Below are positions 1 to 60,296 of a stretch of 60,296 bases of DNA, one piece after another (the stretch's first letter is position 1; the number at the start of each line of letters is the position of its first letter). This DNA is from Oscillospiraceae bacterium (GTDB taxonomy: Bacteria > Bacillota > Clostridia > Oscillospirales > Oscillospiraceae), in assembly GCA_017479425.1 (NCBI GenBank), contig JAFVCD010000010.1, positions 1-60,296 of the forward strand. Direction: 5' to 3'. Made by a program: the position numbers and the translations under genes. The notes below the pieces were generated by a model, which made no database searches, had not been told where the DNA came from, and saw only the letters and a program-made list of their open reading frames with translations.

Positions 1-10
1 AGACTTATCC

Positions 11-30
11 TGTATGTATGTATGTATGTA
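11..30. repeat. TGTA microsatellite
   Basis: Five perfect copies of TGTA lie at the extreme left edge of the window, inside the mobile element. No gene is visible from 1 to about 300. The tract may vary in length between strains. No function can be assigned. Confidence 0.8.
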
Positions 31-301
31 TTTATGAGCTTAGTCGCACTTAACATAACAGTCAATACCTTTACTTAATAATTCTATTTCAAAATATTAT
101 AACACTTTTAAGGTTTCTGTGCAAGGTTTTCAATGCGAAGTTTTACCAACGTACATCCGCACCGATGACGGCAATCTGAACAAAATATTGTGGCCGAAAT
201 TGTGCTTCTTTACAAAAATAAAAAAGTTTCAAAAAAGTGTCCGTTTTTGGTCTTTCTCGTTGCCTCGAAAGTGGAGGGCTTCAAAAGAGACTCTTGGTCG
301 A

Positions 302-636
302 ACCTTGAAAATTGAATATCACTCATATGGGAAAAACCCGCACCTCGAGCTGTTGATGCAGGCGCGCCAGGACCTTCCGTAAGGAAGCGAGCGATAGAGC
401 TTAGACATCGAAAGCCGGACAGCAACCGGTGGCGGCAATGACAGGTGTGGGGGAATAATGATACTTCCGTCATCGAAGCGATGGCGGCCGGCGGAGTTCC
501 CGGCGGAGGTGAGAATCCTATGTTATCGGATCGCAACCGAGCACCATATGAGTCCCAAGTATGCGGGGCGTGAGAGGACAAATAGCATATATAAAAGGAT
601 TTGTAAGTTCTCCGTACAAGCGTACATCTGTACGGG
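302..636 (+). ncRNA. structured repeat, copy 1 (candidate ncRNA)
   Basis: A ~335-bp unit with three copies in the window (also 1076-1411 and, inverted, 59722-60059). It holds several short hairpins: GGG/CCC around an A-rich loop near 331, a CTTCC/GGAAG stem closed by a GTAA (GNRA) tetraloop near 376, a 9-bp stem CCGTCATCG-AAG-CGATGGCGG near 469, a GCCGG/CCGGC stem just after it, and a 7-bp terminal hairpin CCGTACA/TGTACGG ending at 635. In the other two copies the 9-bp stem reads CCGTCATCA-GAG-TGATGGCGG, so a G-C pair became A-T on both sides at once. That is what selection on RNA (or cruciform) structure predicts. No protein reading frame is conserved convincingly. It could be an ncRNA, a structured leader, or part of a replication or partition locus; I do not recognise a named family. 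Confidence 0.6.
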
Positions 637-891
637 GGTGTAATCCTCGGAACATTTTGCCTCAAAACCGTGCGGTACAGGAGTAGAGAAAGTTTTTCAA
701 AAAGAGAGAAATAAGATGTCGTTTTTTGACCTTCCATGTTACTGTAAGGGAATGAAGAGGCCGAGCAGATACAGGCTCCCTTTACCGGAAAATAGGACGC
801 TCCAAAATAGTTTCAAGAAATTTTGAAAATAAATGTCGTTTTGGAGGCTCGAAGGTTGCGGTAGGAGTGTGGGAGGAGATTTTGTGAGAGA

Positions 892-951
892 TTGGCTCCG
901 TTTTGGCGCCAGATTCGAGATGGCACCGGGAGTTGGCTCCGTTTTGGCGTC
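892..951. repeat. iteron-like 19-bp direct repeats
   Basis: The sequence TTGGCTCCGTTTTGGCG(C/T)C occurs at 892-910 and again at 933-951, a spacing of 41 bp (about four helical turns). Both copies are conserved in the right-hand element (about 60138-60200, inverted). Regularly spaced repeats upstream of a ParM/ParR pair fit a centromere (parC) or replication iterons. The role is inferred. Confidence 0.55.
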
Positions 952-984
952 AAAAAGCTAAGACGAAAGCGGGTTTTAGTCGAG

Positions 985-1004
985 TGGCATCAATTTTGAT
1001 GCCA
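985..1004. repeat. perfect inverted repeat
   Basis: Nine-base arms TGGCATCAA/TTGATGCCA are separated by TT. The right-hand element lacks this segment because of a clean ~40-bp deletion at the same place, so it is dispensable or specific to the left element. It may be a protein binding site. Confidence 0.6.
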
Positions 1005-1075
1005 TAGAAATGTTTTTTCTCCGAAGCCTTATATTTTTCACTCTCTCGTGATCTACCACTTGAGGGGACCTTTGC

Positions 1076-1411
1076 ACCTTGAAAATTGAATATCACTCAT
1101 ATGGGAAAAACCCGCACCTTGAGCTATTGATGCAGGTGCGCCAGGACCTTCCGTAAGGAAGCGAGCGATAAAGCTTAGACATTGAAAGCCGGACAGCAAC
1201 CGGCGGCGGCAATGACAGATGCGGGGGAATAATGATACTTCCGTCATCAGAGTGATGGCGGCCGGCGGTGTTCCCGGCGGAGGTGAGAGTCCTATGTTAT
1301 CGGATCGCAACCGAGCACCATATGAGTCCCGGAATATGCGGGGCGTGAGAGGACAAATAGCATATATTAAAGGAATTGCAAATCCTCCGTACAAGCGTAC
1401 ATCTGTACGGG
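1076..1411 (+). ncRNA. structured repeat, copy 2 (candidate ncRNA)
   Basis: Second copy of the ~336-bp structured unit, ending about 58 bp upstream of parM. The GTAA-capped stem, the 9-bp stem (here with an A-T closing pair and a GAG loop) and the terminal CCGTACA/TGTACGG hairpin are all retained. A small stem near 1166 reads CGAT/ATTG here and CGAT/ATCG in copy 1, which keeps pairing through a G-U wobble. Its position makes it a candidate 5' leader of the parM operon as well as a free ncRNA. Confidence 0.6.
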
Positions 1412-1469
1412 AGATTGAATTTGCACAAAACACGAAAAATACTACTATCTGAAAAAGGAGAATATTTAA

Positions 1470-2390
1470 TTGAAAGAATTAAACGGAATCAAAATCATCG
1501 GTGTGGACAATGGTTACGGCAACACTAAAACCGCCAATCACTGCTTCCCTACCGGAATTATCGGGTACGATACTGAACCACTGTTCACCTCGGACATGCT
1601 CGTATATAACGGCCGCTACTACATTATCGGAGAAGGACATAAAGAGTTCCTCGCCGACAAGATTAAGGATGATGACTACTATCTGCTTACTCTCGCCGCT
1701 ATTGCTACAGAGTTGTCTGACGAGCATCTTACAGAGGCAAGCATATATCTCGCGGTAGGTCTGCCTCTTACCTGGACAGCATCTCAAAAAGCTGACTTTG
1801 CGGCATATCTGCTAAGGGATAAGGAGGTTCGTTTCAATTTTAAGCGTAAGGATTATAACATCCGTATAGCCGGAGTTAAGGTCTATCCACAGGGCTATGC
1901 GGCAATCGCTCAGATCAAGAGTAAGATGACCGGCATCAACCTTATTGCCGACATCGGAAACGGCACTATGAACGTACTCTACATCATCGGCGGCAAACCG
2001 CAGGTCGGGAGAATGTACACAGAGAAGTTCGGCACTCACCAGTGCACTCTCGCAGTCAGAGAAGCCTTCATGCGCGCTACAAGGCGCGAGCTGAACGACG
2101 CTATCATTGACGAGGTGTTCAGGACCGGTACAGCAGACATAAACGCCGATGATCTTGCAATAATACGCTCCGCAACAGAAGCGTATGTTGCAGATATCTT
2201 TCGTCGCCTTCGTGAGCACGGATACGACGAAGGGACGATGACGCTCTACATTACCGGAGGCGGCGGCTGTCTAATAAAACATTTCTCTCGCTCAGATCTG
2301 AGCCGCGTTAAATTTGTGGACGACATTTGCGCCGCAGCTAAGGGATACGAGTACATGGCGGAGCTTCAGATCAAAGCCGGGCAAACGTGA
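1470..2390 (+). CDS. parM: ParM/StbA-like actin-fold plasmid segregation protein
   Basis: A 306-residue actin-like ATPase of the type that pushes plasmid copies apart. The start is TTG, preceded by AAAAAGGAG at a good distance; no better ATG exists. The phosphate-1 loop is visible as GVDNGYGNTK at residues 11-20, a second nucleotide-binding segment as ADIGNGT near the middle, and a third Gly-rich turn as YITGGGG near residue 255. The gene overlaps the next one by 4 nt, so the two are translationally coupled. A partition protein on an integrated element suggests that the element also exists as a replicating circle. The right-hand element has lost this gene. Family assignment rests on motifs and length; the name is functional, not an ortholog claim. 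Confidence 0.8.
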   Translation: MKELNGIKIIGVDNGYGNTKTANHCFPTGIIGYDTEPLFTSDMLVYNGRYYIIGEGHKEFLADKIKDDDYYLLTLAAIATELSDEHLTEASIYLAVGLPLTWTASQKADFAAYLLRDKEVRFNFKRKDYNIRIAGVKVYPQGYAAIAQIKSKMTGINLIADIGNGTMNVLYIIGGKPQVGRMYTEKFGTHQCTLAVREAFMRATRRELNDAIIDEVFRTGTADINADDLAIIRSATEAYVADIFRRLREHGYDEGTMTLYITGGGGCLIKHFSRSDLSRVKFVDDICAAAKGYEYMAELQIKAGQT

Positions 2391-2656
2391 TGAGTATTTA
2401 TCGCATAACTACGCGCTTTGACCTGAATGACGAACGGCAGAGAAAAGCTGCGGATTATCTCAAAGGACTTCGTCACGGTGAGGTTAATCGCTTTATGGTA
2501 GAAGCTGTGCTTACCAGCATAGGTAAAGACCGCGACAGCGAACTTATTGATCGTTTGCGCCGGTTATTGCAAGCTGAACATATCCCCGCTTCTTCAGGCA
2601 GTTCTGAGGCTATTACGGATAACAGTGTACTCGATGACCTTGAAATGTTTGAATGA
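2387..2656 (+). CDS. small ParR-like partner of ParM
   Basis: An 89-residue protein whose start overlaps the parM stop (ATGATG junction). The N-terminal half (residues 3-45) has the pattern of a ribbon-helix-helix DNA-binding fold: a beta-like YRITTRFDL stretch followed by two helices ending in NRFMVEAVL. The C-terminal tail is acidic. In type II partition systems the gene directly after parM encodes ParR, which binds the centromere and the filament tip; position and size fit. Sequence recognition alone is weak, so the call leans on context. It is absent from the right-hand element. Confidence 0.6.
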   Translation: MMSIYRITTRFDLNDERQRKAADYLKGLRHGEVNRFMVEAVLTSIGKDRDSELIDRLRRLLQAEHIPASSGSSEAITDNSVLDDLEMFE

Positions 2657-2778
2657 CATCATTTTGACAGCATCGCAATCCGTGATGACATCAATCTGAC
2701 GCCAACAGTCTGCGTATAGGTCAGCGAAGCGAATAAAGGAGGAAGTGCGGCTTTTACCACAGAGAGTACTTTTACTAT

Positions 2779-2836
2779 CTTGGCAAGCAACGCCGAGTGC
2801 TATCACTCGACCGCTTGGCAGGGGCTTCCGCCCCTA
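2779..2836 (+). other. candidate origin of transfer (oriT)
   Basis: Just upstream of mobC lie two direct CTTGGCA repeats (2779-2785, 2814-2820) flanking a hairpin CGAGTG-CTAT-CACTCG (2794-2809), followed by a second hairpin AGGGGC-TTCC-GCCCCT (2820-2835). The right-hand element keeps both hairpins, and both direct repeats have changed together to CTTGACA. Inverted repeats next to mobC/mobA are the usual place for a nick site. The exact nick position is not evident. Confidence 0.5.
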
Positions 2837-2861
2837 TGACCCCGAAGAAAGGAGGAATATT

Positions 2862-3179
2862 TTGAAAAGAACCAAAGCTATGATCATCCGCTTTACCGAT
2901 GAAGAACTGCGTACACTTACCGCCAAGGCGAAGTGTACGCAGCTATCCCGGGAGGAGTTTTGCCGCCGCATATTGAACGGCGCGGAAGTCAAGGAAGCGC
3001 CTTCTGCCGACGTGCGGAGTATGCTGCGAGAGCTGCGGCGCATCGGAGCCAACGTGAACGAGGTGCAGAAACGTGCTAATTCAACCGGCTTTCTCGATGC
3101 TCCCCAGCTTCGCAAGGATATGGACGAGCTAAGAAACACAACCCGGCTCATTGTCGAAGCCTATTCTATGGAGGCGTAA
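2862..3179 (+). CDS. mobC: MobC-like mobilization accessory protein
   Basis: A 105-residue basic protein. The chosen start is TTG at 2862, because GAAAGGAGG lies just upstream and the same start is conserved in the right-hand copy; the frame open further upstream runs through the oriT hairpins and is not conserved. The segment MLRELRRIGANVNEVQKRAN near residues 57-76 matches the MobC/relaxosome accessory signature. The N-terminus (MIIRFTDEELRTL) fits a ribbon-helix-helix DNA-binding fold. It should bind oriT and help the relaxase open the strands. It ends 1 nt before the relaxase start. Confidence 0.8.
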   Translation: MKRTKAMIIRFTDEELRTLTAKAKCTQLSREEFCRRILNGAEVKEAPSADVRSMLRELRRIGANVNEVQKRANSTGFLDAPQLRKDMDELRNTTRLIVEAYSMEA

Positions 3180-3180
3180 C

Positions 3181-4593
3181 ATGGCGGTAACTGCATTATG
3201 GCCAATTAACAGCAACCCAAAGTGCGTTATCGACTACGCCTGCAATCCGGAGAAAACCACCGAAAAAGCTTTTGAGGAGCTGCACATCAGCGAGTACGCC
3301 GCAGAGGATATGAAGAAGGAGCGCAGAGCCTACGTCACCTGCATCAACTGCCAGAGTGAGGAAACCGCCGCCGAGGAGTTTATGCAGACGCTCAAGCTTG
3401 CAAACCGCAAAAGCTCTCGCACCTGCTTCCACGGCTATCAATCGTTCAAGGAGAACGAGGTAACGGCCGAGCAGGCGCACGAAATAGGCGTGAAGCTCGC
3501 AGAACGCTTGTGGGGAAACGAGTTTCAGGTCGTTGTCGCAACACACCTGAACACCAACCACTATCATAACCATTTTGTTCTGTGCGCCGTGTCGGACGTG
3601 GACGGACATCACTTCCACAACTCCCCGGCTGACTACAAGGCTATGCGAAAAGAGTCAGACAGGCTCTGCCGCGAGTACGGATTGTCTGTCGTAGATTTTC
3701 CGCAAGGGCGTGGCAGGAACTACGCCGAGTACATGGCCGAAAAGGAGCGCAAACCCACCCTGCGAGGTATGATCCGCAAGGACATAGATAACGCAATAAA
3801 GGGTAGCATGACTACACAAGATTTCTATGAGAACCTTGAGAGCTTGGGATATGAGCTAAAGCTTTATACGCAGGACGGAAAATGGCTCTCATATCCAAGC
3901 CTTAAGCCGCCGGGAGCAAAAGGCTTCTTCCGCTTTCACAAGCTCGGCAGAGGCTACGATCTCGACGCGATAGAGCGAAGAGTATGGAGAAACGGTTATC
4001 CGAAGCATGAGTATTTCAACAAGGAAGAACGCATTATCCAGGAGTATCGCAGAGATAACCCGCCGCCGTTCTACATGAAGCACTCAAGCCTATACCGCCT
4101 TTATCTCCGCTACTGCTACGAGCTGCACCTCATTGAGAAGCATCCGCTTGCGGCAACGAGGGTATCTCAGCATTTGCGTGAGGATTTAATAAGGCTTGAC
4201 CGCATCGACGCAGAAACGCGGCTTATGGGCAAGTACAACATCGAAACCCACGAGGATCTTTTCGCTTTTCAGAAGAGCGTGAAAGACAGGATGAGCGAGC
4301 TTTACGATATGCGCAAGGAGCTTCACGGTATCGTCAGAAAACTTAATAAGAATGGAGATGTTGACGAAGCTGAATCTATGAAAGAGCAAATCGCCGCCCT
4401 TACAAAGGAGCTTGCCAAGCTCCGCAAACAGATGGGGCTTTGCGATGACATCATCAATCGTTCGGCCAAAACGCGCGAGGAGCTTGAATGGCTCTTGGAC
4501 GAGCAGGAAAAATACTTGGGAAGGGAGGAAAACGATTGGAAGGAAACAACTCAGCAGCACCGTGGTTCGACGGAAAGGGAGTGGACGAGGTAA
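3181..4593 (+). CDS. mobA: MOB-P type relaxase
   Basis: A 470-residue relaxase/mobilization nuclease (VirD2-like family). ATG at 3181 has GGAGG 5 nt upstream. The metal-binding histidine cluster is HLNTNHYHNHF at residues 122-132. The catalytic Tyr should lie near the N-terminus; Tyr19, in VIDYACNPEKT, is a candidate. After residue ~200 the protein is helical and highly charged. It nicks oriT, stays covalently attached to the 5' end and leads the strand into the recipient. No coupling protein or type IV secretion genes are in view, so the element is mobilizable rather than self-conjugative as far as can be seen. It overlaps the primase start by 58 nt. Confidence 0.88.
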   Translation: MAVTALWPINSNPKCVIDYACNPEKTTEKAFEELHISEYAAEDMKKERRAYVTCINCQSEETAAEEFMQTLKLANRKSSRTCFHGYQSFKENEVTAEQAHEIGVKLAERLWGNEFQVVVATHLNTNHYHNHFVLCAVSDVDGHHFHNSPADYKAMRKESDRLCREYGLSVVDFPQGRGRNYAEYMAEKERKPTLRGMIRKDIDNAIKGSMTTQDFYENLESLGYELKLYTQDGKWLSYPSLKPPGAKGFFRFHKLGRGYDLDAIERRVWRNGYPKHEYFNKEERIIQEYRRDNPPPFYMKHSSLYRLYLRYCYELHLIEKHPLAATRVSQHLREDLIRLDRIDAETRLMGKYNIETHEDLFAFQKSVKDRMSELYDMRKELHGIVRKLNKNGDVDEAESMKEQIAALTKELAKLRKQMGLCDDIINRSAKTREELEWLLDEQEKYLGREENDWKETTQQHRGSTEREWTR

Positions 4594-5825
4594 GCTTCTG
4601 CAAAAGCTTTCTCGCCGACCACCCGATGGTCTGTATGCGCGGCACGTTCTTTACGATAGACAAGCGCGTATCTGACGAGCGCGAGCTGAAAAAGAGCATC
4701 TATGAAATGTTAAAGCCGGTCATAAAGACCGGCGTTGCCAAGAAGGTAGATAATCTTCTCGAAGTCCTGCGCTCTGAGGCGTATATCGACGATCTGCCGA
4801 TAGAAACCGACCGCATATACGTCGCAAACGGCACGCTCAGTCTTGACGGCTCTTTTACTCTCAGCAAGGTATTCTGCCGGAACAGACTGCCGGTAGTCTA
4901 CGACCCGAACGCAAGACCGCCGAACCGCTGGCTCAGCTTTCTCGATGGCCTGTTAGATGCAGAAGATATACCGACTTTGCAGGAATACATGGGCTACTGC
5001 CTCATACCGACGACCAAGGCTCAGAAGATGCTGATGCTCATAGGTCGCGGCGGCGAGGGCAAGAGCCGTATCGGCGTTGTAATGCGTGCGCTTCTCGGTG
5101 AGAACGCCGTGAACGGCAACATCAATAAGGTCGAAACGAACCGCTTCGCAAGAGCCGACTTGGAACACGCTCTCGTTATGATTGACGACGATATGAAAAC
5201 CGAGGGCTTGCCGCAGACGAACTACATCAAATCGCTCATCACTGCTGAGCTTCCAATGGATCTGGAGCGCAAGTGCCAGCAGAGCTATCAGGCTGAGCTG
5301 TACGTGCGCTTTCTCGGCTTCGGGAACTGTTCACTTAAAGCGCTCAATGACCGCAGCGACGGCTTCTTTCGCAGGCAGATTATTCTCACCACGAAGCCAA
5401 GAAACAGCAATCGCGTTGACGATCCGAATCTCTCTGAAAAGCTTATAGCCGAGAGAGATGGGATATTCCTTTGGTGCCTTGAGGGGCTACAAAGGCTCAT
5501 AGCTAATAACTATGCTTTCACCATAAGCAGCAAGACGAAAGAAAATATCGACTCTGCTGTGAGCGATGGTAATAACCTCGTGGAATTCATGGCGTCTGAG
5601 GGTTACATCCGGCTAAAGGCGGACGGTGCGATCAGCACGAAGGATCTGTACGCTGCGTACAAGCTTAGGTGCGAGGATAATTCGTTCCACCCGCTGAGCG
5701 AGAGAAGCGTCAGCCTGTTTCTGCACGAAAACGAAAAGACATACAATCTCGAGGCTACGAACAACATCTACATCGGCTCCGGCCGCCGTGTTCGCGGCTT
5801 TCTCGGCATCGAATCGCTGATCTGA
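4536..5825 (+). CDS. D5/P4-type primase-helicase (SF3 helicase)
   Basis: A 429-residue protein resembling the C-terminal helicase half of phage/plasmid D5-like DNA primases. I start it at TTG 4536 because GGGAGG lies 7 nt upstream and this start is conserved in the right-hand element; an in-frame ATG at 4488 has no ribosome site. The Walker A motif is GRGGEGKSR near residue 170, and an acidic MIDDDMK Walker-B-like stretch follows about 45 residues later. The D5_N-like region precedes them. It would drive unwinding during autonomous replication of the excised element. The right-hand element lost nearly the whole gene in one clean deletion. Confidence 0.78.
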   Translation: MEGNNSAAPWFDGKGVDEVSFCKSFLADHPMVCMRGTFFTIDKRVSDERELKKSIYEMLKPVIKTGVAKKVDNLLEVLRSEAYIDDLPIETDRIYVANGTLSLDGSFTLSKVFCRNRLPVVYDPNARPPNRWLSFLDGLLDAEDIPTLQEYMGYCLIPTTKAQKMLMLIGRGGEGKSRIGVVMRALLGENAVNGNINKVETNRFARADLEHALVMIDDDMKTEGLPQTNYIKSLITAELPMDLERKCQQSYQAELYVRFLGFGNCSLKALNDRSDGFFRRQIILTTKPRNSNRVDDPNLSEKLIAERDGIFLWCLEGLQRLIANNYAFTISSKTKENIDSAVSDGNNLVEFMASEGYIRLKADGAISTKDLYAAYKLRCEDNSFHPLSERSVSLFLHENEKTYNLEATNNIYIGSGRRVRGFLGIESLI

Positions 5826-5826
5826 C

Positions 5827-5850
5827 CTGTACGCTCGTACGTATGTACAG
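5827..5850. promoter_or_regulatory. nested GTAC palindromes
   Basis: Directly after the primase stop, CTGTAC and GTACAG arms enclose a central CGTACG, giving a near-perfect 24-bp palindrome. The right-hand element retains most of it (57788-57811). Similar GTAC-rich inverted repeats occur at the 3' end of each structured repeat and upstream of the right-hand xis gene, which suggests a shared binding site upstream of xis. Confidence 0.45.
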
Positions 5851-5894
5851 ATTATTTTGAAATTCTTTTTAAATACGAAGAAGGGAGGTAAAAC

Positions 5895-6080
5895 ATGAGG
5901 ACTAAAGAAATCGACGAGCTGCCCTATATGCTCAACGCAAACGAAGTTGCGGACATTCTCGGCATAGCGAGAAACTCCGCGTATACGCTCATGCACTCAA
6001 AGGGTTTTCCGACGATCCATATCGGCCGCAGAATGGTAGTTCCGAAGGATAAGCTCATAAAGTGGATAGAAAATCAGTAA
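5895..6080 (+). CDS. xis: excisionase-like helix-turn-helix protein
   Basis: A 61-residue protein with a MerR-like/HTH_17 helix-turn-helix: LNANEVADILGIARNSAYTL, then a small wing containing GRRMVVPKDKL. The start has GGGAGG upstream. Proteins of this size just upstream of a tyrosine integrase act as excisionases (recombination directionality factors). The right-hand counterpart is clearly related but differs at about 10 of 61 positions. Confidence 0.78.
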   Translation: MRTKEIDELPYMLNANEVADILGIARNSAYTLMHSKGFPTIHIGRRMVVPKDKLIKWIENQ

Positions 6081-6103
6081 AAATACTTGCAATTTCGAAA
6101 AAG

Positions 6104-6117
6104 TTATGTAAACATAA
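6104..6117. promoter_or_regulatory. TTATGT-AA-ACATAA site between xis and int
   Basis: A short inverted repeat conserved in both elements between xis and int (right copy 57386-57401). The right-hand element has a further related site upstream of xis (57706-57716). Placement fits an Xis or integrase arm-type binding site or an operator for int. Confidence 0.45.
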
Positions 6118-6165
6118 TAGTATCAGTATGGACTACTATAACTTCAACGAAAATTGAGAAGCGCG

Positions 6166-6203
6166 AATACCGCCGCCGTGTTACCTTAGCACGGCGCGGT
6201 ATT
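6166..6203 (+). terminator. strong hairpin before the integrase
   Basis: A 14-bp stem with a single bulged C (AATACCG.CGCCGTG paired with CACGGCGCGGTATT) encloses a 9-nt loop and ends 17 nt before the integrase start. The T-run after it is short (TTTT, then GG), so it may be a weak terminator or attenuator that limits read-through from xis into int. Confidence 0.5.
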
Positions 6204-6220
6204 TTGGAAGGAGGAAGTTA

Positions 6221-7444
6221 ATGCCGCGCGAAGAGAGCCGCCGCAGCACAAACGGCGGTGGAACAATAAGAACCAAAAGAATTACACGAAACAATAAAGA
6301 GTATGCTTATTATGAAGCCAAGGTTACAGTCGGCTATGATCCGGTAACTGGAAAGCAGATTCAGAAATCTATAACCGGAAAGAACAAGCAGGACGTAAGA
6401 AAAAGAATGACGGCTATGATAGCCGCCGTTGATAACCACACATATTTTTCTCCGTCCACTCAATGCTTATCAGACTGGCTAAGCGAATGGCTTTCGGAAT
6501 TTGTAGACGGGAAAGTCAAGCCTTACACTGCCGACGCTTATGCAGGCTATATAAGAAATCATATGGCTCCCTATTTCGGTAAAACCAAGCTTTGTGATCT
6601 CACGACCATGAAGGTTCAGAAGTTCTATAATCATCTTCTGAATGTAAAAGGCTTGTCACCGAATTCGGTAAAGGACATTCACAATGTTCTGCATAATTCC
6701 CTCGAAAAAGCCCGTAAGCTCGGCTACATTCAAGTCAATCCATGCGATAACTGCGACCTGCCCAAGGAGGTTCATTTTGAGATCAAGCCAATGGAGCAGG
6801 AGGACGTCGCCCGGCTATTTACCGAGCTGGAAAACGAGGAGTATCGTATTCTCATTCTGATTACCCTCTTTTCCGGTCTGCGTCAGGGTGAGGTACTTGG
6901 GCTGTCATGGGACTGCGTTAATTTCGACCAGGGAACAATACTTGTCAATAAGCAACTGATGAAGTCAAGCAAGAAAGCAGGCTCCCATTACATTCTTTCA
7001 TACACCAAGACTTCAAAAACGCGCAATATATGCCTTGCTCAGACAGGTATAAAGCTTTTGCGGGAGCAAAAGGAATGGCAGGAAACGCAGCGTAAACTCC
7101 AAGGCAAAGCATGGAACAACGAATGGAATCTCGTCTTTACCAACGAAAAGGGTCATCACCTATGTCATCAGACCATATACAGACATTTTAAGCGAATTGC
7201 AAAAAGAATCGGTCTTGAGTCTGCTCGTTTTCACGATCTGAGACATAGCTGTGCAGTAGCAAATCTCGAATCGGGAACAGACATCAAGACCGTTCAGAAG
7301 GTGCTCGGTCACTCTTCAGCCGCAATGACGATGAACATTTACGCGCACGCGACCATGAGAATGGAGAGGCAATCTGCGATCAATATGGAGCACTATATTC
7401 AGTCCGTCAATATGACCAAAAACGCCCTAATAAGGGAAAAATAA
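6221..7444 (+). CDS. int: tyrosine recombinase (phage-type integrase)
   Basis: A 407-residue tyrosine integrase with GGAGGAAG before the ATG. It has an N-terminal AP2-like arm-binding domain (residues ~10-65), a SAM-like core-binding domain (~75-175) and a catalytic domain. Catalytic residues are visible: Arg in FSGLRQGEVLGL near 220, His-x-x-Arg in FHDLRHS near 337, the third His in LGHSS, and Tyr in MNIYAHAT near 373. The gene ends 51 bp from the 3' end of a tRNA-Val gene, its probable attB. It is only distantly similar to the integrase of the right-hand element, although their neighbours nearly match. Confidence 0.9.
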   Translation: MPREESRRSTNGGGTIRTKRITRNNKEYAYYEAKVTVGYDPVTGKQIQKSITGKNKQDVRKRMTAMIAAVDNHTYFSPSTQCLSDWLSEWLSEFVDGKVKPYTADAYAGYIRNHMAPYFGKTKLCDLTTMKVQKFYNHLLNVKGLSPNSVKDIHNVLHNSLEKARKLGYIQVNPCDNCDLPKEVHFEIKPMEQEDVARLFTELENEEYRILILITLFSGLRQGEVLGLSWDCVNFDQGTILVNKQLMKSSKKAGSHYILSYTKTSKTRNICLAQTGIKLLREQKEWQETQRKLQGKAWNNEWNLVFTNEKGHHLCHQTIYRHFKRIAKRIGLESARFHDLRHSCAVANLESGTDIKTVQKVLGHSSAAMTMNIYAHATMRMERQSAINMEHYIQSVNMTKNALIREK

Positions 7445-7461
7445 GGGAAAACACAAAAAAC

Positions 7462-7494
7462 AAAGCCTTGAAACCCCAATGATTTCAAGGCTTT
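7462..7494. terminator. bidirectional terminator between int and tRNA-Val
   Basis: A perfect 12-bp stem (AAAGCCTTGAAA/TTTCAAGGCTTT) with a 9-nt loop lies between the convergent int and tRNA genes. A-rich and T-rich flanks make it usable in both directions. It touches the tRNA 3' end and so lies in or beside the expected attachment site. Confidence 0.75.
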
Positions 7495-7495
7495 G

Positions 7496-7572
7496 TGGTG
7501 GAGACTGACAGGCTCGAACTGTCGACCTCACGCGTGTGAGGCGTGCGCTCTAACCAGCTGAGCTAAGCCTCC
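7496..7572 (-). tRNA. tRNA-Val(CAC)
   Basis: A complete cloverleaf on the minus strand: acceptor GGAGGCT/AGTCTCC with one G-U pair, anticodon stem CACGC/GCGTG, loop CTCACAC (anticodon CAC), T-loop TTCGAGC and an encoded CCA. Its 3' end faces the left integrase, marking it as the likely integration target. It is the last gene of the tRNA group. Confidence 0.92.
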
Positions 7573-7578
7573 GCTTAT

Positions 7579-7653
7579 TGGTGACCCGGACGGGATTTGA
7601 ACCCGTGTTACCGCCGTGAAAGGGCGGTGTCTTAACCGCTTGACCACCGGGCC
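7579..7653 (-). tRNA. tRNA-Glu(TTC)
   Basis: Minus strand. Acceptor GGCCCGG pairs with CCGGGTC through one G-U; anticodon loop CTTTCAC gives TTC; T-loop TTCAAAT; CCA is encoded. It is separated from tRNA-Val by 6 bp, so the two are probably processed from one transcript. Confidence 0.93.
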
Positions 7654-7698
7654 TCGTTGTCGTGGAGGCGCTACGACTCCACTCCTCATAAATATATC

Positions 7699-7726
7699 AA
7701 AAAGGGGTGCGACAGCACCCCTTTTT
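7699..7726 (-). terminator. terminator-like hairpin between tRNA-Met and tRNA-Glu
   Basis: AAAAAGGGGTGC and GCACCCCTTTTT form a 12-bp stem around GACA, immediately after the tRNA-Met 3' end. It looks like a full rho-independent terminator in both directions, yet two more tRNAs follow on the same strand. They would need read-through or a promoter of their own in the 45-bp gap, where I see none that is clear. Confidence 0.75.
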
Positions 7727-7728
7727 GA

Positions 7729-7805
7729 TGGTAGCGGCGACTGGATTCGAACCGGTGACACCGCGGGTATGAACCGCGTGCTCTAGCCAACTGAGCTACG
7801 CCGCC
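7729..7805 (-). tRNA. tRNA-Met(CAT)
   Basis: Minus strand. Acceptor GGCGGCG/CGCCGCT with one G-U; anticodon stem CGCGG/CCGCG with loop TTCATAC, anticodon CAT; T-loop TTCGAAT; encoded CCA. The first acceptor pair is intact and the anticodon stem lacks three consecutive G-C pairs, so elongator methionine tRNA is more likely than initiator. Confidence 0.88.
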
Positions 7806-7822
7806 GTAATGAGGCAAGTGTT

Positions 7823-7851
7823 ATTATACCTATCTGTCCATCAAATGTCAA
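7823..7851 (-). promoter_or_regulatory. consensus sigma-A promoter of the tRNA group
   Basis: On the minus strand, TTGACA (7846-7851) and TATAAT (7823-7828) are separated by exactly 17 bp and lie 18 bp upstream of tRNA-Met. Both hexamers match the housekeeping consensus perfectly. Confidence 0.85.
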
Positions 7852-7865
7852 GAACTTTTTTGCTA

Positions 7866-7894
7866 TTGTGAAAAAAGAATTTATATGGTAGAAT
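7866..7894 (+). promoter_or_regulatory. promoter of the membrane-protein/PLC pair
   Basis: TTGTGA (7866-7871), 17 bp, TAGAAT (7889-7894), directly upstream of the gene at 7910 and divergent from the tRNA promoter. Confidence 0.6.
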
Positions 7895-7909
7895 TTATTA
7901 GGTGATACT

Positions 7910-8560
7910 ATGGATTTTCACGAAAATGCGGAGCATTTTCTGCACGATATACGCTACCGCACCAAAGTAATGCTCTACCTCAGCTTCGCGCTGAATCTTT
8001 TTTACGCGCTCATCAAGCTCACGCTCGGCATCTGGGGCAACACAGTCTGGGACATTGTCCTCGCGCTATACTATATGGCGCTGGCCCTCATGCGCTTCGT
8101 AGTTCTGAGAACCGCCCGCAATACGGAGTTCGGCGCCTTTATCGACGGCGAATACCGCATCTACCGTTTTGTGGGCGCGGTGCTGTTTTTTCTGAACCTT
8201 CTGCTCTCTGTTATGGTCGCGGCATATCTTCGGCGCGAGGTGAGCTACAACTACTCGCTCACGCGACTTATAATCATGGCGGCGTATTTCTTCTGGAAGA
8301 TCATCTCAGCGACCGTCGCCGTCGTCCGCTCGCCGCGACAGCACTCCCCCCTCTACTCCTCGGCAAAGAACATATCCCTCGCCGCGGCTCTCGTTTCCAT
8401 GCTCTCGCTTGAGGAGGCTATGCTGGAATCCTTCTCCACCGACCCCGCGTTCCGCGATACGATGGTCGGCGCGACCGGCTTTGTTGCCTCTTTGATTCTC
8501 ATCGCGCTCAGCGTTTATATGATCACCCGCGCAACTCTATTTCTCAGGAGGCGCAAATGA
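7910..8560 (+). CDS. uncharacterised multi-pass membrane protein
   Basis: A 216-residue protein I do not recognise. About six hydrophobic segments are visible (roughly residues 22-42, 46-66, 83-106, 120-140, a weaker one near 155-165, and 185-208), with positively charged loops such as the RRRK at the C-terminus. No catalytic motif is apparent. Its stop overlaps the next gene (ATGA), so it is co-expressed with the PI-PLC-like protein and may work at the membrane with it, but that is inference. Confidence 0.65.
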   Translation: MDFHENAEHFLHDIRYRTKVMLYLSFALNLFYALIKLTLGIWGNTVWDIVLALYYMALALMRFVVLRTARNTEFGAFIDGEYRIYRFVGAVLFFLNLLLSVMVAAYLRREVSYNYSLTRLIIMAAYFFWKIISATVAVVRSPRQHSPLYSSAKNISLAAALVSMLSLEEAMLESFSTDPAFRDTMVGATGFVASLILIALSVYMITRATLFLRRRK

Positions 8561-9507
8561 TGAAAAGAATACTGAAAATTCTCGGAATTGTTCTTGCCGC
8601 TATTGCCTGCCTCGTGCTCGCTCTGCTCATTATCCCGATTGCGGAGGTCGACCTCTCTGCGCCGGTTTCCGGCTCCGGGGACTGGATGAGCCGGCTGCCG
8701 GACGATATTTCACTCGCGGATATCGCGATTCCCGGCACGCACGACTCCGGCACCGCTGTCTGCGAGCTCGGCTTTATCACAAAGTGCCAGTTTTCGCCCA
8801 TAGCGAAGCAGCTATCAGACGGCTACCGTTACCTCGACGTGCGTCTGATGGCTGAAGGGGATGAAATGCGCTTTATGCACGGCTTCACAAGCTGCAAGAC
8901 ATCGGTTTTCGGCGGCAATCTAACGCTCTCTTCAGTTCTGAGCGACTGCTATTCGTTCCTTCGTGAACACCCGACAGAAACGATCATTTTCTGCGTTAAA
9001 AATGAGTACGGCGGCGCCTCAGCCGAGGATTTCAGCTCGCTGTTCTCTGAATACGTTAATAAGTCGCCCGAGATGTGGCTTCTGACCGGCTCCCTTCCCA
9101 CTCTCGGTCATGCGCGCGGAAAGCTTGTGCTCCTGCGCCGGTACGGCGACGGGAGCTATCCCGGAGTTGAATTCGACTGGCCGGGTCAGGGTGGCGGGAA
9201 CGACGGCAAGAGCTTTGAGCTCTGTAATAAAAACGGCTTTACTCTCGCCGTTCAGGACAGATACGAGTACGATATTGACGAGAAGTGGGCGGCGTTTACC
9301 GACGCTCTCGACGCGAAGGCAGACCTCACCGTGAACTTTCTCTCCACAAAGGGCTCTTTCGTGCAGGGACACCCGTTTTTCTTCGCCTCCAATCTGAACC
9401 CGAGGCTCAGCGGTGCAGATTTGCAGGGCTGGACGATAGTCGATTTCGGCACTGCGGAGATAGCAAGGACGATTTACGAGCGTAATTTCATACTAATCCC
9501 TGATTAA
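8557..9507 (+). CDS. phosphatidylinositol-specific phospholipase C-like protein
   Basis: A 316-residue protein with an N-terminal membrane anchor or signal segment (residues 6-28) and a PI-PLC X-type TIM barrel. Key positions are present: His62 in IPGTHDSG, the RYLDVRL strand near 91-97 and the second catalytic His108 in RFMHGF. This pattern fits the bacterial family that cleaves phosphatidylinositol or GPI anchors without calcium. The protein should act outside the membrane, either anchored or after cleavage. The actual substrate is not known; related proteins of this size can act on other lipids. The start overlaps the upstream stop by 4 nt, with AGGAGG ahead of it. Confidence 0.8.
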   Translation: MMKRILKILGIVLAAIACLVLALLIIPIAEVDLSAPVSGSGDWMSRLPDDISLADIAIPGTHDSGTAVCELGFITKCQFSPIAKQLSDGYRYLDVRLMAEGDEMRFMHGFTSCKTSVFGGNLTLSSVLSDCYSFLREHPTETIIFCVKNEYGGASAEDFSSLFSEYVNKSPEMWLLTGSLPTLGHARGKLVLLRRYGDGSYPGVEFDWPGQGGGNDGKSFELCNKNGFTLAVQDRYEYDIDEKWAAFTDALDAKADLTVNFLSTKGSFVQGHPFFFASNLNPRLSGADLQGWTIVDFGTAEIARTIYERNFILIPD

Positions 9508-9536
9508 AAGCTTTAACTGAGCGCGCAGAATTTTTT

Positions 9537-9605
9537 GCGTCATACAAGGCGTCCGGTGCAGACAATACTTTGTGTATTATCAAGCCGGATAACGAAGTAT
9601 GACGC
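9537..9605. repeat. palindromic intergenic element
   Basis: Nine-bp arms GCGTCATAC/GTATGACGC (9537-9545, 9597-9605) enclose a second pair TCCGG/CCGGA (9551-9555, 9585-9589) and an inner AATAC/GTATT hairpin. T-rich and A-rich flanks add to the stem. It may terminate the upstream operon or be a small repeated element; no second copy is seen in the window. Confidence 0.5.
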
Positions 9606-9657
9606 GAAAAGGGCAAGCGCGAATTGAAGTTTTTGATTAGGGGTTAGTATAAATAAA

Positions 9658-9691
9658 AAAGCAGGGAGCACATTGATATGCTCCCTGCTTT
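9658..9691. terminator. bidirectional terminator, plc / lysA
   Basis: A 13-bp perfect stem (AAAGCAGGGAGCA/TGCTCCCTGCTTT) with an 8-nt loop lies between the convergent genes. A- and T-runs on both sides allow termination in either direction. Confidence 0.85.
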
Positions 9692-9695
9692 AATT

Positions 9696-10934
9696 TTACC
9701 ATATAAGCGTCGCAAAGTAATCGTCGGGTGTTTCGGCGCGGCGTATAAGCTCAGTCGAGCCGTCCTCCTTAAGCAGAATCTCAGCGCTTCTGAGGCGGCC
9801 GTTGTAGTTGTAGCCCATCGCGTGGCCGTGGGCGCCGGTGTCATGGATAACGAGCAGGTCGCCCTTGTCGATCTCCGGCAGCTCGCGGTCGATTGCGAAC
9901 TTGTCATTATTCTCGCACAGCCCGCCGACGACGTCGTAGAGGTGATCCTCCGGCGCGTTCTCCTTGCCGACTACGGTGATGTGGTGATACGCGCCGTACA
10001 TAGCGGGGCGCATAAGGTCGCAGGCGCAGGCGTCCACTCCGATGTATTCCTTATAAATATGCTTCTCGTGTACCGCACGGGTGAGCAGACAGCCGTAGGG
10101 TGCGAGCATAAAGCGTCCGAGCTCTGTGAAGATGGCGATGTCGCCCATACCCTCGGGAACGAGGATCTCCTCGTAAGCCTTTCTGACTCCCTCGCCGATG
10201 ACCTTGATATCAGGGCCGAGCTGATCGGGGAAGTACGGAATCCCGATGCCGCCGGAGAGGTTTATAAAGGTGATATGCGCGCCGGTATCGCGCTTGAGCT
10301 CAACTGCGAGTTGGAAAAGCTTGCGCGCCATCATCGGATAGTACTCGTTGAAGGTCGCGTTCGACACAAGGAAAGCGTGTATGCCGAAGTTCTTGGCGCC
10401 GAGAGCCAGTAGGTCGCGGTAGGCGCTCTTCATCTGGCCCTTCGTCATGCCGTACTTCGCGTCGCGCGGGTTATCCATTATCTGATTGGCAACGGAGAAA
10501 ACTCCGCCGGGATTGTAGCGGCAGCAGACGGTCTCGGGAATGCCGGCAACCTCGGAGAGAAATTTGACGTGGGTGTAATCGTCGAGATTGATGTATGCGC
10601 CGAGCTCCTTCGCTTTTACAAACTCCGCAGCCGGCGTTTCGTTGGACGAGAACATAATGTCAGCGCCCTTGAAGCCGCATCTCTCGCTCATCATAAGCTC
10701 GGTAAGGCTCGAGCAGTCGACTCCGCAGCCCTCTTCTTTAAGAAGCTTGAGGATAGCCGGTGTCGGAGTTGCCTTTACGGCAAAGAACTCCTTGAAGCCC
10801 TTGTTCCAGCTGAAAGCGTCGTAGAGCTTTCGCGCGTTCTCCCTTATTCCCTTTTCGTCGTAGATATGCACAGGCGTACCGTACTTTCGCGCTATCTCCT
10901 CAAATTGTTCTTTCGTTGCAAACGGCGTTTTCAA
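9696..10934 (-). CDS. lysA: diaminopimelate decarboxylase
   Basis: A fold-III PLP enzyme of about 412 residues that makes L-lysine from meso-diaminopimelate. I start it at the TTG at 10934 (MKTPFATKEQ), with AAAGGAAG upstream; a GTG 36 nt further upstream is possible but has no ribosome site. PLP lysine is Lys54 in FFAVKATP. The Gly-rich phosphate-binding turn is LSGGIGIPY, and the subunit-crossing CDLMRPAMYGAYH motif near the C-terminal part is typical of the DapDC family. Transcribed alone, divergent from pyrR. A diaminopimelate decarboxylase is more likely than an ornithine or carboxynorspermidine enzyme, given the CDLMRP motif. Confidence 0.85.
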   Translation of the reverse strand: MKTPFATKEQFEEIARKYGTPVHIYDEKGIRENARKLYDAFSWNKGFKEFFAVKATPTPAILKLLKEEGCGVDCSSLTELMMSERCGFKGADIMFSSNETPAAEFVKAKELGAYINLDDYTHVKFLSEVAGIPETVCCRYNPGGVFSVANQIMDNPRDAKYGMTKGQMKSAYRDLLALGAKNFGIHAFLVSNATFNEYYPMMARKLFQLAVELKRDTGAHITFINLSGGIGIPYFPDQLGPDIKVIGEGVRKAYEEILVPEGMGDIAIFTELGRFMLAPYGCLLTRAVHEKHIYKEYIGVDACACDLMRPAMYGAYHHITVVGKENAPEDHLYDVVGGLCENNDKFAIDRELPEIDKGDLLVIHDTGAHGHAMGYNYNGRLRSAEILLKEDGSTELIRRAETPDDYFATLIW

Positions 10935-11076
10935 CTTAATCACTTCCTTTGGCGTAAAAAAATTCAGCACCTAAATTTTAATACTTTAATTCGTAAAAAG
11001 CAACAGAAAATATTTTGCCATTTCCCGCGGTGTTTTTATCTAAAATGACAAAATCTGAAAATCAGCAAATTTTCGC

Positions 11077-11105
11077 TTGACTCCGCCCCCTTGTTATGAT
11101 AGTAT
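11077..11105 (+). promoter_or_regulatory. pyrR promoter
   Basis: TTGACT (11077-11082), 17-bp spacer, TAGTAT (11100-11105). It reads into the PyrR-binding leader. Confidence 0.7.
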
Positions 11106-11113
11106 CACGCACA

Positions 11114-11212
11114 GGAAATCTTTAAGGCGGTACAGAGTGACCGGCAAGGCTTCTATTTAAGTGGATAAGCTTAGTAGAACTGCGCCGTGTCATGCCTATG
11201 ACGCGGTTTTTT
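11114..11212 (+). promoter_or_regulatory. PyrR-binding attenuator leader
   Basis: Downstream of the promoter, the stretch 11121-11153 contains ACAGAGTGACCGGCAAGG, close to the PyrR binding-loop consensus (CAGAGAGG followed by AAGG). A terminator follows: a 9-bp stem from 11185 to 11206 (CCGTGTCAT/ATGACGCGG with one G-U) then TTTTTT. In this known mechanism UMP-bound PyrR stabilises the binding loop and permits the terminator, lowering pyr gene expression. Confidence 0.8.
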
Positions 11213-11233
11213 CTTTTATTTTGAGGTAAGGCT

Positions 11234-11773
11234 ATGAAAATCAAGGCTGAGCTTATGGACGAGGCGGCGCTCTCGCGCACGCTCATCAGGATCGCGCATC
11301 AGATAATTGAAAAGAACTCCGTCGTTGAGGAGCTGTGCCTCATAGGGATCCGCTCGCGCGGCGTTCCGCTCGCAAAGAGGATTCAGAAGAACATTCTCGA
11401 CATAACGGGCGTAGAGGTTCCTGTCGGCGCGCTCGACATAACGCTATACCGCGACGATCTGAGCACCATCGCGGAAAAGCCGGTGCTCTCCGGCACTGAG
11501 GTCGATTTCGACGTGACCGGAAAGACCGTAGTCCTCGTTGACGACGTAATCTTCACCTGCCGCACAGCGAGAGCCGCGATGGACGCGGTGACAGACCTCG
11601 GCAGACCGGCGAGGATTCAGCTCTTCTGCCTCATCGACAGAGGTCATTCCGAGCTTCCGATAAAGGCGACCTTCGTCGGAAAGAACATTCCGACAAGTCA
11701 CTCGGAGGTCGTCGGAGTAAGGCTTGAGGAGACGGACGGCGAAAACCGCGTGGTCATTCTCGAGCGGGAATGA
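11234..11773 (+). CDS. pyrR: PyrR bifunctional regulator / uracil phosphoribosyltransferase
   Basis: A 179-residue type I phosphoribosyltransferase-fold RNA-binding regulator. The PRPP loop is [18 protein letters not shown] at residues 99-116, and the length fits PyrR. The start follows TTGAGGTAAGGCT. It binds its own leader (11114-11212), so it is autoregulated by UMP. Only the uracil permease lies downstream; the biosynthetic pyr genes are elsewhere. No sign of damage. Confidence 0.93.
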
Positions 11774-11811
11774 TGACTCCGAAAACTTTTAGTACGCATA
11801 TTGGCGAGCTA

Positions 11812-11838
11812 TTTTTTCGTATGATGATGACGAAAAAA
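11812..11838. repeat. inverted repeat in the pyrR-uraA gap
   Basis: Nine-bp arms TTTTTTCGT/ACGAAAAAA enclose ATGATGATG. On the plus strand the T-run precedes the stem rather than following it, so it is a poor terminator for pyrR. It may shape the uraA leader. No second PyrR site is recognisable here. Confidence 0.4.
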
Positions 11839-11947
11839 TGCAGCTGTTCTTTGTGTACTGCAAATTTTTTCGGTGAAATCAGGCGGAAAAAGAGCCGCCA
11901 ATAAATCAGTTGGCAATACAAATTTTTACATAGAGAGGTACAAGCAT

Positions 11948-13264
11948 ATGAATCTCACTTACGGCATCAAAGACAAGCCCCCTGTTGGCCAGACGATCCT
12001 CTTCGCGTTCCAGCAGCTGCTCGCTATCATGGCGGCGACCATTGCGGTTCCCTCCATCGTCGGCAACGGCATGAGCCAGACTGCGGCGCTCTTCGGCGCA
12101 GGCGTCGGAACTCTCGTCTATCTCTGCTTCACAAAGTTCAAGAGCCCCGTCTTCCTCGGATCCTCCTTCGCATTCCTCGGCTCGATGTTCGCGGCCTTCG
12201 GCGGCGCCGCCTCCGTTCAGGTCGGCTATGCCGGACTCATCATCGGCGCTCTGATTGCCGGTCTTGTCTACGTCGTTCTCGCTCTTATCGTTAAGGCAGT
12301 CGGCACCGGCTGGGTCGACAAGCTTATGCCGGCCGTCGTCATCGGCCCCACGGTCGCAATCATCGGACTCTCCCTCGCGGGCAACGCCGTCGGCGACCTC
12401 ACCGGCGCGAACGGCATGGAGACCAGCACCTATGTTTCCATGATCTGCGGTCTTGTGACCCTCTTCGTAACGATGGCAGCCTCTATCTTCGGCAAGAAGA
12501 TGCTCAAGATGATCCCCTTCATCATCGGTATCCTCGCGGGCTACGCCGTCGCGGCGATCTTCACCGTGATCGGCAACGCAACCAACAACGCCGCTCTCGT
12601 AGTCATCAACTTCGGAGTATTCGCAAGCATGAAGTGGGTCCCCGACTTCAGCTTCCTGGTAGCAGGAGTTGACGGCTTCTCCGGAATCACCCCCGCTTAC
12701 ATCTTCACCCTCTTCGTAGCCTACGCTCCGGTCGCCTTCGTCGTCTTCGCTGAGCACATCGCAGACCACAAGAACCTCTCGAGCATCATCGGCCACGACC
12801 TTCTCAAGGATCCCGGCCTTGACAAGACCCTTCTCGGCGACGGTATCGGCTCCTTCGCAGGCGCCTTCTTCGGCGGCTGCCCCAACACCACCTACGGTGA
12901 GAGCGTCGGCTGCGTAGCAATCAGCGGCAACGCCTCCGTAGTCACCATCCTCTACACCGCGATCATCGCGATCGTAATCAGCTTCATCGCTCCCTTCGCG
13001 GCATTCCTCGCCTCCATCCCGAGCTGCGTAATGGGCGGCGTCTGCATCGCACTCTACGGCTTTATCGCTGTCAGCGGTCTTAAGATGATCCAGTCTGTTG
13101 ACCTCAACGACAACCGCAACCTCTTCGTAGTTTCCGTAATCCTCATCGCCGGCGTCGGCGGAATGAGCGTCAGCTTCGGCGCCGTGACCCTTACCGAGGT
13201 CGCCTGCGCTCTGATCCTCGGAATCCTCGTAAACGTCTGCTTCGGCACGAAGAAGGCAAAATAA
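11948..13264 (+). CDS. uraA: uracil permease (NCS2/UraA family)
   Basis: A 438-residue integral membrane transporter importing uracil, probably with protons. I take ATG 11948, preceded by AGAGAGG; upstream in-frame codons lack a ribosome site. The N-terminal FQQLLAIMAATIAVPSIVG segment and the conserved FAEHIADHKNL region, with the key Glu of TM8, are visible; PNTTYGESVG in TM10 is the second substrate-site motif. About 12-14 membrane segments are expected. The codon choice is unusually uniform, ending in C in most codons, which points to high expression. Placed after pyrR it forms a pyrimidine salvage unit. Confidence 0.9.
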   Translation: MNLTYGIKDKPPVGQTILFAFQQLLAIMAATIAVPSIVGNGMSQTAALFGAGVGTLVYLCFTKFKSPVFLGSSFAFLGSMFAAFGGAASVQVGYAGLIIGALIAGLVYVVLALIVKAVGTGWVDKLMPAVVIGPTVAIIGLSLAGNAVGDLTGANGMETSTYVSMICGLVTLFVTMAASIFGKKMLKMIPFIIGILAGYAVAAIFTVIGNATNNAALVVINFGVFASMKWVPDFSFLVAGVDGFSGITPAYIFTLFVAYAPVAFVVFAEHIADHKNLSSIIGHDLLKDPGLDKTLLGDGIGSFAGAFFGGCPNTTYGESVGCVAISGNASVVTILYTAIIAIVISFIAPFAAFLASIPSCVMGGVCIALYGFIAVSGLKMIQSVDLNDNRNLFVVSVILIAGVGGMSVSFGAVTLTEVACALILGILVNVCFGTKKAK

Positions 13265-13281
13265 AAAGCTTCAAAATCCGT

Positions 13282-13314
13282 AAGCTGTCCTCCCAATCGG
13301 GCGGGCAGCTTTTT
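13282..13314 (+). terminator. terminator after uraA
   Basis: AAGCTGTCC pairs with GGGCAGCTT (one G-U), with an inner CC/GG, followed by TTTTT. Confidence 0.8.
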
Positions 13315-13371
13315 CTTGTGCGAAGCCTCAATTTATGCTAATATGGAGCTAAGATTATTTCGGAGGCTTAT

Positions 13372-14523
13372 ATGAAAATAAGACGCTTTGTTATAATAGC
13401 TCTAACTCTCGCAATAGCTCTTGCCGCATCTGTATATCTGTTCCGCGGCATAGGATCCGGCCGTCCCGCTCCGGAGGCTGTAAGTCCGGCGGAGGATTTC
13501 AGACCCAGAACTATTATCACGACTGACGGCGAATGTGACGATCTCAATTCCTTCATTCACCTTCTCTACTGCTCAAACGACCTCGACATTCGCGGCATCG
13601 TTCTGACAAGCTCCTGCTACCACTACGGCGGTGAAACGCCATACCGTTGGGCGGGAGAGGACTGGATGTTCGACTATATATCCGCTTACGGAGAGGTTTA
13701 TGTCTCCCTTGCCGAGCGCGACGCGAGCTATCCCGCTCCGGAGTATCTGGCCGGAATTACCCGTATAGGTAATATTTCGGCTGTAAACGACGTAGCCGCC
13801 TCTACTGACGGCAGCCTTTTAATAGCCGATGAAATACTCAAAAACGAGGATTCCACGCTTTATATCCAGTGCTGGGGCGGCAGCAATACCGTTGCCAGAG
13901 CGCTGATGGATATTGAGGAGCAGTTCGGAAAAAGCGAAAACTGGTCAGAGATGAAAAGTGAGCTTTCCGCAAGAATAGTGATTTATCTTGTCAGCACCCA
14001 GGATGACACCTATGAAAGCTACATCAAGCCCGTCTGGCCGGAAATAACGGTGCTTCACTCGGTTCGCGGCTTTGAGGCGCTTGCCTTCGGGTGGAAATGG
14101 AACGTTGACAAAGCTCAGGCGAAAACACTTCACGCGGGCTGGCAGCTCGAAAACATAATCCGGAAAAATCCTCTTGCGGAAAAATACTGCACCTATTGGG
14201 ACGAAAAAGCTTATGTCGGCGAACTGCCGCAGTATCAGTACGGGCTTACCGAGTTCAACCTGCCGAAATACTGGCGTATACTCACCTATCACGGCGGTAT
14301 TTTCAGCTACGGCGATTTTCTTTCCGAAGGCGATTCCCCCGCGTTTCTATTCCTTCTGGACGGCAGGCTTGAAAACATAGACAGCTACGAAATATCCAAC
14401 TGGGGCGGCACCTTCAGAAAAGTTTCGGAGCACTATTACGTTGACGATTTCCCTCCGGCGGACACCATCGGCAGATATTTAACCGCAATCAACGAGGATT
14501 TTGCCGCGCGCATCGGCTCTTAG
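13372..14523 (+). CDS. secreted nucleoside-hydrolase-like protein (DUF1593 type)
   Basis: A 383-residue protein with an N-terminal signal or anchor (hydrophobic residues 6-24). After a short Pro-rich linker comes a nucleoside-hydrolase-like domain: TTDGECDDLNSFIHLL near residues 50-65 resembles the calcium-binding Asp cluster, and WGGSNTVARAL near 170 the second conserved block. This is the architecture of the DUF1593/Sde182-like group, which has been discussed as ribosyl- or glycan-acting, but the substrate is unproven. Its location right after pyrR and a uracil permease suggests a role in freeing bases from external nucleosides; that is inference. Transcribed alone. Confidence 0.7.
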   Translation: MKIRRFVIIALTLAIALAASVYLFRGIGSGRPAPEAVSPAEDFRPRTIITTDGECDDLNSFIHLLYCSNDLDIRGIVLTSSCYHYGGETPYRWAGEDWMFDYISAYGEVYVSLAERDASYPAPEYLAGITRIGNISAVNDVAASTDGSLLIADEILKNEDSTLYIQCWGGSNTVARALMDIEEQFGKSENWSEMKSELSARIVIYLVSTQDDTYESYIKPVWPEITVLHSVRGFEALAFGWKWNVDKAQAKTLHAGWQLENIIRKNPLAEKYCTYWDEKAYVGELPQYQYGLTEFNLPKYWRILTYHGGIFSYGDFLSEGDSPAFLFLLDGRLENIDSYEISNWGGTFRKVSEHYYVDDFPPADTIGRYLTAINEDFAARIGS

Positions 14524-14590
14524 TATTTTGTGCCGTCATTCTCTTTTATTTTCTTAAATATATGCTATACTCTACCCAAGAGGTGATCTT

Positions 14591-15301
14591 ATGGAGCTTA
14601 CACTCAAAAATATCCGCAAATCCTTCGGTGAAAAAGAGGTATTGAAAGGCTTTACGTTCTCAGCGGAAAGCGGCGAGGCGCTCGGCATACTCGGGCGCAA
14701 CGGCGCCGGCAAAACTACCACCATCCGCATACTTATGGGCGTATTCCCCGCTGACTCCGGCGAGGTGCTCGTTGACGGCAGACCCATAGACTATGTGAAA
14801 ACCGGCATTGGCTATCTTCCTGAGGAGCGCGGACTCTACCCCAAGAAGAAAATAATCGACCAGCTCACCTATTTTGCCCGTCTCAAGGGTATGGAAAAGG
14901 CGGACGCCGTCAAGAGCATTGACCGCTGGCTTGAGCGCCTCGGCATGAGCGAGCACCGCAATCAGGAGCTCGGCACGCTCTCAAAGGGCAATCAGCAGAA
15001 AATCCAGCTTGTCACCGCCCTCGCCCACGATCCGGACATCATTATTCTCGACGAGCCGTTTTCCGGTCTTGACCCGGTGAACGCGATACTGCTGAAGGAC
15101 GTTGTAAAAGAGGAGATCGCGCTCGGCAAAATCGTGCTCTTCTCCTCGCATCAGATGAACTACGTCGAGGAATTCTGCTCAAGCATAGTTATTCTGAACG
15201 GCGGCGAGGCGGTTTTGCAGGGCAAGACGGACGAGCTTATGCGCGAGCACGGCAAAAATCTCACCGATCTGTTCGTTGAGTACGCGTCCGACAGGATCTG
15301 A
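14591..15301 (+). CDS. ABC transporter ATPase, NatA type
   Basis: A 236-residue ATPase. Walker A GRNGAGKTT is near residue 35, the signature LSKGNQQKIQ near 133, and Walker B IIILDEPFSGLDP near 155. The LSKGN variant of the signature is typical of NatA-like exporters. It starts 9 nt after AAGAGGTG and ends 9 nt before the permease gene, so the pair is an operon. Likely partner in sodium or drug/peptide export. Confidence 0.88.
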   Translation: MELTLKNIRKSFGEKEVLKGFTFSAESGEALGILGRNGAGKTTTIRILMGVFPADSGEVLVDGRPIDYVKTGIGYLPEERGLYPKKKIIDQLTYFARLKGMEKADAVKSIDRWLERLGMSEHRNQELGTLSKGNQQKIQLVTALAHDPDIIILDEPFSGLDPVNAILLKDVVKEEIALGKIVLFSSHQMNYVEEFCSSIVILNGGEAVLQGKTDELMREHGKNLTDLFVEYASDRI

Positions 15302-15310
15302 GGTGAAAAA

Positions 15311-16528
15311 ATGAAACAGTTTAAGACGATTCTGGGCTTTGAGCTCACAAATTATTTTCAGAACAAGGTCTTTCTCGGCGTGACGCTTTTTCTCGTCGTC
15401 ACCATCGCCGTGGTCACAAACCTCCCGGGAATAATCTCCGCCTTCTCCGACAGCGGCGTTTTCGGTGAGGACACGATCGCGCTCTCAGTGGCGGACGGGC
15501 TTGACGAGGAATACTACAAAGCTCTTTTCTCCTCCGCCTTCGAGGACAGTACCATTGTAATAACCAGCGACGCCGAGGCTATGGTGCAGTCCGGTGACGC
15601 AAGCTGCGGCTTTTGCGTTGACGGCGAGCAAAATCTCAGATATTTCGTGCCTAACATCACACTCACCGACACCCGCGGCTATACGGCGCTCGAGGTAATG
15701 CGCTCTGCGGCGCAGTTTACGGGACTCCTTAAAAGCGGCGTTTCGCCTGACGAGGCGGCGGCGATTCTCAATCCCGACATTGAGCTTGAAACCGTCAACC
15801 TCGGAGTAGATCAGACTCAGAACTATCTCTATACCTACGTTATGGTCATCGCGCTCTATATGGTGATACTGATCTACGGTCAGATGGTCGCCTCGGCGGT
15901 GGCGGCTGAGAAGTCGAGCCGCTGCATGGAGGTGCTTATCACAAGCGCCGACCCTGTTGCGATGATGTTCGGCAAGGTCATTGCCGCAGGCGCGGCCGGG
16001 CTCTTTCAGCTTGTCGCAGTGTTCGGCTCCGGCTTTTTCTTCTTCAATCTCAACCGTAAGGCGCTCGAGAGCATACCCATCGTCGGCTCGCTCTTCGATA
16101 TTCCGCTTGAGCTTCTCATCTACATGATAATCTACTTCATCCTCGGATTCTTCATTTACGCATTTCTCTACGGCGCCGTCGGCAGTATGGTGTCGAAGGT
16201 TGAGGAGGTCGGCAGCGCGATTTTGCCGGTGAACTTCTCGTTCATCATCGTCTATATGATCGTCATCTTTTCGCTCTCCTCGGGCAGTATTGACAATATT
16301 GCGATGAAGGTCTGCTCCTTCTTCCCGCTCACAAGCTCGATGGCGATGTTCGCGCGCATCGCGCTATCCTCCGTTCCCCTCTGGGAAAAGCTCACAAGCG
16401 TGGCGATCCTCGCCGTCAGCGTATTCGGAGTGGGCGTTCTCAGCGCAAAGATCTATCGCGCCGGAGTTCTCCTCTACGGCGTGAAGCCGACGATCCCGCA
16501 GATCATAAAAGCCCTCAGAAAAGCATAA
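15311..16528 (+). CDS. ABC-2 type permease, NatB type
   Basis: A 405-residue permease: one N-terminal membrane segment (residues ~22-42), a ~140-residue extracytoplasmic domain, then a bundle of about five membrane segments from residue ~180 on. The MVASAVAAEKSSRCMEVLITS segment is typical of NatB/ABC-2 permeases that couple to the ATPase. Substrate unknown; sodium efflux is the best-studied role in the family. Confidence 0.82.
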   Translation: MKQFKTILGFELTNYFQNKVFLGVTLFLVVTIAVVTNLPGIISAFSDSGVFGEDTIALSVADGLDEEYYKALFSSAFEDSTIVITSDAEAMVQSGDASCGFCVDGEQNLRYFVPNITLTDTRGYTALEVMRSAAQFTGLLKSGVSPDEAAAILNPDIELETVNLGVDQTQNYLYTYVMVIALYMVILIYGQMVASAVAAEKSSRCMEVLITSADPVAMMFGKVIAAGAAGLFQLVAVFGSGFFFFNLNRKALESIPIVGSLFDIPLELLIYMIIYFILGFFIYAFLYGAVGSMVSKVEEVGSAILPVNFSFIIVYMIVIFSLSSGSIDNIAMKVCSFFPLTSSMAMFARIALSSVPLWEKLTSVAILAVSVFGVGVLSAKIYRAGVLLYGVKPTIPQIIKALRKA

Positions 16529-16530
16529 AT

Positions 16531-16571
16531 AATCACCGGTCAAGTCCATTTTCAGGACATGACCGGTGATT
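16531..16571. terminator. bidirectional terminator
   Basis: A 12-bp stem AATCACCGGTCA/TGACCGGTGATT plus an inner GTCC/GGAC stem, followed by TTTT, between the convergent permease and acyltransferase genes. Confidence 0.85.
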
Positions 16572-16589
16572 TTTCATCTGTTTGCTTAA

Positions 16590-17864
16590 TTAACCGGGGA
16601 ATTGTATTTTCGGCATATAGCGCGTGTACATTTCGGAAACCGTGAACGGTATACCCTCGCCCCTCAGCACATCGCAGAAGAGGTCGAGCGGCTTGCGGTT
16701 ATTGTCAAGCAGCTGGAACGAGACGCAGAATTTATCGCCTACTGCGTTGACCTCGAGCATAAAGTCGCCGTCAGTTATAGTGTACATCGACTTTATGTGC
16801 TTATCCATCTCGCCCCAGTCGGTTTTTCCGACGTAGCTTATTGTCAGAATATCGCGCGGATCGCTTCTGAACGCGCTGTTTTTGCCGGCGGCAGCTTTTT
16901 TCTCCTTGAGTCCCTGCGCGGCGTCAATGCTCTTATGCGCCTTGTCGAGCTTGCGGAAGCGCTCCCAGCTCAGCTCCGGCTGATTCTGCGAGATGATCGC
17001 GCCGCGTGCGCGCATATTGAGCTTTTCTACGGTCTCTCCCATCATATCCCATTCATAGCGGACGTGAATGAACCGGACAAAATCACGATATGATTCCTCT
17101 GCCCCGATATCCGAGCGATAATCGTCGGCAATTCTCGCTGACAGGTGCGTTCCTTTCTTCTCCTTGAAGAATTTACCGCACATCTTGATCATCATAGCTG
17201 TGAGAATAGTGTTCGGGGTACCGTCAATGCGCTTGGCATAGTCCATAAAGGCGCCGGACGGGATCTCTATTTCATAGTAATAGCACTGCTTTTGGAAAGG
17301 ATTTACGAGGTATTTGAGCGTTCTCATCAGCGCGAGATTGCAGTCGCCGCCGGTGTAGCGCGAGATTGGCTCGTCGGTGGGAAGGCTTTCAGCATCCGGG
17401 AAGAACAGCTCGCCGTCAGTCACAGGGGTGCCGGGCAGCTTTATGTCCGCAGGAGCCTTAAGAGCGCCGTATTTTTTCAGCATATACTGATACAGCGTTG
17501 CTTTCAGCCAGAAAAGGCCGCCGAAAGCGCCGCATGGCGCGTGGGAGAAGTTGAACCAGATACAGTCATCGCGGTAGGTTATGGCGAAGAGGTGACCGTT
17601 TACCTCCTCGCTGCCGAGCACAAGACGTTCATTCTTTTCGGGCAGTACGGCGATGGGTCTGCCGTTTTTCTCAAGAGTATAGTTCTGCTCCACGTCAAGT
17701 CCGAGCTGAACGCGGAAGTACGGAAAGCGCTCGATCGCCTCCTGCGCGGCCTCGCTCAGAAGCTTCTCATCGACTCTCTCGTCAAGACATACCTTGAATC
17801 GGACGGTGAACGGTATCTTCTCCATATACTCATAGAGGAGATAGGTATCGGGGTTCCTGCTCAT
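16590..17864 (-). CDS. condensation-domain-like acyltransferase
   Basis: A 424-residue protein with the fold pattern of the CoA-dependent acyltransferase/condensation superfamily (as in alcohol O-acetyltransferases and PapA-like enzymes). The usual HHxxxDG motif appears as SHAPCGA near residue 108: the catalytic second His is kept but the first His and the structural Asp are not. A second family block, ARIADDYRSD, lies further on, near residue 245. Transcribed alone, with AGGAAGAAAC before the ATG. The substrate cannot be predicted; loss of the Asp could mean an altered or lost activity. Confidence 0.6.
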   Translation of the reverse strand: MSRNPDTYLLYEYMEKIPFTVRFKVCLDERVDEKLLSEAAQEAIERFPYFRVQLGLDVEQNYTLEKNGRPIAVLPEKNERLVLGSEEVNGHLFAITYRDDCIWFNFSHAPCGAFGGLFWLKATLYQYMLKKYGALKAPADIKLPGTPVTDGELFFPDAESLPTDEPISRYTGGDCNLALMRTLKYLVNPFQKQCYYYEIEIPSGAFMDYAKRIDGTPNTILTAMMIKMCGKFFKEKKGTHLSARIADDYRSDIGAEESYRDFVRFIHVRYEWDMMGETVEKLNMRARGAIISQNQPELSWERFRKLDKAHKSIDAAQGLKEKKAAAGKNSAFRSDPRDILTISYVGKTDWGEMDKHIKSMYTITDGDFMLEVNAVGDKFCVSFQLLDNNRKPLDLFCDVLRGEGIPFTVSEMYTRYMPKIQFPG

Positions 17865-17931
17865 GGGTTTCTTCCTTTCGGTTTATAATACGGGCTATAT
17901 ATTAAATTTTTAATTCTGACCGGTACTATAA

Positions 17932-19794
17932 TCAGCCGATAAGCTCACAGACAAGGTCTGTGTAGGCGCTGGGATCGTCGAGCGGAAGTCCCGCGATCAG
18001 CACCGCCTGATCATAAAGAAGCGAGGCGTATTTCTTCGCCTTTTCCTCATCGTGCTCAATGGCGTCGGAGAGCTTTGCGAATATCGGGTGAGACTCGTTC
18101 AGCTCGAGGATTCTGTCCGCCTTGATGCCGGAGTCAGGCTGAACCTGAGCGAAGTACTTTTCCATCTCGAAGCTCAGTCCCTCGCCTGCAACAAGGCATA
18201 CGGGGTGAGAAACAAGTCTTGCGGAGGCGCGCACCTCCTTGACCTTGTCGCCCAGTGCGTTCTTGACAAATTCGTACACGCCCTTATGCTCGGTCTCGGC
18301 CTTCTCAGAGTCGAGGTCGCCGTCCAGAATGGATTTGAACTCCTTATCCTTGTACTTTGCAAGTATCTGCGCGGTAAACTCGTCGACCTCCTCGGTGAAA
18401 TACAGCACCTCAATGCCGTCCGCCTTGAACTTCTCGTTCTGCGGGAGCTTTGCGACCTTCTCGGCGCTGTCGCCTGCGGCGTAGTAGATGTACTTCTGAT
18501 CGTCCTTCATGTCGGCAACATACTCGTCGAGGGTCACGAAGCCCTCCTTATTCGAGGAGCGGAACATAAGAAGATCCTGCAGAAGGTCCTTCTTCGCGCC
18601 GTAATTCTCGGCAACGCCGTATTTTATCTGGCGGCCGAAGTTAGTCCAGAACTTCTCATAGCTCTCTCTGTCGTCCTTTAAAAGCTTCAGAAGCTCGGAT
18701 TTGATCTTCTTTTCAAGGTTCTGCGCGATGAGCTTCAGCTGTCTGTCGTGCTGGAGCATCTCGCGGGAGATATTGAGGCTGAGGTCGGGTGAATCGACAA
18801 CGCCGCGCACGAACTGGAAAAACTCCGGCAGAAGGTCGGCGCACTTTTCCATTATCATAACGCCGCCGGAATAGAGCTGAAGTCCGCGCTCGAAGTTGCG
18901 GGTGTAGTAATCATACGGCACGTTTGACGGAATGAACAAAAGCGCCTTGTACTGCACGTTACCCTCAGCAGAGATGCTGATGACCTTACGGGGAGCCTCG
19001 TAGTCGTGGAACTTCTGCATATAGAACTCGTTATATTCCTCATCCTTGACCTTGGATTTCGGGCGGTTCCAAATAGGCTCCATGGAGTTCAGGGTTTCCG
19101 GCTCGGTGTAGGTTTCATACTCGGGCTTCTCGGGGTCGCCTCCCTCCTTCTTGCGGGATTTTGTGACATCCATGACTATCGGGAAGCGGATATAGTCGGA
19201 ATATTTCTTTACAAGCTCCTTGATTCTCCACTCATCGAGAAATTCAGAGTATTTTTCGTCCTCGGTATCGTCCTTCAGGTGCATAATGACGTCGGTACCG
19301 ATTGTGTCCTTCTCGCACTCTTTAATTGTGTAGCCGTCAGCGCCGGAGGAAACCCACTCATAGGCGGTGTCAGAGCCGTACTTCTTCGTGCGGACTGTAA
19401 TCTCATCCGCGACCATGAATGCAGAATAAAAGCCGACGCCGAACTGACCGATAGCGTCAGTTTCCTTTTCCTCACTCTTCATCTCCTCCTTAAAGCGGAA
19501 GGTATCGCTGGAGGCAATGACGCCGAGGTTATTTTCAAGATCGTCCTTGTCCATTCCGATACCGTTGTCGCCGACGAGGATAAGGCGCTTTTCGCGGTCG
19601 AGGTGGATCGCTATGCCGAGCTCGGAGCGGTTTACAGCACTGCCCTCGGTAAGGGTCTTGTACGCGAGCTTATCGCAGGCGTCGGAGGCATTGGAGATGA
19701 TTTCGCGCAGGAATATCTCCTTGTGTGTGTAGATTGAGTTGATCATCAGGTCGAGAAGTCGCTTGCTCTCAGCCTTGAACTGTTTTTTAGCCAA
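17932..19794 (-). CDS. htpG: Hsp90 chaperone HtpG
   Basis: A 620-residue Hsp90. The N-terminal GHKL ATPase is evident: EIISNASDACDKL at residues 31-43 with the Mg-binding Asn, VGDNGIGM with the adenine-binding Asp, and GQFGVGFYSAF near 130. The middle and C-terminal dimerisation domains follow to normal length. It lies 26 nt after guaB on the same strand and is probably co-transcribed with it. No CIRCE-like operator seen upstream. Confidence 0.95.
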   Translation of the reverse strand: MAKKQFKAESKRLLDLMINSIYTHKEIFLREIISNASDACDKLAYKTLTEGSAVNRSELGIAIHLDREKRLILVGDNGIGMDKDDLENNLGVIASSDTFRFKEEMKSEEKETDAIGQFGVGFYSAFMVADEITVRTKKYGSDTAYEWVSSGADGYTIKECEKDTIGTDVIMHLKDDTEDEKYSEFLDEWRIKELVKKYSDYIRFPIVMDVTKSRKKEGGDPEKPEYETYTEPETLNSMEPIWNRPKSKVKDEEYNEFYMQKFHDYEAPRKVISISAEGNVQYKALLFIPSNVPYDYYTRNFERGLQLYSGGVMIMEKCADLLPEFFQFVRGVVDSPDLSLNISREMLQHDRQLKLIAQNLEKKIKSELLKLLKDDRESYEKFWTNFGRQIKYGVAENYGAKKDLLQDLLMFRSSNKEGFVTLDEYVADMKDDQKYIYYAAGDSAEKVAKLPQNEKFKADGIEVLYFTEEVDEFTAQILAKYKDKEFKSILDGDLDSEKAETEHKGVYEFVKNALGDKVKEVRASARLVSHPVCLVAGEGLSFEMEKYFAQVQPDSGIKADRILELNESHPIFAKLSDAIEHDEEKAKKYASLLYDQAVLIAGLPLDDPSAYTDLVCELIG

Positions 19795-19820
19795 AACTGT
19801 CGTCTTCTTTCGTTTAATAA

Positions 19821-21332
19821 TTATTTTTTAACGCTGCCCATCGTGTTCTCCTTGAGAACAACGTCGTGGGCACCGCCTTCTACTATACTTGTTGCAGAGA
19901 CAAGTGTTATCTTCGCCTTCTGCTGCAGCTCCGGAATCGTGAGCGCGCCGCAGTTGCACATAGTGTGGCGCACCTTGGAGAGCGTGAGCGCGACGTTATC
20001 GTGGAGCGAGCCGGCGTAGGGAACGTAGGAGTCCACGCCCTCTTCAAACGCCATGCCCGCCTTGCCGCCGACGTCATAGCGCTGCCAGTTGCGTGCTCTG
20101 GCGCTGCCCTCGCCCCAATACTCCTTCATGTAGCTGCCGCCGATGGAAACGCGGCGGGACGGCGACTCGTCGAAGCGGGCAAAATATCTTCCCAGCATAA
20201 GGAAGTCGGCTCCCATAGCAAGAGCGAGAGTGAAGTGGTAATCGTGTACTATGCCGCCGTCTGAGCATACGGGAACATAAATGCCGGTCTCCTTTGCGTA
20301 GCGGTCGCGCTCGGCGCAGACGTCGATGAGGGCGGTTGCCTGTCCGCGGCCTATGCCCTTCTGCTCGCGTGTTATGCAGATGGAGCCGCCGCCGATGCCG
20401 ACCTTGACAAAATCGGCGCCGCACTCTGCGAGGAAGCGGAAGCCCTCGGCGTCGACGACGTTGCCCGCGCCGACCTTAACCTTGTCGCCGTAGTTTTCGC
20501 GGATCCACGCGATGGTGCGCTTCTGCCACTCCGAGAAGCCCTCGGAGGAGTCTATGCAGAGAACGTCCGCACCCGCCTCGATGAGCGCGGGAACGCGCTT
20601 TTCGTAATCCCGGGTGTTGATGCCTGCGCCGACAACAAACTGCTTATGCTCGTCGAGGAGCTCAAGCGGATTTTCCTTGTGGCTTGAATAGTCCTTGCGG
20701 AAAACGAAATAGAGAAGATTGCCGTTCTTGTCGACAATGGGAAGGGTATTGACCTTGTTATCCCATATAATGTCGTTGGCGGCCTTGAGCGTAGTTCCCT
20801 CCGGAGCGGTGACGAGCTTATTGAGCGGGGTCATAAACTCCTCGACCTTCTCCTCGCCGGTCATACGGGAGATGCGGTAGTCGCGGCTTGTCACCATGCC
20901 ACAGAGCTTGCCGTTCGGCTTACCGTCCTCAGTTACGGCGACCGTGTTATGACCCGTGCGGGCAACGACCTCGAGGAGGTCGTTCAGCGTATCGGACGGA
21001 CGCACGTTTGAATCGGATATGACGAAGCCTGCCTTGTATGCCTTCGCCTTTGCGACCATTGCCGCCTGGTTTTCGATGGTCTGCGAGCCGTATATAAAGC
21101 TCACGCCGCCCTCCTTTGCGAGAGCGACTGCCATATTATCATCGGAAACCGCCTGCATGATGGCGCTCGTCATCGGGATGTTCATATAGATCTCGCTCTC
21201 CTCGCCGACCTTGTGGCGAACGAGCGGAGTGCGGAGCGAAACCCGGTCTGGTATGCACTCGGCGCTCGAATAGCCGGGGATCAGCAGATACTCGGAGAAG
21301 GTGCGTGATGGTTCAGAGAAGATAAATGCCAT
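19821..21332 (-). CDS. guaB: inosine-5'-monophosphate dehydrogenase
   Basis: A 503-residue IMPDH, the NAD-dependent step from IMP to XMP in guanine nucleotide synthesis. It has the TIM-barrel core with an inserted CBS pair (residues ~95-225, including TSRDYR and NTLPIVD). The catalytic Cys lies near residue 320 in [12 protein letters not shown]; the common form is GIGPGSICTTR, so two loop positions differ. IDSSEGFS replaces the more usual IDTAHGHS. These deviations match a branch of clostridial IMPDHs by my memory and do not look inactivating. GGGAGG precedes the ATG. Confidence 0.9.
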
Positions 21333-21363
21333 AAATTAGCCTCCCTAAATATATTTAGCAGAT

Positions 21364-21392
21364 ATTTTATCACATTCGGTCGCATTTGTAAA
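21364..21392 (-). promoter_or_regulatory. guaB-htpG promoter
   Basis: Minus strand TTTACA (21387-21392), 17 bp, TAAAAT (21364-21369), about 30 bp before guaB. A short palindrome CTAAATATATTTAG sits between the -10 and the ribosome site. Confidence 0.65.
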
Positions 21393-21400
21393 GAAAAACA

Positions 21401-21421
21401 GCGGGGCATAAAAATCCCCGC
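21401..21421 (-). terminator. terminator after thrH
   Basis: On the minus strand GGCGGGG pairs with CCCCGCT-side bases (6-bp core) and is followed by TGTTTTTCTTT. It ends the hydrogenase-glycosylase-thrH operon. Confidence 0.75.
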
Positions 21422-21429
21422 CGTAAAGA

Positions 21430-22029
21430 TTATAATGCGTTTACTATCGCGTTGTAGAGCTCGTCGTAAGTCTCGAATGCCGGAATATGGGCATAGTCGC
21501 GGCGTATTGCCTCGGTCGTGCGGAAGAGGAAGCCCGCCTTGCCCGCCTCGATCATGCCGAGATCGTTGAAGCTGTCGCCGGCGGCTATCGTCTCGAAGCC
21601 CACGCTCTGGAGCGCCTTTACCGTCGAGAGCTTGGAGTTCTGCACGCGCATTTTATAGCCCTCGATCATACCGCTCTCGCCGACTATGAGGTTGTTGCAG
21701 AAGAGCGTCGGCCAGCCGAGCTTCGCCATAAGGGGCTTGGCAAACTCCGAGAAGGTGTCGGAGAGAATGATAACCTCAGTCTTTGCGCGCAGAGCGTCAA
21801 GGAACTCCTTTGCGCCCTCCATCGGCTCGATTTTGGCGATAACGTTCTGGATCTCCCTGAGTCCCAGACCGTGCTCGCGCAGTATTCCGATGCGCCAGTT
21901 CATAAGCTTGTCGTAGTCCGGCTCGTCGCGCGTCGTGCGCCGCAGCTCCGGAATTCCCGATACCTCGCTGAATGCGATCCATATCTCGGGTACAAGAACG
22001 CCCTCAAGGTCAAGGCATACGAGATTCAT
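21430..22029 (-). CDS. thrH: ThrH-type phosphoserine phosphatase / homoserine phosphotransferase
   Basis: A 199-residue HAD enzyme nearly full-length to ThrH. The N-terminus CLDLEGVLVPEIWIAF at residues 5-20 is the characteristic ThrH motif I. Motif II is VIILSDTFSEFA near 90, and the acidic motif IV is AAGDSFNDLGMI near 152. The family hydrolyses phosphoserine and can move the phosphate to homoserine. Its start overlaps the upstream glycosylase stop by 4 nt. Function in this odd operon (hydrogenase, glycosylase, ThrH) is not evident from context. Confidence 0.88.
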   Translation of the reverse strand: MNLVCLDLEGVLVPEIWIAFSEVSGIPELRRTTRDEPDYDKLMNWRIGILREHGLGLREIQNVIAKIEPMEGAKEFLDALRAKTEVIILSDTFSEFAKPLMAKLGWPTLFCNNLIVGESGMIEGYKMRVQNSKLSTVKALQSVGFETIAAGDSFNDLGMIEAGKAGFLFRTTEAIRRDYAHIPAFETYDELYNAIVNAL

Positions 22030-22859
22030 GCTTCATTCTCCCTTTCGTAGTAAAACATATATTGCTGTGCAAGTCCGGCGTTTTCGCCGAAAATACTTGT
22101 GTCAAGGCCCTCCGGATAGTGCGCGCGAAGCGCCTTTTTTATCCATGTGTCTATCGGAAACGCGCTGGGGGTGCGAAGTCCGAAGAGAATTACGCAGTTC
22201 GCAACCTTCTCGCCCACGCCGTTAAGCTCCATAAGCCGCTTTTTGCTCTCGGCGTAGGGCAAAAGCGCGACCTTCTCGAGGTCTAACCTGCCCTCCGCGA
22301 TCTCTCTCGCGGCGCCGACGATATACGGCGCGCGGTAGCCGCTTCGCAGAAACGCGAGATCTTCTGCGCTCAGCACAGCGATCCGCTCCGGCGACGGGAA
22401 GGAATAATACCTCTTTCCCTCGAAGTCGATCTCATCGCCGTAGGCCTCGCAGAGGCGCTCGACGATGCCCTTTATGCGCGGAATATTGTTGCACTGGCTG
22501 ATTATGAAGGAGCAGAGCGCCTCCCATCTGTCCTGACGGAGAATGCGTATTCCCGCGCCAAAGGAGGAGCACAGGCGCATATAATCGTCGGTGCAGACCG
22601 CCTCGCGCATTTTTTCGTAGCTGCGGTTAAGGTCAAAATAGTCGCGCCAGACGCTTTCAAAATCGCCTTTTGTGCCGGTTATGTACACGCCGCCGTCCGC
22701 CTCGCGCACTCTTGCCGCCTTGCCCATCGCAACGCCGACGTAGCTATTTTCGCTCTCTGCGTTCCAGCGGAAGCACTGTCCGCAGTCGAATATCTTTTTC
22801 GCGGAGAAATCGTCCTCCGGCAGGAGAAAGATTTCTCCGCCTCGTTCTTCGGTGATCAT
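22026..22859 (-). CDS. ogg: 8-oxoguanine DNA glycosylase (OGG1-like)
   Basis: A 277-residue base-excision repair enzyme: an N-terminal OGG-N-like domain (CGQCFRW near residues 26-32) followed by the HhH-GPD fold. The hairpin and catalytic lysine are ELNGVGEKVANC with Lys218, and the catalytic Asp is Asp237 in FPIDTW. It removes oxidised guanine. Coupling to the upstream hydrogenase is tight: the hydrogenase stop and this start share one base. Pairing with an oxygen-sensitive hydrogenase may be incidental. Confidence 0.87.
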   Translation of the reverse strand: MITEERGGEIFLLPEDDFSAKKIFDCGQCFRWNAESENSYVGVAMGKAARVREADGGVYITGTKGDFESVWRDYFDLNRSYEKMREAVCTDDYMRLCSSFGAGIRILRQDRWEALCSFIISQCNNIPRIKGIVERLCEAYGDEIDFEGKRYYSFPSPERIAVLSAEDLAFLRSGYRAPYIVGAAREIAEGRLDLEKVALLPYAESKKRLMELNGVGEKVANCVILFGLRTPSAFPIDTWIKKALRAHYPEGLDTSIFGENAGLAQQYMFYYERENEA

Positions 22860-24367
22860 CAGTCAAGCTTTGGGAGAATGGAAGCGAACTCGGACTCGTA
22901 TGCGTGGGCCTTTGCGCTCTCCTTTTTCTTCTTCTCTATCGCCTGGCCGGTCTTTGCGGGCGGCATTACGGTGCCGGCGCCGCCTACGCAGCCGCCGGGG
23001 CACGCCATACCCTCGAGAAGATAGCCGTTATACTTGCCGGCCTTCGCAAGCTGGAGCATCTTGCGGCAGTTGTCAAGACCCTCGGCGCGCTCGACCTTGA
23101 TTTCAAGGTCGGGATGAGTGCCCTTGAGGCAGTTGACAACGGCGTTCGCAACGCCGCCGGAGACGGCGAATCCGCGTCCGTCAGCACTTCCCTCGATCAT
23201 ACCCTCCTCGGCTACGAGCTCGGCAAAGTCTATATCCTTCGCGTCGAACATTCCCATGACCTCCTCAAAGGTCAGAACGAAGTCGACGTCGCTTCTTATG
23301 CTCTTGCGGCTCGCCTCGAGCTTCTTCGCGGCGCAGGGGCCGATGAACGCGACCTTGCAGCCGGGGTGCTCCTTCTTGAGAAGTCTGCCTGTCAGCACCA
23401 TCGGGGTGAGCGCCATTGAGATGCACTCAGCCTGCTTCGGGAACTCCTTTTTCGCCATGCTCGACCACGCCGGGCAGCAGCTTGTAGCCATGAACGGAAG
23501 CTTCTCGGGAACCTCCTTTACGAAGTCCTCAGCCTCCTGCATCGTGCAGAGGTCTGCGCCGACGGCAACCTCGACTGCGTCGACAAAGCCGAGAGCCTTG
23601 AACGCGGCGCGGAGCTTATCGTAGGTAAGAGCGGCGCCGAACTGGCCGATAACCGCCGGAGCAATCGCCGCATAAACGGGAACATCAGACTTTATCGCCT
23701 GGATGGTCTGGAATATCTGAGCCTTGTCCGCAATCGCGCCGAAGGGGCAGTTAGCGAGGCACTGACCGCAGGAAACGCACTTCTCCTGATTGATCTCGGC
23801 TCTGCCGTACTCATCGGAGGTGATCGCCTTCATTCCGCAGGCCTTGGCGCAGGGGCGCTGCATACGGAGAATGGCGCCGTAGGGGCACGCCTCGATGCAT
23901 TTGCCGCACTTTATGCACTTGGAGGTGTCGATGTGGCTGTGACCGTCAAAGGAGACTGCGCCGGTCGGGCAGACCTCCTTGCAGGGGTGCGCAAGGCATC
24001 CCTGACACTGGTTTGACACGGTGACGACGTTATCGGGGCAGGCATGGCACGCAAACTTGATGATGTTGACAAGCGGAGGCTCGTAGTACTTCTCGGGGCG
24101 AACGCAGTCCTCAGCGTTAGTGGAGACCGGCGCGTGCTCGAGGAAGGAGCGGAGATTGAGGCCCATCGCAAGGCGCATACGCTCTTTAACGATGGCTCTC
24201 TCAAGGAATATGCTCTCGCGGTAGGTTGCGACCTCACCCGGGATAACGCGATAAGGGATGCGCTCCATCTCGCTGAGATCGCCGTCCTTATAGTTATAGC
24301 TAAGCTTTGCTACCTCGGCAAAAACTCTCTTTCTTATATCGTTAACAGATGTGTAAATGCCTCTCAT
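22859..24367 (-). CDS. monomeric [FeFe] hydrogenase, group B type
   Basis: A 502-residue iron-only hydrogenase. After an N-terminal segment with a CHACPDN...CQGCLAHPC cysteine set come two ferredoxin motifs, CIKCGKCIEACP and CVSCGQCLANCP. The H-cluster motifs are L1 TSCCPAW, L2 GPCAAKK and L3 EGMACPGGCVGGAG. TSCCPAW rather than TSCCPGW is a mark of group B. The likely reaction is proton reduction by ferredoxin during fermentation. The maturases HydE/F/G are not in the window. GGAGGTG precedes the ATG. First gene of the operon with the glycosylase and thrH. Confidence 0.9.
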   Translation of the reverse strand: MRGIYTSVNDIRKRVFAEVAKLSYNYKDGDLSEMERIPYRVIPGEVATYRESIFLERAIVKERMRLAMGLNLRSFLEHAPVSTNAEDCVRPEKYYEPPLVNIIKFACHACPDNVVTVSNQCQGCLAHPCKEVCPTGAVSFDGHSHIDTSKCIKCGKCIEACPYGAILRMQRPCAKACGMKAITSDEYGRAEINQEKCVSCGQCLANCPFGAIADKAQIFQTIQAIKSDVPVYAAIAPAVIGQFGAALTYDKLRAAFKALGFVDAVEVAVGADLCTMQEAEDFVKEVPEKLPFMATSCCPAWSSMAKKEFPKQAECISMALTPMVLTGRLLKKEHPGCKVAFIGPCAAKKLEASRKSIRSDVDFVLTFEEVMGMFDAKDIDFAELVAEEGMIEGSADGRGFAVSGGVANAVVNCLKGTHPDLEIKVERAEGLDNCRKMLQLAKAGKYNGYLLEGMACPGGCVGGAGTVMPPAKTGQAIEKKKKESAKAHAYESEFASILPKLD

Positions 24368-24478
24368 AAAGCACCTCCGGCAATTATTTTATCTATTGTA
24401 CCAAAAAACTGACCAAAGTGGAATATCAAAAAGAGAATTTTTTATGTAAAATCGGGAAAAGTATTCAGGGTGATACTG

Positions 24479-25468
24479 ATGAGAACGATAATATTGAAAA
24501 ATGCGCCCCACATCGCGGGCTTTTCATCGACAGCCGGAAAAATGGAGGGGGACGGCCCGCTTGCCTCGCTCTTTGACGAAATTGAGCTTGACCCATATTT
24601 CGGCAAGGAGAGCTGGGAGAAGGCGGAAAGCGAGCTCATGCGCCGCACTCTCGCCCGAGCGCTCACGAAGGCGCGTATGGCCGAAAATAATCTCGACCTC
24701 ATTTTTGCAGGCGACCTTCAGCAGCAGTGCGCCGCCTCTACCTTTGCCCTGCGCGGTCAATCCGCTCCCCTCTTCGGAGTCTACGGCGCGTGCAGCACGA
24801 TGGCGGAGTCGCTCGCTCTCGCGGCGATGAGCGTAAACGCGGGGTATGCCGAGGTTGCCGCCGCGGTCACAAGCTCGCACTTCTCGACAGCAGAGCGCGA
24901 GTTCCGCACGCCGATGGAGTACGGCGGTCAGCGTACGCCGACAAGTCAGTGGACTGTGACCGGCTCCGGCGCGGTTATTCTCTCCCGCGACACCGGAAGT
25001 GTGCGCGTTTCCGCGGTCACGCCCGGAAAAATAGTCGACGCAGGAATTACAGACGCCAACGACATGGGCTCCGCGATGGCGCCCGCCGCGCTCGATACGA
25101 TCATGACGCACTTAGCTCAAACGCACACCGCGCCGGGCGACTATGATCTTATTCTCACCGGCGACCTAGGTCACTTCGGAAGTGAAATCCTTGTTGATCT
25201 GTCGAAGCGGGAGGGCTGCGATCTCTCCGCCGTTCACAACGACTGCGGAAAGCTCGTCTTTGACCGCGAGGCGCAGGACGTTCACTCCGGCGGCTCGGGC
25301 TGCGGGTGCTCGGCTTCGGTGCTCTGCGCGAAAATACTGCCGGAAATGCAGCGCGGCGAGATAAAGCGGGTGCTGTTCTGCGCCACCGGCGCGCTTCTAA
25401 GCCCCGTTACGACAATGCAGGGCGAATCGATCCCCTCCATCGCCTGCGCGGTGGAGCTCACGAGGTAA
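24479..25468 (+). CDS. spoVAD: stage V sporulation protein AD
   Basis: A 329-residue SpoVAD with a thiolase-like fold that binds dipicolinic acid for transport into the forespore. The start is ATG 24479 with AGGGTG upstream; a GTG 9 nt earlier is less well placed. Characteristic blocks are GVYGACSTMAESLALA near residues 98-113, TSSHFSTAEREFRTP near 133, and HSGGSGCGCSA near 265. Marks the organism as an endospore former. The usual upstream partner spoVAC is not here: the next gene upstream is the divergent hydrogenase. Confidence 0.92.
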   Translation: MRTIILKNAPHIAGFSSTAGKMEGDGPLASLFDEIELDPYFGKESWEKAESELMRRTLARALTKARMAENNLDLIFAGDLQQQCAASTFALRGQSAPLFGVYGACSTMAESLALAAMSVNAGYAEVAAAVTSSHFSTAEREFRTPMEYGGQRTPTSQWTVTGSGAVILSRDTGSVRVSAVTPGKIVDAGITDANDMGSAMAPAALDTIMTHLAQTHTAPGDYDLILTGDLGHFGSEILVDLSKREGCDLSAVHNDCGKLVFDREAQDVHSGGSGCGCSASVLCAKILPEMQRGEIKRVLFCATGALLSPVTTMQGESIPSIACAVELTR

Positions 25469-25474
25469 AAAAAG

Positions 25475-25508
25475 TCGTTTTTCCTGCCGCAAGCGGCAAC
25501 CGAAAAAC
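25475..25508 (-). repeat. dispersed TTTTTCGGTTGCCGC hairpin repeat
   Basis: An imperfect hairpin just after the spoVAD stop, with arms GTTTTTCGGTTGCCG.../...CGGCAGGAAAAAC on the minus strand. The same core (TTTTTCGGTTGCCGC) begins each of the three 111-bp units at 44710-45008, so it is a dispersed short repeat. Confidence 0.6.
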
Positions 25509-25515
25509 ATGGCAT

Positions 25516-25578
25516 TTTATGACCATTCCTTTTATGGTCATTTGTGCCTTTGGCATTTATGAAAGGAATGGTCATAAA
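25516..25578 (+). promoter_or_regulatory. RBS-sequestering hairpin in the spoVAE leader
   Basis: Bases 25516-25532 and 25562-25578 form a perfect 17-bp stem with a 29-nt loop. The 3' arm contains AAAGGA, the only ribosome site of spoVAE, and ends one base before its ATG. A competing hairpin is possible: TGACCAT (25520-25526) with ATGGTCA (25534-25540), which would free the ribosome site. Direct repeats TGGCATTT(T)ATGA flank the loop. The layout resembles a translational switch; no ligand is implied. Confidence 0.6.
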
Positions 25579-25579
25579 T

Positions 25580-25933
25580 ATGGAATATTTGCGGGCTTTT
25601 TTCATCGGAGGCATGATCTGCGCCGCGGGTCAGGTGCTCATTGACCGCACAAAGCTCACTCCGGCGCGGATTCTCACGCTTTTCGTGGTGATCGGCGTAA
25701 TTCTCGGCGCTCTCGGAGTTTACGAGCCGCTTGCAGAGTTCGGCGGGGCGGGCGCGACGGTGCCGATCACCGGCTTCGGCTATGCGCTCAGTAAGGGCGT
25801 GCGCGAGGCGGTGGAGAAGGACGGGCTTCTCGGCGCGCTCACGGGCGGTCTCACCGCCTCGTCAGGCGGCATAACGGCGGCGATGCTTTTCGCATTCTTA
25901 GCCGCAATGTTCAGCCGGAGCAAGGCAAAATAA
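25580..25933 (+). CDS. spoVAE: stage V sporulation protein AE
   Basis: A 117-residue membrane protein of the dipicolinic acid channel. About four hydrophobic segments are present, with the conserved GQVLIDRTKLTPARIL loop near residues 17-32 and ITGFGYALSKGVREAVEKDG near 73-92. I start at ATG 25580; an upstream in-frame ATG at 25568 lies inside the leader stem and has no separate ribosome site. Follows spoVAD by 111 bp, with an unusual leader between them. Confidence 0.88.
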   Translation: MEYLRAFFIGGMICAAGQVLIDRTKLTPARILTLFVVIGVILGALGVYEPLAEFGGAGATVPITGFGYALSKGVREAVEKDGLLGALTGGLTASSGGITAAMLFAFLAAMFSRSKAK

Positions 25934-25957
25934 CAGGCAGGGCAAAAGCCCTGCCTG
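25934..25957. terminator. bidirectional terminator
   Basis: A perfect 10-bp stem CAGGCAGGGC/GCCCTGCCTG with AAAA loop, followed by AATTTT, between convergent spoVAE and the ABC operon. Confidence 0.85.
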
Positions 25958-25962
25958 AATTT

Positions 25963-26703
25963 TCATCTCTCGCTCAGAATGAAGTTCACGAATTTCCGGC
26001 TGCGCTCCTCCTTGGGGTTCTCGAAGAACTCCTTTGAGGGGCCGGACTCGACCACAACGCCGTTCTCCATGAAAACGACCTTCTTCGACACGCTTCTCGC
26101 AAACTCCATCTCGTGGGTGACGACTATCATCGTCATACCCTCGCTCGCAAGATCGCGCATAACGCTCAGCACCTCGCCTATAAGCTCGGGGTCGAGGGCG
26201 CTCGTCGGCTCGTCGAAGTAGATTATCTCGGGGTTCTGCGCAAGTCCCCTTGCGATTGCGGCGCGCTGCTGCTGGCCTCCGGAGAGCGTGAACGGATACG
26301 CGCCGAGCTTATCTCCGAGGCCAACGCGCTCGAGGGCGGTTTTCGCCCGCTCCACAGCCTCGTCCTTCGGTATCTTCCGCGCGACCGTGAGTCCGAGAGT
26401 CACGTTGTCGAGGACGGTTTTGTTCAGAAAAAGGTTGTAATTCTGGAAAACAAAGGCTGTTTTGCGGCGAACGGCGGCGATTTCGCCCTTCTTCGCCGTC
26501 GCAAGGTCATACTCCACGCCGTCGAACGACAGCGTTCCGGCGTCGGCGCGCTCGAGGAAGTTGAGGCACCGCAGAAGCGTGGTCTTTCCGCTTCCGGACG
26601 GGCCGAGGACGGCGACGACATCGCCCTTGTCGACGGAAATATCCACGCCCTTCAATATTTCAGCTCCGTCAAAGCTCTTTCTGATGTTTCTTGCCTCTAT
26701 CAT
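25963..26703 (-). CDS. polar amino-acid ABC transporter ATPase
   Basis: A 246-residue ATPase of the GlnQ/HisP family. I start at ATG 26703 (MIEARNIRKSF), which overlaps the permease stop by 4 nt. Walker A is GPSGSGKTT near residue 33, the signature LSGGQQQRAAIARGLA near 138, and Walker B IIYFDEPTSALDP near 159. Energises import with the permease and binding protein just upstream in the operon. Confidence 0.92.
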   Translation of the reverse strand: MIEARNIRKSFDGAEILKGVDISVDKGDVVAVLGPSGSGKTTLLRCLNFLERADAGTLSFDGVEYDLATAKKGEIAAVRRKTAFVFQNYNLFLNKTVLDNVTLGLTVARKIPKDEAVERAKTALERVGLGDKLGAYPFTLSGGQQQRAAIARGLAQNPEIIYFDEPTSALDPELIGEVLSVMRDLASEGMTMIVVTHEMEFARSVSKKVVFMENGVVVESGPSKEFFENPKEERSRKFVNFILSER

Positions 26704-27395
26704 TTTACGCCTCCGTAGGTGCCGAGCCGCTTTTCCATTCTGCGCTGAACGACGCTCAAAATCGTGCAGAACGCAAGATATATCACCGCAACCTCGAGAT
26801 AGAGCCACAGCGACTCATAGACTCTGCCGTTTATTATCTGCGCCTCGCGGAACATCTCAACTATCGTGATTGTCGCGGCAAGGCTCGTCTCCTTGAGCAT
26901 TCCGATGAGAGAATTGCCGAGCGACGGGAACGCTATTCTGAACGCCTGCGGAAGCACGACGTGCCACATGATCTGGACGTAGTTCATACCGACGCAGTAG
27001 CCCGCCTCGAGCTGCCCCTTAGGCACCGATTCGAGCGAGCCGCGGACAGTTTCTGCCATATACGCGCCCTCATTCAGTCCGATGGCGACGACCGCCGCGG
27101 GAAACGCCTCGAGGCGTATGCCGAGCGACGGCAGTCCGTAGAATATCAGGTAGAGCTGCACGAGCAGCGGAGTGCCGCGCGTAAACCATATATAAAAGCG
27201 GCAGAGCTGCCTTGCGCCGCGCACGTTTGCGTACTGTATAAGTGCGACGACGACTGCGATAACGAGCGCGAGGGCAAACGAAAGCGCCGTCATCGGTACG
27301 GTAACGGTCACTCCGTAGCGAAGAAGCTTCGGGAACGAGTCGATGAGAATGCCGATTATTCTCTCTGCGCGAGCTAAAAATTCGGAACTGAACAT
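26700..27395 (-). CDS. polar amino-acid ABC transporter permease
   Basis: A 231-residue permease of the His/Glu/Gln/Arg family with about five membrane segments. The EAA loop that docks the ATPase is EAGYCVGMNYVQIMWHVVLP near residues 130-149. One permease gene suggests a homodimer. Lies 140 bp after the binding-protein gene, the gap filled by a cloverleaf-like repeat. Confidence 0.9.
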   Translation of the reverse strand: MFSSEFLARAERIIGILIDSFPKLLRYGVTVTVPMTALSFALALVIAVVVALIQYANVRGARQLCRFYIWFTRGTPLLVQLYLIFYGLPSLGIRLEAFPAAVVAIGLNEGAYMAETVRGSLESVPKGQLEAGYCVGMNYVQIMWHVVLPQAFRIAFPSLGNSLIGMLKETSLAATITIVEMFREAQIINGRVYESLWLYLEVAVIYLAFCTILSVVQRRMEKRLGTYGGVK

Positions 27396-27432
27396 AGATA
27401 ACTCCTAAGTAAAATCTGCAAATACAAAAAGC

Positions 27433-27521
27433 GTCATTCCGAGCCAGTGCTCACACTGGCGTCGGAATCCGATGTACCAAAAAAACGGATTCCAACGGCT
27501 CCGAAGGAGCCTCGCAATGAC
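27433..27521. repeat. cloverleaf-like GTCATTGCGAG palindromic repeat
   Basis: An 89-bp element with outer arms GTCATTCCGAG/CTCGCAATGAC (one mismatch). Inside are three perfect hairpins: GCCAGTG/CACTGGC, GGAATCCG/CGGATTCC and GGCTCC/GGAGCC. It resembles the GTCATTGCGAGG-type palindromic repeats scattered in many bacterial genomes. It lies between the binding-protein and permease genes and could stabilise the upstream mRNA. Confidence 0.75.
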
Positions 27522-27535
27522 ACTAAACGGACTTT

Positions 27536-28330
27536 TTATTTTCTCGTGAGGTCTGCGCCGAAGTATTTCTCGCTCAGCGCGGCAAGTCTGCCGTCATCGC
27601 GCATCTTCTGAAGCGCGGCGTCAACGGCGTCGATAAGCGACTTGTGCTCATCGTTCTTCTGAGTCGGAACACATACCGAAGTACCCTCGGATTCGTAGAC
27701 TATCTTGATATTGGCGTCCGGATGCTCGCGCAGATAGTCCTCAATGGATACCTTGGCATTCACGGTCGCGTCAACTCTGCCCTGCTCAAGAACCTGAATA
27801 GTCTCGGCAAGAGTGTTGACATAGGTGACCTCGGCGCCCATCGCTATTGCCTCGTCAGCATAGGTGGAGTTCGGGGAATTGGCGGTCTTTTTGCCGCTCA
27901 GATCCTCCATTGAGTGGATATCCTCGTTATCCTTGCGGGTCACGATGACCTCCTGCATATAGACATAGGGGGTCGAGAAGTGATATTTCTCAGCTCTCTC
28001 CGCCGTCCAGTCAACGCCGTTGCAGGCGATATCAAAGCGGCCTGCGTCAACTCCGGCGAGGATCGAATCCCAGTCGGTCTCCTTGAACTCGACGGTTACG
28101 CCGAGCTCCTTGCCTATCTCCTTCGCAAGCTCGATATCAAAGCCGACAAGCTCATCGGTATCGGTATCATGGTAAGTCCACGGGCTCCAGTCGCCCTCGG
28201 TGGCTATCGTGATCGTGCCGCGCGCCTTGATCTCGGCAAGAGTATCGCCGCTCCCGGTGTTCCCCGCGGCGCAGGCGACGAGCGCAAAGAGCATCACAGC
28301 CGACATAATTATTGCAAATACTTTTTTCAT
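27536..28330 (-). CDS. amino-acid ABC transporter substrate-binding lipoprotein
   Basis: A 264-residue family-3 solute-binding protein. ATG 28330 follows GGAGGTATGAA. The signal peptide ends in a lipobox LVAC with Cys24-25, so the protein is lipid-anchored outside the membrane. The mature part has the family pattern: GTITIATEGDWSPWTYHD at the start of lobe 1, VGFDIELAKEIGKELG, and AGRFDIACNGVDWTAER. The ligand is a polar amino acid, possibly cystine, glutamine or arginine; the motifs do not decide. Confidence 0.9.
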   Translation of the reverse strand: MKKVFAIIMSAVMLFALVACAAGNTGSGDTLAEIKARGTITIATEGDWSPWTYHDTDTDELVGFDIELAKEIGKELGVTVEFKETDWDSILAGVDAGRFDIACNGVDWTAERAEKYHFSTPYVYMQEVIVTRKDNEDIHSMEDLSGKKTANSPNSTYADEAIAMGAEVTYVNTLAETIQVLEQGRVDATVNAKVSIEDYLREHPDANIKIVYESEGTSVCVPTQKNDEHKSLIDAVDAALQKMRDDGRLAALSEKYFGADLTRK

Positions 28331-28361
28331 TTCATACCTCCGTGGTGGGTTAAGTGCATAA

Positions 28362-28390
28362 ATATTACCACAGATGTTTCCTTGTGTCAA
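28362..28390 (-). promoter_or_regulatory. promoter of the amino-acid ABC operon
   Basis: Minus strand TTGACA (28385-28390), 17 bp, TAATAT (28362-28367), about 30 bp before the binding-protein start. Confidence 0.75.
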
Positions 28391-28428
28391 TTTGTATTTT
28401 ATACAATCTAAATTGTCTTTTCCCCTGA

Positions 28429-29763
28429 TTATTCGGCAAGCGTGCCCATCGGATCCCACGCCTCCATCATCTTCGGCTCGCCGGGGTAGCAATCCGCAAG
28501 AGAGCCGAGGTACTCGCGCTCCACCGCCGCCTGATAGACGTATTCGTCAAACCACGAATCGGAGCAGATATAATAGCCCTTCTCGCCCTTATCGCCGCCC
28601 CAGCTGTTTTCGATTTTCCACTTTGTCGGCTTGCCGTCCACGATGTCAACTCCGGTGAGGCACATGGCGTGGTTCATTGAGGAGAACCAATAGCCGAGCG
28701 CGTTTTCCTTGCTGATTGCGAGATCAAGACCGGTGGTCGCCTCAAAATCGTAGCTCTTGTCGTCCCAGACGCCCTTCTCTCTGTCGCCGAACTTGCCGAC
28801 GTCAGAGCCGAACCAGACGATCTTTCCGTCCTTCAGCTGGCGGATAACGGCGTCCTTGAACTCATCCATCGGGAGATTAAGATGTACTACCGGCTTGCCG
28901 CCGACGATATTGCCGAGGTAGCGGACGGTAAAGGTCTTGTGATACGGCTTGTCGGAGGTGGGAGAGTTAATGATAGAAACGCTCTTTTCAAGAAGATCTC
29001 CGACGTACTTCTCGGCAAACGCGAGCGGCGTCATATTGCGCTCGGTGTGGTATGCGCGGTTTTTATCGACGTAGGTGAAGTCAAAGGTCTTGGGCGGCTC
29101 GGTATAGCAGGTGCAGAGGAAGGCGTAGACCTTACCGAGGGTGCGGTTCTTCTCATTCTGCACCTCGTTTTCGGCGGCGCCGGCAGCGATCATTTCGCGC
29201 AGGCGGACAGCCTCTGCCTTCAGCGCGCGGTTCAGCTGCGCGTTGAGCTGCTGGGTGTGGCTCGACTGATACGTTTCGGAGTAGTTATCCTTCGGCACTA
29301 CGCCGTATTTGCGGACTATGTTTGCAAACATCTCCCACTGGCCGCCGTCGTGTACGCCGGTCTGGAGAATAAACTGCACGTTGCGGTCGTCGGTCGGGAG
29401 CGCGGCGGTGGCGATGATGTTCTCGAGCATCAGATTTGCGCGCTCGAACTTATCCCAAAAGGCAAGGTAGCTCTGGCTGAGCTCAAAATTATCAAGCTCG
29501 AGCTTCTGTGCCACCCTCTCGCGCAGTACGTTCGTCGCGGCAAAGAGCCAGCAGCGGCCGGAACGCTCCTGATTTGTAGCGGGCAGGGTCTTTACCTCGA
29601 CGGAAAACTTCTGCTTCATGAGAAAATTCTCTTTAGCGCTGAAGCTTACGGCGTTTATCTCGCTCTTTGAGAACGCGAGCTCGGATACTCTGCGAGCCTC
29701 GCTTTTTGCGTATTTCTCGCTCCAGGCAGCGAGCATATCCTCGGTTACGGGCTTCATTGACAT
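28429..29763 (-). CDS. pepC: aminopeptidase C (bleomycin hydrolase family, C1B)
   Basis: A 444-residue papain-fold aminopeptidase that acts in the cytoplasm as a barrel-shaped hexamer. The triad is visible: Cys in NQERSGRCWLFAATN near residue 71, His in SSMNHAMCLTG near 373, and Asn in KIENSWGGDKGEKGYY near 394. The C-terminus ends near the active site, as is typical. A promoter of its own precedes it; no leader peptide, so it is intracellular. Likely role: peptide turnover for amino-acid supply, in line with the neighbouring amino-acid importer. Confidence 0.93.
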   Translation of the reverse strand: MSMKPVTEDMLAAWSEKYAKSEARRVSELAFSKSEINAVSFSAKENFLMKQKFSVEVKTLPATNQERSGRCWLFAATNVLRERVAQKLELDNFELSQSYLAFWDKFERANLMLENIIATAALPTDDRNVQFILQTGVHDGGQWEMFANIVRKYGVVPKDNYSETYQSSHTQQLNAQLNRALKAEAVRLREMIAAGAAENEVQNEKNRTLGKVYAFLCTCYTEPPKTFDFTYVDKNRAYHTERNMTPLAFAEKYVGDLLEKSVSIINSPTSDKPYHKTFTVRYLGNIVGGKPVVHLNLPMDEFKDAVIRQLKDGKIVWFGSDVGKFGDREKGVWDDKSYDFEATTGLDLAISKENALGYWFSSMNHAMCLTGVDIVDGKPTKWKIENSWGGDKGEKGYYICSDSWFDEYVYQAAVEREYLGSLADCYPGEPKMMEAWDPMGTLAE

Positions 29764-29796
29764 CTGTCATTCCCCTTTTCTTCAATGATTTAGTGT

Positions 29797-29825
29797 ATTC
29801 TAACACTTTTCGATGGACTTTTCAA
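29797..29825 (-). promoter_or_regulatory. pepC promoter
   Basis: Minus strand TTGAAA (29820-29825), 17 bp, TAGAAT (29797-29802). Confidence 0.65.
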
Positions 29826-29851
29826 GTATATGCTGAGTTCCCATATAACAA

Positions 29852-29883
29852 TGACCGCACCCAAAAGAATTCGGATGCGGTCA
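29852..29883 (-). terminator. terminator-like hairpin after rpsR
   Basis: TGACCGCA and TGCGGTCA form an 8-bp stem 27 bp past rpsR. The trailing T-run is weak on the minus strand (ATTGTTAT), so termination may be partial. Confidence 0.5.
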
Positions 29884-29909
29884 AAACATTTTATCCTCGG
29901 TACTGGCAA

Positions 29910-30167
29910 TCAGTCAGTTACATAGGGAAGGAGTGCGATCTGACGCGCCTGCTTGATAGCGGTGGTCAGCTCACGCTGATGCATAGCGCAGGTGCCGGTT
30001 GCTCTGCGGGGAAGGATCTTGCTTCTCTCGGAGAGATAGCGGCGGAGCTTCGTAACATCCTTGTAGTCGATGTACTGAGCCTTATCAACGCAGAACTGGC
30101 AAACCTTTCTGCGCTTACGAGCCTGTGCCGGACGTGCCGGACGGGCAGCTTCTTTCTCGTTAGTCAC
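29910..30167 (-). CDS. rpsR: 30S ribosomal protein S18
   Basis: An 85-residue S18. The conserved core is CQFC...[36 protein letters not shown]. Four cysteines are kept in the C+ pattern (CQFC, then TGTC), compatible with zinc binding. It is the last gene of the rpsF-ssb-rpsR operon, in the usual order for Firmicutes. Confidence 0.97.
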
Positions 30168-30206
30168 TGTATTAACCCCCTTTTAGTGGTGTTGGTAAAA
30201 ATCAAA

Positions 30207-30692
30207 TTAAAACGGAAGGTCTCCATCATCATCGGAGAGCTCCTCAAAATCCGAGCCGCGCACCGGGCTCTGATAGCCCTGATAGCCGCTCTGCGGGGCG
30301 CTGTAGCTCTGTGCGGGCGCGCTGTAACCGCCGTTATCGCGGTTATAGGAGCCGCTCTCACCGCTCTGGCGCTTCGACTCGCCGAAATAGACGTTGTCGG
30401 CTACGACCTCGGCGCTTCTGCGCTTGTTGCCGTCTCTGTCCTGCCAATCGCGGAGCTGAAGGCGGCCGGAGACTACCGCCATACTTCCCTTCTGGAAGTA
30501 TTTGGAGACGAACTCACCCGTCTGGCGCCATGCCACGCAGTCGATGAAATCGGTCTGCTTCTCGCCGCCGTCACGACCGGAAAAATCGCGGTCAACAGCA
30601 AGCGTGAAGGAAGCGACAGCCGTTCCGGACTGGGTGCGGCGAAGCTCGGGATCGCGGGTAAGTCTGCCCATTATCACGATGTGATTAAGCAT
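30207..30692 (-). CDS. ssb: single-stranded DNA-binding protein
   Basis: A 161-residue SSB with an OB fold (residues 1-105; MLNHIVIMGRLTRDPELRRT at the N-terminus) and a Gly/Ser/Tyr-rich flexible linker (about 110-150). The acidic tip DDDGDLPF at the C-terminus recruits repair and replication proteins. Located between rpsF and rpsR as in most Firmicutes. Confidence 0.96.
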   Translation of the reverse strand: MLNHIVIMGRLTRDPELRRTQSGTAVASFTLAVDRDFSGRDGGEKQTDFIDCVAWRQTGEFVSKYFQKGSMAVVSGRLQLRDWQDRDGNKRRSAEVVADNVYFGESKRQSGESGSYNRDNGGYSAPAQSYSAPQSGYQGYQSPVRGSDFEELSDDDGDLPF

Positions 30693-30701
30693 ATTTTCTC
30701 C

Positions 30702-30998
30702 TTACTCTGCTGCGAGAGTGATAAGAGAGCGAACGACGCCGTCAGTGATCTTCATAACGCGGTCGAGCTCAGCGGGGAACTCGGGGCCGGCAGTGAACTT
30801 CACGAGAACGTAGTATCCCTCGGGCTTGTCGTTGATGGGATAAGCAAGTCTGCGCTTGCCCCACTCGTCGATCTCTCCGAGAGTGCCGTTCTGCTCAATG
30901 AGGGTCTTGAACTTCTCTACGAGAGCGCTTGTAGCCTCCTCGCCGAGATCCGGATCAATGATGTAAAGAACCTCATACTTTTCGCTGGTTTTTGCCAT
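30702..30998 (-). CDS. rpsF: 30S ribosomal protein S6
   Basis: A 98-residue S6. I use ATG 30998 ([18 protein letters not shown]), with GGAGGTG 8 nt upstream. The [18 protein letters not shown] block is typical. First gene of the operon, downstream of a hairpin that fits S6:S18 autoregulation. Confidence 0.95.
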
Positions 30999-31024
30999 CT
31001 TTTGCACCTCCTTCTGGACTTTTG

Positions 31025-31047
31025 GTCTCTTCTCCATCGGAAGAGAC
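31025..31047 (-). promoter_or_regulatory. candidate S6:S18 autoregulatory leader hairpin
   Basis: In the rpsF 5' leader a perfect 8-bp stem GTCTCTTC/GAAGAGAC presents CGATGGA, so a CCG triplet lies at the stem-loop junction. Leaders of rpsF commonly carry a CCG-containing hairpin bound by the S6:S18 complex. The match is by feature, not by covariance model. Confidence 0.5.
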
Positions 31048-31088
31048 AAGGAATTTACCTTGCCGCGCTTATGGCGACAGGCTAAATA

Positions 31089-31116
31089 ATTATACCGGAT
31101 TTTTCGCGATTGTCAA
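31089..31116 (-). promoter_or_regulatory. rpsF operon promoter
   Basis: Minus strand TTGACA (31111-31116), 16 bp, TATAAT (31089-31094). Both hexamers are perfect, as expected for a ribosomal operon. Confidence 0.8.
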
Positions 31117-31129
31117 GGGGATTTTCACA

Positions 31130-31158
31130 TTTACATATACTTTTTTCCGTGATATAAT
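31130..31158 (+). promoter_or_regulatory. promoter of the UvrA-like gene
   Basis: TTTACA (31130-31135), 17 bp, TATAAT (31153-31158), with TGA before the -10. Divergent from the rpsF promoter. Confidence 0.75.
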
Positions 31159-31187
31159 ACCCCAAAAACACTGATTGAGGTGCCAAA

Positions 31188-33689
31188 ATGTCTGAAGGTC
31201 CGAAATATATAACCGTCCGCGGCGCGCGGGTGCATAATCTCAAGAGCATCGACGTCGATATCCCGCTCGGAAAGCTCGTCGCAATCGCCGGCGTTTCCGG
31301 CTCCGGGAAATCCTCACTCGCGCTCGGAACGCTTTACGCCGAGGGCTCGCGCCGGTATCTCGACGCGCTCTCGACCTACACCCGCAGGCGCATCACGCAG
31401 GCCTCGAAGGCGGAGGTGGACGAAGTAAAGCACGTTCCCGCCGCCCTCGCTCTCCACCAGCGCCCCGGAATCCCCGGAGTTCGCAGCACCTTCGGCACGG
31501 CGTCTGAGCTTCTCAACTCCCTGCGCCTTCTCTTCTCCCGCCTCTGAAGTCACGTCTGCCCGAACGGTCACCGCTGTCCGCCCTCGATGGACGTCGCGCT
31601 GATGCTTCCGACGAGATGTCCCGAATGCGGAGTTGAATTCTACGGCCCGGGCGCTGAGGCGATGGCGTTCAACTCTGACGGCGCGTGTCCGACCTGCTCC
31701 GGTACCGGAGTTGTGCGCGAGGTGGATATGTCCACCATCGTGCCGGACGATTCTCTCACCATCGACGAGGGCGCGGTGGCGCCGTGGCAGAACCTCATGT
31801 GGTCGCTGATGAAGGATATTGCCCGCGATATGGGCGTTCGCACCGACGTACCGTTCCGCGACCTCACCGATAAGGAGAAGGATATCGTTTTCAGCGCTCC
31901 CGCCGAAAAGCACCACTTCTTCTACAAAAACGAAAAGACCAACGTCGCCACCGAGATGGATTTTACCTATTACAACGCCGTCTACACAGTTGAAAACGCG
32001 CTCTCCAAGGTCAAGGACGAGAGCGGTATGAAGCGCGTTGCGAAGTTTCTCAGAGAGTGCGACTGCCCCGATTGCGGCGGCACGCGCCTCTCGGAAAAGG
32101 TGCGTTCGACGACCCTCGCCGGTAAAAATCTCGCGGAGGCGACCGCGATGACGCTCTCCGAGCTTATTCCGTGGGTGAAAAACGTACCTGATACGCTTCC
32201 TCTCGACCTTCGTCCGATGGCGGAGAGCATCGGAGAGTCATTTCTTGATAATGCAAAGCGCCTCATCGACCTCGGCCTCGGCTATCTGAGCCTCGACAGA
32301 GCCTCCTCCACTCTCTCCACCGGTGAGCGCCAGCGCGTTCAGCTCGCGCGGGCGGTGCGAAACGAAACCACCGGAGTTCTCTATGTGCTCGACGAGCCGT
32401 CCATCGGTCTGCATCCATCGAATATTGACGGGCTTATGGAGGTCGTGGAAAGTCTGATCGCCGACGGCAACTCGGTAGTTCTCGTCGACCATGACGTGCG
32501 CGTGCTGCGCCGCGCCGATCACATGATAGAGCTTAGTCCGCTCGCCGGCGCTGACGGCGGCACGATCCTCGCGCAGGGGACTGTCAGCGACGTCGCGGCG
32601 GCGCCAAATTCAAAGATCGCGCCGTTTATCCTCTCCGACGGCGGAGCTGTAAGCCGCAGAAAATGCCCGCGCGAGGAGCTTTTCAGCCTCGGCGCGATCG
32701 AGATGGAAACAAGCCCGATCCACACAGTTCATCCGCTCAGCGTGCGTATCCCGAAGGGCCGCCTCACCGCTGTGACCGGAGTTTCCGGCTCCGGCAAAAC
32801 TACGATGGTGCTCGAGAGCCTCATTCCCGCGCTGAATGCAAACGCGGCTGGAGAAAAGCTCCCCGGCCACATTGTTAAAATCACCGCCGACGGCATTTCG
32901 CGCGCAAATCTCATCGACGCCTCGCCCATCGGCGTGAACATCCGCTCAACAGTCGCAACGTACAGCGGCGTGCTCGACGAGCTGAGAAAAATGTACGCCT
33001 CGCTCGACTCCGCAAAAGCGATGAAGCTCGGCGCCGGCGCGTTCAGCTACAACACCGGCTCTCTGCGCTGTCCGACCTGCGACGGAACGGGTCAGATCTC
33101 GCTCGACGTGCAGTTTCTGCCGGATGTGACCATAACCTGCCCCGACTGCCGCGGAGGGCGCTACGGCGACGCGGCGTGGGAGATAACCCTCACCCCGAAG
33201 GGCGCGGAGAGAGGCTATTCGATCACCGAGCTTATGAGCATGACAGTCTCCGAGGCGCTCAGGCTCTTCAAGGGAGTCAAGCGAATCGCGGAGAAGCTCA
33301 ATGTGCTCGAGGGTCTCGGGCTCGGCTATCTCACCCTCGGCGAGGACACTCCGGCTCTCTCCGGCGGCGAGGCGCAGAGGCTGAAGCTTGCAAGCGAGAT
33401 GGGAAAGAGCCAGTCCGACAGCGTTTTCGTATTCGACGAGCCGACAATCGGACTTCACCCGCTGGACGTTCAGGTGCTGCTCGGGGTGCTCTCGCGGCTT
33501 GTGGACGCCGGCGCGACTGTGCTTGTCATTGAGCACGACCTCGACCTCATTTCAAGCGCCGATTACGTCATAGACATGGGTCCGGGCGGCGGCGCCGAGG
33601 GCGGCGAAATAGTAGCCTGCGGCACTCCCGAGGAGATAGCAGCAAATCCCGGCTCGATCACCGGAAAATACATTAAAGAGGTGCTGTAA
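31188..33689 (+). pseudogene. UvrA-like ABC ATPase with an in-frame TGA
   Basis: An 833-codon UvrA paralog of the short kind (like UvrA2/DrrC proteins), interrupted by TGA at 31545-31547. The frame is intact on both sides, and the break falls where a glycine belongs: FSRL-*-SHVCPNGHRCPPS. GGA to TGA is one base change. Two ABC modules are present: Walker [10 protein letters not shown] near residue 30 and GVSGSGKTT near 530, with signatures LSTGERQRVQLARAV and LSGGEAQRLKLASEMG. Zinc-type CPEC...CPTC and CPTC...CPDC pairs lie in each half. A restart at ATG 31587 would lack the first Walker A. TGA ends other genes here, so general recoding is excluded. It may be a true nonsense mutation, a sequencing error or read-through. 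Confidence 0.75.
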
Positions 33690-33703
33690 AGTACAGCACC
33701 TCT
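33677..33703 (+). terminator. terminator palindrome of the UvrA-like gene, first copy
   Basis: A 27-bp palindrome, AGAGGTGCTGTA-AAG-TACAGCACCTCT, that includes the stop codon. An exact second copy is at 33867-33893, on the other side of the 163-bp insertion. Only the second copy is followed by the T-run, so the original terminator was split by duplication. Confidence 0.85.
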
Positions 33704-33866
33704 AAGACTGTAGACAAAAAGGAAACGCGTTGGATAAAGGAGGCGGGGATCTGTGAAGGGGCCGGCCAAGAGGCCCCTTCACGTCGCATAATCCGCCCGC
33801 AGGCGTCATATTTTGCGCTCTCTGAGTGCAAAATATATTCGATGCGGAGACTTTGTCGACGCATTG
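33704..33866 (+). mobile_element. 163-bp terminator-inserted element, copy A
   Basis: A non-coding unit of 163 bp, found again in opposite orientation at 49945-50107 with 10 mismatches and no gaps by my count. The outer ends carry imperfect inverted repeats sharing GTAGACAAA. Inside are an 11-bp stem GTGAAGGGGCC/GGCCCCTTCAC and a 12-bp stem (ATATTTTGCGCT with AGTGCAAAATAT, one G-U). It sits between two exact copies of a 27-bp terminator palindrome. No transposase is in it; it would be a non-autonomous (MITE-like) element. A short open frame shared by both copies has no ribosome site and looks incidental. Confidence 0.8.
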
Positions 33867-33893
33867 AGAGGTGCTGTAAAGTACAGCACCTCT
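33867..33893. terminator. terminator palindrome, second copy, with T-run
   Basis: Exact duplicate of 33677-33703, followed by TTTTCTTTT. It also serves the convergent fructokinase operon, which ends at 33911. Confidence 0.85.
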
Positions 33894-33910
33894 TTTCTTT
33901 TATCTATTAA

Positions 33911-34843
33911 TTATCTATAAATAGCCTCGACCTCGCTCTTTTCGGGCATCTGCATGAGCGCGCCGCGCCGCGTTGTGACTATATACGCCGCGTGATTAGC
34001 AAAGCGCAGGGCTTCGTGCAAATCAAGCTCGAACCCGCGTTCCAGTACGGCGTTCAGCATACACCCGCAGAAGGTATCGCCGGCACCGGTTGTCTCGATA
34101 ACGCCGCCTCTTTTGCAAGCCGGCTCAAATGCCGAAGCCGCGCCGAGGAAGGCGTAGCTCCCATCAGCGCCCGCCGTTATCGTAAGCAGCCGCAGATTTG
34201 GGTAAACCGTCTGGAGCTTTCTTCCGGCATAGTCATAGTCGCGCTCGCCGATGAGGAACTCAACCTCGTTGTCGCTTATCTTTGCGATATCTGCGCAGGA
34301 AAGCCCGTATTCCATCGCAGCTCTTGCCTCCTCCGGACTCTGCCAGAGGTTAAGCCTCAGATTCGGATCGAAGCTCAGGAGCGCTCCGGCGCGTTTTGCC
34401 CGCTCCACAGCCTCAACGGTGGCTGTTCTGACCGGCTCTGCGGTCATTGAGAGCGTTCCGAAGTGGAAAACGCGGCACGAATCAACTATATCGCCGTTGA
34501 CCTCGCCGGCTCTGAGCATCATGTCTGCGCCCGGGTCGCGGTAAAAGCTGAAGGCTCTGTCTCCGCCCGGGAGAGTGTGGATGAAAGCGAGCGTGGTCTT
34601 TACCCTCGCGTCGCGCATAAGGCCGCCGGTATCGATTCCGAGAGAGTCGAGGGCGGAAACGAGGCTGTCGCCGAACATATCCTGCCCGACCTTGCCGATA
34701 AAGGCGCACCTTTTGCCGAGCTTTCGCAGCATCGCCAGCACGTTTGCCGGAGCGCCGCCTGGGTTCGGCGTAAATTTGCCGTCCGCCTCCGTGAAGTCGA
34801 TAAGTATCTCACCGAGGGCGGCGACGTCGTAAATCCTGCTCAT
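33911..34843 (-). CDS. scrK: fructokinase (PfkB family)
   Basis: A 310-residue ribokinase-fold sugar kinase. Signature 1 is GGAPANVLAMLRKLGKRCAFIGKVGQD near residues 28-54, split by variable residues; signature 2 near 250 is TTGAGDTFCGCML with the catalytic Asp. It converts fructose to fructose-6-phosphate or a related reaction. Last gene of the PTS operon, overlapping ptsI by 4 nt. Substrate is inferred from the sucrose-type context. Confidence 0.85.
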   Translation of the reverse strand: MSRIYDVAALGEILIDFTEADGKFTPNPGGAPANVLAMLRKLGKRCAFIGKVGQDMFGDSLVSALDSLGIDTGGLMRDARVKTTLAFIHTLPGGDRAFSFYRDPGADMMLRAGEVNGDIVDSCRVFHFGTLSMTAEPVRTATVEAVERAKRAGALLSFDPNLRLNLWQSPEEARAAMEYGLSCADIAKISDNEVEFLIGERDYDYAGRKLQTVYPNLRLLTITAGADGSYAFLGAASAFEPACKRGGVIETTGAGDTFCGCMLNAVLERGFELDLHEALRFANHAAYIVTTRRGALMQMPEKSEVEAIYR

Positions 34844-36519
34844 AGTCTGTATTCGTCGCTCAGAAGGTCAGCTATGCACTTCTCGCGCACGGCGCGCACG
34901 TCTGTCTCGCGTATCTTCTGGCGGAGCGGAAGAACGCTTCTCGGGGATACGGAAAGCTCGTCGATTCCGATGGAGAGGAAGGTCTCCGTAAGCTCGAGGT
35001 CAGCGCCAAGCTCGCCGCAGATTCCGACCCATACGCCGTTTTTGTGCGCGTTGTCGCAGACCATCTTGAGAAGGCGAATGACCGCCGGATGGTGGGGGTT
35101 GAAGAAGCGGCCGAGGTCGTTGTTCTGTCTGTCGCAGGCGAGAGTGTACTGCGTTAGGTCGTTTGTGCCGCAGGAGAAGAAGTCGACCTCCTTTGCGAGT
35201 CTGTCGGAGATGACGGCGGCGGCGGGAGTTTCGATCATAATACCGATCTGAACGTCCTCGGAATACGGGATTCCCTCAGCCGTGAGTTCCTTTTTTACTA
35301 CCTCACAGAGCTTTTTCGCTTCTCTGACCTCCCAGACGGAGGTGACCATCGGGAACATTATGCAGAGATGGCCGTAGGCACTTGCTCTGTAAAGCGCCCG
35401 GAGCTGGGTTTTGAAAATCTCCGGGCGGTTGAGGCAGATTCGCAGAGCGCGGTTGCCGAGCGCCGGATTCTCCTCCTTCGGGAGATTGAAGTAGTCTATC
35501 TGCTTGTCTGCGCCAATGTCGAGCGTGCGGATGACGACCTCCTTGTCGCCCATATCGGAGAGCACCTTCTTGTATGCCTCGAACTGATAGTCCTCGGTGG
35601 GATAATCGTCGCACTCGAGGTAGAGGAATTCGCTTCGGAAGAGCCCGATTCCGCCGCCGTCGTTTTCAAGAACGGTGTGAACGTCCTCCGGTGAGCCGAT
35701 GTTGCAGTAAACGCGGATACGCTGGCCGTCCTTCGTCTCATTCGGCTTGCCCTTGAGCTCGTTAAGGAGCGCCTGGCGCTTCAGAAGCTCAGCGCGCTTG
35801 GCGAGCATCTGCGCTCTCACAGCCTCGTCCGGCTCTACTGCGACGGTGCCGGTGCCGCCGTCGATGGCGACCTCGCGGCCCTCGTATTCGGTTTTCAGCT
35901 TATCACCGACGCCGATGATGGCGGGAATGCCCATCGTGCGGGCGAGGATTGCGGTGTGGCTCGAGCCGGAGCCGCCGCTTGTCACGAAGCCGAGAATTTT
36001 CGATTTATCGAGCTGAACGGTCTCGCTCGGAGCGAGATCGTCGGACGCGAGGACTACCGGCACGTCGGAGTCTATTCCTCCCGCAACCGCGCCGGAGAGT
36101 ATTCCGATAAGGCGGGTCGAGATGTCCTTGACATCGGCTGCGCGAGCCTTGAAATAATCGTCGTCCATAGCGGCGAAGGCGGCAGCCTGCATTTCGCCGG
36201 CGTCGGAAACCGCAGCCTCGGCGTTGAGCGAGGACTCCTTGATGCCCGCCTCGATGGCCTCCTCATAGTCCATATCCTCGACCATCATCGCGTGTGTCTC
36301 GAAGAGCATCGCGGCCTCGTCGCCCGCCTCGGCTCTCGCCTTCTCGGCAAGTGCGTTGAGCTCGGCTATTGCCTTTTCCTGAGCCGCCTTGAAGCGCGCC
36401 CACTCAGCTTCGGTATCTGCGACAGCGGCGCGGGTTATCTCACTCTTTGCGCGGCGGTAGAAGTACAGAGGGCCGACTGCTACGCCGGTGGAAACGCCCT
36501 TTCCCTGGATGGAAATCAT
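34840..36519 (-). CDS. ptsI: PTS enzyme I
   Basis: A 559-residue phosphoenolpyruvate-protein phosphotransferase. ATG 36519 is preceded by AAAGGAG. The phosphorylated His is His188 in GGSGSSHTAILART. The C-terminal PEP-binding barrel has the family blocks GIGLFRSEFLY, MFPMVTSVWEVREAK and FSCGTNDLTQYTLACDR. It takes phosphate from PEP and hands it to HPr. Coding it inside a sugar-specific operon is unusual, as the general PTS genes usually form ptsHI on their own. Confidence 0.95.
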   Translation of the reverse strand: MISIQGKGVSTGVAVGPLYFYRRAKSEITRAAVADTEAEWARFKAAQEKAIAELNALAEKARAEAGDEAAMLFETHAMMVEDMDYEEAIEAGIKESSLNAEAAVSDAGEMQAAAFAAMDDDYFKARAADVKDISTRLIGILSGAVAGGIDSDVPVVLASDDLAPSETVQLDKSKILGFVTSGGSGSSHTAILARTMGIPAIIGVGDKLKTEYEGREVAIDGGTGTVAVEPDEAVRAQMLAKRAELLKRQALLNELKGKPNETKDGQRIRVYCNIGSPEDVHTVLENDGGGIGLFRSEFLYLECDDYPTEDYQFEAYKKVLSDMGDKEVVIRTLDIGADKQIDYFNLPKEENPALGNRALRICLNRPEIFKTQLRALYRASAYGHLCIMFPMVTSVWEVREAKKLCEVVKKELTAEGIPYSEDVQIGIMIETPAAAVISDRLAKEVDFFSCGTNDLTQYTLACDRQNNDLGRFFNPHHPAVIRLLKMVCDNAHKNGVWVGICGELGADLELTETFLSIGIDELSVSPRSVLPLRQKIRETDVRAVREKCIADLLSDEYRL

Positions 36520-36544
36520 GGGTTTTACTCCTTTCATCAATCGA

Positions 36545-36575
36545 CAAAACGGCTGTCATTACGGCAGCCGTTTTG
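36545..36575 (-). terminator. intercistronic hairpin between ptsH and ptsI
   Basis: A perfect 11-bp stem CAAAACGGCTG/CAGCCGTTTTG with a 9-nt loop in the 69-bp gap. There is no T-run beyond the stem, so it is more likely a processing or stability element, or a weak terminator that favours HPr over EI. Confidence 0.55.
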
Positions 36576-36588
36576 TATGCGGTTTTAG

Positions 36589-36849
36589 TTACAGATTTGC
36601 CTTGAAAAAGCTCTCGAGCGCGGTGCAGACAGCCTCCTCATCGCCGCCCTCGACGGAAACGGTGACGGTATCGCCCTGCTTAATGCCCATCTGCATGAGA
36701 GCCATAAGCTTGAGCGCGTTGACGCTCTTCTCGCCCTTCTGAATGGTGACGGTGGAGCCGGCAAAGCCCTTTACTTCCTTGACGAGAACTCCGGCGGGAC
36801 GGGCGTGGATGCCGACGGGATCGGTGATGGTGTACTCAAACGATTTCAT
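36589..36849 (-). CDS. ptsH: phosphocarrier protein HPr (no Ser46)
   Basis: An 86-residue HPr. The active-site His15 lies in GIHARPAG. The regulatory serine of Gram-positive HPr (Ser46, in a context like VNLKSIMG) is not there: the aligned stretch is VNALKLMALM, with Lys47 at that place. HPr kinase therefore should not be able to phosphorylate it at this site, which removes the CcpA-linked control arm for this copy. It starts 18 nt after the EII stop with AAAGGAG upstream. A second, regular HPr may exist elsewhere. Confidence 0.9.
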   Translation of the reverse strand: MKSFEYTITDPVGIHARPAGVLVKEVKGFAGSTVTIQKGEKSVNALKLMALMQMGIKQGDTVTVSVEGGDEEAVCTALESFFKANL

Positions 36850-36867
36850 GTTATTATCTCCTTTTAA

Positions 36868-38751
36868 TTATTTAATTCCGCATTCAACCTTTTCGAGCTC
36901 TTCCGCGTTTGTGAGAAGAACGACCACGCAGTCGGAATAACCGGCGGCCTTGATCTTCGCGGAATCGAAGGTGAGGAGCTTCTGACCGGCCTTGACGGTG
37001 TCTCCCTCCTTGACAAACGCCTCAAAGCCGTCTCCGTTCATGTTGACGGTGTTGACGCCGACGTGGATGAGAACCTCCATGCCGTTCTTTTCAAGAGTTA
37101 TGGCATGCTTCGTGTCGAAAACGCTCGTAACTTCGCCGTCAAACGGGGCGTAGACGATGCCCTCGGAGGGCTCGATGCCGACGCCGTCGCCGAGGATGCC
37201 GTCAGCAAAGGTTGCGTCGGGAATGGCCTCGCGGGCGATGACCTTACCGTTGGTGGGCTGAATGAGCTCGCCTGCGGCACAGCGGATAACGCTTGCGGTG
37301 GGAGCCTTTGACTCAGCTTTTGCGGGTGCGCTGGGAGCGGTCTGCTTTTTCGGCTCATCCTCGTTCCAGATGAACCATGTGATCGCAAACGCAACGCCGG
37401 CGGAGATGAGCATAAGGAGAAGGTACATCGGGATGTTGTTGATCGCGGGGATTCCGGGAATACCGGTTACGCCGTAGGTGGTGGCGCCGAACTTGACTAC
37501 GTTGCCGTTCATATCGGTACCGGTCATCCAGGAGGCGAAGAGAGAGCCGACAGCGCCGCCGATCATACCGGCAATAAATGGCTTCATGAAGCGGAAGTTA
37601 ATTCCGAAGATAGCGGGCTCGGTGATGCCGAGGGACGCGGAGAGTGAGGACGGGAGCGCGACGGACTTCGTCTTCTGGTTCCTGCACTTTAGAGCGACCG
37701 CGAGGCAGGCGCCGAACTGGGCGATATTCGCCGCGGTTGCGATGGGCATCCAGGTATTTACGCCGGTGGAGGAGATCATGCCCGCCTCGATGACGTTGTA
37801 CATGTGGTGCAGACCCATGACGACGGTGAACGGATATATAGCGCCCATGACCGCGGCGCCGAGGCCGAAGCCGATGGTGATAAGCGCCTGCGCACCCGCA
37901 AGTACCCAGTTCTCAAATACTGAGAACACGGGGCCGATGACGGTGAAGGTTAGGTAAGCGGTGCAGACTACGGTGACAAGCGGGGTGACGAAAAGGTCGA
38001 TCATTTCGGGAACGTGCTTATGAAGCCACTTCTCGATGGTGCTCATCAGGAGAACCGCCAATATTACCGGGATAACGTGACCCTGATAGCCGACCTGTTG
38101 TATCGGATAGAAGAAAATCGACCAGGTCGGTATTTCACCTGCGGCATAGTTGCCGACTGTCCATGCGTTTATTAGCGCGGGATGTACCATCATAAGGCCG
38201 ATAACGGCGCCGAGGAAGATATTGCCGCCGAAAACTCTCGCGGCGCTTATTGCGACGAGAACGGGAAGAAGCGCGAACGCGGTGTTTGCGACGAGGTCAA
38301 GGAACGAGAACCAGTCAGTCTGACCGAAGGCGGGTGCGAACTTAGGAATAGCCTCAACGATACCCATCATAAGGCCGGAGGCTACGATTGCGGGGAGGAT
38401 CGGAACGAACACATCACCGGGTGTCTTGAGGATCTTCTTCCACAGTGGCATCTTGGAGGCGGCGGCCTGCTTTACCTCGTCCTTCGTGGCGGCGGTCATG
38501 CCGGTTACGGCGAGAAACTCGTCGTAGACCTTGTTGACGGTGCCGGTGCCGATGATGAGCTGAAGCTGACCGTTGGAATCGAACATTCCCTTTACGCCCT
38601 CTACGTTTTCAAGGGCTTCCTTGTCGATCTTGGAGTTATCCGCGATCACAAGGCGCAGGCGCGTGGCGCAGTGTGCCGCGCTGATGATGTTGTCGCGTCC
38701 GCCGAGGTGAGAATATATCTCTTCGGCGCACTTGCGGTAGTCGAGTGCCAT
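36868..38751 (-). CDS. PTS enzyme IIBCA, glucose/sucrose family
   Basis: A 627-residue fused sugar transporter. The IIB domain has the phosphorylated Cys28 in AAHCATRLR. The IIC channel spans about residues 105-455 with ten or so membrane segments, including HPALINAWTVG. A Pro/Ala/Lys linker (about 460-480) leads to the IIA domain with the active His563 in VLIHVGVNTV. Sugars enter as 6-phosphates. Sucrose is the best guess, because a fructokinase and an amylosucrase-like gene are in the operon; trehalose or another alpha-glucoside cannot be excluded. No PRD antiterminator or LacI regulator is adjacent. Confidence 0.88.
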   Translation of the reverse strand: MALDYRKCAEEIYSHLGGRDNIISAAHCATRLRLVIADNSKIDKEALENVEGVKGMFDSNGQLQLIIGTGTVNKVYDEFLAVTGMTAATKDEVKQAAASKMPLWKKILKTPGDVFVPILPAIVASGLMMGIVEAIPKFAPAFGQTDWFSFLDLVANTAFALLPVLVAISAARVFGGNIFLGAVIGLMMVHPALINAWTVGNYAAGEIPTWSIFFYPIQQVGYQGHVIPVILAVLLMSTIEKWLHKHVPEMIDLFVTPLVTVVCTAYLTFTVIGPVFSVFENWVLAGAQALITIGFGLGAAVMGAIYPFTVVMGLHHMYNVIEAGMISSTGVNTWMPIATAANIAQFGACLAVALKCRNQKTKSVALPSSLSASLGITEPAIFGINFRFMKPFIAGMIGGAVGSLFASWMTGTDMNGNVVKFGATTYGVTGIPGIPAINNIPMYLLLMLISAGVAFAITWFIWNEDEPKKQTAPSAPAKAESKAPTASVIRCAAGELIQPTNGKVIAREAIPDATFADGILGDGVGIEPSEGIVYAPFDGEVTSVFDTKHAITLEKNGMEVLIHVGVNTVNMNGDGFEAFVKEGDTVKAGQKLLTFDSAKIKAAGYSDCVVVLLTNAEELEKVECGIK

Positions 38752-38766
38752 ACTTGTATCTCCTTT

Positions 38767-39591
38767 TTAAATTAATTTCAGGTCTGTGAATGCTTTATAT
38801 AATCCGTCCTCCTCGACAGAGGGACAGACAATATCCGATAATTCCTTGAGCTGAGGCGAGCCGTTGGCCATGCAGACGCTCGTGCCGACGACCTTGATCA
38901 TCTCGAGATCGTTCATGCTGTCGCCGAAGCCGATGGTATCCTCGATGTCGAAGCCGAGCTTCTCTGCGGCGAGTCGAACCCCTGTGCCCTTGCTGAAGCG
39001 GCGGTTTATCAGCTCTCCGTTGAGGCAGCCTCGGGCGGCAAGATCCTGAATGCAGAAGTCAAACTCTTTTTCAAGCTCGCGCTTTGCCGGCTCGAGCTGG
39101 CTCCATTCAAGGCACATGATAACGACCTTGTAGATGGGTCTGCCGTCGTACTCCGCCATCGGTCTTATATTCAGTTCCTGCGCGAGAGCCTTTCTCCAGC
39201 GCACGAGCTCGGAGTTGCCCTCACCTGCGTTCGCGAGAAAATCGCCGAGGTTTTCGTCACCGAAGGTCGCGTCCTTCGCCTCGATAGTTCTGAAAACGCC
39301 GTTTTCACCGAGCAGGCGCATTGCTTTTTCAAGCTGAACGTCGGTCATCGGGCAGTCGAAGAGCACTTCTTCGCCGGCGGTGACGTAGCCTCCCGCAGAG
39401 GCGACCACGCCGTCAAACCCGAAGTGCAGGAGCGGAGAGAGCATATCGAGGTTGCGCCCGGTGCAGAGAAAGACCTTGTGTCCGTTTTTCTGCGCCGCCT
39501 TTATCGCGCGTACGGCGCTCTCGGGCGGGTCGTTCGAACCCGCGACCGTCAGCGTTCCGTCGATGTCGAGAAAGATGAGCTTTTTCTCCAT
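38767..39591 (-). CDS. Cof-type HAD phosphatase
   Basis: A 274-residue HAD hydrolase of the IIB (Cof/YbiV-like) subfamily. Motif I is FLDIDGTLT at residues 6-14, motif II CTGRN near 43, Lys of motif III in RFSKGTGVR near 203 and motif IV GFGDSMNDLEMI near 220. It lies 15 nt before EII and 4 nt after the amylosucrase-like gene. That placement suggests it removes phosphate from an imported sugar phosphate, but family members are promiscuous. Confidence 0.85.
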   Translation of the reverse strand: MEKKLIFLDIDGTLTVAGSNDPPESAVRAIKAAQKNGHKVFLCTGRNLDMLSPLLHFGFDGVVASAGGYVTAGEEVLFDCPMTDVQLEKAMRLLGENGVFRTIEAKDATFGDENLGDFLANAGEGNSELVRWRKALAQELNIRPMAEYDGRPIYKVVIMCLEWSQLEPAKRELEKEFDFCIQDLAARGCLNGELINRRFSKGTGVRLAAEKLGFDIEDTIGFGDSMNDLEMIKVVGTSVCMANGSPQLKELSDIVCPSVEEDGLYKAFTDLKLI

Positions 39592-39595
39592 TATC

Positions 39596-41440
39596 TCACC
39601 CCAGAAGCCACGCGAAGTCGCCCGGTCTGAGCGTTACGCTCATGGCGCCGCGCTTTTTATTCGTCATAAGGTCGGTAAACTCGCCGCGCTCGCCCGCCTT
39701 GACGGTCTTGAGGCTCTTCGAGAAGTTGAAGAGCGCGATGAGCTTCTCCCCATCCTTCCATCTGCCTATCCCGAGAACCGCAGGGTCGCCTGTCTCTATG
39801 ATCCACGTATCGGCGGAGCCGTCGAACACGCGGTGCTTTGCGCGGAGCTTTTCAAGCTTTCTCAGAGAGGTGAAAACAGTATTCTCGACCGTGCCGCGCT
39901 TTGTGCGGTTTTCGGCGGCCTTCCAATCCATATCGCCGCGGTGGAGCCAGCGGCTGTCCTCGCACTTGAAGGGCTCGTTGTGGTAGCCGTAATCGTTCGT
40001 CTCTGCGATCTCATCGCCGGAGTAGAGCACGGGAAGTCCCGAGAGCGTGAACATATAGGCGTGGAGCATTATATCGTAGCGGGCGGCAAATTCCTCTTTT
40101 ACGTCGTCCTTTTCAGCTATCGCGGTTTCAAGCCCGCAGAGCGAGGCGGTAGTGCCGCAGAGGCGCGCGTCGCCGAGGCGCGGATCGTCGTTATAGAGCT
40201 CGCCGCGGGAGTCGGAGCCCTGCCACTTTCCGGTAAAGTAATCGTTAAGGAACCGCTTGTGGCTCACCTCGTCCATTCCGAACTGCCAGAGATAGGGGTA
40301 ATCAAGACCCCATCCGATGTCATCGTGGCAGCGGAGATAGTTCAGGAAAACGTAGTCCTTCGGCAGGCTGAACACCTGACCGAGCTGATGCTTCAGAAGT
40401 GCCGTGTCCTTAGTTGCGACTGTGTGCCACGTTGTCGCCATTGTAGTGACGTTGTAGAGCATATGGCACTCCGGCTTTTCGACCGAACCGAAGTACGGCA
40501 CGACCTTTGACGGCTCCATAACCACCTCGCCGAGAAGCAGAGTTCCGGGGCAGACAATCTCGGTCGTCATACGCATAATGCGGACGAGCGAATGCACCTC
40601 TTTAAGGTTGCGGCAGGAGGTGCCGAGCTCCTTCCAGATGTACGGAACGGCGTCGAGGCGGATGATGTCGATACCGTGGTTTGCGAGGTTCAGCATATTG
40701 TCCGTCATATCGTTCATAACGGCGGGGTTTTTATAGTTCAGATCCCACTGATACGGGTAGAAGCAGGTCATAACGACCTTCTTGGCCTCGTCGCACCATG
40801 TGAAGTTGCCGGGCGCGGTGGTCGGGAAAACCTGCGGAACTGTCTTTTCATATTCATTCGGTATGCGCCAGTCGTCGAAGAAGAAATACCTGTCCTGATA
40901 CTCCTTCTCGCCTTTTCTCGCGCGCTTTGCCCACTCGTGGTCCTCGGAGGTGTGGTTCATAACAAAGTCGAGGCACACGGAAATGCCGCGCTTGTGGCAA
41001 TCGTCGCTGAGCGCTGCTAAATCCTCCATCGTTCCGAGCTCCGGCTGCACCTTGCGGAAGTCCGAAACGGCGTAGCCGCCGTCCGATCTGCCCTCCGGGC
41101 TCTCAAGAAGCGGCATGAGGTGCAGGTAATTAACCCCCGCCTCCTCTATGTAGTCAAGCTTCGACTGCACGCCCTTCAGCGTTCCGGCAAACGCCTTGAC
41201 ATAGGCAAGCATTCCGACAAGATCGTGCCCGCGGTACCAGTCCGGGTTCTTTTCTCTCGCGCGGTCGAGGATTTTGAGCGCCTCGGGGCGCGCCTCATAA
41301 GCCTCCCACAGCACCTTGCAGAAATAATCGTAAGCCTCGCGGTTTTCGCCGTACAGTTCAAAATACAGCCATCTCAGCTCATCCTCGTGGCGGTCAAATC
41401 TATTACGGAACTCCTCGTTCCAGCTCGTCTTTTCGGGCAT
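39596..41440 (-). CDS. amylosucrase-like GH13 enzyme (subfamily 4 type)
   Basis: A 614-residue alpha-amylase-family protein. I use ATG 41440 with AAAGGAG upstream. The N-terminal helical stretch RHEDELRWLYFELYGENREAY is typical of amylosucrases, as is DWYRGHDLVGMLAYVKAFAGTL. Catalytic candidates: nucleophile Asp in IIRLDAVPYIWK, acid/base Glu in LLLGEVVME, and the third Asp in NYLRCHDDIGWG. No signal peptide, so it works on cytoplasmic sucrose, either splitting it or building alpha-glucan and releasing fructose. First gene of the PTS operon. Whether it polymerises or hydrolyses cannot be told from sequence. Confidence 0.85.
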   Translation of the reverse strand: MPEKTSWNEEFRNRFDRHEDELRWLYFELYGENREAYDYFCKVLWEAYEARPEALKILDRAREKNPDWYRGHDLVGMLAYVKAFAGTLKGVQSKLDYIEEAGVNYLHLMPLLESPEGRSDGGYAVSDFRKVQPELGTMEDLAALSDDCHKRGISVCLDFVMNHTSEDHEWAKRARKGEKEYQDRYFFFDDWRIPNEYEKTVPQVFPTTAPGNFTWCDEAKKVVMTCFYPYQWDLNYKNPAVMNDMTDNMLNLANHGIDIIRLDAVPYIWKELGTSCRNLKEVHSLVRIMRMTTEIVCPGTLLLGEVVMEPSKVVPYFGSVEKPECHMLYNVTTMATTWHTVATKDTALLKHQLGQVFSLPKDYVFLNYLRCHDDIGWGLDYPYLWQFGMDEVSHKRFLNDYFTGKWQGSDSRGELYNDDPRLGDARLCGTTASLCGLETAIAEKDDVKEEFAARYDIMLHAYMFTLSGLPVLYSGDEIAETNDYGYHNEPFKCEDSRWLHRGDMDWKAAENRTKRGTVENTVFTSLRKLEKLRAKHRVFDGSADTWIIETGDPAVLGIGRWKDGEKLIALFNFSKSLKTVKAGERGEFTDLMTNKKRGAMSVTLRPGDFAWLLG

Positions 41441-41461
41441 AGTCCCGCTCCTTTCAGGCAC

Positions 41462-41498
41462 AAAAAGAGCAAAGACCATCTATTAACGGGCTTTGCTC
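41462..41498 (-). terminator. leader terminator (attenuator) before the amylosucrase/PTS operon
   Basis: On the minus strand GAGCAAAG (41491-41498) pairs with CTTTGCTC (41467-41474) and is followed by TTTTT, ending about 20 nt before the start codon. It lies about 100 nt inside the leader. A terminator here implies conditional read-through. No RAT-type antiterminator site is recognisable. Confidence 0.65.
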
Positions 41499-41603
41499 CT
41501 TGGAATTTATTAAATTTTATCATTTTGGCGGCAACTTTTCAATGCACATAGTGTCCAAAGAAAAACGCGGTGTTTTGTGCACCTTGCAAATTAGCACCTC
41601 ATT

Positions 41604-41632
41604 ATTTTAGCCATAAATATACAATATGACAA
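41604..41632 (-). promoter_or_regulatory. promoter of the amylosucrase/PTS operon
   Basis: Minus strand TTGTCA (41627-41632), 17 bp, TAAAAT (41604-41609), in the 219-bp gap after the oligoglucosidase gene. It produces a leader of about 155 nt. Confidence 0.6.
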
Positions 41633-41659
41633 AATATGTGTGATATTTGCGGCACAAGC

Positions 41660-43315
41660 CTACAATTTCCAAACCTGCGCCTCGTAGGGTCTGAGCGCGC
41701 ATAGCTTCTCTCCTCCGCGATATGAGCCGAGGAGAAGCTCCGGCTCTCCGCCTCTGATAGCGCGCGGAAGGCGATATTTTACTTCCTTTTCCGAAAAGCT
41801 CACGACAACGAGCACCCGCTCGCCCTCATAAGCGCGCGTGTACATATATATTCTGCCGGAGAGGCGCTTATACTCTCTGTACTCGCCATACAGGAGCGCC
41901 GGGGTCGCCTTTCTCAGCGCGAGGCACGCGCGGTAAAAGTTCAGTATGCTGTTCTCGTCGCGCTCCTCGGCTTCGGCGTTTATCTCCTTGTAGTTCGGGT
42001 TTACATAAAACCACGGCTTGCCGCTTGTGAAGCCCGCGTTCTCGCCCGATGTCCACTGCATCGGCGTTCTCGAGGAGTCGCGCGAGCCGTACTGCACGCG
42101 CCGGAGTCTGCGCGCAGGCGACTCAAAGGTGAAAATGGAGTTGTAGCTGTTCTTCGAGGCGACATCTATGTAATCGTCTATGCTCGGAAGCGCGATGTTC
42201 AGCATGCCGATCTCCTGCCCCTGATAGATAAACGGCACACCCTGCTGGAATATGTAGCTTGCGGCGAGCGCTTTGCCGCTCTCTGTGCGGTATTTCTCGC
42301 TTCCGTAGCGGCTTATTACGCGCGGGTGATCGTGATTTTCAAGGTAGAGCGTGTTCCACGCGCGCCCCTGAAGCTTATACTGCCAGCGTGTGAACGCGCG
42401 CTTTAATCTTCTGAGTGAGAACGGCAGGCGGACGTACTCTGTAAAAAGGCAATCGGCGTACATCGTATCAAACTCGATCATCATATCGAGCACACGGTCA
42501 TCGCCTGAGATATACGTCAGCGCGGTGTCCACCGGCGTCATCGGCGCCTCGCCGATCTGCAGCGCGCCGTACTCCTTCGCAACAGAGCGGAACTCGCGGA
42601 GATACTTTACAAGGTTCGGCCCGTCCTTATAAAAGCGCAGGCCGTTGATCGCGGGCAGGAACGGTATGCCGTCCGGAAGATCGTGGTGCTTTGAGATGTA
42701 GGTGATAACGTCCTCGCGGAAGCCGTCGACCCCCATATCGAGCCAGAAGCGCATTATGCCCTTGACCTCCTCGCGCACGCGGGGGTTGTCCATATTGAGG
42801 TCGGGCTGCTTTTTTGCAAAGACGTGCAGGTAATACTGCCCTCTCTCCGGCGCATACTCCCACGCGAGCCCCTCAAACTGTGAAAACCAGTTGTTCGGCG
42901 GCAGTCTCTCCTCGCCCTTGAAGCGCGGATCTCGCCAGATATAGTAGTCGGAGTAGGGGTTATCGCGGCTCTTGCGGCTCTCAAGGAACCATTTATGCTC
43001 GTCGGAGGTGTGGTTTACAACGAGGTCGAGGATCACGACGAGCCCCAGCTCGTGCGCCTTGCGAAGTACGCGCCGGAAATCCTCCATCGTGCCGTAATCC
43101 GGGTGGATCGCGCGGTAATCAGAGATATCGTAGCCGTAATCCGCGTTGGGCGAGGGATATATCGGGCTGAACCAGATCCCGTCCACTCCGAGGCTCTTTA
43201 TATAATCCAGCTTGCTCTCAACGCCGAGAAGGTCGCCTATTCCGTCGCCGTTGCCGTCGCAGAACGAGCGTATCCATATCTGATAGAGGCTGAGCGTTCT
43301 GAAATCCCGCTCCAT
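41660..43315 (-). CDS. malL: oligo-1,6-glucosidase-like GH13 enzyme
   Basis: A 551-residue cytoplasmic alpha-glucosidase of the GH13_31 type. YQIWIRSFCDGNGDGIGDLLG near the N-terminus holds the calcium-loop motif DGNGDGIGD. Catalytic residues: nucleophile Asp in GFREDVITYISK, acid/base Glu in LQIGEAP, and the transition-state Asp in ENHDHPR. It releases glucose from isomaltose-like or other alpha-glucosides (possibly sucrose isomers). It follows the GT4 gene by 6 nt. The gene symbol is by type, not proven orthology. Confidence 0.82.
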   Translation of the reverse strand: MERDFRTLSLYQIWIRSFCDGNGDGIGDLLGVESKLDYIKSLGVDGIWFSPIYPSPNADYGYDISDYRAIHPDYGTMEDFRRVLRKAHELGLVVILDLVVNHTSDEHKWFLESRKSRDNPYSDYYIWRDPRFKGEERLPPNNWFSQFEGLAWEYAPERGQYYLHVFAKKQPDLNMDNPRVREEVKGIMRFWLDMGVDGFREDVITYISKHHDLPDGIPFLPAINGLRFYKDGPNLVKYLREFRSVAKEYGALQIGEAPMTPVDTALTYISGDDRVLDMMIEFDTMYADCLFTEYVRLPFSLRRLKRAFTRWQYKLQGRAWNTLYLENHDHPRVISRYGSEKYRTESGKALAASYIFQQGVPFIYQGQEIGMLNIALPSIDDYIDVASKNSYNSIFTFESPARRLRRVQYGSRDSSRTPMQWTSGENAGFTSGKPWFYVNPNYKEINAEAEERDENSILNFYRACLALRKATPALLYGEYREYKRLSGRIYMYTRAYEGERVLVVVSFSEKEVKYRLPRAIRGGEPELLLGSYRGGEKLCALRPYEAQVWKL

Positions 43316-43321
43316 TTTATC

Positions 43322-44680
43322 TCACTCTTTTCTTATCGTATCTCTCCAGAAGGGCTCCGCGTTCGGAAAAATCTCCTCAGCGCGGTTATCCATCATGCCG
43401 AGGGAGAAGTCCTTGACCTCGGTGAAGAATTTGCGCATTTTTTCCTGCTCCTCCATCGTCTTTGCCGTCATCGAAACGAGAAGATCGGAGGCGTCCTTCT
43501 TCTTTACGGGGAGGGTTCCGAGCTCCTTCTCCGTGAGTATCTTTTCGTAGCGGCGGTACGCGATACCTACGCAGTCGCGCCAGGACATATAAAGCTCGTT
43601 CATCGCGTTCTCACCCACGCGGTGCATAAGCTCAAAGTCGCCGGAGACCTTTTTGAGCAGCTCAAAAAGCGATTCGGCGCTCTCTTCGATGAGGAATCCG
43701 TTTTCTCCGTCCGTAACTCCCTCGGCGGCGCAGGAGCCGCGCACAAGCACGCTTCCGAGTCCGCATGCCGCCGCCTCGCGCACTACAAGTCCGTTCGTAT
43801 CAAAGGTGGACGGGAACAGGAAGAGGTCGGCTCTCGTGTTCCACGCGCGGAGCGTATCGCGGTCGTAGATGGGGCCGGTGAAAATTGTCTTGTCCGCGAT
43901 GCCGAGCTCCTTAGCCTTCTCCTCCATAAGCTCCTTGTCCGGGCCCTTGCCGATGAACACTGCGCGATAGTCGCGCCCGCTGTCGGAAAGCATTTTCAAA
44001 GCGTCGAGGATAAGCGGGATATTCTTGTAGGTCATCATTCTGCCGACAAAGAGGAAAACCGGAATTCCGCCGCCGAGGTCGTAATCGCGTGTCGCCTCCG
44101 CGACCTTATCCGGCTCTACCCTGCCGCGCTCAAAGTCAACGCCGTTCGGCATAACGCTCCATTCGCCCTCGAAGCCGAGCTCAACAAGGCTCCTGCCCGC
44201 GCCCTCGGAGACCGCCCACACCTCGTTTGCCGACTCAACAACGCCGACCATAGCCTTTATCGTTTCATCAGCGACAAGCTTGTTCTTTACAACGCGGCGT
44301 ATGTCGATATCGTACTTGGTGTGGTAGGTGAAAACGAGCGGAGCGCCGGTGGTCTCGCGCAGAATGCGGGCTATTACAGCCGCCGAGGCGGGACAGTGGA
44401 CGTGGATAATATCCGGCTTGAACTCCGCCATCTCTGCAATCGCCTTCGAGGCGAAGGGATTTCCGGCGCGGTAGCCGTTTGTGATAGAGGAAGTATCGAA
44501 GCTCTGATAGGTCACGACCTTGTATGGGTATGACGAGTAATCCGCGTCGGGGTAGTACGGCGTACCGACCATGACCTCGGCGCCGTAATCCTGCGTGAGA
44601 TAGTGCGCGTAGTTCAGAAGCACGTTCGCAACTCCGTCAAGCACCGGTGGAAAGGAATCATTCAGTAAAAGGACTTTCAT
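43322..44680 (-). CDS. family 4 glycosyltransferase
   Basis: A 452-residue GT-B glycosyltransferase. The N-terminal Rossmann start MKVLLLNDSFPPVLDGVANV has the Gly-rich donor loop; the C-terminal half contains FVGRMMTYKNIPLILDAL and the nucleotide-sugar motif PSTFDTNGLVVREAAACG, an EX7E-like site. The acceptor-side block HVHCPASAAVIARIL resembles glycolipid synthases such as diglucosyl-diacylglycerol enzymes. A ~60-residue charged helical tail is extra. It starts the plus-six-nt pair with the oligoglucosidase. Donor and acceptor are unknown. Confidence 0.8.
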   Translation of the reverse strand: MKVLLLNDSFPPVLDGVANVLLNYAHYLTQDYGAEVMVGTPYYPDADYSSYPYKVVTYQSFDTSSITNGYRAGNPFASKAIAEMAEFKPDIIHVHCPASAAVIARILRETTGAPLVFTYHTKYDIDIRRVVKNKLVADETIKAMVGVVESANEVWAVSEGAGRSLVELGFEGEWSVMPNGVDFERGRVEPDKVAEATRDYDLGGGIPVFLFVGRMMTYKNIPLILDALKMLSDSGRDYRAVFIGKGPDKELMEEKAKELGIADKTIFTGPIYDRDTLRAWNTRADLFLFPSTFDTNGLVVREAAACGLGSVLVRGSCAAEGVTDGENGFLIEESAESLFELLKKVSGDFELMHRVGENAMNELYMSWRDCVGIAYRRYEKILTEKELGTLPVKKKDASDLLVSMTAKTMEEQEKMRKFFTEVKDFSLGMMDNRAEEIFPNAEPFWRDTIRKE

Positions 44681-44709
44681 TTTCTGAAACCTCCATAGAT
44701 ATTGCTCAC

Positions 44710-45008
44710 CTTTTTCGGTTGCCGCGCAAGCGGCGAGAAAAAGGACTTGGATTAAATATAATAATCGCGTATGCGATTATTATAACATAACTGCGGAGCG
44801 GTTATGTTATAATTTGTCATCTTTTTCGGTTGCCGCGCAAGCGGCGAGAAAAAGGACTTGAATTAGATATAATAATCGCGTATGCGATTATTATAACATA
44901 ACTGCGGAGCGGTTATGTTATAATTTGTCATCTTTTTCGGTTGCCGCGTAAGCGGCGGGAAAAAGGACTTGGATTAGATATAATAATCGCAGCGGCGATT
45001 ATTATATC
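44710..45008. repeat. three tandem 111-bp hairpin modules
   Basis: Units begin at 44710, 44821 and 44932, exactly 111 bp apart; the third stops early. Each contains three palindromes: GCCGC..AAGCGGC within a TTTTTCGG/GAGAAAAAG frame, TAATAATCGC/GCGATTATTA, and ATAACATAAC/GTTATGTTAT. Units 1 and 2 differ at only a few positions. In unit 3 the second hairpin's loop has changed from GTAT to AGCG while its arms stay paired, and the third hairpin is missing. The array fills the region between the divergent GT4 and malY genes. Confidence 0.9.
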
Positions 45009-45068
45009 ACATTGTGATAGTATTTGCAACTTCGCTTAAAACAATGTATAATACCTTCGGGTGATTAT

Positions 45069-46241
45069 ATGACTTATGATTTTGACAGAGAAATCGACCG
45101 TCGGGGCACGATGAGCCTCAAGTGGGACTTTGCCCGGGAGTTCGGAAAGCCCGAGGGCGTTCTGCCGCTCTGGGTCGCGGATATGGATTTTCCCGCGCCG
45201 CAGTGCGTGCTTGACGCGCTGAAAAGCGCAGTAGACCACGGTATTTTCGGCTACTCTGACACAAAGGACGATTACGCAGACGCAGTTATCGGCTGGCTCA
45301 GCCGCCGCTTCGGGTGGAAGCCCGGGCGTGAATGGCTCGTCAAGACCCCGGGGGTCGTGTTTGCCATTGCAAACGCCGTCCGCGCCTTTACCGCCGAGGG
45401 CGACGCCGTTATGATAACGCCGCCGGTCTACTACCCGTTCAGGAGCGTTGCCGAGGCAAACGGCAGGCGTGTGATCGAGAGCGAGCTGAAACTTGACGGC
45501 GGTCAGTATCATATGGATTTTTGCGATATTGAGCGAAAAATCGTTGAAAACGACGTAAAAATGTTCATTTTCTGCTCTCCTCACAATCCCGTTGGCAGAG
45601 TATGGAGCGAAGATGAGATACGCACCCTCGGTGAAATATGCCGCAGGCATAACGTATTCTTAGTCTCTGACGAGATACACTGCGATTTTACTCTTCCCGG
45701 GCATACGCACAGAATTTTTGACTCCGTCTGTCCCGAAAACCGCGAGCGTGTTATGATCTGCACCGCGCCCAGCAAGAGCTTCAACCTCGCGGGACTTGCC
45801 TGCTCGAACATCTTTATTCCGAACGAGGCGGCGCGGGAAAAATACAACCGCGCCCTTGCCACGAATGGCTTTGTGAGCGTAAACAAGCTCGGACTTGTCG
45901 CGGCGAAGGCCGCATACGAGGGCGGCGAGGCGTGGCTTGACGAGGTCAAGGGTTATATGCGCGCAAACCTCGATTATCTGCGCGAGTATCTCAGGGAAAA
46001 TCTACCCGAGCTTCGCCTCATCGAGCCGGAGGGCACTTATTTTGCGTGGATCGACTTCTCCGCGCTCGGTCTGACTCCGGAGGAGCTTGACGATCTCATT
46101 CTGAACAAGGCGAAGCTGTGGCTTGACGCGGGCAGTCTATTCGGGAAGTGCGGCGGGCAGTACCAGCGCATTGTCCTCGCCTGCACGCGGAAAACTCTCA
46201 CGGAGGCGCTCCGGAGACTCAGAGAGGCGGTGCGCAGATGA
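45069..46241 (+). CDS. MalY/PatB-type PLP C-S lyase
   Basis: A 390-residue fold-I aminotransferase-like enzyme. ATG 45069 is preceded by a weak ribosome site. The family N-terminus (WVADMDFPAPQCVLDAL near 40-56) is clear. The PLP lysine lies in CTAPSKSFNLAGLACSN near residue 235, with SDEIHCDF ahead of it and the SPHNPVGRVW loop. Members cleave cystathionine or other cysteine conjugates. Overlaps the phosphodiesterase gene by 4 nt, forming a two-gene operon. Confidence 0.9.
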   Translation: MTYDFDREIDRRGTMSLKWDFAREFGKPEGVLPLWVADMDFPAPQCVLDALKSAVDHGIFGYSDTKDDYADAVIGWLSRRFGWKPGREWLVKTPGVVFAIANAVRAFTAEGDAVMITPPVYYPFRSVAEANGRRVIESELKLDGGQYHMDFCDIERKIVENDVKMFIFCSPHNPVGRVWSEDEIRTLGEICRRHNVFLVSDEIHCDFTLPGHTHRIFDSVCPENRERVMICTAPSKSFNLAGLACSNIFIPNEAAREKYNRALATNGFVSVNKLGLVAAKAAYEGGEAWLDEVKGYMRANLDYLREYLRENLPELRLIEPEGTYFAWIDFSALGLTPEELDDLILNKAKLWLDAGSLFGKCGGQYQRIVLACTRKTLTEALRRLREAVRR

Positions 46242-46783
46242 AGCTTTTTATCGCTTCGGATATCCACGGATCGGCAAAATACTGCCGCGAAATGCTCTCC
46301 GCCTTTGAACGGGAAAAGGCCGGAAGAATGCTTCTATTGGGTGACATAATATACCACGGCCCGCGAAACGATCTGCCGGAGGAATACGCCCCGAGGGAGG
46401 TCATCGCACTTCTGAATGCGAGAGCGGATTCTATACTCTCGGTGCGCGGCAACTGTGAGGCCGAGGTCGATCAGATGGTGCTGAATTTTCCGGTTATGGC
46501 GGAATATGCCCTGATTTTTGAGAGAAACAGTACAATTTTCGCAACTCACGGTCACATCTGGGGCAAAGAAAAAACGCCGCCGTTAAAGTCCGGCGACGTG
46601 CTTCTGTGCGGACACACGCATATTCCCGCCTGCGAAAGGCTGGACTGCGGAATAGTTTACATAAATCCCGGCTCGGTGTCCATTCCGAAGGCAGGCTCCT
46701 CTCGCGGCTACATTACGCTCGAGAACGGAGTTTTCCGCTTCAAGACCCTCGCCGGTGAGGAATACGATACATATAAAATTTAA
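46238..46783 (+). CDS. yfcE: YfcE-type metallophosphoesterase
   Basis: A 181-residue calcineurin-fold phosphodiesterase. ATG 46238 overlaps the previous stop. Metal ligands: DIHG at residues 8-11, GDIIYHGPRN near 34, GNCE near 75, HGHIWG near 106 and GHTHIP near 127. Members cleave phosphodiesters in vitro with manganese; the natural substrate is unclear. Confidence 0.9.
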   Translation: MKLFIASDIHGSAKYCREMLSAFEREKAGRMLLLGDIIYHGPRNDLPEEYAPREVIALLNARADSILSVRGNCEAEVDQMVLNFPVMAEYALIFERNSTIFATHGHIWGKEKTPPLKSGDVLLCGHTHIPACERLDCGIVYINPGSVSIPKAGSSRGYITLENGVFRFKTLAGEEYDTYKI

Positions 46784-46805
46784 AGGAGAGGCGCGCCTCT
46801 CCTTT
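46782..46805. terminator. perfect 24-bp palindromic terminator
   Basis: AAAGGAGAGGCG followed directly by its reverse complement CGCCTCTCCTTT, then TG. It separates convergent yfcE and the DUF3810 gene and would terminate in both directions. An uninterrupted palindrome of the kind used as target by the 163-bp element. Confidence 0.8.
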
Positions 46806-46807
46806 TG

Positions 46808-47908
46808 TTAATTATAAAATCCCTCGCTCCAGAGCTTCACGATGATGTCCACGCACTCGCCGTAGCTCTTGAAGCCGCTCTCAACGCCGTTAGCCTTGAG
46901 ATACGCGTCGTAGACCTGCTCCATCGCGTCGGTGGCGATCTGTGCCGGCTTTGACGAGCGCACTGTGTTCCAGTAGGCGTTGTTCTCCTCAAAATCGCGC
47001 GCCATCGAGCCGGTCACGCGCGCTCTCAGCTCATTGTAGCCGTCCTTATCCGCGCGGTAGAGCGCGTTTAAGAGATAGATGCTGCCGTTTAAGTAGCCTG
47101 AATAGCGATAAGCCGCGTCGTCGCTCGTCACGCACGCGCTCACGCCGACGGCGTTGCAGGCATCCTCGTCGGTAACGCCGAGCTGGTGCGCAAGCTCATG
47201 TGCGGCGGTCATCGGCACGAAGATCGCCGGCTGGGCGACGTTCACGTTCGACTCGCCCGTGTAAGGGAAGTATATCCCGGTAAAGCCGGTAGCGCTCATA
47301 AACGCCGAGAACATCATGGCCTTCGGCACTCTCGGAGTACCTGCAAGCGACGGAAATCTTGCCTGCACCGCGCCGTAAATTCCTGCGGCGCACCCGAGAA
47401 GCTCATCTGCTTTGCCCGTAAACGAGCCCGATTCATCGCGCTCTACGGAATCTGCGAGGCTATTTGCCCGGTCGACAAAAAAAGCCGCAGCCTTATAGAG
47501 CTCCTCAGCGCTTATGCCGCCCTCGAGCGCCTCGCGCTCGCGGAATGTGCGCGTGCGGTAGTCGATGCCCCAGAGGCAGAGATAGCCAGCCCCGAGATAA
47601 GCGCAGACGAGCACTAAAATCATCGCGCGCTTCAGAATATCGACGAATTTGCCGCTGAAAATCTGCACAACCGTTCGGATGATGAAAATCGCCACATATA
47701 ATATCCCTGCGGCGCACAATACTTCAGCGATCGAGAAAGGCGCGGCGGAGCTGAGCGTTCCGAGAAAATCGCGCGCAGGGCGCGAGAACAGCTCCACCGC
47801 CTTTTCCGCCATCTCCTGCGAGCGCGAGAAGAGCCAATACAGCGCCGCAAACGCCAGCGGCACCATCGCCATTGTCGCGTATCTTGAGAGAAAACTCTTG
47901 TTTTTCAT
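46808..47908 (-). CDS. DUF3810-type membrane metalloprotease-like protein
   Basis: A 366-residue protein with three N-terminal membrane segments (about residues 10-27, 58-82, 94-114), the third preceding a soluble domain. A zinc-protease HExxH motif, HELAH at 237-241, follows PMTAA; downstream acidic residues such as DEDA could supply the third ligand. The architecture matches the DUF3810 family, in which catalysis is plausible but unproven. Transcribed alone. Confidence 0.78.
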   Translation of the reverse strand: MKNKSFLSRYATMAMVPLAFAALYWLFSRSQEMAEKAVELFSRPARDFLGTLSSAAPFSIAEVLCAAGILYVAIFIIRTVVQIFSGKFVDILKRAMILVLVCAYLGAGYLCLWGIDYRTRTFREREALEGGISAEELYKAAAFFVDRANSLADSVERDESGSFTGKADELLGCAAGIYGAVQARFPSLAGTPRVPKAMMFSAFMSATGFTGIYFPYTGESNVNVAQPAIFVPMTAAHELAHQLGVTDEDACNAVGVSACVTSDDAAYRYSGYLNGSIYLLNALYRADKDGYNELRARVTGSMARDFEENNAYWNTVRSSKPAQIATDAMEQVYDAYLKANGVESGFKSYGECVDIIVKLWSEGFYN

Positions 47909-48031
47909 GCTTCACCTTCTTTACCGAGGGATTATAGCACATATTCAGCAAGAAAAACAGCATAAAAGATTGAAAAATGTAAAATCTGTGATAAAATAAT
48001 GTTTTGACATCACGTTTTTTGGAGTCCGATA

Positions 48032-49912
48032 ATGAAAAAGCTTGTTTTATTAACTTTAATTGCGGCGCTTATGCTCTCCGGCTGTGCAATCAAAGTTGCA
48101 GAAACTTCCCCTGAGCCGGTGGAAGAGCCTGCGCACGCGATCGAGGCTGCGCCTCTCGCTAATACAACGCCGATAAGCCCGAAGCCCGTTATTACGAAGG
48201 CTGAGGCCGCAGAAAAGCTCAATGCGCTCGGCATTATGAAGGGCGCTCCCCTTCCCGACGGAACGGTCGACTATATGCTCGACGAGCAGCTCAGCCGCGA
48301 GACCGCGCTCGTTCTCATCGTCCGCGCTCTCGGTCATGATGACGCGAGCGACGAGGCGTATCCCGTCTCTCCGTTTACCGACGTCGATTCTTGGGCGGAG
48401 GGCGCCGTTAACTACGCTTTTGCGCGCGGTATCACAAAGGGCGTTTCCTCCGAAAAGCTCGGCGCGCTCTATCCGATAACCACGGGCGAATACGCGACCA
48501 TGCTTCTGCGTGCGCTCGGCTACGAGGGCGATTTCTACTTCAGCGATGCCTACGATTATGCGCTTGAAAAGGGCGTTATCAGCACAGTCGAGGGCGATAA
48601 CATCACCCGCGGTGACGCTGCAAGCGCGATTCTCGCGCTGCTCGGCGGCTCCGTAAAGGGCAGCGAGGAGCCGATTGCTGAAACGCTTCTCGAGACCGGA
48701 AAAATCACCGCCGAGGCTCTCAGCTCCGCCGGCATGGGCGATGTCGCCCTCGGCGCGGACGCTTCTCTTCTCAGCGCGGAGGAGGTGCTTGAAATGTGCT
48801 CAGACAAGCTCTTTCTCCTCTCCGTTTACGACAAATCCGGCGCGCTTATGCGAACTGTTCACGGTGTGAACATAGGCGAATATTTCTCTGTCGCCGCCTA
48901 TGACGATATAGTCGGCGCCGCAAGGCTTACGATAACGCTCTCCGACGGCTCAGAGCATGAGGTGCTCGGCATAAACGGTTATTCGGAGAGTGCCGGAATC
49001 GTTTCTCTCAGCTATTATATTACCGAGCCGAACGCTCATTTCCCCGCTCCCGTCAAGTCAGAGAGCGATACAGTCTACATCGTCTCCTCCGTCGCCTCGA
49101 GTGAGGAATATGACGGCTCGTTTCCCTATTCCGTCAGAGCCGCGAAGGCGGTAGTTGACGCAAAGGGCAATTTCATCGGGCTCACGCAGAACGGCTCCTC
49201 CAGCGTTATGACCGACTTTGGCTGGGAGCGCATTTCCGCCGGCTTTACCGAATTTGCCCGCGAGCATTGGCCTGAGCTGCTCTACCCGCGCGGTCTTGAT
49301 CCCACGAAAAAGATGATCGCCATCACCTTTGACGACGGCCCGAGCCGTTCGCTGACGCCGAAGTTCCTCGATCTTCTGGAGCAGTACGGGGCAGTCGCCA
49401 CCTTCTTCGAGTGTGGCAATATGCTGAAGGGTAATCCGCAGTACCTCGAGAGAATGGAGGAGCTCGGCTGCGAGATCGGCAATCACACATACAGTCATCC
49501 CAACCTCAACTCGCTGTCTAAGGATAAGGTCATCGCTCAGATTGCCGACACCGACGCGATAATAGAGGAAAAGCTCGGCCACAAGGCGACTCTCGTCCGC
49601 GCGCCATACGGCAACTCCAATGAGAAGGTGCGCGAGGTAATCGACAGACCGCTCATATACTGGACTGTCGACACGCTCGACTGGCAGAGCCGCAACGCCG
49701 ACGCTGTGTTCAACAAAATCGTCAACAGCTCCTTTGACGGTGCGATAATCCTGATGCACTCCATCCACGAGCCGACCTACCGTGCCTGCGTAAAGGCGAT
49801 CCCGTGGCTCATTGACAACGGCTACCAGCTCGTTACGGTCAGCGAGATGGCAGAGTGCCGCGGCTACGACCTCGAAAACGGAACTGTATATTACAGCTTC
49901 AAGCAGAAATAA
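48032..49912 (+). CDS. SLH-domain lipoprotein with NodB polysaccharide deacetylase
   Basis: A 626-residue exported protein. The signal peptide ends in LSGC with Cys18 as lipid attachment. About residues 54-225 carry S-layer-homology-like repeats (RETALVLIVRALGH, FTDVDSWAEGAVNYAFARGI, TTGEYATMLLRALG). A middle region (about 250-420) is unassigned. The C-terminal NodB domain has motif 1 TFDDGPS near 432, motif 2 GNHTYSHPN near 482, RAPYGN, DTLDW and ILMHSIH. Expected activity is removal of N-acetyl groups from peptidoglycan or another wall polymer at the cell surface. Both a lipid anchor and SLH-type wall binding in one protein is a notable mix. Confidence 0.88.
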   Translation: MKKLVLLTLIAALMLSGCAIKVAETSPEPVEEPAHAIEAAPLANTTPISPKPVITKAEAAEKLNALGIMKGAPLPDGTVDYMLDEQLSRETALVLIVRALGHDDASDEAYPVSPFTDVDSWAEGAVNYAFARGITKGVSSEKLGALYPITTGEYATMLLRALGYEGDFYFSDAYDYALEKGVISTVEGDNITRGDAASAILALLGGSVKGSEEPIAETLLETGKITAEALSSAGMGDVALGADASLLSAEEVLEMCSDKLFLLSVYDKSGALMRTVHGVNIGEYFSVAAYDDIVGAARLTITLSDGSEHEVLGINGYSESAGIVSLSYYITEPNAHFPAPVKSESDTVYIVSSVASSEEYDGSFPYSVRAAKAVVDAKGNFIGLTQNGSSSVMTDFGWERISAGFTEFAREHWPELLYPRGLDPTKKMIAITFDDGPSRSLTPKFLDLLEQYGAVATFFECGNMLKGNPQYLERMEELGCEIGNHTYSHPNLNSLSKDKVIAQIADTDAIIEEKLGHKATLVRAPYGNSNEKVREVIDRPLIYWTVDTLDWQSRNADAVFNKIVNSSFDGAIILMHSIHEPTYRACVKAIPWLIDNGYQLVTVSEMAECRGYDLENGTVYYSFKQK

Positions 49913-49920
49913 AAAAAATT

Positions 49921-49944
49921 ATCCCACGGCGAAAGCCGTGGGAT
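49921..49944 (+). terminator. terminator palindrome of the deacetylase, first copy
   Basis: A 24-bp palindrome, ATCCCACGGC-GAAA-GCCGTGGGAT, with a GAAA loop. An exact second copy is at 50108-50131, on the far side of the 163-bp element. Confidence 0.85.
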
Positions 49945-50107
49945 CAATGCGTAGACAAAGTCTCCGCATTGAACATATTTTGCGCTTTGAGAGCGCAAAA
50001 TATGACGCCTGCGGGCGGATTATGCGACGTGAAGGGGCCTCTTGGCCGGCCCCTTCACAGATCCCCGCCACCTTTATCCAACGCTTTTCTTTTTTGTCTA
50101 CAGTCTG
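49945..50107 (-). mobile_element. 163-bp terminator-inserted element, copy B
   Basis: Same length as copy A (163 bp) and in the reverse orientation. The 11-bp GGGGCC stem is identical. The second stem is a perfect 12-bp ATATTTTGCGCT/AGCGCAAAATAT, where copy A has one G-U pair and a different loop, so structure is preserved. It lies between the two exact 24-bp terminator palindromes. Confidence 0.8.
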
Positions 50108-50131
50108 ATCCCACGGCGAAAGCCGTGGGAT
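50108..50131. terminator. terminator palindrome, second copy
   Basis: Exact duplicate of 49921-49944, followed by TTTCTG. It also serves the convergent small membrane protein gene. Confidence 0.85.
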
Positions 50132-50146
50132 TTCTGTATGTTTTTG

Positions 50147-50320
50147 TTACTTTCTCGGCGTGAGGCTCAAAACAACATCAGCCGCGAAGTCGAGGGTTAT
50201 GAGGGCGAAGATCGTGCCCCATACCGGATGGCGGGTGATGAAGAACACTACGCACAGCACGCAGACGCAGAGCGTCAGAAGGATTGCGATGATGGGGTTG
50301 ATTCCGTTTGCGTTTTTCAT
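50147..50320 (-). CDS. 57-residue membrane protein
   Basis: A small gene 13 nt after the GH3 beta-glucosidase on the same strand. GGAGGGCGC precedes its ATG at a good distance. The protein begins MKNANGINPIIAILLTLC and has two hydrophobic stretches (residues ~9-27 and ~35-51) separated by TRHPVWG, so it is probably a two-span membrane protein. No homologous family recognised. Base composition is typical of coding DNA in this genome. It is likely co-transcribed with the glucosidase. Confidence 0.6.
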   Translation of the reverse strand: MKNANGINPIIAILLTLCVCVLCVVFFITRHPVWGTIFALITLDFAADVVLSLTPRK

Positions 50321-50333
50321 TTCTGCGCCCTCC

Positions 50334-52760
50334 TTATTCCATCGAATTGTGCTTTTTGAGCACGCCGGACTGACTGATGAAGCCGCCGATTATCTTGCCG
50401 AGACCCTTGCAGAACGCGATTCCGTGACCGTTTACGATGTCGAGAATACCGTCGCACATCTTCTGGCTCATCATGCCGCCCGCCATCTTGCCGATAGCGC
50501 GGATGGGCATATTGTAGATGAACGTAATATTGAGGTCCGGCTCGCCCTTTTCGATGCTCTTTCTGAGCATCGCGTCCATGACCCACCATACAAAGCGGGT
50601 CTTGAGGCTCTTGGCGTAGTAGAGCTGAGCGATGGCGTCGTTTGCCTGAATCGTTCCGGCCCACTTTCCGTCGGGAATATCGTGACCGAGAAGCTGCTCA
50701 AATTCAGCGTCGGAGACGTTCTTGATGTTGGCTGAATAGTAGCTCGGAAGCTTCGCCGCGTCCTCGCACTTCGGCGCGTCGGTACCCTTTACCTGCACCT
50801 TCGCCGTGAGCTTGATATCCTCAACGGAGGCGCCGACCATAAGCTCGTACTCGCCGCCGTCTATCTCAAACCTCTTCGATACGTCGTTCCAGTATCTGAA
50901 CGCCTTATCGTCAAGCTCGATGGTGACTTCCTTGGTCTCGCCCGCCTTGAGGAAAACCTTTTTGAAGCCCTTGAGCTCCTTCTTCGGGCGATAGACGGAG
51001 GGGTTAATTGCGTGAACGTAGAGCTGAGCGACCTCGGCGCCGTCCATCTTGCCTGTATTTGTAAGCTTGAAGGTGACCTTCTTGTCATCAGCCTTGATAT
51101 CGCTGTATTCAAAGGTTGTGTAGCTCATGCCGAAGCCGAACGGGAAGAGAACGGGAACGTTTGCGCTGTCATAGTAGCGATAGCCGACGTAAAGTCCCTC
51201 GCGGTACTCGACAGAGCGCTCCTTCGCCGGGAAGTACGGTGCGCTTGAGCAATCCTCGTACTTGATGGGATAGCTCTCAGAGAGCTTGCCGGAGGGGTTG
51301 ACCTCGCCGAGGATGACCTTGAGCACTGCGCTTGCGCCTGCCTGACCGCAGAGGTAGCCGTGTACGAGCGCCCTGCACTTATCGAGCCACGGCATCTCAA
51401 CGGATGAGCCGGCGCTCATAACGATTATGACGTTCTTATTTACGCCCGCAACGGCGTTGAGCAGGTCTATCTGGCACTGAGGAATTTTCAGAGTGCTTCT
51501 GTCAAGACCCTCGGACTCGCTTATCTCATCAAGTCCCATATAGAGAAGGACGTACTCCGCCTTCTTTGCAAGCTCGACAGCCTTGCCGATCATGGTCTGA
51601 TCGGTCGCGCCGTGGCGCGGGTAGCCCGGCTCGAAGCCGACTACGCTCAGGTCGAAGTTCTTTATAACATCCATCGTGTGGTCGAGCTTCGTGCAGTTTA
51701 CGACGGAAGAGCCTGCGCCCTGATAGCGCGCCTTCTGCGCAAACTCGCCGATCACGGCGACCTTCGACCCCTTTTTGAGCGGAAGGATGTTATCCTCGTT
51801 GCGGAGGAGGACGATGGACTGCTCTGATGCCTTCTGCGCGAACTTATGGTGCTCCTCTACGCTGAAGGGCTTGCCCTTATACTTATCCGCGGCGGCGCGG
51901 ACTGCAAGAACCACGTCCAGAAGCTCGTCAACGCGCTTGTCGACCTCTTCCTCGCTGATCCTGCCATCGTAGATCGCGGCCTTGAGCTGATTGGGGCTGT
52001 CGCCGCCGGTGGTCGGCATCTCGAGGTGGCTTCCGGCGCGAACGCCGTCGGTAAAGTCGTTGCAGGCGCCCCAGTCGGATACTACGAAGCCGTCAAAGCC
52101 CCATGTGTCGCGGAGAATATGCTGGAGAAGATGCTCGTTCTCGTTCGCGTACACGCCGTTTACCATATTGTAGGCGCTCATTATGCTCTTCGGATGACCC
52201 TCGCGGACGGCAATCTCAAAGTTTGTGAGATAGATTTCACGGAGGGTACGCTCATCCATTACGGAGTTGGACGCCATTCTGCGAAGCTCAGTATTATTTG
52301 CGGCAAAGTGCTTCGGGCAGGCGGAAATGCCCTTCTCCTGAATGCCGCGTATGTAGCCCGCCGCCATCTTTCCGGCGAGATACGGATCCTCGGAGAAGTA
52401 CTCGAAGTTTCTGCCGCAGAAGGGGTTGCGCTTTATGTTGAGTCCGGGGCCGAGAAGAACGGAGACGTCCTGACTTGCCGCCTCGGTGCCGAGGTGCCTG
52501 CCAAGCTCCTCGCCGAGCTCGGGATCCCAGGAGTTTGCCATAGTTGCCGCCGTGGGGTAGCAGGTCGCGGGCACGGAGCCGTTAAGACCGAGCTGGTCGC
52601 CGGCACCCTCCTGCTTGCGGATGCCGTGAGGTCCGTCGGAAAGCATGACGCTCTCAATGCCGAGGCGCTTGACGCTGACGGTCTGCCAGAAGTCCTTGCC
52701 CGAAAGCATCTCGCACTTTTCATCAAGAGTCATCTGCTTTATTAGATCCTGATGCTTCAT
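50334..52760 (-). CDS. bglX: GH3 beta-glucosidase
   Basis: An 808-residue family 3 glycoside hydrolase without a signal peptide, so intracellular. Domains: N-terminal TIM barrel (to ~300), alpha/beta sandwich (~320-550) and FnIII-like domain (~580-660), then a ~120-residue extension that I do not recognise. The nucleophile is Asp in GFVVSDWGA near residue 229. GPGLNIKRNPFCGRNFEYFSEDP and KHFAANN are typical substrate-site blocks. Likely releases glucose from beta-glucosides such as cello-oligosaccharides. The symbol is by type. Confidence 0.88.
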   Translation of the reverse strand: MKHQDLIKQMTLDEKCEMLSGKDFWQTVSVKRLGIESVMLSDGPHGIRKQEGAGDQLGLNGSVPATCYPTAATMANSWDPELGEELGRHLGTEAASQDVSVLLGPGLNIKRNPFCGRNFEYFSEDPYLAGKMAAGYIRGIQEKGISACPKHFAANNTELRRMASNSVMDERTLREIYLTNFEIAVREGHPKSIMSAYNMVNGVYANENEHLLQHILRDTWGFDGFVVSDWGACNDFTDGVRAGSHLEMPTTGGDSPNQLKAAIYDGRISEEEVDKRVDELLDVVLAVRAAADKYKGKPFSVEEHHKFAQKASEQSIVLLRNEDNILPLKKGSKVAVIGEFAQKARYQGAGSSVVNCTKLDHTMDVIKNFDLSVVGFEPGYPRHGATDQTMIGKAVELAKKAEYVLLYMGLDEISESEGLDRSTLKIPQCQIDLLNAVAGVNKNVIIVMSAGSSVEMPWLDKCRALVHGYLCGQAGASAVLKVILGEVNPSGKLSESYPIKYEDCSSAPYFPAKERSVEYREGLYVGYRYYDSANVPVLFPFGFGMSYTTFEYSDIKADDKKVTFKLTNTGKMDGAEVAQLYVHAINPSVYRPKKELKGFKKVFLKAGETKEVTIELDDKAFRYWNDVSKRFEIDGGEYELMVGASVEDIKLTAKVQVKGTDAPKCEDAAKLPSYYSANIKNVSDAEFEQLLGHDIPDGKWAGTIQANDAIAQLYYAKSLKTRFVWWVMDAMLRKSIEKGEPDLNITFIYNMPIRAIGKMAGGMMSQKMCDGILDIVNGHGIAFCKGLGKIIGGFISQSGVLKKHNSME

Positions 52761-52798
52761 TCGTATCCCTCCAAAAGTTTATAATCGCACTAAATAGT

Positions 52799-52827
52799 AT
52801 TATAATGTAATAATGAGAAAATGACAA
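52799..52827 (-). promoter_or_regulatory. promoter of the beta-glucosidase
   Basis: Minus strand TTGTCA (52822-52827), 17 bp, TATAAT (52799-52804). Confidence 0.7.
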
Positions 52828-52888
52828 CAGATTTTTTAACTTTTTTGTGCAAAAAGAAGAAATACATCTATGATTATTAGACATTTTC

Positions 52889-52897
52889 TGTTATAAT
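52889..52897 (+). promoter_or_regulatory. extended -10 promoter of yhhN
   Basis: TGTTATAAT lies 18 bp before the start codon of the YhhN gene. A good -35 at 17 bp is missing, which an extended -10 can compensate for. Confidence 0.5.
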
Positions 52898-52915
52898 GTT
52901 CAAGAGGTGATAAGT

Positions 52916-53578
52916 ATGCCGGATATTAAAACGCTATTGCTCGCGCTGTTCTGCCTGTCCTCCGCCCTGCACCTTTACGCCTCATGGCGCGATAACAAGC
53001 GCCTGAGGGGGATAACGAAGCCGTTTCTCCTCGCCTTTCTCGCTCTTTACGCACTCGTATCGTCTGATTTTCGGCCGGATCTTCTCGCCCTCGCGCTCAT
53101 AGCCTGCTGGTTCGGCGACGTGCTGCTGATTCCGAAGGGTCACGGCTGGTTCACCGCCGGCGGCGTATCCTTCGCTCTCGCGCACATTCTTTTTATCCTT
53201 GTCTACCTCGAGAAGGTCGATTTTGCCTCGGTGCCGTACTGCGTCGTCGTGCCGGTCGCGCTCATCTACTACGCAGCCGGAAGGTGCATAATCCGCTCCA
53301 TCCGCGCCACAACGCCGAAAGCGATGGTCGTACCGATGTATGTTTACCTTATCGCCAATGCGACAATGAACGTCTTTGCACTTATGCTCGCGCTCTCAAC
53401 CTCGGAGCGAGGCGCGATAATCGCCTACGTCGGCGCAGTGCTCTTTTTCCTCTCCGACTGCGCGCTGTTTGTCGTCCGGTATCACGCAAAGCGCGATATC
53501 GTGCCGAAGCGACACTTTACGGTTATGCTCACATATCTCTTAGGAGTTCTGTATATCACCCTCGGCATCGCGGGATAG
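52916..53578 (+). CDS. YhhN/TMEM86-family membrane protein
   Basis: A 220-residue multi-pass membrane protein with about seven or eight hydrophobic segments. The conserved ACWFGDVLLIPKG loop (near residues 60-72) and FLSDCALFVVRY near the C-terminus match the YhhN family, whose animal members are lysoplasmalogenases. ATG 52916 with AGAGGTG upstream. Its 3' end overlaps the convergent HD gene by 39 nt. Confidence 0.8.
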   Translation: MPDIKTLLLALFCLSSALHLYASWRDNKRLRGITKPFLLAFLALYALVSSDFRPDLLALALIACWFGDVLLIPKGHGWFTAGGVSFALAHILFILVYLEKVDFASVPYCVVVPVALIYYAAGRCIIRSIRATTPKAMVVPMYVYLIANATMNVFALMLALSTSERGAIIAYVGAVLFFLSDCALFVVRYHAKRDIVPKRHFTVMLTYLLGVLYITLGIAG

Positions 53579-54130
53579 GGCGATTTTCTCGTCGGTCTCT
53601 CTGAGCATTTCCGAGCGCAGAGCCTTTAGCCACGGGTGAAACTCAGCGTTCTCGCTGCCGTAGACACGGTTCAGCGTGTACTCGTTCTCGGCCCAGGTTG
53701 ATATCGGCGACTCGTTATGCTGAATGACCGCCTCGAAGCGGTCGAGCGCCTTGTAGATTTTCGCCTCAGCAGTCTCCATCGCGTCCATCTCGGCGTATAG
53801 CGCCTTCACACGCGCAGAAATCTCCGGCGGAAGCGAGTCTACCCAATCCGCGAGGAGCCTTGCTTCGGTATTCTCGTCCTCCGTGGTTTTGAGAAAGGTC
53901 GGTATGTCGCCGGTAAAGCACTCGCCGAGGTCGTGAATGAGGCACATTTCCGTGACTCTCTCCATATCAGCCTCCGGAAATTCGTCGCGCAGCAGCATCG
54001 CCATAAGCGAAATGCGCCATGAATGCTCGGCTACGCTCTCGGGACGCCCTTTCGATGTTGTGCAGTGGCGGATCGTGTCCTTAAGGCGCTCTGTAACGTG
54101 CATTATTTTGAGAAATTCATCGGGTCTCAT
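53540..54130 (-). CDS. HD-domain phosphohydrolase (YfbR-like)
   Basis: A 196-residue HD protein. Metal ligands: His in ESVAEHSWRISLMAMLL near 35, HD in MCLIHDLGECFTGD near 67-68, and a later Asp in KALDRFEAVIQHN near 130. This matches the YfbR/HDDC2 group that acts on deoxynucleoside monophosphates. The last 13 codons lie on the opposite strand of the yhhN 3' end. Confidence 0.82.
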   Translation of the reverse strand: MRPDEFLKIMHVTERLKDTIRHCTTSKGRPESVAEHSWRISLMAMLLRDEFPEADMERVTEMCLIHDLGECFTGDIPTFLKTTEDENTEARLLADWVDSLPPEISARVKALYAEMDAMETAEAKIYKALDRFEAVIQHNESPISTWAENEYTLNRVYGSENAEFHPWLKALRSEMLRETDEKIALSRDAEGDIQNS

Positions 54131-54193
54131 TTTTCGCCTCCGTGGGTTTTTTCTCTATTTTAACACAATATATTGCGCCTGTGCAATTTTTTC

Positions 54194-54222
54194 TTGACAT
54201 AACTTTCACTAAAGTATAAAAT
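54194..54222 (+). promoter_or_regulatory. rny promoter
   Basis: TTGACA (54194-54199), 17 bp, TAAAAT (54217-54222), followed by a leader of about 95 nt in which no strong structure stands out. Confidence 0.75.
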
Positions 54223-54322
54223 AGTTGGGATGGTATTAGTGGGATTTTGTACACAATAATGCGGATTGTTCATCTTAATCCTTGATAATAGCACAATTTA
54301 ATAAGAAGGAGGTGTGTATTTC

Positions 54323-55864
54323 ATGCCATGGATCATTATGAGCATCGTCACCGTCCTTGTCGGCGCAGCGTGCTTCTTCGGCGGTTTTGCCTACCGCAAG
54401 AGCATTGCTGAGAAGGAAATCGGCTCTGCCGAGGACGAAGCCAAAAAGATCATCAACGAGGCTATCAAGTCAGCCGAGGCTAAAAAGCGCGAGGCGATAG
54501 TTGAGGCACGCGAAGAGATACACGCATCCCGCACCGAATACGAGCGGGAGGTAAAAGAGCGCAGAAGCGAGCTCTCCAAGCAGGAGCGCCGCCTTCAGCA
54601 AAAAGAAGAAGCCCTTGATAAAAAGACCGAAAACCTCGAAAAGAAAAACGACCAGATTTCCCAGAAGCTCGCCGGTCTCGACGAGCAGCGTGAAGAGCTG
54701 AACCGCCTCAAAAAGAGCGAGCTTGAGGTTCTCGAGCGCATCTCCGGTTACACCGTCGAGGAGGCAAAGCAGTACCTTATCTCCTCCGTTGAGAGCGAAG
54801 TAACACACGAGGCCGCGATGAAAATCAAGGAGATCGAGCAGTCCGTAAAGGACGAGGCTGATTCCAAGGCGAGAGAGTACATAACCCTCGCAATCCAGCG
54901 CCTCAGCGCTGACCTCGTCGCAGAGAGCACAGTTTCCGTTGTCGCCCTTCCGAACGATGAGATGAAGGGCCGCATAATCGGCCGTGAGGGCCGCAACATC
55001 CGCTCGATTGAGCAGCTCACCGGCGTCGATCTCATCATCGACGATACGCCGGAGGCTATCACAATCAGCTCCTTTGACCCCGTTCGCCGCGAAATTGCCC
55101 GTCTTGCGCTTGAAAAGCTCATCCTTGACGGCAGAATCCATCCCGCCCGCATTGAAGAGATGGTACAGAAGGCAAAGAACGAGGTTGACGCCACCATCAA
55201 GCAGGAGGGCGAAAAGGCGGTCTTTGAGACCGGCGTCCGCAATCTCCATCCGGAGCTTGTCAAGCTCCTCGGCCGCATGAAATACCGCACAAGCTATGGT
55301 CAGAATGTTCTCAACCACTCCAAAGAGGTCGCTTATATCTGCGGTCTGCTCGCCTCCGAGCTTGGAATCGACGTTCAGCTTGCCAAGCGCGCAGGACTTC
55401 TGCACGATCTCGGCAAAGCGGTCGACCATGAAATGGAGGGCAGCCACGTCCAGCTCGGTGTTGAGCTTGCCCGCCGCTACAAGGAGTCTGAGGAGGTAAT
55501 CCACGCCATCGAGGCTCACCACGGTGATGTCGAGCCCCACTCCCTCATTGCAGTTCTCGTTCAGGCGGCTGATACGATCAGCGCCGCCCGTCCCGGCGCA
55601 AGACGCGAGAACATCGAGAATTACATCAAGCGCCTCACACAGCTTGAGGAGCTCACAAAGGGCTTCAAGGGCGTCGACAGCTGCTACGCCATTCAGGCCG
55701 GCCGTGAGATCCGCATAATGGTCAAGCCCGAGGAGGTCAGCGAGGACGATATGATCATCCTTGCCCGCGAGATTGCAAACAAGATCGAATCCGAGCTTGA
55801 ATATCCCGGACAGATCAAGGTCAATCTCTTCCGCGAGACAAAGGCGGTCGAATACGCAAAATAA
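54323..55864 (+). CDS. rny: ribonuclease Y
   Basis: A 513-residue endoribonuclease that starts decay of many mRNAs in Firmicutes. ATG 54323 follows AGGAGGTG. Domains: membrane anchor (residues 3-24), long coiled coil (~27-190), KH domain with [19 protein letters not shown] near 215, and HD domain with [15 protein letters not shown] near 357. It sits at the membrane inner face. Monocistronic, with own promoter and terminator. Confidence 0.96.
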
Positions 55865-55867
55865 TAA

Positions 55868-55901
55868 TTTTGGGTCTGCTAATGCAGGCCCAAAATTTTT
55901 T
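55868..55901 (+). terminator. rny terminator
   Basis: A 12-bp stem TTTTGGGTCTGC/GCAGGCCCAAAA (one G-U) with loop TAAT, then TTTTTT. Confidence 0.9.
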
Positions 55902-55911
55902 CGATTAGGAC

Positions 55912-55940
55912 TTGACACGCCGCGCTTTTTCTGCTATTAT
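55912..55940 (+). promoter_or_regulatory. tRNA-Val(GAC) promoter
   Basis: TTGACA (55912-55917), 17 bp, TATTAT (55935-55940), 12 bp before the tRNA. Confidence 0.8.
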
Positions 55941-55952
55941 ATACAAGCTTTC

Positions 55953-56029
55953 GGACGATTAGCTCAGCTGGTATGAGCATCCGCTTGACGTGCGGAGGGT
56001 CACAGGTTCGAGTCCTGTATCGTCCACCA
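55953..56029 (+). tRNA. tRNA-Val(GAC)
   Basis: Acceptor GGACGAT/ATCGTCC, anticodon stem TCCGC/GCGGA with loop TTGACGT (anticodon GAC), T-arm ACAGG/CCTGT with TTCGAGT, encoded CCA. Its 3' end faces the right-hand integrase and is that element's probable integration site. Confidence 0.92.
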
Positions 56030-56036
56030 CCGTTTT

Positions 56037-56072
56037 GCCCTCGAAACTGCTATGTTTCGAGGGCATTTTTTT
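56037..56072. terminator. terminator between tRNA-Val and the right integrase
   Basis: An 11-bp stem GCCCTCGAAAC/GTTTCGAGGGC with loop TGCTAT, then seven T. It separates the convergent tRNA and int genes, as in the left element. Confidence 0.9.
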
Positions 56073-56104
56073 GTTTTCCGTTGCCGGTTACCCTTAAGTT
56101 ACCC

Positions 56105-57289
56105 TTATAACCTCGTTTTTATAAAGTTTTCAAGTCTCTGGGCATGTTCCCTTCTCAAATCATCATTGATATTACTGTACACTTCAAGCGACAGCTTTGC
56201 AGTCGAGTGTCCAAGATTGCTCTGAAGCGTTTTCGGATCGTCGCCCGAGATGATGCTGATATCGGCAAAGGCATTACGCAGATTGTGAAATGTAAGATTT
56301 GGGAATCCAGCATTCTTTACGAGCTTTTTATAGCAGTCATATACAGTGCGATAAGAAAGAAACCCGCCGATTTCATTCGGAAAAACGAGATTTCTGTCCT
56401 CCCATATTGAGCCGACATAATTTTTCATTTCTTCAACCTTTTTGCGCTGCTTTCTGAAAAGTTCAACTACAGTAGGCGGTATTCCGACAATTCTTTTCTT
56501 GTCGGTTTTTGTGTAGCGTTTTATTTCATACACGCCGGTGCTGCGGTCTCTTATCAGCTCCTGCTTAACAGTTAAAACAGCTCTTTCAAAGTCAATGCAA
56601 TCCCATGTGAGTCCCAAAATTTCACTCTCGCGTAATCCTGTATAAATGTCTATCTCATAGATAAGCTCATGTTTATGCCCTTTGAAGCTTGCCATAACAG
56701 CCTTTACAGTATCAACCGAGAACTCAGGCTTTTCCTTTCTCTCGACGCGCGGCAGCGTTACAGCCGAACATGGATTTTTGCCTATCATCCCCAGCTCAAC
56801 CGCTTTATTAAGTGCCTTACTGAATGTACCGTGTAAGTTTTTAACCGTCTTTCCCGATAACGGTTTCCCTTCTGCAGGATTAACAAGGCTGTTATAATAG
56901 AGCTGAATCGTGTGAGTTGTAAGATTTGATAGTTTTATATCGCCAAAAGCCGGTATAAGATAGTATTTGCACTGCTGCATATACTCATGGCGAGTATTAT
57001 TTTTCAAATCTAAAGTATAATCCTTTCCCCAAACTTCAAGCCAGGTCTTAACGGTTATATCCTTGTTCTTCGGCGAGAAGAATTCTCCGTTATCAACCTT
57101 GCAAGTCATTTCGCGGAGTTTTTTTGCAACCTCCTTTTCTGTTTTACCATAAATACTCCGCTGATACTGCTTGCCTTCCATTCCCGGAACAGTAAATCTT
57201 GCCTCATAGTACAGGTACTCTTTACCATTTTTCTTGATTATTTTCTTGCGAATTGTGCCACTACCATTTACTCCTTTTTTGCGCGGCAA
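56105..57289 (-). CDS. int: tyrosine recombinase of the right element
   Basis: A 394-residue integrase. I use TTG 57289 (LPRKKGVNGSGTIRKK), with GAGGAGG upstream; the frame is open further but has no ribosome site. Domain order is as in the left integrase. Catalytic residues: Arg in YTGLRESEILGL, His-x-x-Arg in FHNLRNAFA, His in LGHST and Tyr in LEVYSNI. In box II the residue after Arg is Asn rather than the usual His. Overall similarity to the left integrase is low, although the surrounding genes nearly match, which indicates a swapped recombination module. Confidence 0.9.
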   Translation of the reverse strand: MPRKKGVNGSGTIRKKIIKKNGKEYLYYEARFTVPGMEGKQYQRSIYGKTEKEVAKKLREMTCKVDNGEFFSPKNKDITVKTWLEVWGKDYTLDLKNNTRHEYMQQCKYYLIPAFGDIKLSNLTTHTIQLYYNSLVNPAEGKPLSGKTVKNLHGTFSKALNKAVELGMIGKNPCSAVTLPRVERKEKPEFSVDTVKAVMASFKGHKHELIYEIDIYTGLRESEILGLTWDCIDFERAVLTVKQELIRDRSTGVYEIKRYTKTDKKRIVGIPPTVVELFRKQRKKVEEMKNYVGSIWEDRNLVFPNEIGGFLSYRTVYDCYKKLVKNAGFPNLTFHNLRNAFADISIISGDDPKTLQSNLGHSTAKLSLEVYSNINDDLRREHAQRLENFIKTRL

Positions 57290-57385
57290 AATGTATCCTC
57301 CTCTCTTAACCGCGCTCGATATGCGATGTATCATTATTCATGCGAAGTGTCGCTTATTTTCGCACTCGTAGCTTTTCATCCAGTT

Positions 57386-57401
57386 ATTATGTTTACATAA
57401 T
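57386..57401. promoter_or_regulatory. ATTATGT-TT-ACATAAT site
   Basis: Perfect 7-bp arms with a 2-nt spacer between int and xis, matching the site at 6103-6118 of the left element. Conserved despite divergence of the nearby integrases. Confidence 0.5.
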
Positions 57402-57424
57402 TTTCTTGCTTTTTCAAGTGTTTT

Positions 57425-57610
57425 TTACTGATTTTCAATCCACTGAAAAAGCTTTTCCTTCGGAACTACCATTCTTCGACCGATGTGGATGGTTGGGAAC
57501 CCTTCGGAATGCATAAGATTATACGCGGAGTTTCTCGCAATTCCGAGGATGTCCGCAACCTCCTCTGCGTTGAGCATATAGGGCAGATTTTCAATGTCTT
57601 TAGTTCTCAT
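57425..57610 (-). CDS. xis: excisionase-like protein of the right element
   Basis: A 61-residue HTH protein, collinear with the left one without gaps. The helix-turn-helix LNAEEVADILGIARNSAYNL and the wing GRRMVVPKEKL are retained. AAAGGAGAC precedes the ATG. More diverged (about 10 changes in 61) than relaxase and MobC. Confidence 0.78.
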   Translation of the reverse strand: MRTKDIENLPYMLNAEEVADILGIARNSAYNLMHSEGFPTIHIGRRMVVPKEKLFQWIENQ

Positions 57611-57815
57611 TTTTTGTCTCCTTTATAAATTTAATAATTTTTACCCCTCCCAAGCGTACGATTTTGTACGCAAGACGGGCATAGGTTTGTTTTATCTTGT
57701 ATTATTGTTTACATAACTCTTTCGATTTTTCAAGAGGTTTCATTAATTTCGGCATCTTATTGTATTTAAAAAGAATTTCAAAATAATCTGTACATACGTA
57801 CGAGCGTACGATTAC
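57611..57815 (-). promoter_or_regulatory. xis upstream region replacing the primase
   Basis: A 205-bp stretch without a gene. It carries, in minus-strand order, the conserved GTAC palindrome block (57788-57811), a TTATGTAAACA site (57706-57716) and an inverted repeat GCGTAC/GTACGC (about 57654-57671). The left element has only about 70 bp here. Probable control region for xis and int. Confidence 0.5.
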
Positions 57816-59237
57816 CTATCGAGAAGAATGTAAATCATACCTTTCCGTCGAACCACGGTGCGGTTGAGTTGTTTCCTTCCAATCGTTTTCCTCCTTTCCC
57901 AAGTATTTTTCCTGCTCGTCCAAGAGCCATTCAAGTTCCTCGCGCGTTTTGGATGAGCGATTGATGATATCATCGCAAAGCCCAAGCTGCTTACGAAGAT
58001 TACCGAGTTCCTTTGTAACAGCCGCGATCTGTTCCTTCATAGATTCAGCTTCGTCAACATCTCCCTTCTTATTAAGTTTTCTGACGATACCGTGAAGCTC
58101 CTTGCGCATATCATAAAGCTCGCTCATTCTGTCTTTCACGCTCTTCTGAAAAGCGAAAAGATCGTCGTGGGTTTCAATGTTGTACTTTCCCATAAGCCGC
58201 GTTTCTGCGTCGATGCGATCAAGTCTTATTAAATCCTCGCGCAAATGCTGTGAAACCCTTGTTGCCGCAAGCGGGTGCTTCTCAATGAGGTGCAGTTCGT
58301 AGCAGTAACGGATGTACAAACGATAAAGGCTTGAGTGCTTCCTATAAAACGGCGGCGGATTATCTCTGCGGTAATCCTGAATAAGGCGTTCTTCCTTGTT
58401 GAAATACTCATGCTTCGGATAACCGTTTCTCCATACTCTTCGCTCTATCGCGTCGAGATCGTATCCTCTACCGAGCTTGTGAAAGCGGAAGAAGCCTTTT
58501 GCTCCCGGCGGCTTAAGGCTTGGATATGAAAGCCATTTTCCGTCCTGCGTATAAAGCTTCAATTCATATCCCAAGCTTTCAAGGTTTTCGTAGAAGTCCT
58601 TAGTCGTCATACTGCCCTTTATTGCGTTATCTATGTCCTTCCGGATCATACCTCGCAATGTGGGCTTATGCTCCTTTTCAGCCATGTACTCGGCGTAGTT
58701 CCTGCCACGCCCTTGCGGAAAATCTACGACAGACAATCCGTACTCACGGCAGAGCCTGTCCGACTCACGGCGCATAGCCTTGTAGTCAGCAGGTGAGTTG
58801 TGAAAGTGATGGCCATCTACATCCGACACGGCGCACAGAATAAAATGGTTGTGGTAGTGCTTGGTGTTCAAGTGTGTTGCGACAACTACTTGAAATTCGT
58901 TTCCCCATAAGCGCTCAGCGAGCTTCACGCCTATTTCGTGCGCCTGCTCCGCCGTTACCTCGTTCTCCTTGAACGACTGATAGCCGTGAAAGCAGGTGCG
59001 AGAGCTTTTGCGGTTGGCAAGCTTGAGCGTCTGCATAAACTCCTCGGCGGCGGTTTCCTCGCTCTGACAGTTGAGGCAGGTGATGAAAGCGCGACTTTCG
59101 GCTTTCATATCCTCTGCAGCGTACTCGTTGATGTGCAGCTCCTCAAATGCTTTCTCAGTGGTTTTCTCCGGATTGCAGGCGTAGTCGATAACGCACTTTG
59201 GGTTGCTGTTGATTGGCCATAATGCAGTTACCGCCAT
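57816..59237 (-). CDS. mobA: MOB-P relaxase of the right element
   Basis: A 473-residue relaxase nearly identical to the left copy, with scattered substitutions (for example ITCLNCQ for VTCINCQ). The HLNTKHYHNHF histidine cluster is intact. The last few codons differ: after ...HRGSTER the left copy ends EWTR, here the frame runs YDLHSSR into the deletion junction. It should be functional. ATG 59237 corresponds to 3181 in the left element. Confidence 0.88.
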   Translation of the reverse strand: MAVTALWPINSNPKCVIDYACNPEKTTEKAFEELHINEYAAEDMKAESRAFITCLNCQSEETAAEEFMQTLKLANRKSSRTCFHGYQSFKENEVTAEQAHEIGVKLAERLWGNEFQVVVATHLNTKHYHNHFILCAVSDVDGHHFHNSPADYKAMRRESDRLCREYGLSVVDFPQGRGRNYAEYMAEKEHKPTLRGMIRKDIDNAIKGSMTTKDFYENLESLGYELKLYTQDGKWLSYPSLKPPGAKGFFRFHKLGRGYDLDAIERRVWRNGYPKHEYFNKEERLIQDYRRDNPPPFYRKHSSLYRLYIRYCYELHLIEKHPLAATRVSQHLREDLIRLDRIDAETRLMGKYNIETHDDLFAFQKSVKDRMSELYDMRKELHGIVRKLNKKGDVDEAESMKEQIAAVTKELGNLRKQLGLCDDIINRSSKTREELEWLLDEQEKYLGKEENDWKETTQPHRGSTERYDLHSSR

Positions 59238-59238
59238 A

Positions 59239-59556
59239 TTACGCCTCCATAGAATAGGCTTCGACAATGAGGCGGGTTGCGTTTCTCAGATCGTCCATAT
59301 CCTTGCGAAGCTGGGGAGCATCAAGAAAGCCGGTGGAATTAGCCCGCTTCTGCACCTCGTTCACGTTGGCGCCGATGCGCCGCAGCTCACGCAGCATACT
59401 TCGCACGTCGGCAGAAGGCGCTTCCTTGACTTCCGCGCCGTTCAATATGCGGCGGCAAAACTCCTCTCTGGATAGCTGCGTACGCTTTGCCTTGGCGGTA
59501 AGTGTACGCAGTTCCTCGTCGGTAAAGCGTATGATCATAGCTTTGGTTCTTTTCAA
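59239..59556 (-). CDS. mobC: MobC-like protein of the right element
   Basis: 105 residues from a TTG at 59556 that corresponds to the left start, with GGAAGGAGG upstream. Almost identical to the left MobC (for example KAKRTQ for KAKCTQ). A longer open frame, to 59916, runs through oriT and the structured repeat and is not considered coding. Confidence 0.8.
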   Translation of the reverse strand: MKRTKAMIIRFTDEELRTLTAKAKRTQLSREEFCRRILNGAEVKEAPSADVRSMLRELRRIGANVNEVQKRANSTGFLDAPQLRKDMDDLRNATRLIVEAYSMEA

Positions 59557-59583
59557 AAACATTCCTCCTTCCCTCGGGGTCAT

Positions 59584-59640
59584 AGGGGCGGCTGCCCCTG
59601 TCAAGCGGTCGAGTGATAGCACTCGGCGTTGCTTGTCAAG
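59584..59640 (-). other. candidate oriT of the right element
   Basis: Counterpart of 2779-2836. The AGGGGC-AGCC-GCCCCT and CGAGTG-CTAT-CACTCG hairpins are present. Both direct repeats read CTTGACA (TGTCAAG at 59599-59605 and 59634-59640) where the left element has CTTGGCA twice. Confidence 0.5.
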
Positions 59641-59721
59641 ATAGTAAATAGTAGGTCTTATGTGATAATACTCACCTCTTTCTTCTGAACCATATTCAGA
59701 TAAAATGTTCCGAGGATTAAA

Positions 59722-60059
59722 CCCCTGTACAGATGTACGCTTGTACGGAGAACTTACAAATCCTTTTATATATGCTATTTGTCCTCTCACGCCCCGCATA
59801 TCTTGGGACTCATATGGTGCTCGGTTGCGATCCGATAACATAGGACTCTCACCTCCGCCGGGAACTCCGCCGGCCGCCATCACTCTGATGACGGAAGTAT
59901 CATTATTCCCCCACACCTGTCATTGCCGCTACCGGTTGCTGCCCGGCTTTCAATGTCTAAGCTTTATCGCTCGCTTCCTTACGGAAGGTCCTGGCGCGCC
60001 TGCATCCACAGCTCGAGGTGCGGGTTTTTCCCATATGAGTGATATTCAATTTTCAAGGT
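59722..60059 (-). ncRNA. structured repeat, copy 3 (candidate ncRNA)
   Basis: Third copy, read on the minus strand toward mobC. It keeps the GTAA-capped stem, the 9-bp stem in its A-T form with GAG loop, and the terminal CCGTACA/TGTACGG hairpin. Downstream (TAATCCTCGGAACATTTT) it follows copy 1, while upstream (60064-60296) it follows the flank of copy 2, as if the intervening segment was lost by recombination between the two copies. Confidence 0.6.
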
Positions 60060-60063
60060 GCAA

Positions 60064-60296
60064 AGGTCCCCTCAAGTGGTAGATCACGGGAAAGCCAAAA
60101 ATATAAGGCTTCGGAGAAAAAACATTTCTACGTCTTAGCTTTTTGGCGCCAAAACGGAGCCAACTCCCGGTGCCCTCTCGAATCTGGCGCCAAAACGGAG
60201 CCAATCTCTCACAAAATCTCCTCCCACACTCCTACCGCAACCTTCGAGCCTCCAAAACGACATTTATTTTCAAAATTTCTTGAAACTATTTTGGAG
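60064..60296. other. right window edge inside the shared repeat
   Basis: No gene. This is the inverted counterpart of about 790-1070, including both iteron-like repeats. The sequence stops inside this duplicated segment, as expected when an assembly breaks at a repeat. Confidence 0.7.

Follow-up and report, generated by a model that had tools for sequence, protein, structure and literature searches.

The target duplication that a transposase leaves is, as a rule, a constant mark of that enzyme. The IS1182-family elements IS1272 and TnSha1 of Staphylococcus insert into hairpins that vary in sequence and include several terminators, and for IS1272 a deletion of the hairpin was proposed, according to the available portions of the two reports (PMC4923244, PMC5678879). 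The 163-bp element analyzed here resembles them in having hairpin targets of varying sequence, and the transposase family is the same by name. However, in those portions IS1272 and TnSha1 delete or replace the hairpin with no target duplication, whereas the 163-bp element duplicates the whole hairpin. Beside the deletion pathway of IS1272, the model of Wan et al. 2017 includes a pathway b in which the whole hairpin is duplicated, drawn as a possibility (PMC5678879, Fig. 13, from the available portion). Both the targeting of hairpins by the IS1182 family and the duplication of the whole hairpin, the latter as a hypothetical pathway, are already published as far as these portions of the reports go. 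As an observation, whole-hairpin duplication was not met in the literature surveyed; curated insertion-sequence databases, which were outside the scope of that survey, may record such repeats. The original prediction had regarded a duplication of structure-defined length as unusual. The length does vary with the hairpin, but the DDE family was already known, from the same portions, to target hairpins (PMC4923244, PMC5678879).

Two other groups of elements share features with the one studied. Bacterial MITEs are also short and present in many copies, mostly intergenic, with terminal inverted repeats and target duplication; unlike what is seen at the 163-bp element, whole-hairpin duplication is not mentioned for them in the available part of their description (PMC10969869). 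IS elements with REP palindromes as insertion sites also use palindromic targets located outside genes, but, in the part of the report that could be consulted, their target is a repeated sequence family, whereas the targets of the 163-bp element are mutually unrelated (PMC1525189).

The window, that is, the whole stretch of DNA that was analyzed (60,296 nucleotides), contains two copies of the element. Copy A (33704..33866, plus strand) lies between two identical copies of a 27-bp palindrome (33677..33703 and 33867..33893), and copy B (49945..50107, minus strand) between two identical copies of a 24-bp palindrome (49921..49944 and 50108..50131), which confirmed the layout first noticed, 163 bp between identical palindromes in both cases. 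The two palindromes are unrelated to each other. The elements themselves, found on opposite strands, have the same length and are 94% alike in an ungapped comparison, again as first noticed. The left end of copy A is AAGACTGTAGACAAA (mostly CAGACTGTAGACAAA in other copies) and its right end is TTTGTCGACGCATTG; both ends of the element share 5'-CA and GT(A/C)GACAAA. An internal hairpin with an 11-bp stem and an 8-nt loop is located at 33753..33782 of the plus strand, and a second one, with approximate limits, at 33808..33838 of the same strand. The fold of the strand 33677-33893 gave a z of -9.9 against shuffles.

Copy A, which is also present in the relative G049, is located between convergent genes, a UvrA-like gene upstream (Pfam UvrA_DNA-bind; 31587..33689, plus strand) and a PfkB-family carbohydrate kinase gene (33911..34843, minus strand). 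The UvrA-like open reading frame ends at 33689, and its stop codon is, as had been noticed, inside the first palindrome. Copy B lies between convergent genes for a polysaccharide deacetylase/SLH protein and a glycosyl hydrolase 3 when a 105-aa open reading frame that overlaps the element is disregarded. The insertion had been thought to preserve a terminator on both sides. There is a hairpin on each side, but at copy A a T-rich tract comes after the second hairpin and not after the first, so there is no complete terminator on each side after insertion; the complete terminator of the locus was displaced by about 190 bp. Because the T-rich tract follows the far hairpin only, transcription of the upstream gene probably continues across the element as far as that hairpin. 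Separately, long inverted repeats join the two ends of the window, which is an entire contig (302-1416, 2860-4578 and 57840-60296); of the five longest, all except one are 92-99% complementary.

The genome that contains the window is a draft of 1.77 Mb in 44 contigs, 84% complete, and several of its contigs end inside copies of the element. It gave 66 BLAST matches, which correspond to 36 places of at least 60 bp in the stretches examined. A DNA search found no element DNA in 39 other relatives. In an exact-pattern scan of a collection of species genomes, which may leave out the window's own genome, 34 stretches were recovered, and every one belongs to one of two Oscillospiraceae assemblies from goat gut, RGIG3191 and RGIG1539. 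These are G049 and G050, both draft assemblies, with 55 and 67 matches; identical places suggest that they are the genus members G041 and G040, which were outside the search of 39 relatives. In aligned pieces longer than 1 kb, the stretches of the window's own genome are 94.7% identical to G049 and 86.5% identical to G050. Matches of at least 60 bp numbered 116 in the stretches of the three genomes (36, 37 and 43), and after dropping 17 that had no usable flank, 99 copies remained (32 from the window's genome, 29 and 38). The element is short, has no transposase gene, occurs in many copies and carries terminal inverted repeats; it is related to the IS1182 family and, as a MITE-type element, is non-autonomous. 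Group IIC introns and HUH elements, which use hairpins or terminators but are not known to duplicate the target, were set aside as candidates for that reason, and a Rfam scan gave a single match, below threshold.

The flanks of these copies were compared by local alignment of the two 45-bp sequences, requiring a score of at least 14 and a distance of no more than 8 bp from the element. Direct repeats were found in 77 of the 99 copies (24/32, 25/29 and 28/38 by genome), and 3210 mismatched left/right pairs of flanks from the same genomes, used as a chance control, reached a top score of 12. Of the 77 repeats, 73 were palindromic with a score of 8 or higher, and the palindrome differed by locus; in a set of 4000 random 45-mers the median score was 4, the 99th percentile 8 and the highest value 14. 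The expectation that further copies would also be bounded by paired palindromes was borne out to this extent, while 22 copies failed the test. With flanks duplicated in 77 of 99 copies, hairpin replacement of the IS1272 type is not what was found. In the 73 palindromic cases the duplicated repeat measured 16-34 bp, and the correlation between palindrome length and repeat length was 0.66. The start of the repeat was the start of the palindrome in 52/73 and its end was the end of the palindrome in 45/73, so the predicted coincidence of duplication and palindrome is exact in these and not in the rest. At least five of the nine nucleotides just outside one hairpin were T in 58 of the 73, compared to 9.6% of random positions. 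The element mainly targets hairpins and duplicates them entirely, and the length of the duplication follows that of the hairpin. Simple ORF calls placed 47 copies in tandem, 37 in convergent and 10 in divergent arrangements, with four more at an edge and one within an ORF; the inter-ORF gaps in the same stretches amounted to 338 tandem, 179 convergent and 198 divergent.

We propose, with a probability of about 0.86, that the 163-bp element is an IS1182-type passenger. An IS1182-family DDE transposase supplied in trans would move it, selecting extruded terminator-type palindromes by shape and not by sequence. The target would be a cruciform, and the two 3' ends would join at the 5' feet of its opposite hairpins. 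The hairpin of each strand would then stay with one flank, gap filling would make both double-stranded (we infer the order of joining and repair), and the duplication would equal the length of the hairpin. In hairpin-free DNA the same machinery would leave a 7-8 bp repeat. This mechanism is pathway b of Wan et al. 2017, hypothetical in the available portion of that report, for which natural cases with empty sites are described here (PMC5678879). Alternatively, the sequence feature read by the transposase might be the symmetry of a linear palindrome, which it would cut at the edges without extrusion, as the coincidence of repeat boundaries with palindrome starts (52/73) and ends (45/73) would also allow. 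We consider this unlikely, because no sequence common to the palindromes was recognized by eye and repeats of 16 to 34 bp are too variable for a fixed protein ruler acting on linear DNA. The original prediction of a target recognized by shape agrees with palindromes that vary by locus; as to its form, cruciform or single-strand hairpin, the cruciform is what we infer.

The loop of the hairpin is inverted between the two flanking copies in 4 of 69 pairs exactly, and by eye also in L262, as would result from a flip of the entire palindrome. Inverted loops were seen between relatives as well (in a comparison that counts the hairpin of copy B twice). The places with an inverted loop are window 49921-49944 versus L196 666-720, L204, L208, L214:6707, L233:81 and L262. 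Two unoccupied orthologous hairpins also show the inversion, and for this reason loop inversion was set aside as a footprint of the mechanism.

The 22 copies that failed the strict repeat test were classified by reading their printed flanks. Six resemble diverged or partly lost pairs, eight have a hairpin on one side (a weak one in one case), one has two different hairpins, and four have no hairpin and show exact junction repeats of 7, 7, 7 and 8 bp. Two others show nothing recognizable (one of them has a truncated end) and the last is a wrongly delimited remnant. Seven of the 22 are below a hairpin score of 8 on both sides, including all four with 7-8 bp repeats, which suggests that these short repeats are the ordinary stagger where a hairpin is absent. 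The one-sided cases are relevant to the form of the target. If this were a single-stranded hairpin, exposed on the lagging strand or in a transcription bubble, and the opposite strand were copied later, one-sided hairpins such as those of 8/99 copies would be expected whenever one strand is lost. In addition, a gene 3' end, where transcription may expose strands, is no more than 60 bp away in 76 of the 84 copies that have a neighboring gene 3' end. A hairpin on one strand, however, does not on its own offer points of attack on the two strands at a distance of one palindrome, and the two repeats are identical letter for letter in 45 of the 73 palindromic cases. A single-stranded target is thus possible and rather doubtful, and the double-stranded cruciform is preferred.

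Orthologous places were sought in the other two genomes within stretches of up to 20 kb around the copies, and an informative partner was available for 50 of the 99. Nine automatic comparisons, at eight sites, found an empty site with one hairpin. Among them is the site of copy B, empty in G049, which provides the allelic empty sites with one palindrome that the original prediction called for. Six further empty comparisons came from clean duplications in which the hairpin had diverged so far that it no longer scored as the same one; across the 15 empty comparisons from clean duplications, a second hairpin copy never reached the threshold. Eight more came from copies that are not clean duplications, and their hairpins were not counted. 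One further clean empty case, L096 versus L189, is clear by eye; the L215 site (the same as L096), automatically flagged as 'other gap 584', was read as empty by eye. The rows 'long, no element' joining L159, L194 and L217 are occupied sites with gaps of 232-254 bp, in which the test missed the motif string. At one site, L155 versus L183, the relative has neither element nor hairpin. The site of one G049 copy corresponds to window 44750-45022, inside an element-free region of three tandem 111-bp units with terminator-like palindromes (44701..45033). No other unoccupied place with several palindromes was encountered, and here they are explained by the tandem repeat.

The empty sites also have a bearing on whether the hairpins belong to the element itself, as the ends of a composite repeat. 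The presence of repeats on both sides in 77/99 copies would fit this explanation, but it is contradicted by the single hairpin retained at empty sites, and the hairpin varies by locus while near full-length elements stay 89-96% identical to copy A; we regard it as extremely improbable.

The window's own genome, 84% complete, gave no match to an IS1182 transposase in searches with PF13751 and NF033551, so the autonomous partner was not found there; the PF13751 search was confined to this genome. The IS1182 model matched at E <= 0.001 in 20 of 34 genomes of the genus and exceeded the curated cut-off in 8 of the 34. The original prediction had asked for a full-length relative with the same ends and a nuclease or transposase gene, and elements with a transposase and the same end on one side were found. 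L051 and L052 (1648 bp) have one end identical over 15 bp to the left end of the element, CAGACTGTAGACAAA, and each sits between exact hairpin copies; L146 has the same 15 bp at one end, as judged by eye. The NF033551 (IS1182) scores of L052, L051 and L054 were 436, 440 and 381 bits (cut-off 270), and Pfam DDE_Tnp_1_6 and DDE_Tnp_1 exceeded their cut-offs in the three proteins. The sequence shared by the 163-bp element and the genus elements is limited to about 15 bp at the left end, and the right ends match less (about GTCGACAAA). Nine of 30 genus loci were tested for hairpin repeats, and exact hairpin copies of 21-31 bp bounded seven of them; for the other two, L050 and L070, no ends with hairpin copies were found. 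Three contigs of G050 terminate inside an IS1182 element, of which they keep the end part, and the two that were inspected have the same end, with 0 and 1 mismatch, beside a hairpin. As judged from these shared ends, an IS1182-type element is the probable parent of the 163-bp element.

Like behavior is seen in a wider clade. Whole-hairpin duplication was found in 25 of the 62 IS1182 loci tested (7/9 in the genus, 9/23 in the order and 9/30 in the phylum), and 32 of the 62 had no hairpin repeat or had ends that the search did not resolve; the order and phylum loci are best-scoring matches, with some elements represented by several copies from the same genome. In the order, four of the nine duplicating loci are copies in G232, two different hairpins occur at 3/23 loci (four with L259, by eye), and another terminal repeat occurs at 5/23, with a 7-bp repeat in two of these; the remainder count among the loci whose ends the search did not resolve. 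L260 and L271 belong to another IS1182 group, with ends GCGCTGTTGACAAA, 7-bp repeats and no hairpins. Besides the nine duplicators, the phylum loci comprise one with two different hairpins and 20 with none or with ends not resolved. The duplicated hairpin of full-length elements is 20-35 bp long. Six plasmid elements, hand-picked from listings of named records, showed exact hairpin duplication in five cases (20, 24, 20, 24 and 30 bp) and two different hairpins in one. One of the six is annotated as ISBspe1, a 1560-bp IS1182 element of the Alkalihalophilus pseudofirmus OF4 plasmid pBpOF4-01; exact 20-bp hairpin copies flank it, as here, but it has a transposase gene, which the 163-bp element of the window does not. 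Two S. aureus plasmids carry IS1182-family matches with 22-23% identity to the transposase of the genus; these were not equated with IS1272.

In a tree of 57 transposases, which has long branches and a warning of false joins and does not include IS1272, 23 of the 24 duplicators group in one clade of 33 (support 99/98), together with four members that have two different hairpins and six with no assigned class. The remaining duplicator, L304, is placed outside, and the five loci with another terminal repeat belong to a distinct clade with six members. The duplicator label needs 10 changes on the tree when rows without a class form their own label. On balance we lean to the view that one clade of IS1182 transposases, which spans several orders of the phylum, makes a stagger set by the shape of the DNA, about 7 bp in ordinary DNA and the whole hairpin at a cruciform; the length of the duplication would be read from the target, and insertion would keep gene ends usable.

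Elements between two different hairpins were observed at L011/L167, L253, L254, L258, L259, L287 and L307. Two different hairpins at one element suggest recombination between copies of the element. The few elements in this condition (those loci with the exception of L259), together with flanking copies that sometimes differ, could also be taken to mean that insertion occurs beside one hairpin, which is later copied across by recombination or repair. We find this very unlikely, since hairpin duplication occurs around different elements in different hosts and recombination between two element copies also predicts two different hairpins. Duplication at the time of insertion, by gap filling at an extruded palindrome, is the reading retained.

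Natural support is thereby provided for a pathway that was drawn as a possibility in 2017 (PMC5678879). Since the length of the duplication follows the local hairpin, insertions found in nature reveal which hairpins were usable as targets and where their feet lay. Whole-hairpin duplication would explain the long and variable repeats around IS1182 elements, and the elements present on Bacillus-type and Lactococcus plasmids are candidates for testing the recognition of cruciforms by a DDE enzyme.
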